Assembly (NCBI GenBank): GCA_026708965.1
Contig: JAPOTY010000029.1
Span: 1-62,776 of the forward strand
Reading direction: 5' to 3'
DNA length: 62,776 nt
From: Gammaproteobacteria bacterium
Lineage (GTDB): Bacteria > Pseudomonadota > Gammaproteobacteria > Steroidobacterales > Foliamicaceae
Positions 1 through 62,776 of the stretch are shown here, piece after piece (within the stretch, counting starts at the first letter, position 1; each line of letters starts with the position of its first letter). Below the pieces are notes generated by a model that did no database searches, was not told where the DNA came from, and saw nothing but the letters and a program-made list of their open reading frames with translations. A program made the translations under genes and the position numbers.

Positions 1-192
1 GTTGTTGCGAAGCGCGAGCACAATCACCTCGCGCACATTCAGCTCAACCGCCTCGATAGCAGGCCCATCCTCCTCGGCGGGCGCGCCGAGCGCGCTTGGG
101 GGCATCGCAAGCGCGGCGGCGCCTATCAGCACGAATGCCAACAGGACAGGCAGACAAGAAAAAGGGAGCGCCGAGCGCGTCGTTGTCGCCAT
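1..192 (-). CDS. TolC-like outer-membrane efflux protein, N-terminal fragment
   Basis: The reading frame runs from an ATG at 192 off the left edge of the window, so only the first 64 codons are visible. They show a basic start, a hydrophobic signal peptide ending near an alanine-rich stretch, and then the phrase VELNVREVIVLALRNN. That phrase matches the usual start of the mature part of TolC/OprM-type channels, where a short amphipathic helix ends in ALxNN. Family knowledge makes it the outer-membrane duct of a tripartite efflux pump or type I secretion system. The gene lies downstream of actF on the same strand, but 167 bases and its own palindromic operator separate them, so it is probably a separate unit. 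Assignment from such a short piece is moderate. Confidence 0.5.
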   Translation of the reverse strand, partial: MATTTRSALPFSCLPVLLAFVLIGAAALAMPPSALGAPAEEDGPAIEAVELNVREVIVLALRNN

Positions 193-194
193 AA

Positions 195-216
195 ACACAG
201 TATATACTGACTGTGT
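195..216. promoter_or_regulatory. Palindromic operator upstream of the efflux gene
   Basis: ACACAGT (195-201) and ACTGTGT (210-216) form a 7-bp inverted repeat with an 8-base spacer, and the perfect 12-bp palindrome CAGTATATACTG (198-209) overlaps it. It ends two bases before the ATG of the TolC-like gene and contains a TATACT hexamer on the minus strand, so a bound protein would block the promoter. Size and position suit a TetR-family repressor, but no regulator gene is in view. Confidence 0.45.
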
Positions 217-359
217 ATTTCGAAGTCGCTCAGGAGGTTGGTCAAATGTCATTTGCCCCCCCTCCCCGAAATCCATTAGGGCGGTATCGGCTTAAGCGCA
301 CTGGCATCGCACCGACGGTGGGCGCATTGGTGATTGGCGGGCGTCAGGGCGCCGGGGGA

Positions 360-1610
360 TCAGGTGGCGGCTTCGAGTTCTTTTTCGCTGGCGTAGTGGC
401 GGATCTGCCACTCGGAGATCATCGGCAGGCAGCGGCTTAGCGCGAGCAGCAGGAATAGCCAGGCACTGAGCGCGCTCGCCGCGATCAACCATTCGGCGGC
501 GCTGGCGAAGGGGATATCCGCCGGATCGAGAACCGGCATCACCAGCAGGTAGCGGTTGATCCAAAAGCCCGCGACGATCACGGCCGACAGCGCCAGCATC
601 GCGGCCCAGGAGCGCTTCACCCAAGCGAGGATTCCGCATAGCAGCGGAATAAAAAACAGGCAGCTCGCCATCACCCAGAAGTACGGCTGGTAGTGGCCGT
701 ACATTTGCTTTGAAACCACGCCGTACTCGTGGTCGAGATTGGCGAACCAGGACACGAAGAACTGCGCCCAGAACATGTACAGCCATAACAGGCAGAACGC
801 GGTGATCAGGATGCCCATCTGCCGCGCCTGGCCGCTATCGAACCACCGCCGCAAGCCTTCGGTGCGCCACAGCAGCGCGGTGACCAGCAGCAGCGCGGCG
901 CTGCCGGCCAGATTGATGCCCTGGATGAAGTACATCGGGTAAATCGAGCTGTGGTAGTGCTTCACCAGCATCATGCCGAAATCCCAAGCGACGAAGGAAT
1001 TGCTGACCACGTAGAACAGCAGGATGAAGAACGACGAAAAGAATAGCCGCCGTTGCAGCGTGAAGGTATCAACCCCGCGCCGCCAAGCGGCCAGCCGCCG
1101 CCACACGGCGCGGCATAGCGCGCTGCCGGTTTCAGCGCGCTCGTCGCCGCAATCCGGCAACAGCCCCCAGAGGAAATAAAGCACCGACAGGCCGTAGAAC
1201 GCCGTCATCGCCACAAGGTGCCGCCAGAGCAGAAAATCCTCGTTCAGCCAAGGACTCAAATCGCCGTCGTAGCTCAGCCAGTAGAACAGCGATTCGCGAC
1301 CGCAGGCGAATATAAGCGCAAAGCCGATAAAGGCGAAAGGCAAAAACGCCAGCGTCATCACCTCGCCGATGCGGTAGAACGCCCGCGCGAACTCGGCCTT
1401 GCACAAGCGCATCACCGCGGTGAAGCAAATGCCGGCTTGGCTTAGGCCGGTCGCGAACATCCACATGACCACCGCGAACGCCCAAGGGAATGTCTCGCCG
1501 TCCATTCCTAAAAGCGCGACAAAGGATGCCAGCGCCAGCGCCGCCAACAGGCCGGTGAGCGCCAAAAACGGCGCGCGGCCCATCGCAGTTGCGCTGGCGG
1601 CGGCGCTCAT
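360..1610 (-). CDS. actF: Alternative complex III subunit ActF (NrfD-like membrane protein)
   Basis: A 416-residue integral membrane protein with about ten hydrophobic segments and acidic/tryptophan-rich loops such as WALSYDGDL-like SYDGDLSPW. ActC and ActF are the two NrfD/PsrC-like quinol-binding subunits of alternative complex III, which oxidises menaquinol or ubiquinol and passes electrons to cytochrome c or an oxidase at the inner membrane. It is the last gene of the act operon; its ATG overlaps the actE stop by four bases (1607-1610), a sign of translational coupling. The identity rests mainly on its position behind actE and on its resemblance to ActC. No oxidase gene follows it in the window. 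Confidence 0.85.
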   Translation of the reverse strand: MSAAASATAMGRAPFLALTGLLAALALASFVALLGMDGETFPWAFAVVMWMFATGLSQAGICFTAVMRLCKAEFARAFYRIGEVMTLAFLPFAFIGFALIFACGRESLFYWLSYDGDLSPWLNEDFLLWRHLVAMTAFYGLSVLYFLWGLLPDCGDERAETGSALCRAVWRRLAAWRRGVDTFTLQRRLFFSSFFILLFYVVSNSFVAWDFGMMLVKHYHSSIYPMYFIQGINLAGSAALLLVTALLWRTEGLRRWFDSGQARQMGILITAFCLLWLYMFWAQFFVSWFANLDHEYGVVSKQMYGHYQPYFWVMASCLFFIPLLCGILAWVKRSWAAMLALSAVIVAGFWINRYLLVMPVLDPADIPFASAAEWLIAASALSAWLFLLLALSRCLPMISEWQIRHYASEKELEAAT

Positions 1611-2239
1611 TGCGCCGCCTGCATGCCGGCTTGGCTATCAGCCGCTTCGCTTTCCCCGCCGCCGGACGCTTGCGCTGCGGCCGCTTCCGCCGCCAGCCGC
1701 GCCGCCTGCTCCAGCAAGCCGCCGCGAAGATAGCGCACGATCAGCCAGCGGTCCTGCTGCGAAATCGCAAACCGGTAGCCGGGCATCACCACGCCGCCGT
1801 GGGTAATCGTGTAGTAGAGCTGCCCGTCCGGCTGGTTCTGCACGTACGGCAAGGTTAAATCCATGGGCTTGGGCGTGTACTTGAGGCCCACGCTGCCATC
1901 GCCCGCGCCGCCGGCGCCGTGGCAGGATTGGCAGTGATACTCGTACTTGAGCGCGGCGCGCGCTTCATCGGCGCCATCCGACGGAAGCGGATCGCTCAGC
2001 GTTTCGCCCACCCTGATCCGGGCGCGCACCAGATCCTGGATCCCGTCCGGGCCGTCCAGCTCCCCGCCGTTGCTGGGAACCGAGGCCTGCGGCAGAGCCA
2101 CCGCTTCCTCCTGGGTCTTGACGCTGGGCTGATCCTTCATGTCGTCGTTCCATGGCAGCGCCTGAAGCCCGCCCGGCAAGCCCAGCAGGCCGCACACAAA
2201 GAGGCCTACAGCCGCGAAAACCTTTCCCGCGCTGGTCAC
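1607..2239 (-). CDS. actE: Alternative complex III subunit ActE (monohaem cytochrome c)
   Basis: The GTG at 2239 overlaps the actD stop and opens a clear signal peptide (TSAGKVFAAVGLFVCGLLG), so this start is preferred over longer in-frame options. The 210-residue product has one haem c site, CQSCH, in the context YEYHCQSCHGAGGAGDGS, and a possible distal methionine ligand in the following PGYRF region near VVMPGYR. ActE is the single-haem periplasmic cytochrome of alternative complex III and helps hand electrons to an acceptor. The C-terminus is rich in alanine and glycine and looks unstructured. Order actA-B-C-D-E-F is conserved here. Confidence 0.88.
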   Translation of the reverse strand: MTSAGKVFAAVGLFVCGLLGLPGGLQALPWNDDMKDQPSVKTQEEAVALPQASVPSNGGELDGPDGIQDLVRARIRVGETLSDPLPSDGADEARAALKYEYHCQSCHGAGGAGDGSVGLKYTPKPMDLTLPYVQNQPDGQLYYTITHGGVVMPGYRFAISQQDRWLIVRYLRGGLLEQAARLAAEAAAAQASGGGESEAADSQAGMQAAQ

Positions 2240-2730
2240 GACGCATTCTCCCGCTCGATGGACTCGGCGCCCGAAGCGCGCAAAATCTCCTCCGCCTGGC
2301 CCGCCGACGCTCCGGCAACCGCAATCACAAACCGGTCCACGTTGCTGGCAGGGCGGTACGCGCGGTCCTTCCAAGCCGGCAAGCGGCCCACCACGAAAAA
2401 GCCTAAAAGCGTGGCCAGCACTCCCAGCAGGATCGTGGTTTCGTAGGTAATCAGCAGGTAGGGCGGCAGCGCGATGATCGGCCGGCCGGCCGTGGGCAGC
2501 AAAAAGCGCGTGGCCGTCCATACGCACAGCGCGAATCCGCCCACCGCGCCCAGCAGGGCGCCCGCCAGCGTGAACACGCGCACGGGGCTCTTGCCCAGGC
2601 CCACCGCCGCGTCCGCATGGTGAAGCGGAATCGGCGAGAACAGCTCGAAATCCTCCACGCCCTTCTCGCGCAGGGCCGCCGCTGCGCCCACCGCCGTGTC
2701 TTCGTGGGCGAAACTGGCCAGCAACGTCAT
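2236..2730 (-). CDS. actD: Alternative complex III subunit ActD (DUF3341)
   Basis: A 164-residue protein with a soluble N-terminal part (LLASFAHEDTAVGAAAALRE), two central membrane helices around residues 50-120, and a soluble C-terminal part. This is the DUF3341/ActD layout: a small two-helix subunit packed beside ActC in alternative complex III. Its own catalytic role is not known. The ATG overlaps the actC stop (2727-2730), and its stop overlaps the actE GTG, so translation of C, D and E appears coupled. Confidence 0.9.
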   Translation of the reverse strand: MTLLASFAHEDTAVGAAAALREKGVEDFELFSPIPLHHADAAVGLGKSPVRVFTLAGALLGAVGGFALCVWTATRFLLPTAGRPIIALPPYLLITYETTILLGVLATLLGFFVVGRLPAWKDRAYRPASNVDRFVIAVAGASAGQAEEILRASGAESIERENAS

Positions 2731-4088
2731 GCGCTCGCCTCCCGCTTGCGCAACGGAGCCAGCGTTTCCTTCACCTCGTAGATCGACACCGCCGGGAATA
2801 TCTTCACGAACAGCAAAAACAGCGTGGTGAAGACCGCGAACGAGCCCACGGTAATGGAAATCTCAACCAGGCTGGGGAAGTAGGTGCCGAACACATCCGG
2901 CAGGAACTTGCGCGGCAGCGAGCTGGCCACGATCACGAAACGCTCGGTGAGCATGCCGATATTGATGACAATGGAAATCACCAGCATCAAGTTCCAGTTC
3001 TGGCGGATCCGCCGCGAGAACAGCAGCAGCGGAACAAAGGCGCAAAACGCGATCATCTCCCACCACAGCCACCAGAACGGGCCTTCCCATATCCGGTAGA
3101 GAATGGCCTCGTTCTCGAACGACGTGTCGGCGTACCAAGCGGTGAATAGCTCGCAGATATTGATGTAGGTCCAGATCAGCGACAGCACCAGCAGCAGCTT
3201 CGACAGGTTGTCGATATGCAGCTTGCCGATATAGCGGCCGAAGCCCATGTAGCGGCGCAGCATCCACATCACGGTGACGATGCCCGCAGTGCCGGAGTAG
3301 ATGGCCCCGCAAACGAAATACGGCGCGAATATGGTCTGGTGCAGCCCCGGCACCGTGGACATGGCGAAATCCCACGACACGATGGAATGCACCGATACCG
3401 CCAGCGGGATCACCAGCACCGCGAAGAAGGTGTAGGACCATCCCAGCGTGTGCCATTCCTGGGCGGTGCCGCGCCAGCCGAAGCACAGCACCGCGTAGAT
3501 CCGGCGGCGCAGGCCTTTGGAGGCGTCGCGCACCGCGGCGAAGTCCGGCAGCGAGCCCATGTAGATGAACACGCTGCTGGCCGTGAGGTAGGTGAGGATG
3601 GCCATCACGTCGAACATCAGCGGCGAGCGGAAATTCGGCCATAGCTCCATGGGGTTGGGCACCGGGAAGGTCCAGTGGACGAACCATAGCCGCCCCACAT
3701 GCACCATCACGAACAAGGCGGCGGTCATCAGCGAGAACAGCGTCATCGCCTCGGCGCTGCGGTAGATCGACTTGCGCCAGTCCGACTGGGTGATGTGCAG
3801 CACCGCCGACAGCAGCGTTCCGGAGTGGCTCAAGCCGATCCAGAAAATAAAGTTCGAGAGGTAGGTGCCCCACATGGCGTTGCGGTTCATGCCCGCGGCT
3901 CCCACGCCCACGATGATCTGGTAGATCCACGGGGCGATGAAGAATAAAAGCGCCACGCTTGCGGAAATGCCCAGCGTGAGCCAGTAGCGCCAGGTGGTGG
4001 TGGTGAGCGCGTTGATCACATCGCGGTTGACCTCGGCGTAGGACGGCGGGCCGTGGTCGAACATCTGCTTTCTGAGCACTGAGGACAT
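2727..4088 (-). CDS. actC: Alternative complex III subunit ActC (NrfD/PsrC family)
   Basis: A 453-residue polytopic membrane protein with about ten transmembrane segments. It begins with the typical SYAEVNRDVINALTT and contains NAMWGTYLSNFIFWIGLSH and SIVSWDFAMSTVPG, regions that line the quinol site in NrfD-like subunits. In alternative complex III, ActC is the main quinol-oxidising membrane subunit next to the iron-sulphur protein ActB. The gene starts four bases after actB2 ends and overlaps actD. Length is normal for the family. Confidence 0.93.
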   Translation of the reverse strand: MSSVLRKQMFDHGPPSYAEVNRDVINALTTTTWRYWLTLGISASVALLFFIAPWIYQIIVGVGAAGMNRNAMWGTYLSNFIFWIGLSHSGTLLSAVLHITQSDWRKSIYRSAEAMTLFSLMTAALFVMVHVGRLWFVHWTFPVPNPMELWPNFRSPLMFDVMAILTYLTASSVFIYMGSLPDFAAVRDASKGLRRRIYAVLCFGWRGTAQEWHTLGWSYTFFAVLVIPLAVSVHSIVSWDFAMSTVPGLHQTIFAPYFVCGAIYSGTAGIVTVMWMLRRYMGFGRYIGKLHIDNLSKLLLVLSLIWTYINICELFTAWYADTSFENEAILYRIWEGPFWWLWWEMIAFCAFVPLLLFSRRIRQNWNLMLVISIVINIGMLTERFVIVASSLPRKFLPDVFGTYFPSLVEISITVGSFAVFTTLFLLFVKIFPAVSIYEVKETLAPLRKREASA

Positions 4089-4092
4089 GGCT

Positions 4093-4953
4093 TTAAGTCA
4101 CCGCGCTTTCGGCTTCGACCATCCGCGGCTCGGCGGCGGCCGCGCGCGGTTCGGCGGCTTGCGCATTAGCCCCGTCGTGGTGGCCCCCGCCATCCGCAGC
4201 GTGCAGCGGCTCGCGCGCGTTCTTCAGGTAAACGACGCTGGGCGCGGTGTTGAGTTCCTTGAGCACCTCGTAGGCCCTAGGATCCCGCATTTTCCTCGAC
4301 ACCGCGCTATCGGTGTCGTTGCGGTCGCCGAACACGATCGCATCGGTGGGGCAGGACTGGGCGCAGGCGGGCTGCACCTCGCCATCGGCCACCCTTCGGC
4401 CCTCGTCTCGGGCCAGGTCTTTGGCGCGGTTGATGCGTTGGACGCAGAACGTGCATTTCTCCATCACGCCCTTCTCGCGCACGGTCACGTCCGGATTGAG
4501 CTGCTGCTCCAGCGGCTCGTCCCAGGTGTAGGTGAACCAATTGAAGAAGCGCACCTCGTAGGGGCAGTACACCGCGCAGGTGCGGGTGCCGATGCAGCGG
4601 TTGTACACCTGCGCGTTGAGGCCGTCCTGGTTGTGGTAGGTGGCGAACACCGGGCAAGCGATTTCGCAGGGCGCCTTGTCGCACTGCTGGCAAAGGATGG
4701 GAATGAAGCTCAGGCGCGCGTCGGGGTAGTCGCCTTCCCAGTAGCGCTCCACGCGCAGCCATTTCATCTCGCGGCCTTGGCGCATCCGCTTCTCGCCCAC
4801 GATGGGCAGATTATTCTCCGCCTGGCAGGCCACCACGCAGGCGCCGCAGCCGGTGCACTGGTCCAGGTCGATGGCCATGGTCCAGTGGTAGTCGAACTCC
4901 GCGAAGTAACCATCGGCGCGGTATTGGCGCAGCGTGTCGGTGATCTTGCTCAT
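4093..4953 (-). CDS. actB2: Alternative complex III subunit ActB, ferredoxin half (ActB2)
   Basis: A 286-residue iron-sulphur protein with four cysteine groups in the order used by DmsB/PsrB/ActB proteins: DQCTGCGACVVACQ, LCQQCDKAPCEIACP, NRCIGTRTCAVYCPYEV, and KCTFCVQRI with PACAQSCPTDAI. These carry several cubane clusters that form a wire from the quinol site to the cytochromes. In Rhodothermus-type enzymes this domain is the C-terminal half of one ActB protein; here it is a separate gene starting four bases after the stop of actB1 in a different frame. The protein ends in an acidic, alanine-rich tail of about 60 residues without recognised motif. Confidence 0.92.
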   Translation of the reverse strand: MSKITDTLRQYRADGYFAEFDYHWTMAIDLDQCTGCGACVVACQAENNLPIVGEKRMRQGREMKWLRVERYWEGDYPDARLSFIPILCQQCDKAPCEIACPVFATYHNQDGLNAQVYNRCIGTRTCAVYCPYEVRFFNWFTYTWDEPLEQQLNPDVTVREKGVMEKCTFCVQRINRAKDLARDEGRRVADGEVQPACAQSCPTDAIVFGDRNDTDSAVSRKMRDPRAYEVLKELNTAPSVVYLKNAREPLHAADGGGHHDGANAQAAEPRAAAAEPRMVEAESAVT

Positions 4954-4957
4954 CGTC

Positions 4958-7144
4958 CTAATGCTCCCCGCCGGGGCCGAGGATCTGCCGGCCCAAGGTT
5001 CGGCTCAGGCCGCCGGTGCGGGTGAGGCGACCGCGCTTGCCCAATGCTTTCAGCGCCACCCGGGTGGCCGCCCAGGCCAGCGCGCCGGTGGCCGAATCGC
5101 TTTGCGCGGCCAGCAGCGAAGCCGCGTTCGCGCCGCGGCCCTTCGCATAGCGGCCATTGCCGCGGTGGCCGTGCCCCAGCGGCATGGCGATCACGTCCGG
5201 GCGCACGCCGGGATGCACCACCACGGGCACGCTCAGCTTGCCGGCCGGCGACTCGATCTCAACCAAATCGCCCATGCCTAGGCCCAATTGCTCGGCGGTG
5301 GCCGGATTCACCTCGGCCCAGCTCCCGTAAACGACGCTGGTGAGCGGATCCGGCAATTCCTGGATCCACGGCAGGTTGGCGCCTTGGCCCTCGCGGAATC
5401 CCTGCGTGACGAAAGGATGGAGGACGAACGGATATTCGGACTCGCCGCCCGCGAATTCGGACCCGGGCGCCGCTGGCGGCGGCGGGACCTCAGGAGAAAT
5501 CGTGTCCGCCATGCCTTCCGCCAAGGGCGCGTCCCAAACCCCGTTCTGCTGCGCCAGCCGGAACCGCTCGTTGAAGTCGCCATTCAACCCCAGCGATTGC
5601 CATACCCTAGCCCATTCCGCGCGGGTAAACGCCTGCGCGTCGGCGTGCGGCAGCGCCTGGGCAACCGCGCCGCCCAACCGGGCAGCAAGGCGAAGGACGA
5701 TATCGGTGATCGACAGCGTGTCGAACAGGCGCTCTTGCACCGGCTGCTGCAAAGTGACCGTCAAGCTGCCCGCCCCCGGCGAGGAAATATCGTCGCCCCA
5801 AGTTTCCAGGAAGCTGTCGGTTGCCAGCACCCAGTCGGCTTGGGAAGCGGAATCGTTGATGAAGCTGTCGAGGCTCACAACGAGCTCGGCCCGCTCCAGC
5901 GCCCGACGGATCCCCAGCGAGTCCGGCAGGTCATGCGCCGGGTCCACGCCGGCCAGAAGCACCAGCGACACGTTGCCGCTAGCGGCCTGTGAAGCGAACG
6001 CCTCGATATCCGGCACCGAAGCGTAGGAGGCCGCGTGGCCGAGGTTGGGCCGCACGGTGCCGCCCGGCGCGCCCAGCACGCGGTTCAGCGCGGCAACCGC
6101 GGAAAGCGCCGCGGCGCCGCGGGTGCCTGCGCCAGCCGCGCCCCCGCCGAGAACAAGCGGCGTTTCGGCGGCGGCAAGGCGCTCGGCCAGCGCCTCGACG
6201 CGGGCCAGCGGGATATCCGCTTGCTCCGCGGCCCCGGCAAGGCTCATCGCGCCGCTCAAACCGCCCCAGTTCGCCACATCCTCGCCGCCGCGGCCGCGCC
6301 GCAGCATCTCGGCGGCCAGGGCCAGCGCCAAAGCGCCCTCGGTTCCCGGCCGCGCCGGAAGCCATTCGTCGGCATTGGCGCCGGTCAGCGACATGCGCGG
6401 CTCGATCTGCGCCAAGTGGCCGCGGCGGCCGTTCGCGCCTTGGCGAAATTCGCCGTAGGCCTTGGCATAGGCGATCGGGGAACGCCAGGAGCCGAGAAAA
6501 TCGGCGCCGAAGGAAACCACTAGGTCGGCGCTTGCGATATCGTAGTGCGGAAGCCCCTCGAAGCCGTAGATCGCTTTCGCCGCCGCCTGCTCATTGGCGG
6601 TGGTGTCCAGCGCGAGGCGCAGCAGGTTGGCGCCCAGCGCTTCGGAAAAGCGGCTCAAGGCTTCTTCGCCGGAGCCCAAGGCGCCGCCGGTCAGCACCCA
6701 AACCCGGCGCCCCATGCCGGCCGCTTGCAGGGCGCCCAGGCGGGCGGATAATTCATCGAAGGCCTCGTCCCAACTAGCGGGGATGAACCCGCCCTCGCCG
6801 TCGGCGCGCATGGGGGAGCGCAGGCGGTCCGGGTTGTACAAGGCGTTGAGGGAAGCCTGGCCCAGAGCGCAGGCGCCGCCCCGGCTTACGGGATGGCTGG
6901 CGTTGCCTTCGATCTTCTTGGCGCGGCCTTCGCGCACCTTCACGGAAATCCCGCAGCCGGCCGGACACATGCGGCACAGCGTGTTGTACCAAGTATCGAT
7001 GCCCGGCGAGAAATCCTCCGGCGGAATATGCGTGGAGAGCAGCGTCTCCAGCGGCCTCTGGTTGACCTCGCCGAGCAGCAGGCCCACGCCCACGCCCACG
7101 CCGCCGCCAGCGGCATACTTGAAAATATCCCTGCGGCTGACCAT
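4958..7144 (-). CDS. actB1: Alternative complex III subunit ActB, molybdopterin-oxidoreductase-like half (ActB1)
   Basis: A 728-residue protein with a Tat-type start (VSRRDIFKYAAGGGVG), a cluster motif CRMCPAGCGISV near residues 57-68, and the general fold of molybdopterin oxidoreductases (NPDRLRSPM, DTTANEQAAA, WVLATDSFLETWGDD). ActB homologues are known to lack the molybdenum cofactor and to act as a scaffold beside the iron-sulphur domain; I infer the same here. Cofactor absence cannot be proved by reading. The gene follows actA after six bases. Splitting of actB into two genes is less common than the fused form. Confidence 0.92.
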   Translation of the reverse strand: MVSRRDIFKYAAGGGVGVGVGLLLGEVNQRPLETLLSTHIPPEDFSPGIDTWYNTLCRMCPAGCGISVKVREGRAKKIEGNASHPVSRGGACALGQASLNALYNPDRLRSPMRADGEGGFIPASWDEAFDELSARLGALQAAGMGRRVWVLTGGALGSGEEALSRFSEALGANLLRLALDTTANEQAAAKAIYGFEGLPHYDIASADLVVSFGADFLGSWRSPIAYAKAYGEFRQGANGRRGHLAQIEPRMSLTGANADEWLPARPGTEGALALALAAEMLRRGRGGEDVANWGGLSGAMSLAGAAEQADIPLARVEALAERLAAAETPLVLGGGAAGAGTRGAAALSAVAALNRVLGAPGGTVRPNLGHAASYASVPDIEAFASQAASGNVSLVLLAGVDPAHDLPDSLGIRRALERAELVVSLDSFINDSASQADWVLATDSFLETWGDDISSPGAGSLTVTLQQPVQERLFDTLSITDIVLRLAARLGGAVAQALPHADAQAFTRAEWARVWQSLGLNGDFNERFRLAQQNGVWDAPLAEGMADTISPEVPPPPAAPGSEFAGGESEYPFVLHPFVTQGFREGQGANLPWIQELPDPLTSVVYGSWAEVNPATAEQLGLGMGDLVEIESPAGKLSVPVVVHPGVRPDVIAMPLGHGHRGNGRYAKGRGANAASLLAAQSDSATGALAWAATRVALKALGKRGRLTRTGGLSRTLGRQILGPGGEH

Positions 7145-7150
7145 CGGCTT

Positions 7151-7738
7151 TTAGTAGTGGCAGGTCAGGCAGTCCCGGCCGTTGGCCACCTGCTCCTCGG
7201 TATGGCAGTCGATGCACCAGGGCATGCGGAGATCCTCGTTAATATCGACCCGCCGGGTGACGCGGGCCATTGCCTCCACCGGCCCGTGGCAGGTTTGGCA
7301 TTCCACCCCGGCGCGGATATGCGGCTTGTGGCGGAAATGGACGAAATCGGGCGTGTCATGGACCTTGACCCAGGGAATGCCCTCGCCCCGCTCCCAGTAG
7401 CCGAACAGCTTCTCGATTTCGGGCCGGTCGCGGACCTCGGCCAAGCCCTTGTGGCATCCAACGCAGGTCTCGACGCTCGGCACGCCGGCGGATGCCGAGC
7501 GATCGGCCCAAGCATGGCAGTACTGGCAGGGAATCTCGTTTTCGCCGGCGTGGACTTCGTGGCTGAATTCGATCGGCTGAACGGGGGTATGGTCGTTCAG
7601 CCAAGCGCCGTGCGCCCAATGGCCGACAAATGCGCCAACCACCACCATCGCGGCAACAATCAAGCCTGTAAAAACGGGCCGAGCGGCCTCGAACACCGAA
7701 ATCGACAAAGTCAACTCCCACTCTTGACGGCGCGGCAT
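7151..7738 (-). CDS. actA: Alternative complex III subunit ActA (pentahaem cytochrome c)
   Basis: A 195-residue protein with one N-terminal membrane anchor (about residues 22-42) and five haem c sites: CQYCH, CVGCH, CQTCH, CIDCH and CLTCH, the last next to the C-terminus. Five haems and one anchor are the hallmarks of ActA, the periplasmic multihaem subunit of alternative complex III and the first gene of the operon. Additional histidines (FSHEVH, FRHKPH) are placed to act as second axial ligands. The operon promoter must lie in the 111-base gap shared with the divergent ATPase gene. Confidence 0.93.
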   Translation of the reverse strand: MPRRQEWELTLSISVFEAARPVFTGLIVAAMVVVGAFVGHWAHGAWLNDHTPVQPIEFSHEVHAGENEIPCQYCHAWADRSASAGVPSVETCVGCHKGLAEVRDRPEIEKLFGYWERGEGIPWVKVHDTPDFVHFRHKPHIRAGVECQTCHGPVEAMARVTRRVDINEDLRMPWCIDCHTEEQVANGRDCLTCHY

Positions 7739-7849
7739 TATAGACCCTTACAGCACCTCTGCACACCTCTTGCCGCGGTTTATGCAGAGAGCGCATCTAT
7801 CAGGAACAAATAGACTGCCCGCCATAGCCATAAAAGCTCTATTTAGGCA

Positions 7850-7877
7850 TTGGAAAGTATCTCTATTTATATAAAAT
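7850..7877 (+). promoter_or_regulatory. Possible sigma70 promoter for the DUF4143 ATPase gene
   Basis: TTGGAA (7850-7855) and TAAAAT (7872-7877) are separated by 16 bases in an AT-rich stretch that stands out from its surroundings. If used, transcription would begin close to the GTG at 7889, giving a very short leader. It also makes the upstream TTG at 7850 an unlikely start codon. Confidence 0.3.
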
Positions 7878-7888
7878 CAGTCAGTGTT

Positions 7889-9031
7889 GTGATTGATCCT
7901 TATATCCCGCAGGCGCAGCTTGCCCGGCTTGAACGCTTGGTGACGGTCGGCAAGGTGGTGGTCGTGTACGGCCCCCGCCGTGTGGGCAAAACCACCTTGA
8001 TCCGGCGCTACGCGGAAAAGCGCGAACCCGATGCCCTCGTTATCAGCGGCGAGGACATGGGGGCGCGGGAGTACCTGGAAAGCCAGTCCGTGGACAAGCT
8101 GAAAGCGCTCGTGGGCGATCGGCGAACGCTGATCGTGGATGAGGCGCAGCATGCGAGAGAGATTGGCTTGAACCTGAAATTGCTGGTGGATCACGTGCGG
8201 GGACTGCGCATCATCGCAACCGGCTCCTCGTCTTTTGATCTGGCCCGCCGGACCGGTCAGCCGCTCACCGGGCGCCAGTACACGCTGCTTCTCCTGCCTT
8301 TGGCGCAAATGGAGCTGCGGTCGATTGAGGATGCCCACGAAACCAAAGCCCGTCTCGATATGCGCTTGATCTACGGTTCGTATCCGGAAGTGGTTCTGAT
8401 GGAATCGGACGAGCAGCGCCGGATGTATATCAAGGAGCTGATCAATGCCTATCTGTTCAAGGACATCCTCGAGCTTGAGAACATCCGCTACACCGATAAA
8501 TTGCGGCGCCTGCTTCAGTTGCTGGCATTCCAAATCGGGCGGCAGGTTTCCATCACCGAGCTGGGCGCCCAGCTCGGTATGGCCAGGAATTCGGTGGAGC
8601 GTTATCTCGGGCTGCTGGAAAGGGCTTACGTGATCTACAGCCGACACGGCTTCAGCCGCAACCTGCGCAAAGAGATCACCAAGAACCGCCGCTATTATTT
8701 CTACGATAACGGCATCCGCAACGGGTTGATCAATAACTTCAACGGGGTTGCGCTACGCGGCGACACGGGCGCCTTGTGGGAGAACTATATTCTGGCGGAA
8801 CGGCTGAAACGCAACCTGTACACGGGCCGCTTGAGCGAAAGTTATTTCTGGCGCACGCATGATGGCCAGGAAATCGACCTGATCGAGGAGTTGGACGGAC
8901 AGCTGCGCGCCGCCGAGATGAAATGGTCCCCGCGCCGGAACGCCCGCGCCCCGGCCGCTTGGCGCCGCGCTTATCCCGATAGCGCATTCGAGGTGATCCA
9001 TCCCGAAAACTACCTGGACTTCATCGCCTGA
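7889..9031 (+). CDS. AAA+ ATPase with DUF4143 domain
   Basis: The protein begins IDPYIPQAQLARLERL and carries a P-loop, VVYGPRRVGKTTLIRRY, an acidic Walker B with switch residues (TLIVDEAQH), and a sensor-like ATGSSSFDL. After a winged-helix region (ITELGAQLGMARNSVERYL) the C-terminal half has the DUF4143 features: GALWENYILAER and the PD-(D/E)XK-like FWRTHDGQEIDLIE followed by AEMKWS. Such ATPases are abundant, often single genes, and their function is mostly unknown. The GTG at 7889 is preferred; an in-frame TTG at 7850 adds 13 residues but overlaps a promoter-like element. It is divergent from the act operon and opens an accessory pocket. Confidence 0.85.
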   Translation: MIDPYIPQAQLARLERLVTVGKVVVVYGPRRVGKTTLIRRYAEKREPDALVISGEDMGAREYLESQSVDKLKALVGDRRTLIVDEAQHAREIGLNLKLLVDHVRGLRIIATGSSSFDLARRTGQPLTGRQYTLLLLPLAQMELRSIEDAHETKARLDMRLIYGSYPEVVLMESDEQRRMYIKELINAYLFKDILELENIRYTDKLRRLLQLLAFQIGRQVSITELGAQLGMARNSVERYLGLLERAYVIYSRHGFSRNLRKEITKNRRYYFYDNGIRNGLINNFNGVALRGDTGALWENYILAERLKRNLYTGRLSESYFWRTHDGQEIDLIEELDGQLRAAEMKWSPRRNARAPAAWRRAYPDSAFEVIHPENYLDFIA

Positions 9032-9062
9032 GAAGGCTGGCCGCCGACCGAATGCGCCAATG

Positions 9063-9080
9063 CCGCAAAATCTATTGCGG
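9063..9080 (+). terminator. Small hairpin after the ATPase gene
   Basis: CCGCAA (9063-9068) and TTGCGG (9075-9080) can pair around a six-base loop, 32 bases after the ATPase stop. There is no clear T-run after it, so termination is only a suggestion. Confidence 0.25.
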
Positions 9081-9083
9081 GTG

Positions 9084-9114
9084 TTGATAGGCGCGGCGGC
9101 GGGCGGCCTATAAT
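9084..9114 (+). promoter_or_regulatory. Candidate sigma70 promoter for the 9195 gene
   Basis: TTGATA (9084-9089) and a perfect TATAAT (9109-9114) are separated by 19 bases, about 80 bases before the ATG at 9195. The spacer is longer than ideal, but the -10 is the best match to consensus in this region. Confidence 0.4.
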
Positions 9115-9194
9115 GCCCGCCGAACCCTAGTATTGAGGTGATTGAAATGCTGCAAGCCTCAAGCGTGCAGCCCTAAGCAAAGAGTAGAGACGTT

Positions 9195-9581
9195 ATGGAA
9201 AATCTAAAGATTAGTGAGCTGATCGGTCGCGCGCCTTGGCGGGAGGCCGTGACCTACCGGAAAACCTGGCCGCACGAATACGTGCTGAGCATCAAGGACA
9301 AGCAGCGGCAGCTATTCGAGCTGGTGTGCGCCCGTTTGCGGGCCGGCGAGGGCGTTGAGTGCCGCTTCTTCGCCATGCGCAACACCTATTTGTTTCTCGG
9401 CAGCCATAAGTATTGGCTGATGACGCACTGGGACGAGCTCGATCTCGACGACGGCCAGGAGTACGTCCTGAACCGCGCGCCGCTGTACCGCGACCGCCGC
9501 GATTTCGTCATCCAGCCCGGCGATACCGGCAAGCCGGAGGACTACCCGGCCAAGCCCGCCGCGCCCGCCAAAACCGCCTAA
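9195..9581 (+). CDS. Unrecognised 128-residue protein
   Basis: I do not recognise this family. The product is soluble, with no signal peptide or membrane segment, rich in tryptophan, tyrosine and arginine (AVTYRKTWPHEYVLS, FAMRNTYLFLGSHKYWLMT) and with an acidic middle (HWDELDLDDGQEY) before a proline/alanine/lysine tail. The mixture of aromatic and charged residues suggests a compact folded domain rather than a chance frame. It has its own promoter-like element upstream and lies among small accessory genes between the respiratory operon and the acyl-activating enzyme. The ATG at 9195 has only a weak ribosome site (GAGTAGAGACGTT). Confidence 0.6.
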   Translation: MENLKISELIGRAPWREAVTYRKTWPHEYVLSIKDKQRQLFELVCARLRAGEGVECRFFAMRNTYLFLGSHKYWLMTHWDELDLDDGQEYVLNRAPLYRDRRDFVIQPGDTGKPEDYPAKPAAPAKTA

Positions 9582-9754
9582 GGGAAGCAAGCCATGCCGA
9601 AACTAGCATCGGCGAACCGTTCAAGCGCTTTGTCAGGATGTCGAGGAGGCCGGGCTGGCCGTGCAACCGCAGACTGCTACAGTGTGAGAGCTGAAAGGCT
9701 ACCTGAACGGATGCCGTGATATACTCACCGCCAGCTTTACAAGGAGTTAGCCCT

Positions 9755-9970
9755 GTGTCAGTCAAAGGACAATATGTTGTTCCGCGCGGGAAAAGGTGGG
9801 CCGTTCGCAAGGCGGGCGCCGAGAGGGTTACGCGCCATTTCGATACCCAGCAGGAAGCGCTCGATGCCGCCCGCAGGATCGCCCGCAATCAAGGCGGCGA
9901 TGTTTTCATCTTCGGGCGGGACGGGCAGATCCGGGGGCGCGACTCACACATCAACGGCTCCCATTCATAG
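9755..9970 (+). CDS. DUF2188-type small protein
   Basis: A 71-residue protein starting at GTG 9755, supported by a good ribosome binding site, AAGGAG at 9741-9746, eight bases upstream. It reads VPRGKRWAVRKAGAERVTRHFDTQ in two adjoining parts, then EALDAARRIARNQGGDVFIFGRDGQIRGRDS. The pattern of a tryptophan-valine strand, a helix with AARxIA, and a terminal strand with GxDGxI is that of DUF2188, a short domain of unknown role often found singly or beside restriction and stress genes. A longer in-frame start at 9716 lacks a ribosome site. It ends 15 bases before the TIR-like gene and may be cotranscribed with it. Confidence 0.75.
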   Translation: MSVKGQYVVPRGKRWAVRKAGAERVTRHFDTQQEALDAARRIARNQGGDVFIFGRDGQIRGRDSHINGSHS

Positions 9971-9985
9971 GACGGATAGCAAGAA

Positions 9986-10600
9986 TTGCCAAAGGACGGC
10001 AACTTCGACCGAAGCGTCTTCGTAAACTGCCCGCTGGACGAGGACTACGACCGCGTTCTTCGGGCGATTCTGTTTTGCTTGGTGCGGCTCGGCCTCAAGC
10101 CGCGAATCGCCATCGAACGCAGCGATGCCGGCGAAACCCGCATCAGCAAGATACTCGATCTCATCCAGTCATCCCGATACTCCGTTCACGATCTCTGCCG
10201 GTGCCAGGCTCGGCAGAAGGGCGAGTACTACCGCCTGAACATGCCCTTCGAGCTAGGCTTGGACTTCGGGTGCCGACGCTACGGCACTGGGATGCTGAAA
10301 GAGAAGGTCATTCTCGTCCTTGAGGAGGAGCGCTACCGCTATCAGGCGGCGATTTCCGATCTCGCGGGATCGGACATCGAAGCTCATCACGGCGACTATC
10401 AGATCGCGGTGCGAAAGGTGCGGAACTGGCTTGCCGGAATGCCAGGTTTCGAGAGCGTCGGCGGCGCACGAGTGCTGGCCGACTACGAGGAATTTCAGCA
10501 ATGGCACATCCAACGGCAGCGCAACCGAGGGTTCTCGGATGATGACATCCGGGACTATTCCACTATGGAACTACTGCGCTCCATGAATGATTGGAGTTGA
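9986..10600 (+). CDS. TIR-like / nucleoside-deoxyribosyltransferase-like protein
   Basis: A 204-residue soluble protein beginning DGNFDRSVFVNCPLDEDY, followed by a Rossmann-like run (RAILFCLVRLGLKPRIAIE), ERSDAGETRISKI, SSRYSVHDLCR and NMPFELGLDFG. The arrangement of an N-terminal strand with a polar turn, a SRYSxHD strand and a conserved glutamate in PFELG resembles TIR and nucleoside deoxyribosyltransferase folds. In those folds the glutamate attacks a glycosidic bond, for example of NAD+. I infer, without proof, a nucleotide-cleaving effector. The start is TTG at 9986 with AGGACGG upstream. Its end directly abuts a truncated hsdR fragment on the other strand, suggesting it arrived by replacement of a restriction locus. 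Confidence 0.6.
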   Translation: MPKDGNFDRSVFVNCPLDEDYDRVLRAILFCLVRLGLKPRIAIERSDAGETRISKILDLIQSSRYSVHDLCRCQARQKGEYYRLNMPFELGLDFGCRRYGTGMLKEKVILVLEEERYRYQAAISDLAGSDIEAHHGDYQIAVRKVRNWLAGMPGFESVGGARVLADYEEFQQWHIQRQRNRGFSDDDIRDYSTMELLRSMNDWS

Positions 10601-10601
10601 T

Positions 10602-10679
10602 CGCGTGCGGCCTATCGTCCCAACCTGCGGCCTGTAGTTTGGGAACGACGTACTTGCGGCAGGTGTCGGCCTCGTTCAT
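10602..10679 (-). pseudogene. Truncated 5' end of a type I restriction hsdR gene
   Basis: From an ATG at 10679 the minus strand reads MNEADTCRKYVVPKLQAAGW, then DDRPHAI. This is a close match to the very beginning of EcoEI-type HsdR proteins, as I remember them. The similarity stops after about 26 codons, at the 3' end of the TIR-like gene, and the frame then continues into unrelated sequence. It is best read as the stump of a deleted restriction gene. Confidence 0.45.
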
Positions 10680-10834
10680 TAGCGCCTCGCCCGAATCCAA
10701 CTGATGCCAACGAGCTCGCGATTGGCCGAAAGCGAGGCACAGCACGGCGGTAGTATCCATGCCTCAGCCAAAATGCGGGAACCCGCATCAAATCGGGAAC
10801 TATCCATTAAACCCTGCCTGCACACCACCACCCT

Positions 10835-11731
10835 TTATGTGACCAACTCAAAGTCATCGCCGACGAAACTTTCCAAACTGAATTCCCCGCCGGAGGACGC
10901 AGAAAAGCGATGGCGCACTCGCTCCATTCGGTGCTGAACCCCATGAACCGCAGCGTGGTTCACGAGTTCCTCTATACAGCTTCGCTTCCAAACCAGCCCG
11001 AGATCCGAGTCGCCACGCAATCTGCCTGAATAAACGCCTAGGAAGTAGTTCATATTCGCTTTCGCTTGGTAGTCTTGTCCATTGTGCGTGACGACATCCC
11101 CCTTTCTGAACCGCGCCCATACGGGAGAACCTGACTGGCCGGGTCGCGATCTACAGTCGATGAGGAATATGGGCAGGCACGCAATATCCACATCCGGTTC
11201 GGACGCGATGAAACCCTTCGACCAAATCGGGAAAGGCCCTCCTATTTGACCGTACGGATACCCGATGACCTGTAGTTCGCTACCCACGTCCCACCGGTGC
11301 CAATTCCCCTGCGACGAGACGCTGTCTAAGGAAACGCTGTTGATCTCTCCTATGATGTTCGCCATCTCCTTGACGGGCAGCGCCACGATGTCGGCCTCGG
11401 CTCCCAATGTGGGGTGCTCGATCCAAGATGGCGTATCGGGATTTTCGTGGTCCAGCAAGTCGATGTGGTAGTGGATTTCTCCGGGGCCATGCAGGGTCAC
11501 AACGGCGTGGTTCGGTATGCCGCAGTTATTGTGGAGAGGCTCGCCGGTAATGTTGTCACGACCCGTAAAGTTGTGGCGGTTCGTGACAAGCACCGGCCCG
11601 TCGGCGGACATGACGAAGAAACAAGTGCCGCTCGCAAGTGGCACCTCGCCAAAATACATCCTTATATGCTTGGACACGCCGGATAGAGTGTCGAAAAAGC
11701 CCGCTACGTCGGGTTCGATCTTTTCTTTCAT
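10835..11731 (-). CDS. Trypsin-like serine protease domain protein
   Basis: A 298-residue protein with a chymotrypsin-fold triad: histidine in LVTNRHNF (residue 53 from this start), aspartate in GAEADIVAL (114) and serine in RPGQSGSPV (200). There is no signal peptide or membrane segment, so it probably acts in the cytoplasm, unlike DegP-type proteases, and it lacks a PDZ domain. Stand-alone cytoplasmic trypsin-like proteases occur in several antiphage loci, and this one lies in an accessory pocket, but no partner effector is certain. The ATG at 11731 has GGGAAAG upstream and is preferred over a GTG at 11752. It is transcribed towards the TIR-like gene. Confidence 0.75.
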   Translation of the reverse strand: MKEKIEPDVAGFFDTLSGVSKHIRMYFGEVPLASGTCFFVMSADGPVLVTNRHNFTGRDNITGEPLHNNCGIPNHAVVTLHGPGEIHYHIDLLDHENPDTPSWIEHPTLGAEADIVALPVKEMANIIGEINSVSLDSVSSQGNWHRWDVGSELQVIGYPYGQIGGPFPIWSKGFIASEPDVDIACLPIFLIDCRSRPGQSGSPVWARFRKGDVVTHNGQDYQAKANMNYFLGVYSGRLRGDSDLGLVWKRSCIEELVNHAAVHGVQHRMERVRHRFSASSGGEFSLESFVGDDFELVT

Positions 11732-11776
11732 GCAATTGACTTTCCCAAGCACATGGAGACTAATCGATAACTGCCG

Positions 11777-12205
11777 TCAATTCTCTGTAGTCGCCCAAGG
11801 ATCGATAATATCGATTCCTATGCCGCTGAAATGCCGCACGTTGCGCGTGACCAGGGCGGCGCCACGCGAACAGCAGATGGCCGCGATCTGGCAGTCGGCC
11901 TCACCGATCGTCCGGCCCGTTTGGCGGCGCTCGGCCGCGATCTCCGCGTAGGCCCGGGCCGCAGCGCTATCGAACGGGAGGATTCGCTCGCCAAAGCCTT
12001 GGTCGAGCCAACGGGTCATAGCGGCTTCGAGCGCAGTTCGTCGCTTCCCGACCGGCAAAATTGCCACGCCGTAGCGCAATTCGGCTTCGCTCACCGCCGT
12101 GAGGCACAGCTCCTGAGCGTCGCGTTCAGCAATCCATGCCGCCACGGCGGGCGCCGGCCCCGGGCGCATGAGTTCGGAAGCAACATTCGTGTCTATGACA
12201 AACAT
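11777..12205 (-). CDS. fitB: PIN-domain toxin, FitB/VapC family
   Basis: A 142-residue PIN-domain ribonuclease. The metal-binding acidic residues are visible: D5 in FVIDTN, E42 in SEAELRYGV, D104 in IGEADCQIAA, with N122/H125 in TRNVRHF at the fourth position. The SEAELRYGV and RILPFDSAAARAYA phrases are typical of the FitB branch. The enzyme cleaves RNA when freed from its antitoxin. It starts nine bases after the antitoxin gene, the normal order for these pairs. All key residues are present, so it should be active. Confidence 0.9.
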   Translation of the reverse strand: MFVIDTNVASELMRPGPAPAVAAWIAERDAQELCLTAVSEAELRYGVAILPVGKRRTALEAAMTRWLDQGFGERILPFDSAAARAYAEIAAERRQTGRTIGEADCQIAAICCSRGAALVTRNVRHFSGIGIDIIDPWATTEN

Positions 12206-12214
12206 GCCGCCCGC

Positions 12215-12460
12215 TCATGATAAATCCGGCGGCTCGCGCATCGGGCCACGCGGGGGCAGTTCGAGCTCCACGCCGCCAAGGGGCGCGAAGCACTCGCGAG
12301 TGAACTTCGCTAAATCCCGGGGGGCGGTTCGCCCGCCGTTCACGGCATCGCGCAAGATGACGCGCGCCTCCTCCTCCATCGAACGGTGATGCTCGGCGGC
12401 GCGCACGCGAAGCCGTGTTTTCACTTCGTCGTCGAGATTGCGGACGGTGATGCTGGCCAT
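12215..12460 (-). CDS. fitA: FitA-like ribbon-helix-helix antitoxin
   Basis: An 81-residue protein whose start, ASITVRNLDDEVKTRLRVRA, is a ribbon-helix-helix DNA-binding domain, followed by EEEARVILRDAV and a C-terminal tail that would wrap the PIN toxin. FitA proteins neutralise the toxin and repress their own operon. The ATG has GAGGAG nine bases upstream. A perfect inverted repeat next to a TATACT hexamer lies about 50 bases upstream and is a good operator candidate. Confidence 0.9.
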   Translation of the reverse strand: MASITVRNLDDEVKTRLRVRAAEHHRSMEEEARVILRDAVNGGRTAPRDLAKFTRECFAPLGGVELELPPRGPMREPPDLS

Positions 12461-12505
12461 AGTTCGTATCTCCTCATCGCGCGGGACGCGCCCAAGCCAT
12501 CGGGT

Positions 12506-12527
12506 GCTTGCAATGCAAGCGAGTATA
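12506..12527 (-). promoter_or_regulatory. FitAB promoter with operator
   Basis: GCTTGCA and TGCAAGC form a perfect 7-bp inverted repeat with a one-base centre (12506-12520). On the minus strand the hexamer TATACT (12527-12522) directly precedes it, so a repressor on the repeat would cover the transcription start. No good -35 box is seen 16-18 bases upstream. Confidence 0.5.
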
Positions 12528-12610
12528 AGCGCACCGAAGCCATCGCCCGTTTAGCCTTTCCGGTCGCAGCGGTTATTCAAGCGCGGCCATTGCTCGATTA
12601 AACTGCGGCC

Positions 12611-14134
12611 ATGCTGCAACACCGATTGATCGAATGGGCTAGGAAGCACCCGAACAAGCTGGCCATCAAGGACAGGGCCATCGGGCGGGATATCACCTAC
12701 TCGCAGGCGCTGCTCGGCGCGCTGATTCTGGCACGGCGCTTCCGGGAACTGGAGCGGGGCCGCATCGGCATCATGCTGCCCACCTCGTCGGGCGGGGCCT
12801 TGGCGGTCGCGGGCGCGCTGATGGGCGGGGTGACGCCCGTGATGATCAACTATTCCACCGGCGCCGCGAAAAACTGCGGATACGCGCAAGCGCAATGCGA
12901 CTTCCGGACCATCGTCACGGCCCGCGCGTTGCTCGAGCGGATCGGCTGCGAGGAATTGCCGGGCATGGTGTTCATCGAGGACATCATGGCCGGGCTGAGC
13001 CGCTACGAAAAGCTGCTGGCCTATCTGAAATCCAGGCTGCCGCTGGGGCGGCTCAAGCGCATCACGGGCAGCGGCGACCTCGACAGCCCCGCCGTCATAC
13101 TGTTCACCAGCGGCAGCGAGAAAGACCCCAAGGGCGTTCAGCTGACCCAGCGCAATATCCTGTCCAATATCGATTCCTTCTCCGACATGATGGACATCAA
13201 GGGAATGGATCGCATATTGGCCATGCTTCCCTACTTCCATGTGTTCGGGCTGACCATCCATCTCTGGACTCCCCTGTGCCTGGGCATGACGGCCATCACC
13301 TACCCCAACCCTCTCGACTTCAAGGTCATCGCCAAGCTCATCAAAGCGGAAAAACCCCAGCTGCTTGTCGGCACTCCGATTTTCCTGGAAGGATATGCAA
13401 GACAGTCCCGGCCGGGAGATTTCTCCAGCGTGGAGCTCGCCGTATCGGGCGCCGATAAATGCCCCGATTCCCTCAGGCAGCTCTACCGCGAGAAGCACAA
13501 GATGGAGATTTTCGAAGGCTACGGCACCACCGAGACTTCGCCGGTGATCTCTGTGAACCCAAGGGACGGGAATCGCCCCGGCAGCATTGGCGTGCCCATA
13601 CCGGGCACCCGGGTGCGAATCGAGAATATCGACAACGGGAAGGACTGCGCGCCGGGCGAAACCGGCAAGATCATGGTGAAAGGCGAAGGCGTGATGTCCG
13701 GCTACCTGAACGACGTGGCGGAATCCCACCTGCGATTAAAGTCGGGCTGGTATGACACCGGCGATCTCGGGATTCTCGACGAGGATGGCTACCTGTGGCA
13801 CAAAGGCCGCCATAAGCGATTCGTCAAGATAGGCGGCGAGATGATCTCCTTGGTGAACGTGGAAGAGGAACTCAATGCGGTGATCGGGGCGGAAACGCAG
13901 TGTTGCGTGGTGGAATTGCCCGATGCCAAGCGAGGCGCGCGGATCATTGCTGTAACCAGCCAGCCGATCGACGGGCAGGAGGTGGCCAGGAAACTCGCCA
14001 AGCAGCTGCCCAACTTGGCGCTGCCGAAAAAATACGTGGTGGTGGAGGCGTTGCCCACCATGGGAAGCGGCAAGATCGACTTTCGCACGCTCACCGAGAT
14101 GGTGCGCCAGCGGGAAAACAATTCGCGGGACTGA
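12611..14134 (+). CDS. AMP-forming acyl-CoA/acyl-ACP synthetase
   Basis: A 507-residue member of the adenylate-forming family. Visible motifs are the phosphate loop VILFTSGSEKDPKGVQLT, YGTTETSPV, GWYDTGDLG, the hinge KRFVKIGGEMIS and the C-terminal catalytic lysine in MGSGKIDF. The wording LFTSGSEKDPKGVQL and KIGGEMISLVNVEE is closest to the C-terminal half of Aas (acyl-ACP synthetase/2-acyl-GPE acyltransferase). The acyltransferase half is absent, so it may activate exogenous fatty acids or another carboxylate. It is followed 20 bases later by an ABC importer on the same strand and could supply activated forms of the imported compound. Confidence 0.85.
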   Translation: MLQHRLIEWARKHPNKLAIKDRAIGRDITYSQALLGALILARRFRELERGRIGIMLPTSSGGALAVAGALMGGVTPVMINYSTGAAKNCGYAQAQCDFRTIVTARALLERIGCEELPGMVFIEDIMAGLSRYEKLLAYLKSRLPLGRLKRITGSGDLDSPAVILFTSGSEKDPKGVQLTQRNILSNIDSFSDMMDIKGMDRILAMLPYFHVFGLTIHLWTPLCLGMTAITYPNPLDFKVIAKLIKAEKPQLLVGTPIFLEGYARQSRPGDFSSVELAVSGADKCPDSLRQLYREKHKMEIFEGYGTTETSPVISVNPRDGNRPGSIGVPIPGTRVRIENIDNGKDCAPGETGKIMVKGEGVMSGYLNDVAESHLRLKSGWYDTGDLGILDEDGYLWHKGRHKRFVKIGGEMISLVNVEEELNAVIGAETQCCVVELPDAKRGARIIAVTSQPIDGQEVARKLAKQLPNLALPKKYVVVEALPTMGSGKIDFRTLTEMVRQRENNSRD

Positions 14135-14154
14135 CCGCGAGACGGAAGCCGGCG

Positions 14155-15708
14155 ATGACGAGTGCGGCACGGGTTCTCGGCATGGCCCTGACTGCTTTCG
14201 CGGTGGCTTGCGGGGACTCTGCAATGGACCAGGCGCCCGGCGCTGCGCGGCATCAGCTGGCCGATGAAGCGCCTCTTCGCATGGCGGTCACGCTGATGCC
14301 CGCGAGCTTCGGCGATCCATTCCGGACTCTGGGCGTGCCGGGCGACTGGGTCTGGCGGCAGATCTTTGATCCGCTCACCGAAAGCGACGATGAAGGACGC
14401 ATAGTGCCGCTGCTGGCCGAAAGCTTCGAGAATCTGGACCCCCATACTTGGCGCTTCGTGCTGCGCGACGGCGTGCGCTATGCCAACGGCCGGCCATTCA
14501 ATGCTTTCTCGGCCAAGGAGGTTTTCGATTGGCTGGTCAGCGACGAGGGCCGGGCCACGGTGGTAGGCTGGGAAATGCGCCGGGTCAGCGAGGTCGAGGC
14601 GGCCGATGCCCGCACGTTGATCTTCACCACCTGGGAGCCCGACCCGGTTCTGCCCAACCGGCTCACCTCGGCGATGATGGTTGAGCCGCAGGCCTGGCGC
14701 GAACTGGGCCGCCAAGGCTTTTCACGCGCTCCGGTGGGCACGGGTTCGTACCAGCTCACGGACTGGCAGAACCGCAACGGCGCGATGGTGCTCGCCGCCA
14801 ACCCCTACGCTTGGCGTCCGCCCGCCATTTCGCGGGTGGAGATCTACCCGCTGCGCGACCATGCTTCCCGCTTGCAGGCCACCCTGTCCGGCCAACTGGA
14901 TATCACCATGTCCTTGCGCCCCGAGCAACTGGACGCCTTCCGCGCCCGCGGCTTTACGGTGCATGCCGATATCCTGCGGCAGATCCTGGCCTTCGCCTTC
15001 GACGTGAGCGGGCATCCGGACTCGCCGGTCGCCGACGTGCGCGTTCGCCAAGCGCTCAACTACGCCATTGACCGAAAGGCTATCTCGGAAGACATCCTTC
15101 AAGGCTTTGCGCCGCCAGCCAGCCAGGGATCGGCGCCCAACGTTTTCGGCCACAACCCGCGGATCAAGCCCTACCCCTACGACCCGGACAAGGCCCGGGC
15201 GCTGCTCGCCGAAGCAGGCTACCCCCAAGGCTTCTCCACCGAGGTGCAGGTCGTGACCGGCACCTATCCCAACGACTTGGAAATCTTCGCCAGACTGCAG
15301 CAGGACCTGGCGGCGGTGGGCGTTGAGATGGCGTTCCGCAGGGTGCTGTTCTCCGACTGGATCCGCCAGTTCTTCCAAGGCGTTTGGCGCACCGAGATGT
15401 TCACCCTGGCATGGAACACCGCGCCGCACAACGACGCTTTGCGTCCCATGGAGCAATACTCCTGCCTCAAAGCACGCCCGTTCTTCTGCGACGAAACACT
15501 GAGCGAAAAACTGGTGGCGGCAGGCCGTGAAATGGACACGCGGCAAAGAGAGGTCCTGCTCCAGGAACTGGCGCTCGACTACCGACAGCTCGCCGCAAGC
15601 CTGCTGCTGCTGGAGTACGGCCACATGTGGGTGGTGGGGCCGCGCTTGAGCGGCTTCCGCGTGCGCACCCGGGCTCCTCAGCTATACCGGGTGGAAAGGA
15701 CCGGATAG
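14155..15708 (+). CDS. ABC transporter substrate-binding lipoprotein, SBP_bac_5 family
   Basis: The ATG at 14155 opens a signal peptide ending at a lipobox-like VAC (about residue 19), so the 517-residue product is probably a lipoprotein. It has the peptide/nickel-binding signature around PLTESDDEGRIVPLLAES, RFVLRDGVRYANGRPF, DVRVRQALNYAIDRKAI and PYDPDKARALLAEAGYPQGF. Such proteins deliver oligopeptides, opines or other small molecules to DppBCDF-type permeases. The two permease genes and a fused ATPase follow with overlapping stops and starts, making a complete importer. The substrate cannot be read from sequence. Confidence 0.93.
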   Translation: MTSAARVLGMALTAFAVACGDSAMDQAPGAARHQLADEAPLRMAVTLMPASFGDPFRTLGVPGDWVWRQIFDPLTESDDEGRIVPLLAESFENLDPHTWRFVLRDGVRYANGRPFNAFSAKEVFDWLVSDEGRATVVGWEMRRVSEVEAADARTLIFTTWEPDPVLPNRLTSAMMVEPQAWRELGRQGFSRAPVGTGSYQLTDWQNRNGAMVLAANPYAWRPPAISRVEIYPLRDHASRLQATLSGQLDITMSLRPEQLDAFRARGFTVHADILRQILAFAFDVSGHPDSPVADVRVRQALNYAIDRKAISEDILQGFAPPASQGSAPNVFGHNPRIKPYPYDPDKARALLAEAGYPQGFSTEVQVVTGTYPNDLEIFARLQQDLAAVGVEMAFRRVLFSDWIRQFFQGVWRTEMFTLAWNTAPHNDALRPMEQYSCLKARPFFCDETLSEKLVAAGREMDTRQREVLLQELALDYRQLAASLLLLEYGHMWVVGPRLSGFRVRTRAPQLYRVERTG

Positions 15709-16631
15709 TGCTCCGGGGCTTGGCGCAGCGCACGGCGCGTCTCCTGATCCTGCTGCTGGGCGTTAACGCGCTGCTGTTCATCGCGCTCGGACTTGCCGGC
15801 GACCCGGCCCTGATGCTGGCCGGCGAGGATCCGACCCCGGAGCTGCTCGAACGGATCCGCGCCGAATACGGCCTCGACCTCCCGGCCTGGCAGCGCTACC
15901 TGGCGCAGCTCGGCCGCATGGCGCAGCTCGACTTCGGCGTGTCCATCTATACCGGGCAGCCGGCCCTGAAGATGGCGCTGGAACAACTTCCAGGCACGCT
16001 GCTGATGGCGGTTCTGAGCATGGCCCTCACCCTGATCACGGCCATTCCCGCCGGCGTCTGGATCGGCCAGCGGCCCGAGGCTGCTTCCCGCCGGTTCGGC
16101 GCGGCGCTCACGGCCGCGGCCCAGGGCATTCCCGGCTTCGTGATGGCGCTGGTGCTGATCCAGGTATTCGTCGTCAGGCTGGGCTGGCTGCCTTCACTGG
16201 GCTACGATCAGCCAGCCGCCTGGATCCTGCCGAGCATTTCGCTGGGCTTCTTCCTCGCGCCCAAACTCTGCCGGGTGGTGAGCGCGGGCGTTGCCGAGGC
16301 CATGCGGGAAGACTACATACGAACCGCCCGAGCCAATGGCGCCTCGATGCGGTTTATCCTCTGGAGAGAGGCGTTGCCGGCCGCCCTGCCGGCGGCAGTG
16401 GCGCTGATCGGCGCCCAGTTCGCCTTTTTGGTGTCCGGCGTGGTGCTGATCGAGACCTTGTTCCTATGGCCGGGCATTGGCCTGTTGCTGCTGCATTCGG
16501 CCCAGCAACTGGATTTCCCGGTGCTTCAGGCGATCTGCTTTGTGGTCGCGGCGCTGGTTTTCGCAGTCAACAGCCTGGCGGATGCGCTGCTGCGCCTGAT
16601 TGATCCAAGGCTGAGGCCGGCAACGCAATGA
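15708..16631 (+). CDS. ABC permease, DppB/OppB type
   Basis: A 307-residue permease with about six membrane segments and the DppB-like start RGLAQRTARLLILLLGVN. The cytoplasmic EAA loop is visible as REDYIRTARANGASMRFI. Its GTG start shares the last base of the preceding binding-protein stop codon (TAGTG), indicating coupled translation. It forms a heterodimeric channel with the next gene product. Confidence 0.93.
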   Translation: MLRGLAQRTARLLILLLGVNALLFIALGLAGDPALMLAGEDPTPELLERIRAEYGLDLPAWQRYLAQLGRMAQLDFGVSIYTGQPALKMALEQLPGTLLMAVLSMALTLITAIPAGVWIGQRPEAASRRFGAALTAAAQGIPGFVMALVLIQVFVVRLGWLPSLGYDQPAAWILPSISLGFFLAPKLCRVVSAGVAEAMREDYIRTARANGASMRFILWREALPAALPAAVALIGAQFAFLVSGVVLIETLFLWPGIGLLLLHSAQQLDFPVLQAICFVVAALVFAVNSLADALLRLIDPRLRPATQ

Positions 16632-17467
16632 CTAGGATCACAGCCCGACTGCTCGCCCCGCTCAAGGCCTCACCCCAGTTGGCTCTGGGCGCGTCGGCTC
16701 TGCTGGGCTGGGCCCTGCTGCTGGCGCTGAGCGGGGTGCTGCAAACGCACGACCCGCAGCTCGGCGACCTGGCCGAACGCTTTGCGCCGATGGGCACGGC
16801 GGACCATTGGCTGGGCACCGACAATCTCGGCCGCGACCTGTGGTCGCGGGTGCTGTCGGGCCTCCCCTGGTCGGTGGGCGTGGCCACCGTGGCCTGCATG
16901 CTGGCGCTGCTGCTGGGCGGCGCGCTGGGCATGTGCGCGGCTCATTATCAAGGCTACCCGCGCGCAATCATCAACCAGCTTGTTGATGCCACGCTGTCAT
17001 TCCCCGGGCTGGTCGCGGCGATCATCATCGTGGCGGTGGCGGGGCGGGGATTCTGGCCGCTGAGCGTAACGCTGGGGCTTTTGAGCTGGCCCGTTTTCGC
17101 CCGCGTGGTCTATGCCGAGAGCCTGCGCCTGCTGGCCCAGGACTACGTGACGGCAGCCCGCGTCATGGCGGTGAGCACGCCGCGCATTCTGCTGGGACAC
17201 CTTCTGCCGGGACTGCGTCCGGTGCTGGCGGTGGTCTTCACCTTTCACTTCGCCGACATGCTGGTCGCGGAAAGCGCCCTCTCCTTCCTGGGGCTGGGCG
17301 CGCCGCTGGGCGTTCCCACTTGGGGCGCGCTGCTGCAGGAATCGCGCGATTTCCTTATCGTGGCGCCTTGGCTGATGATCGTGCCGGCCGCGGCCATCGC
17401 CCTGTTGGTTGTATCCATCCACCTGCTGGGGGACGGTTTGAGCGCGTTGGACCGCGCCCGGCGATGA
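16628..17467 (+). CDS. ABC permease, DppC/OppC type
   Basis: A 279-residue permease with the DppC hallmark HWLGTDNLGRDLWSRVLSG near residue 58 and an EAA loop AQDYVTAARVMAVSTPRI. Six membrane segments are expected. The ATG overlaps the previous stop by four bases, and its own stop overlaps the start of the ATPase gene, so the three proteins are probably made in fixed proportion. Confidence 0.94.
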   Translation: MTRITARLLAPLKASPQLALGASALLGWALLLALSGVLQTHDPQLGDLAERFAPMGTADHWLGTDNLGRDLWSRVLSGLPWSVGVATVACMLALLLGGALGMCAAHYQGYPRAIINQLVDATLSFPGLVAAIIIVAVAGRGFWPLSVTLGLLSWPVFARVVYAESLRLLAQDYVTAARVMAVSTPRILLGHLLPGLRPVLAVVFTFHFADMLVAESALSFLGLGAPLGVPTWGALLQESRDFLIVAPWLMIVPAAAIALLVVSIHLLGDGLSALDRARR

Positions 17468-19053
17468 ATGCTTCAACGCCTCTGCTGCGAATACGCGGGC
17501 TATGCGTTGATTTTCCGCGCAGCGGCAGGGTGGTGCATGAGGTTTCCCTGGATGCCGACGAGGGAGAAATCGTTGGGCTGGTTGGCGAATCCGGCGCCGG
17601 CAAATCGCTGGTGGCACTGTCGATTCTTGGCCTAGCGCCGACGCCAGGACGCATCGGCAGCGGCCAGGTATCGGTGCAGGGCCAGGACCTGACAAAGATC
17701 GACGAGGCAGGATTGCGGCCATTGCGCGGGCGGCTCGCGGGGTTCGTGTTCCAAGACCCTTCAGCATCGCTCAACCCGGTTCGCCGGATCGGTTCCGCGC
17801 TGATCGAGAGCGCCATGCGCCATTCCAGGCTATCCCGGAAACAGGCGCGTAAACGGGCAATGGAGTCCTTGCGTTCGGTCGAACTGCCTCAACCGGAATC
17901 CGCCATGCGCGCCTTCCCGCACCAATTCTCGGGCGGCCAGCGCCAGCGCATCATGATCGCGCTGGCGCTCATCAACCGCCCGCCGCTGCTGATCGCCGAC
18001 GAGCCCACCACGGCGCTGGATGCCGCAGTGCAGTCGCGGATCCTCGACTTGCTTAAACGCCGTGCAAAACATCACGCGTTGCTCATGATTACCCACGACT
18101 TGCAATTGGCCGCAGGCTTCTGCGACCGCCTGTACGTGATGCGGGGCGGGCGGGTGGTGGAACACGGGCAGGCCGGCGAGCTGTTCGCAAAACCCCGCCA
18201 CGAGTACACCCGCTCGCTGCTGGATGCGCTGCCGGGAAAACGGGCGATGGCTCCAGGGCGCGGCAAGCGGCCGGAACAGGGGAAGCCGGAAGAGGCGCTG
18301 GCCGCCCTGCGGGGCCTTACAGTCCGCTACCAAGGCGCTAGGCAGGCGGCGGTGGAGCAAGTGGATTTCTCCATTCATGCTAACGAGACCGTGTGCCTGG
18401 TAGGGGAATCAGGATCGGGCAAGACCACGATCGCGAGGGTGCTGGCAGGCGTGATCCGGACGGCGCCGGGGCAATTGCGGTTCCCGTCGCTCAACGAGGA
18501 GTTTCCGGCTGCGGAGGTTCGCGCGCGCCATCTGCAAATGGTGTTCCAAGACCCTTATTCCAGCCTCAATCCCCGCTGGCCGGTGGAGCGCATCGTGGCC
18601 GAGCCGCTGCGCGCCCACCGGCTGTGCGGGCGCGCCGAGCAAAAGGAACGCGTGGCCGCGCTGCTGCGCCGCGTGGGCTTGGACCCGAAGCGGATGGGGC
18701 GCCGCCCGACGGCGTTTTCCGGCGGCCAGCGCCAACGGATCGCGCTGGCGCGGGCGCTGGCGATGAATCCGCGCCTGCTGCTTGCCGATGAGGCGCTGTC
18801 CGCGCTGGACATCCGCACCCAGGCACGCATCCTGGCTCTGCTCCGCGAGATCCGCGAGGAACGCAAGCTGGCGCTGCTTCTGATCACCCACGACCTGGCG
18901 CTGGCCGCGGAGGCCGGCGACCGCGTGATCGTGCTGCGGCACGGAAAAATCGTCGAACAGGGTCCCGCATCCCAGGTCATGAACTCGCCCCGCCACGAAT
19001 ACACCCGCGAACTTCTCGCCGCCCAGGCGCGCTGGCACCCCAACACCGGCTAA
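17464..19053 (+). CDS. Fused double ABC ATPase (DppD-DppF type)
   Basis: A 529-residue protein holding two complete ATPase domains in one chain. Domain one has GESGAGKS (41-48), signature FSGGQRQRIMIAL and LLIADEPTTALD. Domain two has GESGSGKT (314-321), FSGGQRQRIALARAL and LLADEALSALD. In most bacteria these are two genes, dppD and dppF; the fused form is known in peptide/opine importers. In the second Walker B the usual DEPTSALD reads DEALSALD, a mild change that keeps the catalytic glutamate. It is the last gene of the importer operon. Confidence 0.93.
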   Translation: MNASTPLLRIRGLCVDFPRSGRVVHEVSLDADEGEIVGLVGESGAGKSLVALSILGLAPTPGRIGSGQVSVQGQDLTKIDEAGLRPLRGRLAGFVFQDPSASLNPVRRIGSALIESAMRHSRLSRKQARKRAMESLRSVELPQPESAMRAFPHQFSGGQRQRIMIALALINRPPLLIADEPTTALDAAVQSRILDLLKRRAKHHALLMITHDLQLAAGFCDRLYVMRGGRVVEHGQAGELFAKPRHEYTRSLLDALPGKRAMAPGRGKRPEQGKPEEALAALRGLTVRYQGARQAAVEQVDFSIHANETVCLVGESGSGKTTIARVLAGVIRTAPGQLRFPSLNEEFPAAEVRARHLQMVFQDPYSSLNPRWPVERIVAEPLRAHRLCGRAEQKERVAALLRRVGLDPKRMGRRPTAFSGGQRQRIALARALAMNPRLLLADEALSALDIRTQARILALLREIREERKLALLLITHDLALAAEAGDRVIVLRHGKIVEQGPASQVMNSPRHEYTRELLAAQARWHPNTG

Positions 19054-19111
19054 CCAAGCAGCCAGGCCCTGGATTCGCAACACGCAGGGGCCGAATGTAA
19101 ACTGCCCGGTT

Positions 19112-20605
19112 GTGAATCGTCGGGAATTAGTGAAAAGCGCGGGCGCTGGCTTGACTCTGGCGGTGCCGGCGGTGCGGGCCGGCGCGCTGCTGGAAACGCG
19201 CTGGGATTTCATCATTGTGGGCGCGGGCACCGCCGGACTGCCCGCCGCCATCCATGCCTCGCGGCGGGGCGCCAGCGTATTGATGCTGGAAGCGGCGGAT
19301 ACGCTGGGCGGCACGCTGAACATGGCGCAGGGGCAAATCAGCGCGGGCGGCACCCGGCTGCAGGAGGACCAAGGCATCGTCGATTCGCCGGACCGGCACT
19401 TCGAAGACATCATGGAGATCACCTTCGGCGAGGCCGATCCGGGCATTGTTCGGCGCACTGTGGACCTTGCCCCGGAAACGCTGAACTGGCTGCTCGACAA
19501 GGGCTTGGTTCCGCTGCCCGGCCATCCGGTGACCGGCGCGTCGCCCGGCCGCGCAGGCTACAGCGTTCCGCGTTATTTCTGGGCCGAGGAGGCCGGCAGG
19601 GCCATTCTCAAGGTCGTTCTGGAGGAACTCGACCGCGAAATGCCCGAGGGCAATATCGCGATTCGCGCGAATACCCGCGTGACCGGGCTGCTGGCCTCCG
19701 ATGCCGGCGCCGTGGAGGGCGTTCGGGCGCAGGGCAATAACCGGAAATGGACTTTCCGCGGCCGCCACGTGCTGCTCACCAGCGGCGGCTATGCCATGAA
19801 CCCGGATATGTTCGAACTGCTGACCGGCCATCCCGCCTATGCGGCCGGCTCCTGGCCGCATTCCCTGGGCGACGGGCTGGACCTGGCTGTGTCCGTGGGC
19901 GGCTGGCTGCGCGGGCGGCGGCTGCATCGCGCCGGCACCGGCTCCATCCTTACCGCGGCGGAATTCCCTGCCAAGGTGTATGCGCGTTTCGCGACCGTGC
20001 CGCAGCAGAGGCTGCCCTGGGAAATCTGGGTCGATGATTCAGGAAAGCGCTTCATCCGCGAGGACGAGCCGCTGGTGCGCCCGCGGGCCCGCGCCGTGCT
20101 GAGCTTGCCGCGCCTTCGCTACGTGATCGTCTTCGACGAGAATATCTTCAATAGCGCGCCGCCCGGGCTGCCTCAGTTCAGCCGGGAGGAATTTCTCGCC
20201 CATTGCGGGAACCATCCCATGTTCGCCCGCGCCGGCAGCCTCGAAGAGCTGGCCGCGGCAGCCGAGGTGGACGCCGCAGGCCTGGCGCAAACGGTCCGCG
20301 GCTATAACGAAGCGGTCGCAAGCGGCGCGGATCCGATGGGGCGGAAGCATCTGCCCGCGCCCATCGCGCAACCGCCGTTCTACGCCGTCACGCACCTGGG
20401 CAGTTCGGCCACATCGTCAGCAGGCGTGGCCGTGAACGATGCCCACCAGGTCTTGCGCGGCAACCAGGAGCCCGTGCCGGGCCTCTACGCCGCCGGCGAA
20501 ATCCTAGGCGCCGGCGCCACGCTGGGCTCCGCCTTCGCGCCCGGGATGCTGCTCACCCCGGCGCTCTCCGTCGGCCGCTGGCTGGGAATGACGCTGCCTG
20601 TCTGA
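19112..20605 (+). CDS. FAD-dependent oxidoreductase with Tat-like leader (fumarate reductase/ketosteroid dehydrogenase family)
   Basis: The GTG at 19112 opens NRRELVKSAGAGLTLAVPAV, a twin-arginine-type leader, followed at once by a dinucleotide-binding fold, DFIIVGAGTAGLPAAIHAS. The C-terminal FAD contact is GLYAAGEILGAGATLGSAF. This places it in the FAD_binding_2 family that includes fumarate reductases and 3-ketosteroid dehydrogenases. No haem motif is present, so an electron acceptor must be separate. If exported, it would oxidise or reduce a substrate in the periplasm, and its position between the importer and the TonB-dependent receptor suggests the same substrate. Length (497) is normal. 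Confidence 0.85.
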   Translation: MNRRELVKSAGAGLTLAVPAVRAGALLETRWDFIIVGAGTAGLPAAIHASRRGASVLMLEAADTLGGTLNMAQGQISAGGTRLQEDQGIVDSPDRHFEDIMEITFGEADPGIVRRTVDLAPETLNWLLDKGLVPLPGHPVTGASPGRAGYSVPRYFWAEEAGRAILKVVLEELDREMPEGNIAIRANTRVTGLLASDAGAVEGVRAQGNNRKWTFRGRHVLLTSGGYAMNPDMFELLTGHPAYAAGSWPHSLGDGLDLAVSVGGWLRGRRLHRAGTGSILTAAEFPAKVYARFATVPQQRLPWEIWVDDSGKRFIREDEPLVRPRARAVLSLPRLRYVIVFDENIFNSAPPGLPQFSREEFLAHCGNHPMFARAGSLEELAAAAEVDAAGLAQTVRGYNEAVASGADPMGRKHLPAPIAQPPFYAVTHLGSSATSSAGVAVNDAHQVLRGNQEPVPGLYAAGEILGAGATLGSAFAPGMLLTPALSVGRWLGMTLPV

Positions 20606-20614
20606 TCCCCTGGC

Positions 20615-22804
20615 TCAGAAGGTGTAGGTGGCGGTGGCTCCGATCTGCCGCGGATCCGCCAGCGGATACTGGAAGGCGCGCACAAAGCCCGAGGTGCGGG
20701 CGCTGTCGCCGCGCGGCAGAAAGTTCTTGAAATCGACGAAGCGGATCACGGTGGAAGGCGTGCGGTCGTCGGTGAGATTGCGCGCCCACAGGCTCAACTG
20801 CCATTGATCCATATCCAGTCCCAGCTTGAGGTTGATCAGATTCTGATCGCCGCTGTGCGCGTGATTGAAAATCTGCGCGTACTTGCGGCTGGCGTAGGCG
20901 TAATCGGCGCGGATGTAGGCCGTATTGGCACCCACCGGCCACTCGTACCGCGCGAAAGCATTGGCCATGTGCTTGGACGCGTTGGGCGTCTGGTTGCCGG
21001 CCACCGACGGATCGCCGTCGGTGAAACGAACCTGTTCCGAGAATTCGTCGAACTCCGAGAAGGCGGCGTCATTGAGCGCGTAGCCGAAGCCGCCGCTGAA
21101 CTGGTCCGAAAACACATGCGCCACCTCAAGCTCCAAGCCCTTGCCGTCGGTTTCGCCCGCATTGGTGACGTATGACACCGGGCGGCCGTCGCTGAGCGAG
21201 CCGGTCGTGGTGAGTTGCTGCTTGGTCCAGTCGATGAAATAAACCGCCACGTTCATGGTGGTGCGGCCGTTGTTCAGCGTGTTCTTGGCGCCCACCTCGA
21301 AGTTCAGGGATTCCTCCTCCTCGGCAAACCTTAGCGAGGGATCCAGCAAGGGGTTGGCGTTGATAAAACCGGGCTTGTTGCCCACGGCCACCGAGCCGTA
21401 AAGCATCCGGCCGTCGGCATATTTCCAGTCCAGCGTGGCTCGCGGCGACCAGGTCTTAAAGGTGTTCTCGATGAGAGGCAGGGCGGGCCGCGAACCCGGG
21501 TTGTCGTTGCCGATCTTGTCCGAGGCGTAGCGAAGCTCCAGCGTGCCGGTCACGGTGTCGGAAAAATCCCGGGCCGCGGATCCGAACACGGCCCAGTTGT
21601 CGGTGCGCGCCTCGCCCTGATCGACGGTGGCGCCGTTCAGCCGGTCCTCGCGAAAATCGCGGCGGCTCTGATACAGGTACACCCCGCCGAGCAGCCGGGT
21701 GGCGGATCCCGGATCGGTGCTAACCAGCAATTCCGTGGACCACTCGCGGCGGTCGCTGACCGCGATCCGATTGAACGTTCCGCCCAGCGCGGTGGAGTTG
21801 GACGTGATGTCCACATCGTAGCCATAGGTGGAGTCGGCGTTGAAATAGCCGGTGTTGGAACGAACCGCGAAGCCGCCCAGGTCCCACTCAAGCTGCGCCG
21901 AGGCGCGCCAGGCTGTCTTGTCGAGGCCGATATCGTCGCCGAACAGTTCCAGGTTTTGCTCGGTGCTGTCCAGTTCGACCACTTCGCCGCAGTAGTACTG
22001 CCTCGCGATTTCCAGGAAACAGTTGTTGTAGGTGCGGTCCTGCAAGGTGACCGCGGCCGCTCCGTCATCGTCCTTGCCATAGCCCAGATTGAAACGGGCG
22101 CTGAAGCTGTCGGAGGGGCGCAGTTCCAGCGAAAGGTTCAGATTGACGGATTCCTCATCCCCCACAAGCTGGTTGTCAAGCGTGTTGCGATAGTAGCCGC
22201 CGTAGGTGTAGTAGCGCACATGGGCCATGTAGAAGGCGGCGTCCCCGGCCAGAGGCCCGCGCGAAAGAAAGCTGATCTCGCCCTCTTCATGGTCCGCCAA
22301 GCGCAGCGACACCTTGTTCTCGGGCTCGTTGGCGCCGGTTTGGGTGATCAGGTTGATAGCGCCGGCGAAAGTGGCGCGGCCGAACAGCGCCGCTTGCGGC
22401 CCCTTGATCACCTCCACCCGCTCGACGATATCGAAAGGAAATGACAGGATGGAATCGTTATACAGGATGCCGTCAACGAATATCGAGGCGTTGGCGCCGC
22501 CCAGAATCTGCGATTGCCCGCGTATGACGGGACGGCTGCCGCCGCCTTGCACGCCGAAGCGGTTAAGCTTCTCGAACGAGAAACCGGGGGTGAACTGGCT
22601 GATATCCATCACGTCGCTCAAGCCACGCTCGCTGATCTCGGTTGCCGTGAATGCGCTGATGGTCAGCGGCACATCCTGAATCCGCTCCTCCTGCTTGCGC
22701 GCCGTCACCACAATCTCCTCGATTTCTCCGCCGCCCTGCTGCGCCAGAGCGGCCGGGCCAGCGAAAGCCAACGTGAAGGCAAACAATCCCATTCTTTTCC
22801 GCAT
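20615..22804 (-). CDS. TonB-dependent outer-membrane receptor
   Basis: A 729-residue receptor with signal peptide (RMGLFAFTLAFAGPAALA), a TonB-box-like EIEEIVVTARKQEE, a plug domain (IQDVPLTISAFTATEISE, PVIRGQ, VERVEVIKGPQAALFGR, GAINLIT) and a beta-barrel ending in the typical aromatic residue (TATYTF). The wording resembles the large group of proteobacterial receptors that import poorly defined organic compounds rather than known siderophores. It is convergent with the flavoprotein gene, whose stop is nine bases away. RBS AGAGGA precedes the ATG. Confidence 0.93.
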   Translation of the reverse strand: MRKRMGLFAFTLAFAGPAALAQQGGGEIEEIVVTARKQEERIQDVPLTISAFTATEISERGLSDVMDISQFTPGFSFEKLNRFGVQGGGSRPVIRGQSQILGGANASIFVDGILYNDSILSFPFDIVERVEVIKGPQAALFGRATFAGAINLITQTGANEPENKVSLRLADHEEGEISFLSRGPLAGDAAFYMAHVRYYTYGGYYRNTLDNQLVGDEESVNLNLSLELRPSDSFSARFNLGYGKDDDGAAAVTLQDRTYNNCFLEIARQYYCGEVVELDSTEQNLELFGDDIGLDKTAWRASAQLEWDLGGFAVRSNTGYFNADSTYGYDVDITSNSTALGGTFNRIAVSDRREWSTELLVSTDPGSATRLLGGVYLYQSRRDFREDRLNGATVDQGEARTDNWAVFGSAARDFSDTVTGTLELRYASDKIGNDNPGSRPALPLIENTFKTWSPRATLDWKYADGRMLYGSVAVGNKPGFINANPLLDPSLRFAEEEESLNFEVGAKNTLNNGRTTMNVAVYFIDWTKQQLTTTGSLSDGRPVSYVTNAGETDGKGLELEVAHVFSDQFSGGFGYALNDAAFSEFDEFSEQVRFTDGDPSVAGNQTPNASKHMANAFARYEWPVGANTAYIRADYAYASRKYAQIFNHAHSGDQNLINLKLGLDMDQWQLSLWARNLTDDRTPSTVIRFVDFKNFLPRGDSARTSGFVRAFQYPLADPRQIGATATYTF

Positions 22805-22886
22805 TTTGATCCTCTACAAGAAAAAAAGAGCCGCCACTATAGCCGAATCCGGCAATCCGACCGAACGCAGCAAAGCGCCAGCTAAA

Positions 22887-22993
22887 GCCTGGTGCTTGCC
22901 TGCGCCTCGCGGGAGCGTCTGGGGCAGGATGCCCCAGCCGAGCCCCATGGATGGGTTCATGCGTCTCCCGCGAGGCGCAGGCAAGCACCAGGC
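22887..22993. repeat. Palindromic repeat, copy A (29-bp arms, conserved core)
   Basis: A perfect 29-bp inverted repeat: left arm 22887-22915, right arm 22965-22993, enclosing 49 bases. The inner right part (22941-22969) reads AGCCCCATGGATGGGTTCAT then GCGTCTCCC and is almost identical to copy B at 60.7 kb, although the outer arms are unrelated in sequence. A smaller hairpin GGGGC/GCCCC (22921-22935) sits in the loop. It lies alone in the 286-base gap between the TonB-receptor start and the next gene. Confidence 0.9.
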
Positions 22994-23090
22994 GAAGGAA
23001 AGCACCGGACGAGGCAAGCACACTGTTGGCAAGGCAGCCGGACTGCGCAGGCGGCGAGCACGGCGGACGGCGCAGGCCGACTGTCGGCGG

Positions 23091-23396
23091 TTATCCGGCG
23101 TTGGGAGTTTCGGATTCGCGCAGCACGAAGTAGATTCGCTCGATGAATTGGCGGCGCTCCCGGTCCAGGGCGGCGCGCTCCTCGTCGCTGAACTCGTAGG
23201 CCTCCACGGCCGCGGCGCTGATTTCGGCTTGGCCGAGCGCTTCGACGGCTGCGAGGCGCTCCTTGACCGCCCAAAGCTCCTGCGCCAAGCCCATGGTGAT
23301 CGACAACAGCTCATCGACGCCCTGGACATCGAAGAACCGCGGCTGCTTGCCGCGGGTCAGGTCCTTGAGCCGTATCTCGGGGGGATCCTTGGGCAA
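23091..23396 (-). CDS. Small hypothetical protein downstream of the methyltransferase
   Basis: A 101-residue acidic, helix-rich protein without signal peptide. It begins with a short basic segment (IRLKDLTRGKQPRFFDVQGV) and continues through helices rich in alanine, glutamate and leucine (ELLSITMGLAQELWAVKERL, ALDRERRQFIERIYFVLRE), likely a coiled coil or helical bundle. I do not recognise a named family. It starts nine bases after the methyltransferase stop, so the two are probably cotranscribed and may work together. The hairpin GCCGAC-T-GTCGGC lies just beyond its stop. Confidence 0.6.
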   Translation of the reverse strand: MPKDPPEIRLKDLTRGKQPRFFDVQGVDELLSITMGLAQELWAVKERLAAVEALGQAEISAAAVEAYEFSDEERAALDRERRQFIERIYFVLRESETPNAG

Positions 23397-23405
23397 GGCC
23401 AGGCC

Positions 23406-24605
23406 CTACTTCCAGGCGCCGAAGCAGTACCAGCGGATTGACGGCACTAGGCGCCCGGTGTTCTCGTCCACGGTGATATCTTGGCGCGATACGTAATCCC
23501 GAAGCTCCTGTTCGCCGTTGCGGGCAAGGCTGGGCACGATGAATTCCATAAATTTCGACTCGTCGAAGCCCGCCGCCGCACAGCAGTCGATCGGGCGCAT
23601 ATCGCGGAACGCCTTGTAATAGGGCTCCTGGTTGTAATAGCTGTCCCAATCGAAATAGAAGCTCTCGTACGGCACGGTGCGGCAGTTCGGCGGCAACTCC
23701 ATGTGCAGCATCAGCCCGCCGGGGCGAAGCAGCCGGTGCGCCTCGCGGAACACGGCGCGCACCTGCTTGGGCGGCAGTTCGTGCAGGAACATCGACGACC
23801 AGATGATATCGAAGCCGGGCTCGCTGCCGAAATCGCACTGCGCGGCGTCCATCTGCCGGTAGTGCACCCGCGCGCCCAGCACTTCGGCCCGGGCGTGTGC
23901 GTATCGCAGAAGCGGGGCCGCCACGTCCACGGCATGGACCTCCGCCTCGGGAAACGCGCCCGCCCAGGGCACCGTGTTGGAGCCGATCGAACATCCCATA
24001 TCGAGGATGCGGAGCGGATGGAATTGCGGAAACTTCAGTGAAACGAAGCGGGCGATGCTGGTGCCGATATCGTCGCGCTCATTGCCGAACAATCCCATGC
24101 TGAACACGGCGGTGCCGTTGTCGTAGAGCGCGCCAGCGGCCGCGTCGCCGTGGCCGTATTCCGTGTGGTAGCAGCCCGGCATCAGATGCACATCGTGGTT
24201 GGCCACATACGACGGCGTTTGCACGAGCGGATCGAGCCTAAGCGAACCGCCATGCCCGCCACCATTGGCGCCAGTGGCGGCCACTTTGCGGTTCAGGTCT
24301 TTAAGGTTTCGTTCAATCGTAGGAATCACCGAACGCCAGACGAGTTTTTGGCAGTTAACCCGCATGGCCGAATAGAAGCGGTAGGCGCGCTCGCCGCGCA
24401 TTCCCCGATGCACTTCCACGCCGTCTTCCGGCGCCCGGCCCTTTTCCCGAACGATGGCCGGCTCCACGCGCTTGTCGTATGCCGAACGCATTTCGCGCGC
24501 AAGGTCGCCCAGAATATGGCGGCGCATCTCGGAGACGAAACGCTGGCGCGACAATTCGTCCCGGGCGGGCTCAATTCGCAGATCGTGGCGCACGTAATCG
24601 GTCAT
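23406..24605 (-). CDS. Class I SAM-dependent methyltransferase
   Basis: A 399-residue protein. The SAM site is clear in the middle: RILDMGCSIGSNTVPWA (motif I), EVHAVDVAAP (acidic residue of motif II), HYRQMDAAQCDF, then FDIIWSSMFLHELPP and LLRPGGLMLHMELPP. The N-terminal third (HDLRIEPARDELSRQRFVSE) and the aromatic C-terminal section (YESFYFDWDSYYNQEPYYKAF) are not typical of a named enzyme and probably bind the substrate. The ATG at 24605, preceded by GAGAAA, is preferred to one at 24695. With the small gene behind it, it is divergent from the VOC gene. Confidence 0.85.
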   Translation of the reverse strand: MTDYVRHDLRIEPARDELSRQRFVSEMRRHILGDLAREMRSAYDKRVEPAIVREKGRAPEDGVEVHRGMRGERAYRFYSAMRVNCQKLVWRSVIPTIERNLKDLNRKVAATGANGGGHGGSLRLDPLVQTPSYVANHDVHLMPGCYHTEYGHGDAAAGALYDNGTAVFSMGLFGNERDDIGTSIARFVSLKFPQFHPLRILDMGCSIGSNTVPWAGAFPEAEVHAVDVAAPLLRYAHARAEVLGARVHYRQMDAAQCDFGSEPGFDIIWSSMFLHELPPKQVRAVFREAHRLLRPGGLMLHMELPPNCRTVPYESFYFDWDSYYNQEPYYKAFRDMRPIDCCAAAGFDESKFMEFIVPSLARNGEQELRDYVSRQDITVDENTGRLVPSIRWYCFGAWK

Positions 24606-24753
24606 GCAGGCATTTCTCGGCTGGGTTGAATCATAATACGCACCCCGCAAGACGTTGCAACGCTCGCCAAGGCATGCCGAGGGGCGGAACGACAAGCGAT
24701 TGGTTTAGACTAGCCGCCGCCGAGCACGCGGGGCAAACGCACGGAGGTATCTT

Positions 24754-25767
24754 GTGGCTGAGGAAATCATTGCGCCGAACGGTTCGGCGATGCGGGCGGC
24801 TGTTATCGGCTGCCGCGACATCAACAAGTCGCTGGCCTTCTACCGGGACCGCATCGGCCTGTCGGTTCTCGCCGATGAAACGCTAAGCGGTCCGGCCTTC
24901 CGCAGCTTTTGGCGTCTCAACGGCGGCGTGTCCGCCCGCGCCATTGCGCTGGGGCAAAGCGAGGAGCGTGTGGGCCAAGTGCTTCTCCTCGATTTTCGCC
25001 TGCCCGAAGGCAGCGCCAAGCCGGTGGAAATCCGCGACCGCAGCATCGTGAGGGCCTACGGCTGCTTCAACCTCAATTTCTACACGGCCGATATCCACCG
25101 CGATTTCGAGGGCTTGAAGAAGGACGGCTATGTGCTCTGGTCCGATCCGGTCCAGCACTTTTTCGGCGACGAGGTGGGCGATCCCATAGAAGGCATCTTC
25201 GAGGGGCCGGACGGCGTGCCGATCAATTTGGTGGAACTCGCCACCCGCGATCCGGCCACTCGGGTCGGCCAGATGCGCGCCTACGTCGAGAAGCGCGGCT
25301 ACACCCAAGCCGGGTTCACGCCCATCGTGACCAGTTCGCACGGCGTGGACTCCAGCGAACGCGCCATGGCCTTTTACGAACAGGTGCTCAAGATGCGGCC
25401 GCTGATCGACGAGGAACTGGGCGCGCCGGATTCCAACCGCCTGCTCAACCTGCCCGACAATGCCAAGACCCGAGTGGTATTCATGCAGGGCAACCACATG
25501 TTCGGCAAGGTGGTGCTGAGCCAGCCGCTTAATTACGAGTGCGAATCGCTGATCGACCGGGCGCGGGCGCCGAACATCGGCTACCTGGCCCAGGCCTTCG
25601 CGGCCAGCGATCTGGATGAGGCCGCGCGTCAATGCACGGCGCTGAAGGCGGAGATCGTCAGCGGCCCGCAGGACACGCCATGGCCCGGCTCAGGCAATAT
25701 TTCGGCCATGCTGGTCCGCAATCCCGGCAGCGGCGCGCTACAGGTGGTGCTGGAGGACGCGCAATGA
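24754..25767 (+). CDS. Two-domain VOC (glyoxalase/dioxygenase superfamily) protein
   Basis: A 337-residue protein starting at GTG 24754 behind a strong GGAGG. Two vicinal-oxygen-chelate modules are visible: the first opens RAAVIGCRDINKSLAFYRD and IGLSVL, the second SHGVDSSERAMAFYEQVLKM. VOC proteins bind a metal and act as extradiol dioxygenases, glyoxalases or isomerases. The metal ligands cannot be assigned with certainty by reading, although FEGPDGVPINLVEL holds the usual glutamate-bearing strand. Followed by an alpha/beta hydrolase and a TauD-type enzyme, it fits an oxidative degradation route. Confidence 0.8.
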   Translation: MAEEIIAPNGSAMRAAVIGCRDINKSLAFYRDRIGLSVLADETLSGPAFRSFWRLNGGVSARAIALGQSEERVGQVLLLDFRLPEGSAKPVEIRDRSIVRAYGCFNLNFYTADIHRDFEGLKKDGYVLWSDPVQHFFGDEVGDPIEGIFEGPDGVPINLVELATRDPATRVGQMRAYVEKRGYTQAGFTPIVTSSHGVDSSERAMAFYEQVLKMRPLIDEELGAPDSNRLLNLPDNAKTRVVFMQGNHMFGKVVLSQPLNYECESLIDRARAPNIGYLAQAFAASDLDEAARQCTALKAEIVSGPQDTPWPGSGNISAMLVRNPGSGALQVVLEDAQ

Positions 25768-25829
25768 GCGTTTACGGCATGACCTCGGTGGCGGCGGGCG
25801 TAAGCGACAGGGGCGCGGCAAATGCCTGA
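25764..25829 (+). CDS. Possible 21-residue leader or small ORF
   Basis: An ATG overlapping the VOC stop (ATGA) opens a 21-codon frame, SVYGMTSVAAGVSDRGAANA. The four-base overlap is what a coupled gene would show, but the peptide has no recognisable feature and could be chance. Confidence 0.2.
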   Translation: MSVYGMTSVAAGVSDRGAANA

Positions 25830-25930
25830 GCGGGCCGCCGCCGCCGCAATGCCGTGATTCGAACGTTTGATAAGATTCGTTGATCATGCAAACTCCGCGA
25901 ATTCCACAACGGGGCTGCAAGGGGAAGAGA

Positions 25931-26866
25931 GTGCCGGAAAAGATCCTGCGAATTCATCGCCGAAGGCTGATTCAGGCGCTGCTGGCCACGCCGGCCATTT
26001 TGGCTTGGACCCCGGCGCGGGCGGCGAGCGGCGGCCATGCGGCGGCCAAGGGCCGGATTCGGCGGCGCTATGTGGACGGGCGATTCGGCCAAGTGCATGT
26101 GCATGTTGCCGAAGCCTTGGATGAAACCGCCGGCCGCACGCCGCTGATGTGCTTTCATCCCACCGCCCTGTCGGGCGACTTCTTCCGCGACTACATGCTG
26201 GAAATGAGCGCCGACCGGCGGGTGATGGCGATGGACACGCCGGGCTACGGGCGCTCGGACCCGCCGCCCGAACCACAGCCGATGAGCGAACTGGCCGGCA
26301 CCGCGGCCGACACGCTGGAGGCGCTGGGCTACGGCGCCGATGGCGAGGGCGCGGTGGACGTGATCGGCTATCACACCGGCACCTTCATTGCCGCGGAACT
26401 GGCCATTGTGCGCCCGGATCTGGTGCGCCGTCTGGTGCTGCCCGGCATCCCCTTCCGCGTTGGCGAAGAACGCGAGGCGCTGTACGAGCAGTATGCCCGG
26501 CCCAAGGCGCTTGCCGAAGACGGCTCAAACGCCATGGAAGTGTGGCGCTTCTGGGTGACCGACCGGCATCCTGAGGTTTCGCTTCAGCGCGGGGCCTCTC
26601 ATTTCGTCGATCACCTGCAGTCCGGACCGTATTCGTGGTGGGCCTATCACAGCGTGTTCAGCTACCCGGCCGAAGAGCGCCTGCCGCTGGTTCGGCAACC
26701 GGTTCTGGTGCCCAATACCCACGGCAATCTCCAGGAGCAGTCGCGCGCGGCCGCGAAGTTGATGAGCGACGCGCGGGTAGTGGAAATGCCCGACTTGAGC
26801 CACGGCGCGTTCGATGTGGGCGCGGATCGGCTGGCCGCCGTGTCGCGGCAATTCCTGGACGCGTAG
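25931..26866 (+). CDS. Alpha/beta hydrolase with export leader and GxHxG elbow
   Basis: The GTG at 25931 follows AAGGGG and gives PEKILRIHRRRLIQALLATP, a basic leader with twin or triple arginine and a hydrophobic stretch ending at ARA, so export is likely. The fold is clear: CFHPTALSGDFF (oxyanion region), DTPGYGRSDPP, and a terminal LSHGAFD with the triad histidine. At the nucleophile elbow the sequence is VIGYHTGTF, with histidine where serine is expected. The neighbouring hydrolase at 27.7-28.5 kb has the same change. It may therefore be non-hydrolytic (lyase, decarboxylase or binding protein). An ATG at 25886 is an alternative start. The tauD-type gene begins two bases after its stop. 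Confidence 0.85.
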   Translation: MPEKILRIHRRRLIQALLATPAILAWTPARAASGGHAAAKGRIRRRYVDGRFGQVHVHVAEALDETAGRTPLMCFHPTALSGDFFRDYMLEMSADRRVMAMDTPGYGRSDPPPEPQPMSELAGTAADTLEALGYGADGEGAVDVIGYHTGTFIAAELAIVRPDLVRRLVLPGIPFRVGEEREALYEQYARPKALAEDGSNAMEVWRFWVTDRHPEVSLQRGASHFVDHLQSGPYSWWAYHSVFSYPAEERLPLVRQPVLVPNTHGNLQEQSRAAAKLMSDARVVEMPDLSHGAFDVGADRLAAVSRQFLDA

Positions 26867-26868
26867 CC

Positions 26869-27684
26869 GTGCAATTTGAAAGAGTCGCCGCGCTCGGCGC
26901 GGAAGTGTCGGGAATCGATCTGGCCCCGGATCTGCCGCAAGCTGAAATTGACGGGATCGAACAGGGCTTGCTCGAGCACCGGGTGCTGTTTTTCCGCAAT
27001 CAGGACTTGAGCGGCGAGGAACTGGTCGATTTTTCGCGCCGCTTCGGAGAAAGCTTCATTCAGCCGGCGCTGGCGCACAAGTACCAGGAGTTGCTGTTTC
27101 TGGAAAACGACAAGAGCAAACCGCCCACGCTCAATACCTTTCACCAGGATATGACCGGCCTGGCCCAGCCCCCGGCCCTGCACATGCTGCATGCGCTGGT
27201 GGTGCCCGATGGCGGCGGCGACACCATGTGGGCCTGCAACTACCGCGCCTACGAGACCCTTTCGGACCCCATGAAGGAGATTCTGGGCGGGCTGACCTGC
27301 ACTCACACTATCCTCGGCTACTACGAGCCGATCGTGCGGACTTGGGACAACAGCGAAGAAGCGATCAAGGAATTCAAGGACAAATTTCCGCCTGCGTCGC
27401 ATCCCTTGGTAAGAACCCATCCACAAACCGGCCGCAAATCACTGTTCGTGAACCGCTTCTTCACCAATTTCATCAACGGCTTCGCCCCTAAGGAAAGCGC
27501 CAATCTGCTCGAATTCCTCTACCAGCACATCGAAACGCCGGAGTTCTGCGTGCGCCTGCGCTGGCGTCCCGGCACCTTGGCGATCTGGGACAACCGCTGC
27601 ACCTCGCACTACGCCGTGGCCGACTACTGGCCCCAGCACCGCAAAATGCAACGCGCCTCCGTTTCCGGCGACACGCCCTTCTAG
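26869..27684 (+). CDS. TauD/TfdA-family Fe(II)/2-oxoglutarate dioxygenase
   Basis: A 271-residue enzyme from GTG 26869. It has the family start VAALGAEVSGIDLAPDLP, the first two iron ligands in TFHQDMTG (HxD), the distal histidine in CTSHYAVADY, and RVLFFRNQDLS. The 2-oxoglutarate-binding arginine should be in the QRASVSGD region near the C-terminus. These enzymes oxidise taurine, alkyl sulphates, phenoxyacetates, steroids or sphingoid-like substrates; the substrate here is unknown. It is coupled to the preceding hydrolase, and its stop codon lies in the same CTAG as the stop of the opposing hydrolase gene. Confidence 0.92.
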   Translation: MQFERVAALGAEVSGIDLAPDLPQAEIDGIEQGLLEHRVLFFRNQDLSGEELVDFSRRFGESFIQPALAHKYQELLFLENDKSKPPTLNTFHQDMTGLAQPPALHMLHALVVPDGGGDTMWACNYRAYETLSDPMKEILGGLTCTHTILGYYEPIVRTWDNSEEAIKEFKDKFPPASHPLVRTHPQTGRKSLFVNRFFTNFINGFAPKESANLLEFLYQHIETPEFCVRLRWRPGTLAIWDNRCTSHYAVADYWPQHRKMQRASVSGDTPF

Positions 27685-28475
27685 CCAAGAAAAGCGAGGA
27701 CTTCCTCGGCGATCGCGGGGGCGCCTTGTTCCATTACGGCGCGGGTCACGTCCTTGCGCTCAACGAAAGCGGCGCCGGGAATGTCGGCAGCAGCCTTGCG
27801 CGTATGTTCCTTGAGCATGTACTCAGTGGCCACCACCAAGGTGCGGTGGCGCACCTCCCGGAAGCGCGCCGCGCACTCATAGGTGAGGGTGGCGTGGTAG
27901 CCCCAGTTGGCGCGCTCGCCGGCGCGCAGAATTTCGGCGAAGTTGCTCAAGGCGCGCTCGAACGGCATATCGCCTATCCGCCTTCTCACGCTGAATTCCC
28001 AAATATCCTCCAAGCTTGAAATATCCTCGCTGTAGCGGGTCTCGGCAGTCGATTTCAGATAGCGCCCGGACTGCTCCTTTGGGGTGAAATACGGCACGTC
28101 CACCAGCGCCATCCTCCGTATCCTACCCGGCTCAAGCCGGGCCATTTCCACCGCCAGCAAACAGCCGCTGTGGAATCCAAACAGATCGAAAGGGACACTG
28201 AGCCGACTGCGGCAGGCGGCGAGCGCTTCGTGAATGGCGGCGGCCATTTCCTCCATGGAGAGCATCCCCGACGGCGGATCGGAACCGCCGTAGCCGGGAC
28301 AGTCCGGGGCGCAAATCAGTCGCCCTGCGCCCAGCAACGGCGCGATCGTCTCAAAGAAGCTGCCGCTGTAGGGAAAGGGGTGCAGGCATACCAGCGCCGA
28401 CCGAGCCTCCGCAACCCGGGGCGGGAATATTCTGAGATGAATCTGGCCGCGCTCCGTGTCCGAGTAGGTGCGCAC
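27681..28475 (-). CDS. Alpha/beta hydrolase with GxHxG elbow
   Basis: A 264-residue cytoplasmic paralogue of the exported hydrolase at 25.9 kb. Shared wording includes CLHPFPYSGSFFE, DCPGYGGSDPP and the elbow LFGFHSGCL, where residue 102 is histidine instead of the catalytic serine. It has no signal peptide. It ends in the same CTAG as the convergent tauD-type gene and starts seven bases after gcvPB, so it may be read through from the glycine cleavage operon. Having an exported and a cytoplasmic copy of the same unusual hydrolase around one dioxygenase suggests they act on the same type of compound. Confidence 0.85.
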   Translation of the reverse strand: MRTYSDTERGQIHLRIFPPRVAEARSALVCLHPFPYSGSFFETIAPLLGAGRLICAPDCPGYGGSDPPSGMLSMEEMAAAIHEALAACRSRLSVPFDLFGFHSGCLLAVEMARLEPGRIRRMALVDVPYFTPKEQSGRYLKSTAETRYSEDISSLEDIWEFSVRRRIGDMPFERALSNFAEILRAGERANWGYHATLTYECAARFREVRHRTLVVATEYMLKEHTRKAAADIPGAAFVERKDVTRAVMEQGAPAIAEEVLAFLG

Positions 28476-28482
28476 GATGCCT

Positions 28483-29946
28483 TTACGACTCCAGCGCCGG
28501 CCCGTAGGCCAGGTCGGGCTTTCGGGCGGCGAGCACTTCGTCGGGACGTCGGATCGGCATGCGGTGGGGCGCCGAAATCACCGCCTGGGGATCGCTCAGC
28601 GCCTGATCGCGAATCCGCGCCATGGCATCGATCAATGTATCTAGCGCCTCGGGCGATTCCGTTTCCGTGGGCTCGATGAGCAGGCATTCAGGCACCAGCA
28701 GCGGAAAATAAACCGTGGGCGCATGAAAGCCCTCGTCGAGCATGGCCTTGGCAAAATCGGCAGCGCTCACCCCGGTCTCGTCGCGCAGCCGCTTGAGGCT
28801 GATCACAAATTCGTGGCCGGCGCGGCGCGACGGATAAGCCAAATCAAATCCCGCCTCGGCCAGGCGAAAAGCTAGGTAATTGGCATTCAGGACTGCGTGG
28901 TCGGACACCCGCCGCAGTCCTTCCCGTCCCAACATTCTCAGATACGCCCAAGCGCGCAGCAGAACGCCGATATTGCCGCCGTTGGCCGCCAGCCTGCCTA
29001 TGCTGCGCGGCGCCTCGGTCTTCCAGCGGTAGGCCCCGTCAATCTTTTCGACGATCGGGACAGGAAGAAAGGGCTTGAGCGATGCCGCCACGCCGACCGC
29101 TCCGGCGCCGGGACCGCCGCCGCCGTGGGGCGTTGAAAACGTTTTATGCAGATTCAGATGCATGGCATCGAAACCCATGTCTCCGGGCAGCACGCGCCCA
29201 AGAAGAGCGTTGAGATTGGCGCCGTCGTAATACAACAGTCCGCCAGCGGCGTGGACACGGCTGGAGATCTCCAGGATCCTGCGCTCGAAAACGCCCAGCG
29301 TGGAGGGATTGGTGAGCATGATGCCGGCGGTGCGCGGACCTAGCGCCGCGTCCAGAGCCTCCAGCTCGATATCCCCGTCGCGCCCGGTGGCGATTTCGCG
29401 CACCTTGAGTCCGCACATGGCCGCAGTGGCCGGATTGGTTCCATGGGCCGCGTCGGGCACGATGATTTCGTCGCGCTCATAGTCCTCATTGGCGCGGTGG
29501 TAGGCATTGAACATTGCCACGCCGGCGAACTCGCCTTGGGCGCCGGCCATTGGCGCAAGAGAAACGGCCTCCATTCCCGTCACCTGGGCCAGCATCTCCT
29601 GAAGTTCGTAGAGGCACTCCAAAAGGCCTTGGGCCGCGGAATCGGGCGCGGCGGGATGCATGTCCAGAAAACCCGGCAGCGAAGCCAGCCGATGGCAGGC
29701 CCGAGGGTTGTACTTCATGGTGCAGGAGCCCAGCGGATAGCTGTTCGTGTCGATCGAGAAGTTGAGTTGCGACAGGCGCGTGTAGTGTCGCACCACATCC
29801 AGCTCGGACACTTCCGGCAGACGCGCATCCTGCTCGCGGATCAGCTCCGCCGGCAGGTCGACCGGCGGAGCCGCCTCGGGCGCAGGCGCCTGCGCGTGGG
29901 CGCGCCGGCCAGGGCTGGCTTTCTCGAAAATCAGCCTAGGCGGCAT
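28483..29946 (-). CDS. gcvPB: Glycine dehydrogenase (decarboxylating) subunit 2
   Basis: A 487-residue PLP enzyme half. The PLP lysine lies in [19 protein letters not shown] (K268), with [14 protein letters not shown]-like [15 protein letters not shown] near residue 69 and [12 protein letters not shown] at 168. Together with subunit 1 it forms the P-protein, which decarboxylates glycine and passes the aminomethyl group to lipoyl-GcvH. Many proteobacteria have a single fused GcvP of about 950 residues; here the two-subunit form is used. It overlaps gcvPA by 11 bases. Confidence 0.97.
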
Positions 29947-31321
29947 GCCGCGCCTGCCTAGAGGAGACTGTGTGGCCCCGCATGATTCCGCTCAGCGCCG
30001 ATGCGTAGGCTTGGATCTCCGAAGCTGTGCGCATCTCGGTGGCGCATACCAGCAGCGCGTTGCCCAACTCGGGGTATTCGGCCGAGATATCGACGCCGCC
30101 GAGGATGCGCTGGTCGGCCAAGGCGGCCAGAACCGGCGCCACGGGACGATCCAAGCACAGAGCGGCCTCGTGGAAGAAAGGCGCATCCCAGGCGCGTCGC
30201 ACACCGTCAATGGCGGTGAGCGCATCCACCAGCTCGACCGTCCTGGCATGGCAAGCCTCCGCCACCCGGCGCAGCCCTTCCCCGCCCAAAAGCGCCATAT
30301 GCAAGGTGGCCGCCGTCACCATAAGGCCTTGGTTGGTGCAGATATTGGAGGTGGCGCGGCTGCGGCGGATATGCTGCTCGCGCGCCTGCAGCGTAAGCGC
30401 ATAGGCGGTATGGCCGGCCGAATCCACCGTGCGCCCGGCCACACGGCCGGGCATCTGGCGAAGATAGCGGGCCTTGCAGGCCAATAGGCCTAGATAAGGT
30501 CCGCCGCCGGACATCGGAATGCCGAGAGGCTGGCCTTCGCCGCAAACAATATCCGCGCCCCATTCACCCGGGGGCCGCAGCATGCCCAGCGCCACCGGGT
30601 TCACGCCCACCACCAGCAGAGCCTGCTCCTGGTCGGCGCGGTCCCGCCAGGCTTTAACGTCCGGGAAACCGCCCAGGTAGTTGGGCGCCGCCACCGCGAT
30701 GGCGGCAAAACCATCGCCGGAATCCCGGTCCAACGGCCCGAAATCGGCCTTGCCGCGCGCATCCAGCGGAATTTCCACCAACTCGAGCCCCTGCCCGCGC
30801 AGCAGCGTTCCGGCCACCGCCCGCCAGGCCGGATGCACGGTGCGCGCCACCGCGATGCGGCGCGAACCCGATTGCTTGTTGCAGCGCACGGCCATCAGGC
30901 AGGCCTCGGCGAAGGCCGTGGCGCCGTCGTATAGCGAAGCATTGGCCACATCCATGCCGGTCAGCCCGGCAATCATGGTTTGGTACTCGTAGGTGAGCTG
31001 CAGCGAACCTTGGGCGGCCTCGGCCTGATAGGGCGTGTAGTTGCTGTAGAACTCGCCGCGCGATGCGATATCCCATACCGCCGCCGGAATGTGGTGCTCA
31101 TAGGCTCCGCCTCCGGCAAAGCACAGCAGCGGATGGTTGCGGCCTGCGCGGGCTTTGGCGATCCGGCCTATCCCGGCCTCGCCCAGTCCTGCGGGAATTT
31201 CGGGCGGCGCCGGGCGCTGGAGCGATGCCGGAATCTCGCCGAACAAATCGTCGATCGAGTCGGCGTCCAGCCGGCGCAACATGTCTTGAACTTGGGGTTC
31301 GGTGTGCGGAATAAACGGCAT
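29936..31321 (-). CDS. gcvPA: Glycine dehydrogenase (decarboxylating) subunit 1
   Basis: A 461-residue protein with the family start [48 protein letters not shown] and the glycine-rich [18 protein letters not shown]. It is the non-PLP-bearing half of the P-protein and completes the active site with GcvPB. It follows gcvH after 22 bases and overlaps gcvPB, consistent with one operon gcvT-gcvH-gcvPA-gcvPB. Confidence 0.97.
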
Positions 31322-31343
31322 TTGGGATCAGGATCCGTGCTTT

Positions 31344-31730
31344 CTAGGATTCCAGCAGTTCGCCGTACTGGTCGGAATCCAGCAGATCCTCCCATTCCGC
31401 AGGATCTTCCGGCGTCATCCGAAACAGCCAGCCGGCGCCATAGGGATCGTCCGAAATCAACTCCGGGGAATCCTGCAGGGCTTCGTTGACCGAAACCACG
31501 GCGCCCGCCACCGGCGCATAAATATCGCTGGCCGCCTTGACCGATTCCACCACCGCGCAAACATCGCCGGCAACGAACGATGCGCCCGCTTCGGGCGTTT
31601 CCACGAACACCAGGTCGCCCAACTGCTCCTGCGCATAGTCGGTGATCCCCACAACCACGGCGCCGTCGTCTTCCACGCGCACCCATTCGTGCTCGCTGGT
31701 GAATTTGAGTTCAGTCGGAATTTCTGACAC
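31344..31730 (-). CDS. gcvH: Glycine cleavage system H protein
   Basis: A 128-residue lipoyl carrier. The lipoyl-bearing lysine is K65 in VVESVKAASDIYAP, and the start (LKFTSEHEWVRVE) and GITDYAQEQLGDLVFVE are characteristic. It shuttles the aminomethyl group between the P, T and L proteins. Length is normal. The L protein (lipoamide dehydrogenase) is not in the window. Confidence 0.98.
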   Translation of the reverse strand: MSEIPTELKFTSEHEWVRVEDDGAVVVGITDYAQEQLGDLVFVETPEAGASFVAGDVCAVVESVKAASDIYAPVAGAVVSVNEALQDSPELISDDPYGAGWLFRMTPEDPAEWEDLLDSDQYGELLES

Positions 31731-31753
31731 TGTTTTTATCCTCGTTTCTTTAT

Positions 31754-32857
31754 CTATTCGGAATCAACAAGTATTCGGTTGCGGCGCACGAACGGCGGCT
31801 TGACGACAGCGCAAGGCACCCCCGCACCGCGAATTTCCACTTCGCACTCCGCGTAACGGCCCTTGGGCAAGCGCGCCAGACCGATGGATGCGCTCATGGT
31901 AGGCGAATAACCGCCGCTAGTCACCATGCCCTCGCCGTAAGGAGTCAATACCTGCTGGCCGGCACGAAGAATACCCCTGCCCTTGAGCACAAGCCCCCTG
32001 CACGACGGCAGTTGCGGATCTTCCCAAACCGCCTCCAGCGCCCTGCGGCCCACAAAGTTCCGCTGCGGCGGATCCATGGCCACTGTCCATTTCAGACCGC
32101 AATGGAGAGGGGTAACGGTTGCGTCCATATCCTGGCCGTATAAGCTAAGGCCAGCCTCCATGCGCAGCGTGTCGCGCGCGCCCAGCCCGCAAGGCGCCGC
32201 GCCGGCATCGATGAGGGCCTGCCAAAAAGCCCGGCCCATGGCGGCGTCCAGATAAATCTCGAATCCGTCCTCGCCTGTGTAGCCGGTTCGCGCCGACAGG
32301 ATCCCTTGCTCGTTCGTGGCGTTGAAGGTCTTGAGCGCGGCAAGCGCGGCCGCATAGCGCGGGCCGATAACCGAACCGGCCACCGCCGTCCCCAGTTCCA
32401 TGGCCTGAGGTCCCTGAACGGCCAGCGTGACATGCCCCTCCTGCGCCTGAAGCCGCACCGGGAAAGCTCGTGCCACGCCGCGCATTTGCGCGCGCACCGG
32501 CTCGGCCGTCGCGGCATTGCTGACCACCCGGTAATGGTCGTTCGCCAGACGATAGGCGATCAGGTCGTCGAGAACGCATCCGGATTCTTCAAGCATGCAG
32601 GTGTAAAGGCCCGCCATGCGCTCGCCGAGGCGATCGATATCATTGGCCAGCAGGCGGCGCAAAAAGGCCCGCGCGCCGCGTCCGGAAACCTCGGTGAGCG
32701 CCAAGTGCGACACGTCGAAAACGCCGGCGGCGGCGCGCGCCGCATGATGCTCGGATACCTGCGAACCATAATGCAGGGGAAGCTCCCAGCCGGCGAAATC
32801 GACCATCCGGGCGCCCAGCGCGCGGTGCGCGTCCCGCAAAGGGGTTGCCTGGCTCAT
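31754..32857 (-). CDS. gcvT: Glycine cleavage system T protein (aminomethyltransferase)
   Basis: A 367-residue tetrahydrofolate-dependent aminomethyltransferase: DAHRALGARMVDFAGWELPL, GVFDVSHLALTEVSG, RTGYTGEDGFEIYL, LGARDTLRMEAGLSLYG, GMVTSGGYSPTM. It releases ammonia and makes methylene-tetrahydrofolate. It is the first gene of the operon, 83 bases after infA. I looked for a glycine riboswitch in that gap and did not see a convincing one; a CTTCCG/CGGAAG hairpin is present on the minus strand. Confidence 0.97.
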   Translation of the reverse strand: MSQATPLRDAHRALGARMVDFAGWELPLHYGSQVSEHHAARAAAGVFDVSHLALTEVSGRGARAFLRRLLANDIDRLGERMAGLYTCMLEESGCVLDDLIAYRLANDHYRVVSNAATAEPVRAQMRGVARAFPVRLQAQEGHVTLAVQGPQAMELGTAVAGSVIGPRYAAALAALKTFNATNEQGILSARTGYTGEDGFEIYLDAAMGRAFWQALIDAGAAPCGLGARDTLRMEAGLSLYGQDMDATVTPLHCGLKWTVAMDPPQRNFVGRRALEAVWEDPQLPSCRGLVLKGRGILRAGQQVLTPYGEGMVTSGGYSPTMSASIGLARLPKGRYAECEVEIRGAGVPCAVVKPPFVRRNRILVDSE

Positions 32858-32940
32858 TCTTTACCCGCCTTCCACTGAATGGGCGACAAAGGCTTCCGCC
32901 TCGCGCTCCGGAAGAGGCAGAGGCAAGGCCCCATTGGCGC

Positions 32941-33159
32941 TCATCTCTCCCTATAGACGATACGGCCTTTGCTCAGGTCGTAAGGGGTCAATTCCACGGT
33001 CACCCGGTCACCGGTCAGGATGCGGATATAGTGCTTTCGCATCTTCCCGGAAATATGCGCCATCACCATGTGGCCGTTGTCCAAGGTGACGCGAAAGGTC
33101 GTGTTGGGCAAAGTCTCGGTGACTACGCCCTGAAGCTGAATAGGTTCCTGTTTCGCCAC
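32941..33159 (-). CDS. infA: Translation initiation factor IF-1
   Basis: A 72-residue OB-fold protein, GTG start, with the unmistakable IF-1 wording: [54 protein letters not shown]. It binds the ribosomal A site during initiation. The order clpS-clpA-infA is common in gammaproteobacteria. Confidence 0.98.
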
Positions 33160-33201
33160 TCGAGTGCTACCTTGCGGGAGTGCCGCGCCTTGCGCTCGCC
33201 A

Positions 33202-35463
33202 TCACTGATCCTCCTCGGCCAGCTGGCCTTCCTCCACCTCAAGCCCAAGCCCGTCGCCGGCTTCGTCCAGCGTGACCCGCAGGCGCCCGCCAGCCTGCAG
33301 ATCGCCGAACAGCATCCGCTCGGCCAGAGGCTTCTTGATATATTCCTGAATTACGCGGGCCATCGGTCTGGCGCCCATTTTACGGTCATATCCGCGCCGG
33401 GCAATCCATTCCCTGGCGGCGTCTTCCAAAACCAGCGTCACATTGCGTCCTTGCAGTTGGGCCTCCAGTTCCAACACCAGCTTCTCAACCACCCGCAATA
33501 TCGAGTCATGCTCAAGCGCCTCAAACTGCACGACGGCATCCAGGCGATTGCGGAATTCCGGCGAGAACGCCTTCTCGATGGCGGTGCCGGAGTCGCTGGA
33601 ATGGTCCTGCGGAGTAAAGCCCATGGAACCGCGCGCGGCCTCGCGCGCCCCGGCATTGGTGGTCATAACCACGATGACATGGGTGAAATCGGCCTTGCGG
33701 CCGTTATTGTCGGTCAGTGCGCCGTGATCCATGACCTGCAGCAGCAGATTGAACACGTCCGGGTGCGCTTTTTCGATTTCGTCCAGCAGCAGAACGGAAT
33801 GAGGATGGCGGGTGACGGCTTCGGTGAGCTGTCCGCCCTGATCGAAGCCCACGTAGCCGGGCGGCGCGCCAATCAACCGGGAGGCGGTGTGCCGCTCCAT
33901 GTATTCCGACATGTCGAACCGCAAAAGCTCCAGCCCCAGGCAGTACGCCAGTTGCCGGGTCACTTCGGTCTTCCCCACTCCCGTGGGGCCGGAAAACAGG
34001 AAGCTGCCCACTGGTTTTTCGGGTTCCCGCAAACCGGAGCGAGCCATGCGGATGGCGGATGTTAGAGCTTCGATAGCCGGATCCTGGCCGAAAATCACCC
34101 GCTTCAGGTTGCTCTCCAACTGCTCGAGCAACTCACGGTCGGAAGCTGAAACGCTGCGCGGCGGAATGCCCGCCATCTGAGCAACCACGGCTTCCATATG
34201 CGACACCTCCACATCCTGCGGCGCATCGCTGCGGGCGCTCAACTTAAGGCGCGCTCCGGCCTCGTCCACCACATCGATGGCTTTGTCCGGCAGGCAGCGG
34301 TCGCCGATATGGCGGGCGGACAACTCGGCCGCCGCCCGCAAAGCCTCTTCGCTATAGCTCGTGTTGTGGTGCTCCTCGAAACGGCTCTTGAGTCCGCACA
34401 GGATTTCGTAGGTTTCCTCCACGCTGGGCTCCGGCACATCGATCTTCTGAAAGCGCCGGGCCAGAGCGCGGTCGCGCTCGAAAGCCCCGCGGTATTCCTT
34501 GTAGGTGGTCGATCCGATGCAACGCAGATCGCCGTTGGCCAGCATCGGCTTGATGATGTTGGAGGCGTCCAGCATGCCGCCGGAAGCGGCGCCCGCCCCA
34601 ATCACGGTATGAATCTCATCGATAAACAGGATGGCGCCCTGTTCCTCCACCAGCTCGTTGACCAGTGACTTCAGACGCTTCTCAAAGTCGCCGCGATAGC
34701 GGGTGCCGGCCAGCAGCGCCCCCATGTCGAGGGCATACAAGGTGCATCCTTCCAGGGAAGCGGGAGTGTCCTCGCCCGCCATCAGCAGCGCCAGACCTTC
34801 CGCCAGAGCGGTCTTGCCCACCCCGGCGTCGCCTACGAACAGCGGATTGTTCTTGCGCCTGCGGCTCAGGACCTGCAGGGCGCGCTCGATTTCCTTCGAG
34901 CGGCCCACCAGCGGGTCGATGCGCCCGGCGCGAGCCCGCTCGTTGAGATTGGCCGCGTAGGCTTCCAGCGCCCGCGGCGGGCGCTTGCCCGAGGGGTCCT
35001 CGTCCGGCGCATCGCCAAGAGGAGCGGGGCGGGACCGGGCAACGCCATGGGAAATATAGTTGACCACATCCAGACGGCTGACCCCCTGCCGATTGAGTTC
35101 GCTCACGGCAAAGGTCTGATTCTCGGCAAACAGCGCCACCAGCACGTTCGCTGAACTGACTTCCTTCACGCCGCTGTTCTGCACATGCGCCATGGCGCGC
35201 TTGAGTATCCGGTCGAAGGCGCGCGTAGGCCGTGTCTGGCGGCCGTCCTCCACGCCCAGAGTGGGCATGGTCTCCTCAAGATGCTGCTCCAGTGTCGTGG
35301 CCAGTTCATCCACATCGGCTTCGCAGGAGGCAAGAATTTCGGCCACCAGCGGGCTGCTGGTCAGCGCCAGCAGCAAATGCTCCGCAGTGAGAAACTCGTG
35401 GCGGTGCTCCCTGGCGCGCACCAAGGCATTCGAAAGGCAGATTTCCAGTTCGCGGCTCAGCAT
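33202..35463 (-). CDS. clpA: ATP-dependent Clp protease ATP-binding subunit ClpA
   Basis: A 753-residue double AAA+ unfoldase. The N-domain begins SRELEICLSNALVRAREHRH; domain one has FVGDAGVGKTALAEG and ILFIDEIHTVIGAG; domain two has FSGPTGVGKTEVTRQ and SVLLLDEIEKAHPDVF. It feeds substrates to ClpP. It starts six bases after clpS and has the normal length for ClpA. ClpP is not in the window. Confidence 0.97.
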   Translation of the reverse strand: MLSRELEICLSNALVRAREHRHEFLTAEHLLLALTSSPLVAEILASCEADVDELATTLEQHLEETMPTLGVEDGRQTRPTRAFDRILKRAMAHVQNSGVKEVSSANVLVALFAENQTFAVSELNRQGVSRLDVVNYISHGVARSRPAPLGDAPDEDPSGKRPPRALEAYAANLNERARAGRIDPLVGRSKEIERALQVLSRRRKNNPLFVGDAGVGKTALAEGLALLMAGEDTPASLEGCTLYALDMGALLAGTRYRGDFEKRLKSLVNELVEEQGAILFIDEIHTVIGAGAASGGMLDASNIIKPMLANGDLRCIGSTTYKEYRGAFERDRALARRFQKIDVPEPSVEETYEILCGLKSRFEEHHNTSYSEEALRAAAELSARHIGDRCLPDKAIDVVDEAGARLKLSARSDAPQDVEVSHMEAVVAQMAGIPPRSVSASDRELLEQLESNLKRVIFGQDPAIEALTSAIRMARSGLREPEKPVGSFLFSGPTGVGKTEVTRQLAYCLGLELLRFDMSEYMERHTASRLIGAPPGYVGFDQGGQLTEAVTRHPHSVLLLDEIEKAHPDVFNLLLQVMDHGALTDNNGRKADFTHVIVVMTTNAGAREAARGSMGFTPQDHSSDSGTAIEKAFSPEFRNRLDAVVQFEALEHDSILRVVEKLVLELEAQLQGRNVTLVLEDAAREWIARRGYDRKMGARPMARVIQEYIKKPLAERMLFGDLQAGGRLRVTLDEAGDGLGLEVEEGQLAEEDQ

Positions 35464-35469
35464 CGACGA

Positions 35470-35802
35470 TCAGACCTTTTCCACAACGCAGGCGAGAGGA
35501 TGCTCGTAGCGGCGCGCGTATTCGAGCACCTGGGCGGCGCGCGTCTCGGCGATTTCAAAGGCAAACACGCCGCACACGCCGCGCCCCTTCATATGCACTT
35601 CCAGCATGATGCGGGTTGCTTTTTCCCTGCCGTAGCCAAAAAGTTTCTGTAACATCTGCACGACAAACTCCATCGGCGTATAGTCGTCATTGATCAGCAC
35701 GACGCGGTACAGCGAAGGTCGCTTCGCCTCGGGCGGCACAGTCTCGGTGGCTGGTGATCCGCCGGGGTGACGCAGGTAATCGTTGTCGGTCGTCTTGTTC
35801 AT
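35470..35802 (-). CDS. clpS: ATP-dependent Clp protease adaptor ClpS
   Basis: A 110-residue adaptor with [20 protein letters not shown], the N-degron pocket region, and [27 protein letters not shown]. ClpS delivers N-end-rule substrates to ClpA. The N-terminal 30 residues are a flexible, charged tail. It is divergent from gspC with a 117-base gap that must hold both promoters. Confidence 0.97.
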
Positions 35803-35919
35803 TGTGATCAGGCATTGGTGGCGGCCTATTGAGATACGCTTTCGGGGCCTGCCCGTTGAGCAGGCTCAAAGTTATCACAAGCTGCCTGCAACTTTGCGCC
35901 TCAATCGTGGATATTTCGC

Positions 35920-36753
35920 ATGAATTTCGTCAATTGGAGCGGCCTGCTTAGGCACCTTCCCGCTTTTGCCTTTGTTGCAGCCGCCGTCTGGCTGGCGGCC
36001 CGCATCGCTCTCTCGGCGTGGGAATGGACTCAGGTTGAGCCCCCCGCCGGACTGCCCGACCGGTCGGCGGAGGCGGCGGAGCATCCCGCATCCAAAGCGC
36101 CGGGCAGCCGTCTTTTTGGAGAGCCGAGGGCTCGTGCGGCGCCCGTGGCGGCCGGGCCGCCCGGATTGCTCAACAGCGGCAAGTACCGGCTGCGCGGCGT
36201 GGTGGCTTCAACCCGCCAGGGCATGGCGCACGCCATCATCGAATCCAGCGGGTCAACGCGGGCCTATTTCCCGGGGGACAGCCTGGCGGCAGGGCTCACG
36301 CTCAGCGAAGTGCGGCCAAACGAAGTGTTCCTTCGCCAGGGCGCCGAAATCGTGCGGCTTCCGCTCGCCAGCCTGGGGCCTTCAACAGCCCGCGGGCCCG
36401 TTCGGGCAGGCATCTCGCAATTTTCCATAGCCGATCCCCCCAGCCTTCTCGCCGCCCCGCCACGCATGTCGCTTTCACAAATTCTGAGCATGGAGCCGGT
36501 CATGGATGATGATGGCGCCATGCGGGGTTATCGGGTTTCCCCGCGCAGGTCGCGGGCGTTGTTCGATGCGCTGGGGCTGGTTTCGGGCGATCTGGTTGTG
36601 GCGGTTAACGGCATGCCCATTGACAGCGCCACGCTGCAGCAGGCAACGCGGGAGATGGGCGGAGGTGGGGATATGATGCTCACCGTGGATCGCGAGGGCG
36701 AGCAGCTTGAAATTCGGGTGGGCAGCGAAAGTTTCGGCCTGCTGGCCATGTGA
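35920..36753 (+). CDS. gspC: Type II secretion system protein GspC
   Basis: A 277-residue inner-membrane protein: a short cytoplasmic start, one membrane helix (LPAFAFVAAAVWLAARIAL), a proline-rich linker, the homology-region domain (YRLRGVVAS, AHAIIESSG, YFPGDSLAAGLTLSEV, VFLRQGAEIVRLPL) and a C-terminal PDZ domain (YRVSPRRSRALFDALGLVSG, DLVVAVNGMPI). GspC links the inner-membrane platform to the secretin. It is the first of four gsp genes. Confidence 0.92.
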   Translation: MNFVNWSGLLRHLPAFAFVAAAVWLAARIALSAWEWTQVEPPAGLPDRSAEAAEHPASKAPGSRLFGEPRARAAPVAAGPPGLLNSGKYRLRGVVASTRQGMAHAIIESSGSTRAYFPGDSLAAGLTLSEVRPNEVFLRQGAEIVRLPLASLGPSTARGPVRAGISQFSIADPPSLLAAPPRMSLSQILSMEPVMDDDGAMRGYRVSPRRSRALFDALGLVSGDLVVAVNGMPIDSATLQQATREMGGGGDMMLTVDREGEQLEIRVGSESFGLLAM

Positions 36754-36754
36754 G

Positions 36755-38725
36755 ATGGCCGGAATGAGCGGGCATGACCGGATACCGGTCCCAACATGGG
36801 CGCTGCCGGCCCTGCTGATGCTGGCCGGCCTGGCCTGCGCGCAGGAGGCCCAGGTCACGCCCAACTACAGGGGCGCCAACCTGGAGGAAGTCGTTGAAGC
36901 CGTGGGGCAGGCGATCGGCAAGACATTCGTGATCGACCCGGCGGTAGGGCTGGACCAGCGGTTCACCCTGATCGGTTCGCAGCCGATGACCACGGAGGCG
37001 TTCTACCAGGCCTTCCTGTCGATGCTGAGCGCGCACGGGATCGTGGCGGTGCCGTCCGGCCCGGTGATCCGGCTGGCCCCGGACCGCACCCTGAGAATTT
37101 TCGCGGATATCCCCTCGGGCCAAACCGCTTTGGATGAGCTTCAAACGCGCGTGCTCAGCCTGGCCAATGTGGATGCCGAAACGCTGGTGCCGATACTGCG
37201 TCCCATGATGTCGCCCGGCGCCCATCTGGCCGCCCATGCGCCCGCCAATGTGCTGATACTGTCCGACCGCGGCTCCAGCGTGGACCGGGTGCTGCGGGTG
37301 GTGCGGCGTATTGATATCCGCAACGAGCAGCCGATCGAGGTGATTCCGCTTGAGCAGGCCAGCGCCCGGGAAGTGGTTCGCGTTCTAACGGAAATTACCG
37401 AAGGATCCCGGGCGACCGGCATCGTGGCGGTGGCGGACGACCGCACCAACAGCGTTCTTCTGGGCGGCGAACAGAATCACCGCCTGCGGCTGCGGGCCCT
37501 GATCGCGCATCTGGATACGCCGCTTGCCAACGGCGGCAATACGCGCGTGCGCTACATACGCTACGCCGACGCCACCAGCCTAGCGGAAAAACTCAGCACC
37601 CAGTTCTCCGGCGCGGACGGAGGCGAAAGCAGGATTCAGGTGTCCGCCGATGAAGACACGAACGCGCTGATTATTGATGCCCCGCCGGAGATGCTGCGCA
37701 GCATGCTGGCCGTTGTGGATCAACTGGATATCCGCCGCGCTCAAGTGCTGGTGGAAGCCCTGATCGCGGAAGTCAATGCCGACGAGGCCAGTCAATTGGG
37801 CGTGAACTGGGCTGCTTATGATCCTGAGCGGGTGCTGGGCAGCACCGATTTTTCCGGTTCCGGCACCAGTCTGCGGGAACTGGTGGCGGGCGCCGTGTCG
37901 GATACCGACCAGGGACGCGCCGCAGCGCTGCAGGCGCTGGGCCCCGGCGCGGGGTTCGCCGTGGGCCAGGTGCGCGACAACGGGCTGAGCTTCGTGGCAT
38001 TAATCAGCGCAGTGGAGAACACCGCAGGCGCCAATATTCTGGGCACGCCCATGCTGGTGACGCTGGACAACGAGGAGGCAACCATCAACGTGGGCCAAAC
38101 CGTGCCCTTCGTTACCGGCAGCTACGCCAGCTCGGGCATCAACCCGAGCGCCGCCGACGGCCAGATCCGCCCGTTCACGACCGTGCGCCGCGGCGATGTG
38201 GGCCTCACGCTCACGATCACGCCGCGCATCAATCAGGGCGACGCGGTGCGCTTGGCGATCAAGCAGGAACTGTCCGAGCTGGCGCCGTCGGTGGCGGGCG
38301 CCGTGGATCTCGTCACCAATACGCGAACGCTGGAAACGGCAGTGATCGTGGAAGACGGCGGAACCCTGGTGCTGGGCGGGCTGATTCAAGACAAGGTGCG
38401 GGAGAGTCGCCAGCAGGTGCCACTGCTGGGCCGCCTGCCCCTGATCGGCGCGTTGTTCCGGGCTGGCGGGGTGACTCGGGAGAAAACCAACCTGATGCTG
38501 TTCATCCGCCCCACCATCCTGCGCGACTCCTCGCAGGCCGACGCCGCCACCAACCTGAAGTACGACTACCTCCGCCGCCAGCAACTCATCCGCTCCTTCG
38601 CCGAGCAAGGACCGCTGCTGCCGGAAGAAATGGATGAAGCATTCGATCTCCCCAACGGGGCGGATGCGGCCCCCGGCGGCGACGAGCCGGAGCCAGACGC
38701 CGGCGCCGACACGAACTCCGATTGA
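36755..38725 (+). CDS. gspD: Type II secretion system secretin GspD
   Basis: A 656-residue secretin starting at the ATG one base after the gspC stop; the next 30 residues form a signal peptide ending near CAQEAQ. The periplasmic N0-N3 domains are visible (YRGANLEEVVEAVGQ, VIPLEQASAREVVRVLTE, ADDRTNSVLLGG, ADEDTNALIIDAPPE) before the membrane domain (ILGTPMLVTLDNEEATINVG, VGLTLTITPRIN, VPLLGRLPLIGALFR, MLFIRPTILRD). It forms the multimeric outer-membrane pore. The tail is acidic and glycine-rich, without an obvious pilotin motif. Confidence 0.96.
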   Translation: MAGMSGHDRIPVPTWALPALLMLAGLACAQEAQVTPNYRGANLEEVVEAVGQAIGKTFVIDPAVGLDQRFTLIGSQPMTTEAFYQAFLSMLSAHGIVAVPSGPVIRLAPDRTLRIFADIPSGQTALDELQTRVLSLANVDAETLVPILRPMMSPGAHLAAHAPANVLILSDRGSSVDRVLRVVRRIDIRNEQPIEVIPLEQASAREVVRVLTEITEGSRATGIVAVADDRTNSVLLGGEQNHRLRLRALIAHLDTPLANGGNTRVRYIRYADATSLAEKLSTQFSGADGGESRIQVSADEDTNALIIDAPPEMLRSMLAVVDQLDIRRAQVLVEALIAEVNADEASQLGVNWAAYDPERVLGSTDFSGSGTSLRELVAGAVSDTDQGRAAALQALGPGAGFAVGQVRDNGLSFVALISAVENTAGANILGTPMLVTLDNEEATINVGQTVPFVTGSYASSGINPSAADGQIRPFTTVRRGDVGLTLTITPRINQGDAVRLAIKQELSELAPSVAGAVDLVTNTRTLETAVIVEDGGTLVLGGLIQDKVRESRQQVPLLGRLPLIGALFRAGGVTREKTNLMLFIRPTILRDSSQADAATNLKYDYLRRQQLIRSFAEQGPLLPEEMDEAFDLPNGADAAPGGDEPEPDAGADTNSD

Positions 38726-40188
38726 ACGCGCTGCCCTTCAGCTTCGCCCAGCGGCATGGGGTGTTGCTCGTGCCGGAAGCCGACGGGCGGATGGTGGCGC
38801 TGGTGCGCGCGGGTTCGGGGCTTGGGGGGCTGGCCGAGGCGGGCCGCGCAACCGGCTGCCGCCTCGAGCCCAGGTTGATCGATGCCGAGGACTTCGAACG
38901 CCGGTTGCGGGCACGCTACGAAGTTGGAACCGACAGCGCCCTCTCCATCGTCGAGGATCTCGACGAAGATCAGGAACTGGGCGTGCTGGCAAAGGAACTG
39001 CCGGCGCCGTCAGACCTGCTGGACAGCGATAACGACGCGCCGATTATCCGGCTTCTCAACGCCGTGCTGGCCTCGGCGATCCGCACCGGCGCCTCGGATA
39101 TTCATCTCGAGCCGGGAGAATTCGATCTCAACGTGCGGTTTCGAGTTGACGGCGTGCTGCGCGAGACTCTGAAGCTGAGGCGGGGCTTAAGCCCGCTGGT
39201 GATTTCCCGGGCCAAGGTGATGGCGGACCTCGATATCGCCGAAAAGCGGCTGCCTCAGGACGGCCGAATTTCGCTGCGGATTGCCGGGCGCGCGGTGGAC
39301 GTGCGCATTTCCACCCTGCCCGGCATCCATGGCGAGCGCATCGTGATGCGGCTGCTGGACAAACAATCAGGACGCCTCGACCTGGAGTCGCTGGGCATGG
39401 ATCCGGATACGCTGGCCCGCATGGAACAGCTGGTCCGGCGGCCTCATGGCATTGTGCTGGTGACCGGGCCCACGGGTTCCGGCAAAACCACCACGCTTTA
39501 TGCGGCGCTGGATCGGATCAACGACAGCACCCGAAATATCATGACGGTGGAAGACCCGGTGGAGTATTACTTGGAAGGAGTGGGTCAAACTCAAGTCAAT
39601 AACCGCGTGGGCCTGAGTTTCGCGCGCGGGCTGCGCGCCATTCTGCGGCAGGATCCGGACGTGGTCATGGTGGGCGAGATCCGCGATATCGAAACTGCGG
39701 AAATTGCCGTGAGGGCCAGCCTGACCGGCCACCTCGTGTTCAGCACCTTGCACACCAATACCGCCGTGGGCGCGGTGACCCGCCTGCGCGACATGGGGCT
39801 GGAGCCGTTTCTGATCTCGTCAAGCCTGCAGGGCATATTGTCGCAACGGCTGGTGCGCCTGCTGGATCCGGCAACGCAGGAGTCCCATGCGCCCGATAAG
39901 CATGAAAGCGCGCTGCTGGGGCCGAACGGCGGAAACGCTCCGAAGCTCTATCGTCCAGGCGCTGCGGCGGCGGCGGAAGGCGGAGGCTATAGCGGGCGCA
40001 CGGGAATCTACGAGCTCATCAGCATCAACGAGCGCCTGCGCAAGCTGATCCACGAGGGCGCGCCCGAGCAGCAGCTTGAAGAAGAAGCGCGGCGCAATAC
40101 TCCGCCGCTTCGAGCCAATGGAATGGCAAAGGTCCGGGCAGGCGCGACCTCCCTTGAGGAAGTGCTGCGCGTGACCAGCCAGGACTAG
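38722..40188 (+). CDS. gspE: Type II secretion system ATPase GspE
   Basis: A 488-residue cytoplasmic ATPase starting at a TTG that overlaps the gspD stop. It has GPTGSGKTTT (249-258), the Asp box around EDPVEY, the Walker B DPDVVMVGEIRD and the His box LTGHLVFSTLHTN. The tetracysteine zinc-binding loop usually found between LVRLLDP and GRTGIYEL is present as a segment of normal length, but it has no cysteines at all. Zinc-free GspE proteins are known, for example in Xanthomonas. It powers pseudopilus assembly. Confidence 0.95.
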   Translation: MNALPFSFAQRHGVLLVPEADGRMVALVRAGSGLGGLAEAGRATGCRLEPRLIDAEDFERRLRARYEVGTDSALSIVEDLDEDQELGVLAKELPAPSDLLDSDNDAPIIRLLNAVLASAIRTGASDIHLEPGEFDLNVRFRVDGVLRETLKLRRGLSPLVISRAKVMADLDIAEKRLPQDGRISLRIAGRAVDVRISTLPGIHGERIVMRLLDKQSGRLDLESLGMDPDTLARMEQLVRRPHGIVLVTGPTGSGKTTTLYAALDRINDSTRNIMTVEDPVEYYLEGVGQTQVNNRVGLSFARGLRAILRQDPDVVMVGEIRDIETAEIAVRASLTGHLVFSTLHTNTAVGAVTRLRDMGLEPFLISSSLQGILSQRLVRLLDPATQESHAPDKHESALLGPNGGNAPKLYRPGAAAAAEGGGYSGRTGIYELISINERLRKLIHEGAPEQQLEEEARRNTPPLRANGMAKVRAGATSLEEVLRVTSQD

Positions 40189-40211
40189 CAGCCCAGCGCC
40201 GGACACGCCCC

Positions 40212-41423
40212 TTGCCTGAGTGGACCTACTCCGCGCTGGACCGCGAGGGACGCCGGCGGCGCGGCGTCCTGCAGGGTGATAGCGCAAAGCATGTGCGCGC
40301 CTTGCTACGAAAGCAGGGCCTGCAGCCTCTTGATCTGCGCCCGGCGGCAGCGGGCGGCGGCGCAAGGCGCGCCTGGCCCGGCAAGCGCCGCGCGATGGCC
40401 AATCAGCCGCTGGCGCAGTTCTGCCGGCAACTGGCCACCCTGCTGCATGGCGGGCTGCCGCTGGACACGGCCTTGAAGGCGCTGGCCGATCAGCGTTCGC
40501 GCCACTCCGGGATCCTGATGGAGGTTCGCGCCAGAGTCCAGGAAGGCCACAGTTTTTCCGAATCACTGCGCGCATCGGGGCGCGTTTTCCCTGAATTGCT
40601 GGTGGCCACCGCGGGAGCCGGCGAGCGGATCGGCCGTCTTGAGGAAGTGATGGAACGGCTGGCGGAACACTTTGAGAAACGCCAAGCTTTGAGGCAGCAG
40701 GTGCGGGCGGCGCTGGCTTATCCCATGGTTCTGGCTGCTCTGAGCCTAGGCATCGTGAGCCTGATGCTGGTGTATGTGGTGCCGCAGGTCACGCCCGTGT
40801 TTGTGGACAGCGGCGTGGAACTGCCCCGGCTGACACGAATCCTGCTTGCACTGAGTGATTTCGTGCGCAGCCATGGATGGATCGCGCTGCTGGCCGCAGC
40901 GGGAGGAGCGGCGGCGGCTTCCCGCGCCATGCGCCTGCCGGCGGCCCGGATGCGCCTTCACCGCGTTTTGCTGGCGGCCCCTCTGTTCGGCGCCTTCTCC
41001 CGCGAATTGAATTCGGCCCGGCTGATGCAATCGCTTGCCACGCTAACCGGCGCGGGCGTGTCGGTATGGGAGTCGCTGCGGGTGGCGGCGCGCCTTCTCG
41101 CCAACCTTCCGATGCGCGAGGCCGCGCTGGCCGCCGCCACAGAGGTGAGCGAAGGCGCTGCCGCCGCTGATGCGCTGGACCGCAGCGGCTTGTTTGCGCC
41201 GCTATGCATACAGCTGATCGCCAGCGGGGAAGTCAGCGGGGATCTTCACCAGCTCTTGGGGCGCGCGGCGCAAACCCAGGAAAGGGAACTTTCATCCCGC
41301 ATCGACACCATGGCCTCCTTGCTGCAGCCTCTGCTAATCATGGTTGTGGGCGGTTTTGTGCTGGTCATTGTGCTCGCCGTGCTAATGCCGATTTTCGAGA
41401 TGAACCGCCTCATTGGCTCATAG
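40212..41423 (+). CDS. gspF: Type II secretion system platform protein GspF
   Basis: A 403-residue inner-membrane protein starting at a TTG 24 bases after gspE: PEWTYSALDREGRRRRGVLQ, FCRQLATLLHGGLPLDTALK, VRAALAYPMVLAALSLGIVS and a C-terminal VVGGFVLVIVLAVLMPIFEM. Two cytoplasmic helical domains alternate with three membrane segments. No gspG or later gsp gene follows, so the pseudopilin genes are elsewhere in the genome. Confidence 0.95.
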   Translation: MPEWTYSALDREGRRRRGVLQGDSAKHVRALLRKQGLQPLDLRPAAAGGGARRAWPGKRRAMANQPLAQFCRQLATLLHGGLPLDTALKALADQRSRHSGILMEVRARVQEGHSFSESLRASGRVFPELLVATAGAGERIGRLEEVMERLAEHFEKRQALRQQVRAALAYPMVLAALSLGIVSLMLVYVVPQVTPVFVDSGVELPRLTRILLALSDFVRSHGWIALLAAAGGAAAASRAMRLPAARMRLHRVLLAAPLFGAFSRELNSARLMQSLATLTGAGVSVWESLRVAARLLANLPMREAALAAATEVSEGAAAADALDRSGLFAPLCIQLIASGEVSGDLHQLLGRAAQTQERELSSRIDTMASLLQPLLIMVVGGFVLVIVLAVLMPIFEMNRLIGS

Positions 41424-41576
41424 AAAAGGGAGCCGCGCCCCAATACCAACAGCGGGCGAATGAGCGCCGATGCGCTTGGGGACCATCCGGCGCGGCAGGC
41501 GCAATCACGTGTTTTCGCGCCAAACGCAAAGATAAGGAAGCCGTGCCGAACCTGCCGGCTGATTCCCTTCTTTAGG

Positions 41577-41616
41577 GTAAAGCGGCCGCGACACTCTATA
41601 TTCGCGGCCGCTTTAC
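41577..41616. terminator. Strong hairpin between gspF and the lipoprotein gene
   Basis: A perfect 14-bp inverted repeat, GTAAAGCGGCCGCG (41577-41590) and its complement (41603-41616), with a 12-base loop. It lies between two convergent genes and is suited to end transcription from both sides, though the T-runs are short. Confidence 0.65.
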
Positions 41617-41626
41617 TTGGGGGAGA

Positions 41627-41944
41627 TTATTTCTGCTGGTTTTGCTCGAACATGCGATCCATGCGTTCGCTCGTTGCGTCCGCAGTGGCTTTCGCATCTT
41701 CCGCCGCTTCCGCTGCGCGTTCCGACATCACGCCTGCGCGCTCGACCTCCGCGGCGGTCTGGCGCTGAGCGGCTTCCATATCGCCGATTCTGCTCTCCAT
41801 CGAGGAGATGCGGCTGCCTATCGCGGCGGCGCCGGCATCCATTCGGGCGGCCATTTCATCCATGCCCGTAGCGCAGCAGCCGACAAGAGCCAAGGCAACA
41901 GCAGGCACTCCAAGCAGGGTCATAACAGGTCTAGTGTTTTTCAT
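41627..41944 (-). CDS. Lpp/OprI-like alanine-zipper outer-membrane lipoprotein
   Basis: A 105-residue protein from ATG 41944 (RBS GAGGA). It has a lipoprotein signal ending in ALVGC, followed by a long heptad-repeat helix rich in alanine, methionine and glutamate (MDEMAARMDAGAAAIGSRI, AEVERAGVMSERAAEAAEDA). The last residue is lysine, the position that Lpp uses for covalent attachment to peptidoglycan. It therefore probably tethers the outer membrane to the wall like Lpp and OprI. It is longer than E. coli Lpp. Confidence 0.75.
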   Translation of the reverse strand: MKNTRPVMTLLGVPAVALALVGCCATGMDEMAARMDAGAAAIGSRISSMESRIGDMEAAQRQTAAEVERAGVMSERAAEAAEDAKATADATSERMDRMFEQNQQK

Positions 41945-42125
41945 TAAGATCCTCGGGGCTTCAGCCAATCAATGCGCTGTTCCAAGCGCGTTGCGTAATC
42001 TTGGCAAACCGCCAAAGGAAATGCAAGGGATAGCCTTGTCCAGTGAGGCATAAGCCTGAACGGGAGGTGTAAATCCAACGAGAGACGAGCCTGCAGGCGT
42101 GCGTTGGGATCATCGGAGGATGATC

Positions 42126-42290
42126 GTGACGTTACAGACCGAACGGGTTCGGGGCCTGGAAGAGGTTCGGGCCTTTGTCGAGGGCAGCGAGGCGGTGGAT
42201 TTTGCCGTCTCGGATCGGGCGGGGATCTACCGTTTGATTCGGCGGACGCTGGTCCAGTTGAAGTATCACCGTCTGGGCAAGGCGGACTTG
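42126..42290 (+). pseudogene. N-terminal remnant of an IS transposase/integrase
   Basis: From GTG 42126 the frame reads TLQTERVRGLEEVRAFVEGS and continues to QLKYHRLGKAD. As I remember it, this is the start of a common DDE-type integrase-core transposase whose next residues would enter a helix-turn-helix. After about 54 codons the similarity ends and the frame continues into unrelated sequence, so it is a 5' stump. It stands at the left side of the defence island. Confidence 0.5.
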
Positions 42291-42463
42291 CGGACGAGTC
42301 CTTCGGACCGGCCCGCGCCCTTAAGGGACGTGGGGCCAGGAAGATCAACCCGGCGCGGAACCCTTGAACACCCAGCGCACAAGCCTCAAGATAGAAACCC
42401 TCTCAGCAGCCATCCCAACCACGCCCGACGCTCACACACAACGCCCCTCTTCAGGCTCATGTC

Positions 42464-42481
42464 CGTATTGGATTACGCTGG
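42464..42481 (+). repeat. Island-flanking direct repeat, left copy
   Basis: CGTATTGGATTACGCTGG occurs here and again, same orientation, at 54350-54367, 11.9 kb away on the other side of the defence genes. Upstream, ATG plus two bases also match in pattern (ATGTC here, ATGCT there). The TTGGATTACGC core resembles half of a palindromic intergenic repeat common in proteobacteria. Confidence 0.75.
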
Positions 42482-42545
42482 ATTTGGTTCACGCGCTCGC
42501 ATCACGCTATCATTATCACCAGTTTCCCGACCACCCGAGGCTGTG

Positions 42546-42760
42546 ATGCTCACAGTTAGCTTGGTACAAGCGAAAGCTTTTGGACAAGGTGGAGACCGGC
42601 GAGGGGATTGTTATTACGCGTCGTGGCAAGGCGGTCGCTCATCTTTCTCCGACTGCCCATCCCAAAAAGCCATTGCCGCTCTGAGTTTCGGGCCGCTATG
42701 CCCTGCTTGCGTCGCCCATCAGCCGAGCTGCTGCGCGAGATTCGGGACGAGAGCTTGTGA
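42546..42760 (+). pseudogene. Frameshifted Phd/YefM-type antitoxin remnant
   Basis: Three frames in turn spell one antitoxin: LTVSLVQAKA from ATG 42546, then LLDKVETGEGIVITRRGKAV and AHLSPTAHPKK in the next frame, then SEFRAAMP and AELLREIRDESL to the stop at 42758-42760. A RLSE-like segment is missing at the first junction and a further shift lies near 42680. The gene cannot make an intact antitoxin. Confidence 0.7.
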
Positions 42761-42778
42761 GATAGCCAGCCACCTTGG

Positions 42779-42870
42779 ATGCTCTATTTCAACACAAGTT
42801 CCCTCGTCCCGCCTCGAACCGTGAATCAGAGGAAATCTACAGCTTGGACAAGCGGATGATCGCTTCGGGG
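42779..42870 (+). pseudogene. Degenerate PIN toxin remnant
   Basis: From ATG 42779 the sequence reads LYFNTSSLVP, the start of a VapC PIN domain but with asparagine in place of the first catalytic aspartate. A frame change then leads into SEEIYSLDKRMIASGRALG before the frame runs into the helicase leader. It is 18 bases after the dead antitoxin, so the two are the relic of one toxin-antitoxin operon. Confidence 0.6.
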
Positions 42871-42923
42871 AGGGCGCTGGGGCTACGGGCCGGTGTCGGA
42901 AATGTTCCAAGATACGGCAACTG

Positions 42924-45900
42924 ATGGCTGCCAAGAGCGAAAATCCACCCATTCGTGACGGCCAAATCCTGACCGGCCCGCTGTTTAGCGAGCCGATGCT
43001 CGTGGAGACGGTGCGCGCCAACGGCTCGGAGTCCTGGGTCGCGGGCTTGGTTGGAACGCAAACGGAGCGTTTCCGCAGGGTCGCACTCTCCACCGACGAC
43101 ATCGCGGATCTCACGATCACCGGCTCCACTCTTTCCTACGACGGAGACGGTCGGCTGCTCAGGCTGGGGCTGGAGGCCCATGCGCTCGGCATCGCCCACG
43201 AGTTCGATCCGTATTTCGGCCTGTCGATATCCCGCGTGGATCCGCTCCCGCACCAGCTGGAAGCCGTGTACGGCCACCTGCTCAAGCTATCAACAGTGAG
43301 GTTTCTGCTCGCGGACGACGCTGGTGCCGGCAAAACCATCATGGCCGGTCTGCTGGTGCGCGAACTCATGCTGCGCGGTCTAGCAGAGCGTGTCCTCGTG
43401 GTCTGCCCCGCTAACCTCGCCTTTCAATGGCAGCGCGAACTCCGCGAGAAATTCGACGAGAAATTTCTCGTTCTCAAAGGCAGCGACATCCGCGATCAGT
43501 TCGGCGTGAACCAATGGATGGAGCAGAAGCGCGTCATCACCTCGCTTGATCTCGCCAAGCGGGACGAAATCCTGCCCGGACTGCGGCAGGCGCACTGGGA
43601 CTTGGTGATTATCGACGAGGCGCACCGCATGTCCTGGTCGCCGCCCGCGAAGAAGACGGCGCGCTACGCGCTCGGCGAACTGCTGCGCGACAGCGCCGAC
43701 CATATCCTCCTGCTCACCGCCACGCCGCACAAGGGCGATCCCAAGAACTTCACGCTGTTCTTGCAACTCCTGGATCAGGACGCCTATGCCGACGTCAAAT
43801 CCATCCGCGAGGCCATGAACCGCCGCCGCGCGCCCTTCTACCTGCGCCGCACCAAGGAGGCGATGGTCTATTTCCCGGAGCGCCAGCCGAACGGCGAGTG
43901 GAATGCCCGTCCTGTGTTCACCAAGCGCACCCCGCAAACGGTCGATTTCAAGATTGACGGCGACGAGCACGAGCTATATCAGGAAATCACCCGCTTCGTA
44001 AAGCGGCAAAGCGTTCGCGCCGCTGCCCAGGGCGACGATCCCCGCGCGCGGGCTGTAGGCTTCCTAATGGCCTTATACCAGCGGCGGCTGGCCTCCAGCA
44101 CGCATGCGATGAGACGCTCTCTCGAGAACCGGGCCAAGCGTCTTGAGGACGGGCTTCAAAGCGCGCAGGCATTAGCCAGGACCGCACCAACAGCAATTCC
44201 CGATCCCGAGGAAATCGAGGAGATGGAGGATGCGGACCGCGAGCGCCTTGAAGCACTGCTCGACGCGATCACCCTAGCTGGAAATGCGGAACAGGTGCGC
44301 GAGGAAATCGGCGAACTGCGGCATCTTGCCCGAAGCGCGCAAGCTGTCGAAGCGGCGGGCAATGAAGCCAAGCTCGCTCGCCTGCGCGATATCCTGCAAA
44401 AGGAGGGCTTCTTCGACGACGCCAGCCAACGCCTGCTGCTGTTCACGGAGTTCAAGGACACGCTCAACTACCTGATGGAGCGGCTCCGGGCCTGGGGTTT
44501 CCAAGTTGGCTGCATCCATGGCGGGATGAAGGCCGGATCGCGGGATGAGCCCGGCACGCGCATCCATGCCGAGCAGCAGTTCCGCGAAGGCGAAATCCAG
44601 GTGCTCGTGGCCACCGAGGCCGCCGGCGAAGGCATCAACCTCCAGTGCTGCCACATCCTGTTCAACTACGACATTCCGTGGAACCCCAATCGTTTAGAGC
44701 AGCGCATGGGGCGCATCCACCGCTACGGCCAAGTCCACGACTGCCTGATCTTCAATTTCGTCGCCACCAACACCATCGAAGGCCGGGTGCTCAACCGCCT
44801 TCTGGACAAGCTCCAAGAGATTCGGGACGCGCTCGATGACGACGCCGTGTTCAACGTGGTCGGCGAAGTCTTGCCGGCCGCACAGGTTGAGCGCGTGTTG
44901 CGCGACTATTACGCGGGCAAGCTCGGCGATGCCGATCTCGAAGACCGCATGCTCAAAGATGTTGACGAAGGCCGGTTCCGCGCCATCTGCCAGACCGCGC
45001 TGGAAGGCTTGGCATCCAAAAGGCTGAACCTCGAAATGCTGGTCGAGCGCCGCGCCCGGGCAAAGGAGCAGCGGGTCGTGCCGGAGAACATCGCCCGATT
45101 CATGCAGGAGTGCGCGCAGGATGCGGACTTGGGCCTGAAGCCGCTGTCGCGCCTCGCGCATACCTTCGATCCGGGCCGCACTCCAACGGCGCTGAAGCGG
45201 TACGAGTTAGCCGAGGATTGGAAACTCCCGCAACTCGCGGCGCGCTACCCCCGCCTGTCAACCGACCGCGAGACGGCGGACGCGAACCACTTGGAATGGG
45301 TCACGCCCGGCCATCCCCTATTTGAGGCGTTGCGCCGCCACGGATTGGATGCCGCGCAGCGCGCCTTCGCCCGCGGCGCATGCTTCTATTCCTTGGGCCA
45401 TGAAACTCCGGCGCGCCTCGATGTGTACCGGGCCAGAATCGTGGACGGCTTGGGCCGCACCATCAACGAGCGCCTTTTCGCCGTGGAACTATCCGGAGAC
45501 GGCGAGCGGCGGCAGCGCGATCCTCATTACCTGATGAATCTCATCCCAGCGGAAACGCCCGATCCGCTCCCGACCGCCGCGTCGGCGCCGGAGGCGACTG
45601 CATGGCTCATGGAAACCGCCCTAGAGCCGTTCCTGAGGAAAATTCGCACTGAGCGGTGCGAAGAAATCGACCGGATTGCCGAACATGTCGAGCTGTCTCT
45701 TACCGAGGTGCTGCATCGCATCGACCAGGAAATCGGACGCGCCGATGATGACGTGAAGAGCGGCAAGCCGGGTGCCAAGGGCCGGCTGGCGCAGGCCGAA
45801 ACACGCCACGCGGACACGCTTGCGCGCCGGGACAAGCGCCGGGATGAGCTGCGCCGCGAGCGCGCCGTAACGTTGCAGGGCGTGGAACGGCTGGCGAGCG

Positions 45901-46325
45901 CGTTGATCCTGCCTCACCCCGAACGCGAGACCCCCGAACTGAAGCGCCTGCGCCCCGATCCGAACACCGAGATGACCGCAATGCGCGTAGTCATGGATCA
46001 CGAAGCGGCGCGCGGCTGCAAAGTCCGCGACGTTCACGAACAGAATCTGGGCTACGACATCACCAGCCTCGACCCCGAATCGGGGGAACTCCGTCTGATT
46101 GAAATAAAGGGACTTGCGGCCTCAACCGGCACCATCATTCTCACGCCGAACGAGCGCCGTGTCGCGGAGGACCGCCCCGACTGCTACTGGCTGTACGTGG
46201 TGACGGATTGCGCTGGCGAGCCGAGGATCAGGGAACCGATCCGCAATCCTGCAAAATCCCCATGGCGCGAAGTCACCAAGGTGCAGCACTACTGGCTGAA
46301 CGTTGATACGATCACCAATGCTTGA
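42924..46325 (+). CDS. SNF2-type DEAD/DEAH helicase with C-terminal DUF3883-like domain
   Basis: A 1133-residue protein. Helicase lobe one has Walker A DDAGAGKT (131-138) and DEAH box (231-234) in LVIIDEAHRMSW. Lobe two has CIHGGMKAG, VATEAAGEGINLQCC and QRMGRIHRYGQ, the arginine-finger motif. A long helical middle section follows, and the last 90 residues read QNLGYDITS, LIEIKGLAA and TPNERRVAE, a PD-(D/E)XK-like DUF3883 domain that may be a nuclease. The architecture resembles the DrmD helicase of DISARM, but drmABC are absent. It is the first intact gene of the defence island; the ATG lacks a strong ribosome site. Confidence 0.88.
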   Translation: MAAKSENPPIRDGQILTGPLFSEPMLVETVRANGSESWVAGLVGTQTERFRRVALSTDDIADLTITGSTLSYDGDGRLLRLGLEAHALGIAHEFDPYFGLSISRVDPLPHQLEAVYGHLLKLSTVRFLLADDAGAGKTIMAGLLVRELMLRGLAERVLVVCPANLAFQWQRELREKFDEKFLVLKGSDIRDQFGVNQWMEQKRVITSLDLAKRDEILPGLRQAHWDLVIIDEAHRMSWSPPAKKTARYALGELLRDSADHILLLTATPHKGDPKNFTLFLQLLDQDAYADVKSIREAMNRRRAPFYLRRTKEAMVYFPERQPNGEWNARPVFTKRTPQTVDFKIDGDEHELYQEITRFVKRQSVRAAAQGDDPRARAVGFLMALYQRRLASSTHAMRRSLENRAKRLEDGLQSAQALARTAPTAIPDPEEIEEMEDADRERLEALLDAITLAGNAEQVREEIGELRHLARSAQAVEAAGNEAKLARLRDILQKEGFFDDASQRLLLFTEFKDTLNYLMERLRAWGFQVGCIHGGMKAGSRDEPGTRIHAEQQFREGEIQVLVATEAAGEGINLQCCHILFNYDIPWNPNRLEQRMGRIHRYGQVHDCLIFNFVATNTIEGRVLNRLLDKLQEIRDALDDDAVFNVVGEVLPAAQVERVLRDYYAGKLGDADLEDRMLKDVDEGRFRAICQTALEGLASKRLNLEMLVERRARAKEQRVVPENIARFMQECAQDADLGLKPLSRLAHTFDPGRTPTALKRYELAEDWKLPQLAARYPRLSTDRETADANHLEWVTPGHPLFEALRRHGLDAAQRAFARGACFYSLGHETPARLDVYRARIVDGLGRTINERLFAVELSGDGERRQRDPHYLMNLIPAETPDPLPTAASAPEATAWLMETALEPFLRKIRTERCEEIDRIAEHVELSLTEVLHRIDQEIGRADDDVKSGKPGAKGRLAQAETRHADTLARRDKRRDELRRERAVTLQGVERLASALILPHPERETPELKRLRPDPNTEMTAMRVVMDHEAARGCKVRDVHEQNLGYDITSLDPESGELRLIEIKGLAASTGTIILTPNERRVAEDRPDCYWLYVVTDCAGEPRIREPIRNPAKSPWREVTKVQHYWLNVDTITNA

Positions 46326-46336
46326 GGGGGTGGATG

Positions 46337-46819
46337 ATGGCGGTGACGTACACGGACCAAGAGATCGAATCACTTATGCGGGAACGTAAATTTCTGCCTA
46401 GTAACTGGAGGAGACGCGCTCGGATGATGCTTAAGCGCGGTCATCAGGAGCGGCACTTCGACATCACCGGTTTCGACGGGAGTGAATTTCGTGTGATTCT
46501 TAGGCAAAGCACGGCCAACGTTTTGGATTTCTCCGCCATTCTCGCAGTGCGCGTCCCGCAATCAAGTCAAGTATTCCGGCTCCGCCGCTACAACGGCAGG
46601 AGCCACGAGCACACCAATCATATCGAGGGACTGTCTTTCTACGATTTCCATATTCATCTCGCAACCGAGCGCTATCAGGAACTTGGGGCTCGGGAGGACG
46701 CATACGCCGAGCCGACGGAGCGTTACGGGACTTGGCAGGATGCTTTGCTCTGCCTGTTCGACGATGCGAGCTTCGATGTTCCACGCGGGCCGCAACGCGA
46801 CCTTTTATTGGAGAAATAA
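46337..46819 (+). CDS. DUF6978-like small protein
   Basis: A 160-residue soluble protein. The start at ATG 46337 is set by GAGGGGG (46324-46330), six bases upstream, overlapping the helicase stop region. It contains FDITGFDGSEFRVILRQS, FRLRRYNGRSHEHTNHIEG and FYDFHIHLATERYQ. From memory this is the pattern of DUF6978, a family with no assigned function that often precedes a DUF1828 gene, as it does here. Several histidines and acidic residues in HEHTN and DFHIH could bind a metal. The family name should be confirmed by a profile search. Confidence 0.65.
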   Translation: MAVTYTDQEIESLMRERKFLPSNWRRRARMMLKRGHQERHFDITGFDGSEFRVILRQSTANVLDFSAILAVRVPQSSQVFRLRRYNGRSHEHTNHIEGLSFYDFHIHLATERYQELGAREDAYAEPTERYGTWQDALLCLFDDASFDVPRGPQRDLLLEK

Positions 46820-46820
46820 C

Positions 46821-47597
46821 ATGTCGATTGAAACGATAGAGCAGGATTTTCACCGCAAGGTGTCGCAGAAAATCCGGTTGTCGGAAGAAGGAATCGAACG
46901 CTTTCGGGTGCTTACTCCGTTTCTGTTCGACGATGGCGACCACCTGTGCGTTGTCCTTAAAAAGAATGGATCGCGGTGGGTGCTCAGCGATGAGGGGCAT
47001 ACCTACATGCACCTGACTTATGACATCGACGAGAAAGATCTGCATCGAGGAACGCGCCAGAAGATCATTTCCAATGCCTTGTCCATCTTCGGCATTGAGG
47101 ATCAGCAAGGGGAGTTGTTGCTCGAAGTGCCTGACGGGCGATATGGAGACGCGCTTTATTCCTTTGTTCAAGGGCTGCTAAAGATCACCGATGTCTCGTT
47201 TCTCGCGCGCGAGCGCGTTCGATCCACATTTATGGAGGATTTTCGGGCATTTTTGATCGAAGCCATCCCCGAGGAACGCATGAACTTCGATTGGAGTGAT
47301 CCAACCCACGATTCTCAAGGGAAATACACTGTCGATTGCCGGGTCAACAGTATGTCCCGGCCACTTCTCGTCCATGGCATTGCAAATGACGCCAGAACAC
47401 GTGATGCCACGATTACCTTGCACCAGTTCGAGAAGTGGGGTATCCCATTCCGTTCCCTCGCCATCTTTGAAGATCAAGAGGCGATCAATCGCAAGGTGCT
47501 GGCACGGTTTAGCGATGTTTGCGACAAACAGTTTTCAAGCCTGGCGTTAAACCGTGACCGGATCACACGCTTTCTGAGCGAGAACATTGCTGAATGA
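46821..47597 (+). CDS. DUF1828/DUF1829 domain protein
   Basis: A 258-residue protein beginning one base after the previous stop behind GGAG. The N-terminal half has the DUF1828 pattern: RFRVLTPFLFDDGDHLCVVL, WVLSDEGHTYMHLTYDI, a region like the restriction-endonuclease fold. The C-terminal half (KYTVDCRVN, PLLVHGIANDARTRDATIT) corresponds to DUF1829. DUF1828 is thought to be related to PD-(D/E)XK nucleases, but catalytic residues are not obvious to me. Its stop overlaps the methylase start by four bases, tying it to that gene. Confidence 0.8.
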   Translation: MSIETIEQDFHRKVSQKIRLSEEGIERFRVLTPFLFDDGDHLCVVLKKNGSRWVLSDEGHTYMHLTYDIDEKDLHRGTRQKIISNALSIFGIEDQQGELLLEVPDGRYGDALYSFVQGLLKITDVSFLARERVRSTFMEDFRAFLIEAIPEERMNFDWSDPTHDSQGKYTVDCRVNSMSRPLLVHGIANDARTRDATITLHQFEKWGIPFRSLAIFEDQEAINRKVLARFSDVCDKQFSSLALNRDRITRFLSENIAE

Positions 47598-50500
47598 TTC
47601 CGCGCCAATGCAAGCGGCTGGCGGAGGTGGATTTTCCGATCGCGGCGGTGTCGCGGCATGCGGTTCGCGAGAAGTCGATCCGCCACGGCCACCCCTCGAC
47701 GCTGCATCTGTGGTGGGCGCGGCGACCGCTCGCGTCGTCGCGGGCGGTTCTTTTGGCGCTGCTGCTGCCCGATCCCTGTGATCCGCACTGTCCCGGCGCT
47801 TTCAAGGAAGCGGCGAGCAAGCTGCTGCCCACGGTGGGCGGCGGGCACACCAAATCCGATAACGATCTGCGCCGCGGGCTCCTGAAGTTCATCGCCGATT
47901 TCGCCAATTGGGATAACGCGGCCAACTCGACCTTTCTCGGTGTCGGTCGGTCGCTGGTCAAGGCTGCCCACGGCGAGGAGGCGCCGCTGGTGGTGGACCC
48001 TTTCGCGGGCGGCGGCTCGATTCCGCTGGAGGCGCTCCGACTGGGCTGCGAGGCTTTTGCCAGCGACCTCAATCCGGTGGCCTGCCTTATTCTCAAGGTC
48101 ATGCTGGAAGACATCCCTCGCCACGGGACGGAACTGGTCGACGAATTGCGGGAAGCGGGCGCGGAAATCAAACGGCGGGCCGAGCGGGAGTTGGCCGATC
48201 TTTATCCCGTCGATCCCGATGGCGCAACGCCGATCGCTTATCTATGGGCGCGCACGGTGCGTTGCGAGGCGCCGGATTGCGGCGCGGAAATCCCGCTCAT
48301 GCGCTCGTTCTGGCTGTGCAAGAAAGCCAAGCGAAAGCGGGCGCTGCGGCATAGTGTCGAGCGTGTCGATGGCGCGCCGCCAAAGGTTTTGTTCGAGGTG
48401 TTCGAGCCCAAGACCGAACGCGAGGTGCGCGCCGGCACCGTAACCCGCGCCAAGGCGACCTGCCTGTGCTGCGGCGCGGTGCTGCCGCCTGAGCGGGTGC
48501 GCCTGCAACTCGCCGCCGAGCGCGGCGGCGCCGACGCGAAGTTCGATGCCGATGGCACCCGTATCGGCGGTGCCCGCATGACGGCGGTGGTGACGCTGCG
48601 CCCCAACAAGAAAGGGCGGCATTACCGGCTGCCGTCCGATGCCGATTACGCCGCCGTTCGACAGGCGCAGACTCGCGTTTCGAGTCTGCTGGAGGAATGG
48701 GAACGCGGAGGCAAGCAGGGCTTGTGCCCGGTCCCGGATGAACCCCTGCCACCCATCGGGACGCTCGGTTTCCGCGTCCAGCGCTACGGAATGCTGCAAT
48801 GGGGCGACCTGTTCACAGCGCGGCAAAAGGTGGCGTTGTTCACTTTGACCAAGCTCATCAAATTGGCCGCCGCGAACAGCCAAAGCACCGATCTGTTTTC
48901 GGCTGCGCTCAGCCGATGTGCTGATCACTGGTCATCTGGAGCGATGTGGATACAGGATCTGGAAGCTGTTGCACACACCTTCGGCAGACAGGCGTTGCCA
49001 ATCGTTTGGGATTTCACTGAGGCATGTGGATTTGCTGGTGGCGGGGCAACATGGGAAGGTCAGGCGCGCTGGGTCGCTAAGGTTGTCGAAACAACCAAGA
49101 CACCCCGAACCGGAGTCGTACAGCTTTCGGATGCCACCAAGCATCCGCTTCCTGACGAGAGCGGCGAAATCTGGTTTACCGATCCTCCATACTATGACGC
49201 TGTCCCTTATGCAGATCTATCCGACTATTTTTTCGTTTGGCTGAAACGTGCGCTTCCCGAAGGAAGGCTCCTTCAGGACCCATTTGATGGTGGGAACCCT
49301 CTGTCTCCAAAGGAACGCGAAGCGGTACAGGACGAAACAAAGTCAATCGGTGGTCGGTCCAAGAACCGCAATTGGTTTGAGGAGAAGATGTCGGAGGCAT
49401 TCGTGGAAGGCCGACGAATTCTGTCTCAAGATGGAATTGGATCGGTTGTCTTTGCACACAAGACTACCGAGGGTTGGGAAGCGCTTCTGTCAGGCATGAT
49501 TCGGGGCGGTTGGACCATCACTGGATCTTGGCCTATTGCTACTGAACGAAGTGCCCGAATGCGCGCTCGCAACTCGGCTGCTTTGGCGACTAGCGTCCAC
49601 CTGATCTGCCGCCCGCGTTCAGAGGATGCTCCTATCGGCGAGTGGGCCGATGTGCTGCGAGAGCTGCCCTTGCGCGTCGCCGACTGGATGGAGCATCTGC
49701 AACAGGAAGGCGTGCGCGGTGCCGACCTGGTGTTCGCCTGCATCGGCCCCGCGCTCGAAATCTTCAGCCGCTACCGAGCAGTGGAGACGGCAGAGGGAAA
49801 GCAAGTCGGTCTGCCGGATTACCTGGAGAAGGTCTGGGAAGTCGTGGGTAGAGCGGCGCTCGAACAGGTGCTCGGCATGGCGGAGGCTTCCGCCCGGAAC
49901 GGGATGGCGGGCGCCTTGGAGGAGGATGCCCGCCTGACGGCGCTGTTTCTTTGGGCGCTTCAGAGCACGGAGGAACAGGGCCGCGACCGCCAAACTTACG
50001 AAGCGCAGCCAAACGACGGCGGGCATTCGATGATCCGTGACGCGCCCGCTTCGACGGAACCGGGCGACGCGCAGGAAGAAGCCGTAGCCAAGGCGACCGC
50101 CAAGGGCTTCCATCTTCCCTTCGATGTGGTGCGGCGCTTCTCGCAGCCCATGGGCATCGACCTCGATCATTGGCAAGGCCGCGTGATCGCCCAAGAGAAA
50201 GGGGTGGTGCGCCTGCTGCCGGTTGCCGAGCGGGCCGAGGCTTTGTTTGGCGCGGATGGCACCGGGAGCGCCACCCTCTGGATCGAGAGCGGCGCGGACG
50301 CGAGCGGGCAGGAGTCGCTCTTTCCCGAATTGGGTGCCGGACCGCAGGCTTCAGCGGAAAAGCGGGCCGGTGGCCAAGTTAGCGCGGATGCCGTTCTGGA
50401 GTCGCCGGATGCCACCGCGCTCGACCGGGTGCATGCCGCGATGCTGCTTCAGTCGGGCGGCCACGCGAATGCGCTGCGAACGCTGATTCTCGCCGAGCAG

Positions 50501-50611
50501 GAACGCGCGCCGGATTTCCTGCGCCTGTCGAACGCGCTGTCCGCGCTCTATCCCCGCGGCAGCCGCGAGAAACGGCTCCTAGACGCTATGCTACTGGCTG
50601 TTCCAAGATAG
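47594..50611 (+). CDS. DUF1156-type adenine-specific DNA methyltransferase
   Basis: A 1005-residue methylase. The N-terminal DUF1156 block contains EKSIRHGHPSTLHLWWARRP. The SAM site is VVDPFAGGGSIPLEA (135-144), and the catalytic motif for N6-adenine or N4-cytosine is DPPYYDAVPY (from 530). Cysteine pairs at about 224 (CEAPDCG) and 290 (CLCCG) form a zinc ribbon. This is the COG1743 type, known from archaeal and bacterial defence islands together with DUF499 ATPases and helicases. It could mark self DNA, by analogy with BREX and DISARM. The last 250 residues are variable and acidic. Confidence 0.9.
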   Translation: MIPRQCKRLAEVDFPIAAVSRHAVREKSIRHGHPSTLHLWWARRPLASSRAVLLALLLPDPCDPHCPGAFKEAASKLLPTVGGGHTKSDNDLRRGLLKFIADFANWDNAANSTFLGVGRSLVKAAHGEEAPLVVDPFAGGGSIPLEALRLGCEAFASDLNPVACLILKVMLEDIPRHGTELVDELREAGAEIKRRAERELADLYPVDPDGATPIAYLWARTVRCEAPDCGAEIPLMRSFWLCKKAKRKRALRHSVERVDGAPPKVLFEVFEPKTEREVRAGTVTRAKATCLCCGAVLPPERVRLQLAAERGGADAKFDADGTRIGGARMTAVVTLRPNKKGRHYRLPSDADYAAVRQAQTRVSSLLEEWERGGKQGLCPVPDEPLPPIGTLGFRVQRYGMLQWGDLFTARQKVALFTLTKLIKLAAANSQSTDLFSAALSRCADHWSSGAMWIQDLEAVAHTFGRQALPIVWDFTEACGFAGGGATWEGQARWVAKVVETTKTPRTGVVQLSDATKHPLPDESGEIWFTDPPYYDAVPYADLSDYFFVWLKRALPEGRLLQDPFDGGNPLSPKEREAVQDETKSIGGRSKNRNWFEEKMSEAFVEGRRILSQDGIGSVVFAHKTTEGWEALLSGMIRGGWTITGSWPIATERSARMRARNSAALATSVHLICRPRSEDAPIGEWADVLRELPLRVADWMEHLQQEGVRGADLVFACIGPALEIFSRYRAVETAEGKQVGLPDYLEKVWEVVGRAALEQVLGMAEASARNGMAGALEEDARLTALFLWALQSTEEQGRDRQTYEAQPNDGGHSMIRDAPASTEPGDAQEEAVAKATAKGFHLPFDVVRRFSQPMGIDLDHWQGRVIAQEKGVVRLLPVAERAEALFGADGTGSATLWIESGADASGQESLFPELGAGPQASAEKRAGGQVSADAVLESPDATALDRVHAAMLLQSGGHANALRTLILAEQERAPDFLRLSNALSALYPRGSREKRLLDAMLLAVPR

Positions 50612-50746
50612 CAGTCATGGCCGAATGAAGGGCGAAGAACGATGCGGCTGTATCTTGGTCGGGCACATTTTGAGCCAATGTTTGCGGCAGGAGCAGGCCA
50701 GCAAAGCCGCAAAGGCAGATAACCGGAACCTGGAAAGGAGAGAATC

Positions 50747-51004
50747 ATGACCCAAGAGGATGAACTGCTAAGACGAATCACCGTGCGCCCCGATGTTTTT
50801 GGCGGCAAGCCTATTATCCGGGATATGCGGATAGCCGTGGAGCATGTGCTGGCTAATCTGGCCGCCGGGGAAACTATTGATGGGCTGCTTGATAACTATC
50901 CGTTCCTTGAGATGGACGATATCCGAGCGTGCTTCCTCTTTGCCCATCGCTCGCTTTGTGGTGAGCATGTGCATGACCGCATCGCAGTGCGGAAAGCTTC
51001 GTGA
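50747..51004 (+). CDS. DUF433 antitoxin
   Basis: An 85-residue protein with the DUF433 signature RITVRPDVFGGKPIIRDMRI, VEHVLANLAAGET and LLDNYPFLEMDDIRACFLFA. DUF433 proteins are VapB45-like antitoxins with a winged-helix fold. The start is behind AAAGGAGAGAATC. A 135-base gap after the methylase suggests its own promoter. Its stop overlaps the toxin start. Confidence 0.92.
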   Translation: MTQEDELLRRITVRPDVFGGKPIIRDMRIAVEHVLANLAAGETIDGLLDNYPFLEMDDIRACFLFAHRSLCGEHVHDRIAVRKAS

Positions 51005-51375
51005 GGTTTCTGATTGACGCTTGCGCCGCGTCACAGCCCGTTCTCGCAGCCCTGAAAGACGCTGGCTGCGATGTCGTGTCTGTTCTCGAGCGTATGCCCC
51101 ACGCCCCGGATGAGGCGGTATTGGCGCTCGCCCTTGAAGAAAACCGCGTGCTTGTTACCGAAGATAATGATTTTGGCGAACTTGTGTTTTTGCAGGGCCT
51201 GCCGCATGCCGGCATCGTGCGGCTGGTTGACATGACTCCTGCGGAGCGAGCAGACATTATGCGATTCTTGCTTGAAACTTACACGGATGCCATGCGTGAT
51301 GGAGCAATCATTGTGGTGACCAAGGGCCGCATCAGGATCCGAAGGCCGCAAAGTGCGGATATGGATGATGGCTAG
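51001..51375 (+). CDS. DUF5615 (Mut7-C-like) PIN toxin
   Basis: A 124-residue PIN-like toxin from GTG 51001, overlapping the antitoxin stop. Acidic residues are in FLIDACAAS (usually DExL; here the second is cysteine-alanine), ERMPHAPDEAVLALAL and LVTEDNDFGELVF. The change of the usual DENLP-type motif to DACAA may lower activity. Its last codons overlap the start of the DUF499 ATPase, so toxin-antitoxin and ATPase translation seem linked. Confidence 0.85.
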   Translation: MRFLIDACAASQPVLAALKDAGCDVVSVLERMPHAPDEAVLALALEENRVLVTEDNDFGELVFLQGLPHAGIVRLVDMTPAERADIMRFLLETYTDAMRDGAIIVVTKGRIRIRRPQSADMDDG

Positions 51376-54229
51376 CCCTTGGTACAAAGTCGTCACTCCG
51401 CGCCGCGAGGTGCGGGAAGGGCGCTCCTTCAGCCCCGACGAGTTCGCGATCGCGCTGGAGCAGGTGGTAGCCGGGACTGCGCCCGCGGACTATCGCGACC
51501 CGGCGCAGTTCTTTTCGCGCACCTGCTTTACCCGCGCCCTCAACGACCACGCCGGCATGGTGCTTCGACGTCTTGCGGGCGAGACGCAGAACACGTCCCC
51601 GGTGCTCACGCTGGTCACCCAATTCGGCGGGGGCAAAACGCACACGCTCACCGCGCTCTATCACTTGGCCAAAACGGGCCGCGATGCCGCAAGCCTGCCG
51701 GGCGTGGCCGATCTGCTGGCCCATGCGGGCGTTGCCGATGCGCCGAAGGCGCAGGTGGGGGTATTCGTGGGCAATGCCTGGGATCCGTCGGAAGGCCGCG
51801 AGACGCCATGGATCGATCTTGCCCGTCAACTGGCGGGCGACAAGGGCGTGGCCGCGCTCGGGGCTGCCGCGAAGACCACGCCGCCGGGCACTGATGCGAT
51901 CGCCCGCGTCTTCGCGGCTGCGAACGCCCCCGTGCTGCTGCTGTTCGACGAGGTGCTCAATTTCGTCAACCGTCATCGCGACCGCGCCGACAGCTTTCAT
52001 GCCTTCATTCAGAACCTGACCGTAGCCGTCACAGGCGCGGCGGGCGCCGCCGCAGTCATCAGCCTGCCGCGCAGCCAAGTGGAGATGACCGACCGGGATC
52101 GGCAATGGCAGGACCGTATCACCAAGGTGGTGCGGCGCGTGGCCCGCGACCTGATCGCCAACGACGAGGCGGAAATCGGCGATGTAGTGCGCCGTCGATT
52201 GTTCGAGGAATTGGGCAGCGAGCGCGTCCGCAAGCGGGTCTCGAAGATATACGCGGACTGGTGCTTCGAGCGCACGGCCCGGCTTCCTTCCGAATGGATG
52301 GCGGTCGATAGCGCGACGACGGAAGCCAAGGCCCGCGAGTTTCTCAGGAGCCGCTTTGAAGCGTGCTATCCGTTCCATCCATCCACCCTTTCGGTATTCC
52401 GGCGCAAATGGAGCGCCCTTGCCCAGTTCCAGCAAACCCGGGGCACTCTCGCCATGCTGGCCCAGTGGGTTTCCTGGGCCGCCCGCCAGCAGTTCCGGGA
52501 GGCGCGAACGGAACCGCTGATCACGCTCGGTTCTGCGCCGCTGCATGTGCCCGAGTTCCGCGCCGTGGTGCTCGGCCAACTCGGCGAACAGCGGCTCGAC
52601 GTGGCCATCGCCGCCGACGTTGCAAGCGACACGGCGCATGCCCGGGCGCTGGATGCCGATGCGGTAGGGCCGCTTCGCGATATTCACCGCCGCGTGGGAG
52701 CAGCCATCCTTTTCGAGTCCTCCGGCGGGCAGGTGGACAAGGTGGCGCATCTGCCGGAACTGCGGTTTGCGCTGGGCGAACCGGAGGTGGAGACCACAAC
52801 CGTGGACACTGCGGCAGCGGCCTTGGAAGCGACGGGATTCTTCATCCGCAAGATCGGGACGGACGGATTCCGCATTCATCATCAGGCGACCCTGAAAAAA
52901 GTCGTCAGCGACCGCCGCGCGGCGTTGGACGAGGACACGGAAATCCAGCCTGCCATCCGCAAGCTGGTCGAGCAGGAGTTCGCCCGTGGCGCCAGCCTGC
53001 CGATCATCCCGTTCCCGGACGACGGCGCGGCCATTCAGGACACGCCCCGGCTGACGCTGGTTGTCGTCGATCCGGAAGTGGAGTGGCGGGCCGGCAGCAG
53101 GATCGCGCAATCCATCGCGCAATGGACCCGCGAGCGCGGAGCATCCCCCCGGCTCTATCCCGCATCGCTGGTCTGGTGCGCCCGGAAGCCCGGGCGCGAA
53201 CTCCGCGACCGGTTGGAGCTGTGGCTCGCTTGGAGACAGGTCGAACGGGAGATGGCGGAAGGCCTGCTCGGCACGGAGTTCGACCGCGCCGACAGGCAGG
53301 AACTGCGGTCCATGGTCAAGGACGCGGAAAACGCTGCGAAAGATGAAGTGTGGGCCGGCTACCGTTTCGTGGCGCTTGCCGACGCCAAGGCCGATTCCGG
53401 GCTGAAGACCATCGACTTGGGCGCGGGCCACAGCAGCGCGAATGAGACGTTGTGCGGGCGGGTGGTCACCGCATTGAAGACCGAAGCGTTGCTCAGCGAA
53501 ACCGTCGGTGCCGGTTATCTCGACCGGCACTGGCCGCCGGCGTTCAAGGAGACGGGCGCTTGGCCGCTCACCAGCCTGCGTCAGAGTTTCCTCAACGGCT
53601 CGCTCACTCGTCTTGTCGATCCCGATGCCGTTCTGCGCCGCAAGATCGTCGAGTTTGTGGGTGCCGGTTCGTTTGGTCTTGCTTCGGGCAACACAAAGGA
53701 TGGGCGCTACGAGCGCATGTGGTTTGCGGAGGCTGTCGGGATCGAGGAAGTTGTCTTCGAGCCAAATGTGTTCCTGCTGACCAAGCCCCGGAGTGACGAA
53801 CTCCGCACACTGGCCGTACGCGAACCCGATCCGCCTTCGATTGTCCCGGAGCCTCCACCTGCTGACCAGCAGCCGGATTCCGGAAAGCAATTGGGAATTG
53901 ACACGCCCGCAACTGCATCCCCGATTCGGCTGCGCGTAACTGGGTCCGTGCCGCCGGAACTATGGAACCGATTGGGCACTAAGGTTATCCCCAAGTTAAG
54001 GTCGGGTGACGGACTTACAACGATGGTCGAATTCGCCGTTGAGGTCATACCCACTGCCGCCGATGACCTAGAAGCGGGACTGCGGCGAGTCTTCGCCGAG
54101 TTGGGCCTGGATCATTGCTTCGTGATTGAGCGATCACAGCAGCTGCCTTTCGCAGATGTTCCGGCTCGCGAAACGTCGGAGCCTTTGGAGGAAAATGGAG
54201 AATGGCTCCCCAAGCCGGACTCGCACTAG
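51365..54229 (+). CDS. DUF499 AAA+ ATPase
   Basis: A 954-residue ATPase. The N-terminus reads SPWYKVVTPRREVREGRSF and YRDPAQFFSRTCFTRALND, then Walker A LVTQFGGGKTHTLTALYH and Walker B VLLLFDEVLNFVNRHRDR. These are DUF499 (COG1483) hallmarks. DUF499 proteins occur with DUF1156 methylases in predicted antiphage systems, where they may sense or move DNA. The start, ATG 51365 or 51368, lies inside the toxin gene. The C-terminal 150 residues (from IVPEPPPADQQPDSGK) contain a linker and a separate domain. Confidence 0.9.
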   Translation: MMASPWYKVVTPRREVREGRSFSPDEFAIALEQVVAGTAPADYRDPAQFFSRTCFTRALNDHAGMVLRRLAGETQNTSPVLTLVTQFGGGKTHTLTALYHLAKTGRDAASLPGVADLLAHAGVADAPKAQVGVFVGNAWDPSEGRETPWIDLARQLAGDKGVAALGAAAKTTPPGTDAIARVFAAANAPVLLLFDEVLNFVNRHRDRADSFHAFIQNLTVAVTGAAGAAAVISLPRSQVEMTDRDRQWQDRITKVVRRVARDLIANDEAEIGDVVRRRLFEELGSERVRKRVSKIYADWCFERTARLPSEWMAVDSATTEAKAREFLRSRFEACYPFHPSTLSVFRRKWSALAQFQQTRGTLAMLAQWVSWAARQQFREARTEPLITLGSAPLHVPEFRAVVLGQLGEQRLDVAIAADVASDTAHARALDADAVGPLRDIHRRVGAAILFESSGGQVDKVAHLPELRFALGEPEVETTTVDTAAAALEATGFFIRKIGTDGFRIHHQATLKKVVSDRRAALDEDTEIQPAIRKLVEQEFARGASLPIIPFPDDGAAIQDTPRLTLVVVDPEVEWRAGSRIAQSIAQWTRERGASPRLYPASLVWCARKPGRELRDRLELWLAWRQVEREMAEGLLGTEFDRADRQELRSMVKDAENAAKDEVWAGYRFVALADAKADSGLKTIDLGAGHSSANETLCGRVVTALKTEALLSETVGAGYLDRHWPPAFKETGAWPLTSLRQSFLNGSLTRLVDPDAVLRRKIVEFVGAGSFGLASGNTKDGRYERMWFAEAVGIEEVVFEPNVFLLTKPRSDELRTLAVREPDPPSIVPEPPPADQQPDSGKQLGIDTPATASPIRLRVTGSVPPELWNRLGTKVIPKLRSGDGLTTMVEFAVEVIPTAADDLEAGLRRVFAELGLDHCFVIERSQQLPFADVPARETSEPLEENGEWLPKPDSH

Positions 54230-54239
54230 GAGTAGCGGC

Positions 54240-54317
54240 GGAAGCCGGAGAGTTTTGGTACTGCCCTGCGGATTGTCACCGGCGGCGGCGCGGGTTCGAT
54301 TCCCGCCGCCAGCTTCC
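54240..54317 (+). other. tRNA- or tmRNA-like 3' arm, possible attachment remnant
   Basis: GCGGG-TTCGATT-CCCGC (54290-54306) is a standard T-arm, and GGAAGC (54240-54245) can pair with GCTTCC (54312-54317) across a tRNA-sized 78 bases. However, five extra bases separate the T-stem from the 3' strand, and no proper D or anticodon arm is seen. It is therefore not a working tRNA. The tail resembles the end of an ssrA gene. It lies just after the last defence gene, where integrative elements leave such fragments. Confidence 0.35.
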
Positions 54318-54349
54318 CTGCTCGCAACTATTGTAGCATCGCCGATGCT

Positions 54350-54367
54350 CGTATTGGATTACGCTGG
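54350..54367 (+). repeat. Island-flanking direct repeat, right copy
   Basis: Second copy of CGTATTGGATTACGCTGG, in the same orientation as 42464-42481. It lies 121 bases after the DUF499 gene and 65 bases before the end of the L,D-transpeptidase gene, so it marks the junction between accessory and housekeeping DNA. Confidence 0.75.
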
Positions 54368-54432
54368 GATGGATGCCTCGTAGCGTGAAGCGCCGGCCTC
54401 ATGGAGCGAACCGCCAGCGCGGTCGGCAAAGG

Positions 54433-55383
54433 CTATCGGGCAGCGGTTCGCGTGTCCCGGATTTCGAGCGAAATCGGCACCGGAACGCCCTTGCGTTCGA
54501 CCAGGGCGCGGCGCATGGACCGCACATCCAATTCGGCGCGCGCCGCCCGGGCCGCCGACTCGAGCCGGGCGACTTGGGCTTTCATATATCCCGGCGGCGG
54601 CTCCTCCAAAGGCTGGTGAACCTCCACATACAGCCGCCCGGCGCGCCAGCCGATCTTCACCGGCTCATTGATGATGGCGACCGGCAAACCGGAAGGCACC
54701 TTCGGAAACAGCCACTCGATATCCTCCGGCAGCATGCGCAGGCAGCCGTGCGTCACCTGCATGCCCACGCCGCGCGGGCGGTTGGTGCCGTGAATCAGGT
54801 ATCCTGGAGCGGATAAGTTGATGGCGTAGTCGCCCAGCGGGTTGTCGGGGCCGGGCGGCACTACGGACGGCAGCGCTTCGCCATCGGCGGCGTATTCAGC
54901 GATGATGGACTGCGGCGGGCGCCACGTTGGCCGAGTGCGCTTGCGGGTCACCTTCCAATCGCCAAGCGGCGTCTGCCAGTCCATACGGCCGATGCTGATG
55001 GGAAACGTCGCCACCATGTCCCGGCCATCCTGGCGATAGTAGAAATACAGCCGGTATTCGGCGATATTCACCACCATGCCGTCACGCGGCGCGTTGGGCA
55101 GCACGAACGCGGTGGGCAACAGCACCGGCGCGCCGTCCGCGGGCACCCACATATCCACGCCCGGGTTGGCATGCCGCATGTCGGTAAAGCCCAGGCCGTT
55201 ACGCCGGGCCATATCCAGCAAGGATTCGCGCCGGTCGGCAGCAATCGTTTGCGATTCGCCCACGATGGTTACAGTGGGCCCCGGAAGAAGAAAATTCTCC
55301 GCCTGCGCTGAAGCGCAAACAGCCATCCCGACAAGCGGGACAAGCGTTGCGCCCCACCGCGATAGACGCTCCGCCTTCCGCAT
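54433..55383 (-). CDS. L,D-transpeptidase (YkuD/ErfK family)
   Basis: A 316-residue exported protein: ATG 55383 overlaps the fabH stop (TGATG), followed by a signal peptide ending in SAQA. The catalytic motif is YLIHGTN with VTHGCLRMLPEDIEWLF, where cysteine is the nucleophile. A LysM-like segment (DMARRNGLGFTDMRHANPG) precedes it. ErfK/YbiS-type enzymes attach Lpp-type lipoproteins to peptidoglycan or make 3-3 crosslinks, and an Lpp-like protein is encoded at 41.6 kb. The C-terminal 60 residues are charged and helical. Confidence 0.92.
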   Translation of the reverse strand: MRKAERLSRWGATLVPLVGMAVCASAQAENFLLPGPTVTIVGESQTIAADRRESLLDMARRNGLGFTDMRHANPGVDMWVPADGAPVLLPTAFVLPNAPRDGMVVNIAEYRLYFYYRQDGRDMVATFPISIGRMDWQTPLGDWKVTRKRTRPTWRPPQSIIAEYAADGEALPSVVPPGPDNPLGDYAINLSAPGYLIHGTNRPRGVGMQVTHGCLRMLPEDIEWLFPKVPSGLPVAIINEPVKIGWRAGRLYVEVHQPLEEPPPGYMKAQVARLESAARAARAELDVRSMRRALVERKGVPVPISLEIRDTRTAAR

Positions 55384-56372
55384 CAGTACTGCATCAGCCC
55401 GGCGGCCCACGTCAATCCTCCTCCGAAAGAGACCATCATTATGCGCTGTCCGCGCTGCACTCGTCCATCCCTCACAGCCACATCCAAGGCCAAGGGAATT
55501 GAGGCGGCGCCCGTATTGCCATGATCCTGCAGGGTCAGGATGACGCGCTCATCGGGCAGGTTCAGCCGCTTGCCGATCGCCTGGATGATGCGAATATTGG
55601 CCTGATGCGGAATCAGCCAGTCGATGCCGCCGCAGTCCAAGCCGTGCTCCTCCAGCAGCCTGTCCACCGTGCCGCCCATGGTGCGCACAGCGATCTTGAA
55701 AACCTCGCTGCCCTTCATGCGAACGGTTGCGCCGCCGCTGCCGAACTGCTGGGGATTGCGCGATACGCCCGCGCGGCTGCGCAGAATGTCCACATGGGAG
55801 CCGTCCGCTCCGAGAAGGAAACCCATCATTCCCGGTTCCCGCGACGGTTCCAGGACAACCGCCCCGGCGCCGTCGCCAAACAGCACGCAAGTGCTGCGGT
55901 CGCTCCAGTCGGTAATGCGCGACAGCGTCTCCACGCCCACCACCAGAGCTTTGCTGGCACGCCCTAAGCGAATCATCCCGTCGGCAATGCTCAAGGCATA
56001 AAGCCAGCCGGTGCAGGCCGCCTCGCAACTGAAGGCCCCGCACGGCGGTATGCCAAGCGCGTCCTGCACCATGCAGCCCACATTGGGGAAGATCAGATCG
56101 GGCGTGGTGGTTCCCACCACCACCAGGTCGATCTCGGCGGGGTCGCAGTTCGCGGCCTCCAGCGCCGCCCGGGCCGCCGGGATTGCCAGATCGGAACTGG
56201 CCTGCTCGTCGGCCGCCATGTGCCTGCGCTCCATGCCGGTGCGAGTGCGGATCCACTCGTCGGTGGTATCCACCAGCCGCTCCAGATCCCGATTGCTGAG
56301 AATGCGTTCCGGCAAATAGCGGCCGGTGCCGGCAATCCGCGAGTGCCTCAGGCTGGAAACGGAATCAGTCAC
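55383..56372 (-). CDS. fabH: 3-oxoacyl-ACP synthase III (FabH)
   Basis: A 329-residue condensing enzyme that starts fatty acid synthesis from acetyl-CoA and malonyl-ACP. The triad is visible: cysteine in CEAACTGWLYAL, histidine in LIPHQANIRI and asparagine in QDHGNTGAAS. The GTG at 56372 overlaps the plsX stop (GTGA) and gives the usual short start before SRIAGTGRYLPER; an ATG at 56390 is possible but lies inside plsX. The block yceD-rpmF-plsX-fabH is conserved in gammaproteobacteria. Confidence 0.96.
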   Translation of the reverse strand: MTDSVSSLRHSRIAGTGRYLPERILSNRDLERLVDTTDEWIRTRTGMERRHMAADEQASSDLAIPAARAALEAANCDPAEIDLVVVGTTTPDLIFPNVGCMVQDALGIPPCGAFSCEAACTGWLYALSIADGMIRLGRASKALVVGVETLSRITDWSDRSTCVLFGDGAGAVVLEPSREPGMMGFLLGADGSHVDILRSRAGVSRNPQQFGSGGATVRMKGSEVFKIAVRTMGGTVDRLLEEHGLDCGGIDWLIPHQANIRIIQAIGKRLNLPDERVILTLQDHGNTGAASIPLALDVAVRDGRVQRGQRIMMVSFGGGLTWAAGLMQY

Positions 56373-57376
56373 GCGGCCATATTGCTCCATAGCCCCTGAA
56401 TGCGCTCATTAAGGCCTTTCTCCACCTCTCGCATCGCCAGATGGATAGCCTGCTGCCAGCCGATTTCGTTGCTGGAGCCATGGCTCTTGATGACGATGCC
56501 ATTCAGCCCCACCAGCGTGGCGCCGTTGTGGCGATTTGGATCCAACCGCTTCTTGATGGCATACAAAAAAGGCCAGCATGCCAAGCCATAGGCGCGGGTG
56601 AACCAGCCGGTTTGAAAGTACGAACGCATTTGGCGGTAAACGAATTCCGCCGAGCCCTCCATGGTCTTGAGCGCGATATTGCCGGTAAAACCATCGCACA
56701 CAACCACATCGGCACGATGCTTGAACACGTCGTTGGGTTCTACAAAGCCGTGATAATTCAAGTGGCTTTCGCTGAGCAGAACGTTTGCCGCCTGAACCGT
56801 CTCGATCCCCTTGATCTCCTCCTCGCCGTTATTCAGCAGCCGGATAGCGGGGTTCTCCACGCCGTTGATCGCCGCAATGACTGAACCCATCACGGCGAAC
56901 TGCAGCAGGTGGGTGGGCGTGCAAACGGAGTTCGCGCCCAGATCCAGCATGTAGCAGGCGCCCTGCATCGTCGGCAGGGCCACGAGGATGGCGGGACGGT
57001 CGATGCCCGCCAGCATCCTGAGCACGAGGCGGCCGGTGGCCATCAGGGCGCCGGTGTTTCCTGCGCTCACGCAGGCCTGGGCCTCGCCGGATCGCACCAG
57101 TTCCACGGCCAGACGCATGGACGAGCGCTTCTTGTGGCGCAGGGCCTCCGACGGCGTATCCTCCATGGACACGATCTGATCGGCATGGTGGATTTCCACC
57201 CGGGCCGACTCCTTGCCCAAACGCCCGAAGTTGGCGCGCACCGTGTCGGCATCGCCCACAAGGATCAGCCGCAATTCATCGCGGCTGCGCAGCATCTCCA
57301 GCGAAGCGCGAACCGCCGCGGCCGACCCGAGGTCGCCGCCCATGGCATCCACAGCGATGGTAACAAACTTGCTCAT
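56369..57376 (-). CDS. plsX: Phosphate acyltransferase PlsX
   Basis: A 335-residue enzyme that makes acyl-phosphate from acyl-ACP for phospholipid synthesis. Typical wording: VTIAVDAMGGDLGSAAAVRA, CVSAGNTGALMA, ILVALPTMQG, MLDLGANSVC, VVCDGFTGNIALKTMEG, VGLNGIVIKSHGSS. It follows rpmF after 30 bases. Confidence 0.97.
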   Translation of the reverse strand: MSKFVTIAVDAMGGDLGSAAAVRASLEMLRSRDELRLILVGDADTVRANFGRLGKESARVEIHHADQIVSMEDTPSEALRHKKRSSMRLAVELVRSGEAQACVSAGNTGALMATGRLVLRMLAGIDRPAILVALPTMQGACYMLDLGANSVCTPTHLLQFAVMGSVIAAINGVENPAIRLLNNGEEEIKGIETVQAANVLLSESHLNYHGFVEPNDVFKHRADVVVCDGFTGNIALKTMEGSAEFVYRQMRSYFQTGWFTRAYGLACWPFLYAIKKRLDPNRHNGATLVGLNGIVIKSHGSSNEIGWQQAIHLAMREVEKGLNERIQGLWSNMAA

Positions 57377-57406
57377 GGCAAGATGCGGTTTTTTACCACC
57401 GGCTTG

Positions 57407-57610
57407 CTAGCCTTGCTCTTGATCCTCGTCCGCTTCAGGAGGCGGTGGAATAATCTCTCGGCCACGGTAGTAACCATCCGGCCCAACGTGATGGCGGCGA
57501 TGAAGTTCGCCGGTTTCGGGATCCATCGAGAGCGCTGGCCGCCCCAAGGCATGATGCGAACGGCGCATATCCCGGCGCGAACGTGATTTTCGATTCTGTT
57601 GAACTGCCAC
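57407..57610 (-). CDS. rpmF: 50S ribosomal protein L32
   Basis: A 67-residue basic protein: [20 protein letters not shown], then [20 protein letters not shown] and YYRGREI. These are the standard L32 features without the zinc cysteines, as in gammaproteobacteria. It carries an extra acidic, proline-rich tail ([13 protein letters not shown]). Confidence 0.97.
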
Positions 57611-57641
57611 TATTGTGCCCCTCGGAACTGGCTATCAGCAT

Positions 57642-58157
57642 TCAATCCCGACTCTGCCGCATCAGGGCACCGAGGCCGGCCAAGGGACGGGAGAGGCCCG
57701 GCGCCGCCTCGGGCCGGGATTCACGCACCACTTCGCACTGCGAATGCACCGGCGCCATGGGCAGGCTGATCAGGATTTCATCCTCCAGTATTGTACCCAG
57801 CATCAGGCCGTCCGGGCCGGCTATTACCGTATCGTAGGGAGAAGCCACTTCCCTGATCTCATTCTCGCTGCCCACTGCGGTGAGCTGGCTGTCCAGTTCG
57901 ATTGGCCAGACGAGCGGCGAAAGGCAACGCTGGCATTGGAGTTGCAACGCGCCGCGAGCCCGCAAACGAATGACCGGGAAACCCTCCAAGCCTTGCCGAA
58001 AAGACCAGCAGGCATCGATGGCCTCCTTGGCGCCGACATCCGCGCACAACTCCGCGAGACGCGCGGACGCGCCAACCTTAAAGGATGCTTCTATCGCGTG
58101 GCGCCGGGCGGCCCACTCTCGCAACTTGCGCATTGCCACGGCACTGAGATGAACCAC
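57642..58157 (-). CDS. yceD: DUF177 (YceD) protein
   Basis: A protein of about 171 residues upstream of rpmF, as in most bacteria. The DUF177 features are visible: LQLQCQRCLSPLVWPIELDS (CxxC), then EIREVASPYDTVI and LGTILEDEILISLPMAPVH. YceD is implicated in 23S rRNA processing or accumulation. GTG 58157 is favoured by AGGAGG four bases upstream; in-frame alternatives lie at 58232 and 58133. It is divergent from maf. Confidence 0.9.
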   Translation of the reverse strand: MVHLSAVAMRKLREWAARRHAIEASFKVGASARLAELCADVGAKEAIDACWSFRQGLEGFPVIRLRARGALQLQCQRCLSPLVWPIELDSQLTAVGSENEIREVASPYDTVIAGPDGLMLGTILEDEILISLPMAPVHSQCEVVRESRPEAAPGLSRPLAGLGALMRQSRD

Positions 58158-58321
58158 AGGCCCTCCTGCAGCAAGCCGGAATCCCCGGAAAACGAAGCGA
58201 ATCAGGAACCAGCGCGCTGTCCCGCGAATCACTGCCGCAGCAGGCGGGCCGGCACGCTGACCACGGCTATCATAGGAACGCTCCCGGAGGCTGTCAATTC
58301 AGCGCGCAAACCCATGATGAC

Positions 58322-58891
58322 ATGTCCATAAAGCTTGTTCTGGCCACGCAGTCGCCGTACAAGCGCCAGTTGCTTGCCCGGCTGGCACACGGCTTTGCGA
58401 CCGATCCTTCGGGCATCGACGAGAGCGCGCTCGAAGGCGAGAAGCCTCGCGAACAAGCGCAGCGGCTGGCGGAATCCAAGGCCCGCGAAGTGGCGCCGCG
58501 CCACCCGGGAGCATGGGTGATAGGCGCTGATCAGCTCGCCGAATTCGAGGGCCGGGCGGTTGGCAAGCAGCCGTCTGCGGAACAGGCGCGGGCCACGCTG
58601 CTGGCGTTCTCAAAACGGCGGCTGGATTTCCATACGGCGGCATGCGTGCTCACGCCCGAGGGCAAGGCGCTCACACATGTTGATCTAACCGTGGCTCGAT
58701 TCCGGGAACTAAGCCATGAGCGGGTGGAACGCTACCTCGAGCTGGACCGGCCGTACGACTGCACTGCGGCCTTCCGGGCCGAGGGCGCCGGACCGCTGCT
58801 CCTGAATGCCTTGGAGGCCACCGATCCCACCGCCATTATCGGTCTGCCGCTGCTCTGGCTTGCCTCCGTCCTTCCCCTTCATTGGCAATAG
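58322..58891 (+). CDS. maf: Maf-family nucleotide pyrophosphatase (YceF-type)
   Basis: A 189-residue protein with LVLATQSPYKRQLLARL (phosphate-binding SxxR), DESALEGEKPREQAQRLAES, AREVAPRHPGAWVIGADQL (catalytic glutamate region replaced by ADQL as in YceF-type Maf) and VGKQPSAEQARATLLAFS. Maf proteins hydrolyse modified or canonical nucleoside triphosphates; YceF prefers 7-methyl-GTP. In E. coli yceF also neighbours yceD. Confidence 0.93.
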   Translation: MSIKLVLATQSPYKRQLLARLAHGFATDPSGIDESALEGEKPREQAQRLAESKAREVAPRHPGAWVIGADQLAEFEGRAVGKQPSAEQARATLLAFSKRRLDFHTAACVLTPEGKALTHVDLTVARFRELSHERVERYLELDRPYDCTAAFRAEGAGPLLLNALEATDPTAIIGLPLLWLASVLPLHWQ

Positions 58892-58921
58892 CGGCTCCGC
58901 TCCTCCTTATATCTGGAGCCG
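58892..58921 (+). terminator. Hairpin after maf
   Basis: CGGCTCC (58892-58898) and GGAGCCG (58915-58921) form a 7-bp stem directly after the maf stop, in the gap between maf and convergent nadE. No long T-run follows on the plus strand. Confidence 0.4.
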
Positions 58922-59003
58922 GCGTTATTCGAGGCTGGCGTTGGCGCGTCTGCTTCCTCCTCCCTTCCACCCCGCGCGGCCTAAACCAGAACAAGCGTGA
59001 AAG

Positions 59004-60632
59004 TCAGTTGGAGTTGCGGCCAGGGCGATAGCCGGAGACGATGGGATAGCGCCAGTCGCGGCCGAAGGCGCGTTCGGTCACACGCACGCCGGGCGGCGCT
59101 TGGCGGCGCTTATGCTCGCTTGAGCGCACCCGATCCAGAACCTGCCGAACCACCTCGGCATCGAAACCCCGCGCGGCAATCCGGGCCACCGACAAATCCT
59201 CCATCATCAACGCGTCCAGCACTTCGTCCAGCACTTCGTACGGGGGCAGAGAGTCGCTGTCGAGCTGATCGGGCCTTAGCTCCGCGGTGGGAGCGCGTTC
59301 GAGCACCCTTTCAGGAATCGCCTTGGACAGGGCATTGCGATAGCGGGCAAGGCGATAGACGCGGCTTTTAGTGCAGTCCTTAAGCGGCGCGAAACCACCG
59401 GCCATATCGCCATATAGCGTGGCGTAGCCCACCGCATACTCGCTCTTGTTGCCGGTCGCCAAAACCAATCGGCCGTGCTTGTTGGAAATCGCCATCAGCA
59501 GCATTCCGCGGCAGCGCGACTGCATATTCTCCTCGGTCACGTCCTCGGGCATGCCCGCGAACAACCCGGCCAATGTTTCCCTCATCGTTTCGACCATTCC
59601 CGTAATCGGCAAAACCTCGTATTGCGAACCCAGATTCTTCGCCTGGCGCTTGGCATCCTCAAGGCTCATCGCCGAGGTGTAGCGGTACGGCATCATCACG
59701 GCCAGCACCCGGTCCGGCCCCAGCGCGTCCACCGCCAGCGCCAGCGTCAAGGCGGAATCGATGCCCCCGGACAACCCCAACACAACCTGCGAGAAACCGC
59801 TCTTGCGCACATAATCCCGGATACCGGTCACCAGCGCCTCATAGACCTCGGCTTCCTCAGGCATCAATGGCGCAACGATCCCGGCACGGGGCCGGACGGG
59901 CGCGCCGGCTTCGACCTCAAGGCCGCAAAAATACAGCCCTTCCTCGAATGCCTTGGCGCGCATGCGAACCTGGCCCGAAGCGTCCATCACGCAAGAGCCG
60001 CCGTCAAAAACGAGTTCGTCCTGCCCCCCCACGAGATTGACGTAGGCCAGGGGCAGGCCTGTCTCCCGCGCGCGCTCGGCGAGCAGCGTCTCGCGACGCA
60101 TCTGCTTGGCCAGTTCGTACGGCGACCCATTGATCGCTAGGATCAGTTGCGCGCCTCCGGCGGCGAGACGCTTCGGCACATCCGCCCCCCATACGTCCTC
60201 GCAAACCGCCAGCCCCACGCGCATTCCCCGCACCTCGGCGCAGCCGGCTTGCTCGCCCGGCGAAAAATAGCGGCGTTCGTCGAAAACGCCGTAGTTGGGC
60301 AGCGCGTTCTTGCGGTGCAGAAGCAGCAGGCGCCCATTATGGAGCAGCGCCGCCGCGTTGTACCAGCGCCCGCCTTGCTCATGCGGGTAGCCAATAACAA
60401 CGGCGATATCCCCCGAAGCCGCCTTGATCCGCTCAAGCCCGGCAGCCATGTCCTCGCGCAAACCGGCATGAAACAGCAGGTCCTCAGGCGGGTATCCGCA
60501 CAGGGCCAGTTCCGGGAACGCCACCAGTTCGGCATTGCCGGCGCGGGCCTGATCGATCGCCGCCAGCATTCGGGCGACATTGCCCGGCACATCGCCCACC
60601 AGCAAGTTGATTTGAGCCAGGGCGATCTTCAA
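59004..60632 (-). CDS. nadE: Glutamine-dependent NAD+ synthetase
   Basis: A 542-residue two-domain enzyme. The N-terminal nitrilase-type glutaminase has PELALCGYPPEDLL, RKNALPNYGVFDERRYF and the nucleophile cysteine in GLAVCEDVWG. The synthetase domain has LGLSGGIDSALTLALA (PP-loop), GNKSEYAVGYATLYGDMAGG and PPYEVLDEVLDALM. It amidates deamido-NAD+. It is read on the same strand as sucCD, separated by repeat copy B. Confidence 0.97.
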   Translation of the reverse strand: MKIALAQINLLVGDVPGNVARMLAAIDQARAGNAELVAFPELALCGYPPEDLLFHAGLREDMAAGLERIKAASGDIAVVIGYPHEQGGRWYNAAALLHNGRLLLLHRKNALPNYGVFDERRYFSPGEQAGCAEVRGMRVGLAVCEDVWGADVPKRLAAGGAQLILAINGSPYELAKQMRRETLLAERARETGLPLAYVNLVGGQDELVFDGGSCVMDASGQVRMRAKAFEEGLYFCGLEVEAGAPVRPRAGIVAPLMPEEAEVYEALVTGIRDYVRKSGFSQVVLGLSGGIDSALTLALAVDALGPDRVLAVMMPYRYTSAMSLEDAKRQAKNLGSQYEVLPITGMVETMRETLAGLFAGMPEDVTEENMQSRCRGMLLMAISNKHGRLVLATGNKSEYAVGYATLYGDMAGGFAPLKDCTKSRVYRLARYRNALSKAIPERVLERAPTAELRPDQLDSDSLPPYEVLDEVLDALMMEDLSVARIAARGFDAEVVRQVLDRVRSSEHKRRQAPPGVRVTERAFGRDWRYPIVSGYRPGRNSN

Positions 60633-60695
60633 GGCGCTCCCCGTAATATCAGCTCAGGCACCCGCCGAAAGCTTCCAACCCTCAACCGCAGCTTA

Positions 60696-60810
60696 TCCCC
60701 GCCCCCCTCTTCAGGGAGTATCGGAGGCAGGGTGAGCGCCGATATCCCGGCGCGAACGAGCCAAGCCCCATGGACGGGTTCATGCGTCTCCCTGAAGAGG
60801 GGGGCGGGGA
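60696..60810. repeat. Palindromic repeat, copy B (23-bp arms, conserved core)
   Basis: An inverted repeat with perfect 23-bp arms (60696-60718 and 60788-60810) around 69 bases. The inner right part (60764-60792) reads AGCCCCATGGACGGGTTCAT then GCGTCTCCC, differing from copy A by one base, while the arms are C/G-rich and unrelated to those of copy A except for the GGGAG/CTCCC base of the stem. A nested TATCGG/CCGATA pair lies in the loop. It overlaps the 3' end of sucD. Confidence 0.9.
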
Positions 60811-61685
60811 ATGGCGAGGGACAGCGCATTCGCCATTTTCAGGCCAATATCGGCGGGCGAGCGGGTCACTGCAACCCCGGCGGCCTCAAGCGCCTCGTAC
60901 TTGGCTTCGGCTGTGCCCTGCCCGCCGGCCACGATGGCGCCGGCATGCCCCATGCGTTTTCCCGGCGGCGCGGTGACGCCGGCAATATAGGCCACCACCG
61001 GCTTGGCCACTTCACTGCGAATGTACTCGGCGGCTTCCTCCTCGTCGCTGCCGCCGATCTCGCCCACCATCACAATGCCCTCCGTCGCAGGGTCGCGCTC
61101 GAACATCTCCAGGCAGTCGATAAAGTTGAGTCCGCGCACCGGATCGCCGCCGATTCCCACGCAGCTTGTCTGTCCGAGCCCGCAAGCAGTGGTCTGATGC
61201 ACCACCTCGTAGGTGAGCGTGCCCGAACGTGAAACAATGCCCACGCGGCCAGGCTTGTGAATAAACCCCGGCATAATGCCCAGCTTGCATTGGCCCGGCG
61301 TGATAATGCCCGGACAATTCGGGCCGATCAGGCGGCAGTCGTAGGACCTAAGCGCCGCCTTGACGCGAACCATGTCCAGCACCGGCACGCCCTCAGTGAT
61401 GCAAACAACCAGACGGATGCCGGAATCAGCTGCGGCCATGATGGCGTCGGCGGCGGCAGGAGCCGGAACGAAAACCAGGCTGGTGTCGGCGCCGGTCAGC
61501 CTGACCGCCTCCCCAACGGTGTCATAAACCGGCAACCCAAGGCATTCCTGGCCGCCGCGCCCCGGGGTCACGCCGGCCAGGATCCGGGAGCCGTATTCAA
61601 GGCATTGCCGGGCATGAAACCGGCCCTGCCGACCGGTCAGCCCTTGGCAGACCGCGCGGGTGGAGGCATCCACCAGAATACTCAT
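60780..61685 (-). CDS. sucD: Succinate-CoA ligase, alpha subunit
   Basis: A 301-residue protein with [20 protein letters not shown] (CoA site), [40 protein letters not shown] and the phosphohistidine in [20 protein letters not shown]. It joins CoA to succinate at the expense of nucleotide triphosphate in the TCA cycle. Its ATG overlaps the sucC stop. The last nine residues (PRPPLQGDA) and the stop are encoded by the right arm and core of repeat copy B, so the native C-terminus was probably replaced by the repeat. Confidence 0.97.
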
Positions 61686-62776
61686 GCCGCCGCCTTTACG
61701 GCGATGCGCGCCGCCTCGGCCAGATCAGACGCCGCGGTCACGGTAAGCTCGCTCTCGCCGAGCATGGCGCGGGCCTGTTCGGCATTGGTGCCTTCCAAGC
61801 GGGCAACCACCGGCACATCCACGCTGGCCTCCCGCACCGCCTGTAGAATGCCCTCCGCAATCACGTCGCAGCGCACGATTCCGCCGAATATATTCACCAG
61901 AATGGCGCGCACCTTGGCGTTGGACAGGATCAGACGGAAGCCCGCCGCCACGCGGGCCGCGTCGGCAGCCCCTCCCACGTCAAGAAAGTTGGCGGGCTCT
62001 CCGCCTTCGAGCTTGATCAGGTCCATGGTGGCCATGGCCAATCCGGCGCCGTTGACCATGCAGGCAATCGAGCCATCGAGCGACACGTAACTCAGGCCCG
62101 CCTCGGCCGCCCGCCGCTCCAGCTCGTCCTCTTGGCCCGGATCGCGTTGCGCGCGCAGCTCGGCCTGGCGAAACAGGGCATTGTCATCCAGGCTGATCTT
62201 GGCATCCAAAGCCAGCAGACTGTCCTGCCGGGTCACCACTAGCGGATTGATTTCCACCAGGCTGGCGTCGCACTCCGCAAACAGGCGATACAAGGCCGAT
62301 GCCAGCCCCTCCATCTGCGCCGCTGCCCGGCCCTCCAGACCGAAAACCCAGGACAGCTGCCGAGCCACGTAGGGCATCACCCCGGCGGCGGCAGGAACCT
62401 TGATTCGCGCCACTTTCTCCGGCGTGGAGCGGGCCACCTCTTCGATATCCATCCCGCCCGCGGCGGAACCCACGAAACATGCGCTTTCGGCAGCCCGGTC
62501 GAGCAATAGCGCGAGATACAGCTCACGGGCAATATCGCTGGCCTGCTCCACATAGACCTGCTCCACCGGCAGGCCTTCGGAACCCGTTTGCGGCGTTACC
62601 AAACGCGTTCCCAACAGGCGTCCGGCTGCGCTTCCAACGGCTTCCGGGGAATCGCAGAGCACCACGCCGCCGCCCTTGCCGCGGCCGCCGGCATGCACCT
62701 GCGCCTTAACCACCCAGCGCTCTCCGCCCAAGTCGCGCGCAGACCGCTCGGCGCTTTCGGGAGAAGCCGCCGCCAG
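61682..62776 (-). CDS. sucC: Succinate-CoA ligase, beta subunit (5' end outside window)
   Basis: 365 residues are visible; the frame continues off the right edge, and about 20 N-terminal residues are missing compared with the usual 388. The ATP-grasp domain has [18 protein letters not shown]; the rest includes [23 protein letters not shown] and [29 protein letters not shown]. It binds nucleotide and closes the active site with SucD. In the gammaproteobacterial manner it precedes sucD with a four-base overlap. Confidence 0.97.

Follow-up and report, generated by a model that had tools for sequence, protein, structure and literature searches.

A probable Hma (Type-1 BREX-related) operon, horizontally acquired and carrying two embedded passenger modules, in a gammaproteobacterial genome

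Do the seven closely packed genes at positions 42924-54229 of the window (the whole stretch of 62,776 nucleotides analyzed here, contig JAPOTY010000029.1 of a Gammaproteobacteria bacterium) encode one undescribed antiphage machine, or a catalogued machine with other genes lodged between its parts? Reading of the open reading frames together with Pfam bore out the original prediction of six or seven co-directional and tightly spaced genes: seven are present, all intact and on the + strand. The first, hmaA (42924..46325, 1133 aa), encodes a SNF2-type helicase/translocase (Pfam SNF2/Helicase_C) with a C-terminal NOV_C PD-(D/E)XK-type nuclease domain (4.2e-20). It is followed by genes for a DUF6978-like protein (46334..46819, 161 aa), which is a divergent PDC-M24A-type partner, and a DUF1828 protein of the PDC-M24B type (46821..47597, 258 aa; PF08861, 3e-25), then by hmaB (47594..50611, 1005 aa), encoding a DUF1156 amino-methyltransferase (PF06634 at the N terminus, 9.2e-22) with DPFAGGG, DPPY and zinc-ribbon-like Cys motifs. 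Next come a DUF433 protein (50747..51004, 85 aa; PF04255, 5.9e-21), a predicted antitoxin, and a DUF5615 PIN-like protein (51001..51375, 124 aa; PF18480, 1.1e-20), a predicted RNase toxin, and finally hmaC (51353..54229; 958 aa from a GTG start, ATG 51365 or 51368 being possible), encoding a DUF499 AAA+ ATPase (2e-13). Spacing in gene order is 8 bp, 1 bp, a 4-bp overlap, 135 bp, a 4-bp overlap and a 23-bp overlap. Two starts were re-assigned from the sequence, DUF6978 to ATG 46334 and DUF1828 to ATG 46821 instead of TTG 46683; the latter was preferred because it matches the length of relatives, and the two genes are consequently 1 bp apart. The space between the large genes forms two + strand slots, A/B between hmaA and hmaB (46326..47593) and B/C between hmaB and hmaC (50612..51352). 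The flanks are housekeeping genes, with type II secretion (T2SS) genes upstream and fabH, plsX, NAD synthase and a succinyl-CoA ligase-type gene downstream.

The PADLOC models HmaA (591 bits, 1.4e-177), HmaB (393 bits, 5e-118) and HmaC (310 bits, 8e-93) outscored the listed BREX and DISARM models for all three large proteins, and the core is best identified as catalogued Hma, lately reclassified as Type-1 BREX-related. According to the available excerpts of the two sources, Payne et al. 2021 (PMC8565338) describe Hma as a candidate of three genes that occurs in 26 phyla, and PMC12839542 (2026) reclassifies the same gene set as DUF499-centered Type-1 BREX-related (BR) systems, made up of a DUF499 ATPase, a DUF1156 N6-methylase and a SNF2 helicase with a C-terminal PD-(D/E)XK nuclease, and recounts a defense role of HmaA reported by others. 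The window has hmaA-hmaB-hmaC in the identical order and all three Type-1 BR parts. It differs in carrying two additional passenger pairs between the core genes, and HmaB is described in the accessible text of PMC8565338 as an m5C methylase, whereas the DPPY motif here points to an amino-methylase. The published ATPase feature is DUF499 with a C-terminal RRM-like domain, of which the window match covers the DUF499 ATPase part; the ATPase gave no HEPN domain match in Pfam, like some of the members described in the accessible text. The hypothesis of an antiphage system with BREX-like logic is thereby supported at the level of protein families, but its other half, that the gene set may be an undescribed system, is mostly wrong, since the three large proteins are PADLOC HmaA, HmaB and HmaC and the set is Hma plus passengers; the gene set is in large part already catalogued.

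Membership of BREX itself was rejected, with no PglZ or BrxC among the families listed for the ten proteins scanned (25 of 63 listed for the helicase); BrxH models match the window helicase, and PglX matches the methylase weakly (14 bits). DISARM was rejected as well, the helicase scoring higher with HmaA (591 bits) than with DrmD (388) or DrmA (223), and neither DrmB nor DrmC appeared among the PADLOC families listed for the ten proteins. The signature genes of both systems had been noted as missing, as was found for PglZ, BrxC, DrmB and DrmC among those families. A phospholipase D (PLD) nuclease and DUF3780 had likewise been noted as missing, and neither a Pfam PLD domain nor DUF3780 was present in the ten proteins; this absence is expected because both belong to the Type-2 BREX-related systems, defined by PLD-helicase plus DUF3780 in the available portion of PMC12839542. 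PLD_Helicase models match the window helicase only through the helicase core (103 bits; best over residues 504-634).

The catalytic motifs are conserved across alignments of 68 HmaA, 80 HmaB and 68 HmaC sequences, window included. In HmaA, Walker K137/T138 and DEAH D231/E232 are kept, and the nuclease-like end foreseen for the helicase is the NOV_C domain, with D1045 in 64 of 65, E1060 in 65 of 65 and K1062 in 65 of 66 aligned sequences. HmaB has DPPY in 78 of 78 sequences aligned at those columns, and the anticipated zinc ribbon corresponds to a zinc-ribbon-like Cys set (C224, C229 and C293 each in 76 of 80; C290 in 80 of 80). In HmaC, Walker A G92/K95/T96 and Walker B D199/E200 are conserved.

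To place the core, one genome per species was scanned for HmaB (the scan may lack records from the genome of the window itself or from one very close to it), giving 157 relatives among 160 pattern matches, of which the best 80 were kept. The association of helicase, methylase and ATPase is conserved, as the original prediction required. A quick HmaB tree of 79 rows splits 22/57, with the window among the 22, where its neighbors come from Pseudomonadota, Latescibacterota, Thermodesulfobacteriota, Chloroflexota, Planctomycetota and others. Neighbors from so many phyla favor wide transfer. The clade is divergent: in a sample of the phylum, an HmaB-type match at E 1e-30 was found in 23 of 398 genomes, and the window's Hma proteins are mostly about 27-35% identical over longer segments to those of the sample. 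At the insertion site, gspF and plsX lie 2.6-3.2 kb apart in seven same-genus genomes versus 14.9 kb in the window (seven of the eight known genomes were compared, leaving out the eighth, which is 66% complete). DNA similarity of these genomes to the window ends at 41957-42028 and resumes at 54466-54482, and the distance between the break points is 172-177 bp in six of the seven and about 700 bp in the seventh. None of the seven has the island at this site, and the break points together with the short empty site indicate that some 12.4 kb were inserted here. We consider it very probable that the locus is a horizontally acquired island of about 12.4 kb, a predicted restriction-like Hma operon in which two passenger modules are embedded. 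Two copies of an 18-bp exact direct repeat were found, one near the island edge at 42464..42481 (+) and one at 54350..54367 (+). A third exact copy was not found in the assembly, two near-copies with 1 and 2 mismatches lie on the opposite strand of other contigs, and the regions of the relatives hold no copy with fewer than four differences. A tRNA-like stretch seen by eye near 54290-54320 was rejected (none by ARAGORN; none in Rfam up to E 0.5), and the Rfam matches in the island all fell below gathering scores and were taken as chance.

What, then, are the four small genes? The A/B gap could be measured in 67 of the 80 related loci and ranges from 10 to 6194 bp (at least 300 bp in 55); the B/C gap, measurable in 68, ranges from 39 to 6489 bp (at least 300 bp in 61). 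One locus (L072) has a nearly empty A/B slot of 38 bp and another (L042) holds decayed cargo there. From these slots 262 ORFs were picked, window included, by a procedure that favors the + strand, with families named from one representative each; a strand-blind pick gave 214 on the + strand versus 38 on the - strand. By number of loci, the recurrent families are AAA_21 ATPases (20), an unnamed 198-aa protein (20, B/C only), Schlafen AlbA_2 (11), DarT with a macro domain (9), DUF433 (6), DUF5615 PIN (5), YhcG nuclease (5), UPF0175 (5), DUF3368 (4), UvrD helicase (4) and DUF4276 (4). Mapped on the HmaB tree, a quick tree on which loci with an unsequenced slot were scored as lacking the family, the number of changes required is 16 for AAA_21 (19 rows), 16 for the 198-aa protein (20 rows), 8 for Schlafen (10 rows), 8 for DarTG (9 rows) and 4 for YhcG (5 rows). 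Within one clade the Hma core is about 55-82% identical, yet the cargo differs. Hma is best described as having two cargo slots filled with exchangeable toxin-antitoxin and defense genes. This is not a new view, as embedding of defense genes in Hma has already been published: "Hma-embedded candidates" and guilt-by-embedding are cited in the accessible portions of later papers. A similar arrangement is described in the available text on DarTG2 in a type I restriction-modification operon (RptR island, PMC12255303), also a two-gene module between restriction core genes, although the genes are other than those of the window, and DarT-macro genes sit in the Hma slots of other loci, not in this one. 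With Hma as a chassis whose two slots turn over fast, genes next to the core are not to be taken for machine parts.

One reading of such cargo is that the passengers do no more than stabilize the island, as simple addiction modules with no antiphage function. The B/C pair resembles a VapBC-type pair, and slots in other loci hold further toxin-antitoxin families, such as DarT-macro and UPF0175 with DUF3368. We nevertheless find this reading doubtful, since several cargo families are known or proposed defenses (OLD-type ATPases, Schlafen and DarTG) and some Hma-embedded genes are reported to defend, in both cases according to the partial texts available. The DUF433-DUF5615 pair itself is, by its family matches, a PIN-type toxin-antitoxin passenger with a predicted RNase toxin: the genes overlap by 4 bp, the second protein exceeds the cut-off for DUF5615 and has a PIN_10 match (3.4e-5, below cut-off), and its acidic residues D6, D24, D37, D55 and D57 are kept in five of five sequences, window included. 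Among the 80 related loci, DUF433 was matched by tblastn in 6 and the pair was present in 4. On the HmaB tree, DUF433-PIN requires 2 changes for 5 rows versus 4.9 in shuffles, so few that the pair may have accompanied part of the clade for a long time. No paper naming DUF433 together with DUF5615 was found in the literature surveyed.

The A/B pair raises the sharper question, as the check proposed at the outset was whether DUF6978 and DUF1828 recur between helicase and methylase. Were they obligate components of an undescribed system, their close packing and shared direction in the window would be expected, and the nearest relative, L042, does retain an N-terminal DUF1828 fragment in this slot, directly before hmaB. 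Tight packing (8 bp, 1 bp, -4 bp) could make passengers functional parts of the machine. However, no such recurrence was seen: tblastn and profiles found no DUF6978 in the 80 related loci (A/B slot readable in 67), DUF1828 was unmatched in 79 of 80, the exception being the truncated copy in L042, and neither gene occurred in 25 regions from the phylum (L016-L040, several partial). The slot of L072 has 38 bp, and the pair is common without Hma. We consider obligate membership very improbable, and the two genes were rejected as an Hma signature.

The pair is instead a separate coupled module that lives also outside Hma. Twenty DUF1828 genes were collected from genomes, plasmids and phages, and in 18 of them a same-strand ORF (86-175 aa; one counted by its annotated start) sits close upstream, overlapping in 15 of these 18; L136 has none and that of L146 is doubtful. 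The DUF6978 profile matches 10 of the 18 partners. For the window's own protein, DUF6978 (PF22398) scored 21.3 bits, below the Pfam cut-off of 29.6, and the assignment was kept because the pair organization and a shared motif support it. The same protein matched no PADLOC model, even at E 10, whereas, of six other partners scanned, five are matched by PDC-M24A models (188 to 33 bits; L138 unmatched), and the window's DUF1828 matches PDC-M24B at 1.1e-20. The pair, in which a coupled DUF1828 gene comes after a small gene of DUF6978 type, is thus classed on its models as a divergent form of PDC-M24, an unvalidated PADLOC candidate, with an A gene that is no strict member and a position inside Hma that sets it apart. 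In the literature surveyed, DUF1828 is named in two papers and DUF6978 in one, a single time each and under titles that do not concern defense, and PDC-M24 in none.

Three alignments of the partners single out a few residues: among 16 sequences K19, H91, H106 and H108 never vary and R85 hardly does, H91, H106 and H108 are invariant among 15, and H106 and H108 alone among 19 (two of which lack the start). The predicted model of the DUF6978-like protein (pLDDT 89.6, pTM 0.85) is a mostly antiparallel beta protein that gave no PDB or BFVD match at E 0.001; in it, H106 and H108 alternate on strand 106-109, with H91 before, which suggests a catalytic or metal-binding cluster. DUF1828 is modeled in two parts (pLDDT 90.2, pTM 0.52) with a weak linker at 131-134; the first part is the counterpart of the truncated copy in L042 and of a 148-aa copy in L015. 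D40, D57 and D172 are invariant in 18 of 18 aligned DUF1828 sequences, which show no conserved (D/E)xK pair. Fold hits were weak (SfsA, E 0.009; Can2, 0.14; HincII, 0.47), with low TM-scores and many unrelated hits alongside. SfsA, Can2 and HincII are PD-(D/E)XK-type proteins, and the modeled C-terminal domain may have this fold, although no nuclease is claimed here. Searching the PDB by sequence returned no convincing relative of DUF6978 or DUF1828 (best E 0.013 and 0.4).

The proposed explanation is that HmaB would methylate adenine in host DNA, that HmaC, an AAA+ ATPase, would assemble and scan, as in the published model so far as its available text goes, and that HmaA, which joins a SNF2 translocase to a PD-(D/E)XK-type nuclease, would attack unmodified incoming DNA. 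The A/B slot would hold the divergent PDC-M24 pair and the B/C slot the DUF433-PIN pair, both evolving separately from the core; this passenger view follows from the many tree changes that cargo families need and from the life of the pair outside Hma. The passengers would most likely be independent second-layer effectors, plausibly abortive, acting when the core fails or is blocked, with the PIN pair as an RNase toxin-antitoxin and the PDC-M24 pair as an effector (DUF6978, with its histidine cluster) and a larger partner (DUF1828). That PDC-M24 is in general an effector with a sensor or inhibitor is a tentative reading, somewhat less likely than not. In a more specific form, which we hold to be distinctly unlikely, PDC-M24 would be a mobile two-gene guard of methylation-based restriction machines, with DUF6978, whose fold has no detectable PDB relative and which carries a conserved K, R, H...HxH set, as a new metal-independent nuclease effector and the two-domain DUF1828 protein as a sensor or inhibitor watching the restriction complex or its DNA. 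Were this true, one module would be common to Hma, BREX III, type I and type IIG systems and prophages. The literature surveyed held no report of this cargo combination (the Payne 2024 PDC preprint was judged through citing papers alone), and within a catalogued system the cargo is the part worth testing: PDC-M24 is a passenger of several systems, and its relative-less fold with clear candidate catalytic residues makes guard versus independent defense directly testable.

Outside Hma, the pair follows cI in Pseudomonas phage phita81A, separated from it by one small gene; Lactobacillus prophage Lj965 has it between a regulator and superinfection exclusion/integrase, and in Staphylococcus phage 37 and a Staphylococcus plasmid it adjoins an integrase. 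It was also found on an IncP plasmid and in a haloarchaeal virus. In a Streptococcus satellite phage DUF1828 alone is evident, beside an integrase, and other plasmid copies lie among unrelated genes. The closest complete pair found is on a viral contig, its DUF1828 being 65% identical to that of the window.

The surroundings of the pair bear on whether PDC-M24 might be a dedicated guard of methylation-based restriction, which would sense a blocked or lost machine and trigger an abortive nuclease. PrrC senses a blocked restriction machine and triggers an abortive nuclease in this way. PARIS does likewise, according to the available text of PMC12839542. In the window's phylum, 15 further loci were examined (L147 was dropped, having a weak partial DUF6978 hit without DUF1828), and 10 of the 16 loci, window included, lie inside or beside DNA-methylation-based systems (within about 3 kb; L014 farther). 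The neighbors are type I genes (L014, L137 and L141, the pair lying between hsdS and hsdR in L137 and L014), type IIG genes (L138, L139 and L140), a DrmMI/IIG-like methylase (L012), a C5 methylase (L015) and BREX III (L136). In L136 a DUF1828 62% identical to that of the window lies between brxC and pglXI; unlike the window, this locus has a BREX core, and no DUF6978 partner was found in it. L013 adjoins a PDDEXK_4 nuclease, and L142-L146 gave no panel match (one or two neighbors were profile-scanned for L142, L143 and L146, none for L144 and L145). Control regions of the same genomes had a panel match in 1 of 20, a weak helicase segment. Fisher tests gave P = 3e-5 for 10/16 versus 0/20 (helicase match not counted) and 6e-4 for 9/15 versus 1/20, values to be read with the caution that most panel proteins derive from the test loci, which were also scanned more deeply than the controls. 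Among 25 of 32 families listed for 72 control proteins there was no REase or MTase model, but mad3 occurred in three proteins and mad6 in one, both being models of MADS, a methylation-associated defense system. Several copies also lie in prophage regions whose displayed flanks carry no annotated restriction gene.

In a second phylum, that of the Bacteroidetes genome of L098, DUF1828 was found in 52 of 395 genomes, and the 20 best-scoring places more than 5 kb from the contig's first base (20 of the top 24) were taken; four of these regions are truncated by a contig end, and near-duplicates seem to be among them. A DUF6978-profile match was present in 18 of the 20, and a loose R-H-HxH pattern in 15 of 16 assessable upstream ORFs. 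A clear type I system was found in 2 of the 20 and a weak HsdR-like match in a third, versus 0 of 20 controls, a small difference, so the restriction link that is strong in the first phylum was not confirmed at that strength here, and we regard a dedicated guard as unlikely. A defense setting of the pair in this phylum is likely, not an exclusive tie to restriction: among 25 of 276 families listed for 59 of 73 neighbors at the other 18 loci, one pAgo model matched three proteins, models for type II methylases and for type I REases two, and type III and Dpd models one. In the two clear type I loci, the pair sits between hsdS and hsdR (L216) and between hsdM and hsdS (L223).

The DUF6978-DUF1828 pair, which forms the passenger module between hmaA (helicase) and hmaB (DUF1156 methylase) in the window, was also encountered in other settings. 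A second pair is located in the window's own genome on contig C37 (L015), where DUF1828 is only 148 aa long; this pair has a C5 DNA methylase nearby, as well as a segment with 77% identity to the methylase adjoining a DUF6978-DUF1828 pair in another of the compared regions (L012). In the second phylum, that of a Bacteroidetes genome, a long Argonaute gene stands directly downstream of a pair (L219:2651-6214; PADLOC pAgo model, 1645 bits), and this model was matched by 3 of the 59 neighbour proteins scanned at second-phylum pair loci. DUF1828 was also found in a BREX III locus (L136), where it is located between brxC and pglXI, is 62% identical to the DUF1828 of the window and has no DUF6978 partner at the locus. 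A Ppl match is present at the same locus.

Two more DUF1156/HmaB-type loci were found in the window's genome, on contigs C34 (L024) and C9 (L040), the latter with a helicase match and weak DUF499-like matches; this genome may therefore carry up to three DUF1156/HmaB-type systems. For an Anabaenopsis HmaB (L104), no HmaA or HmaC match was recovered within the 10 kb searched on each side.

At its edges, the island in the window carries an exact 18-bp direct repeat (42464-42481 and 54350-54367), of which two near copies occur elsewhere in the genome; no integrase was identified.

The gap between hmaB and hmaC (DUF499 ATPase) holds a recurrent 198-aa protein in 20 of the 80 related Hma loci (L096:8410-8988 and 19 others). 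Searches with a representative gave nothing over the cut-off in Pfam and no match in PADLOC, and the protein may represent an accessory Hma gene, as yet unnamed, that belongs to the other, larger clade of the HmaB tree.
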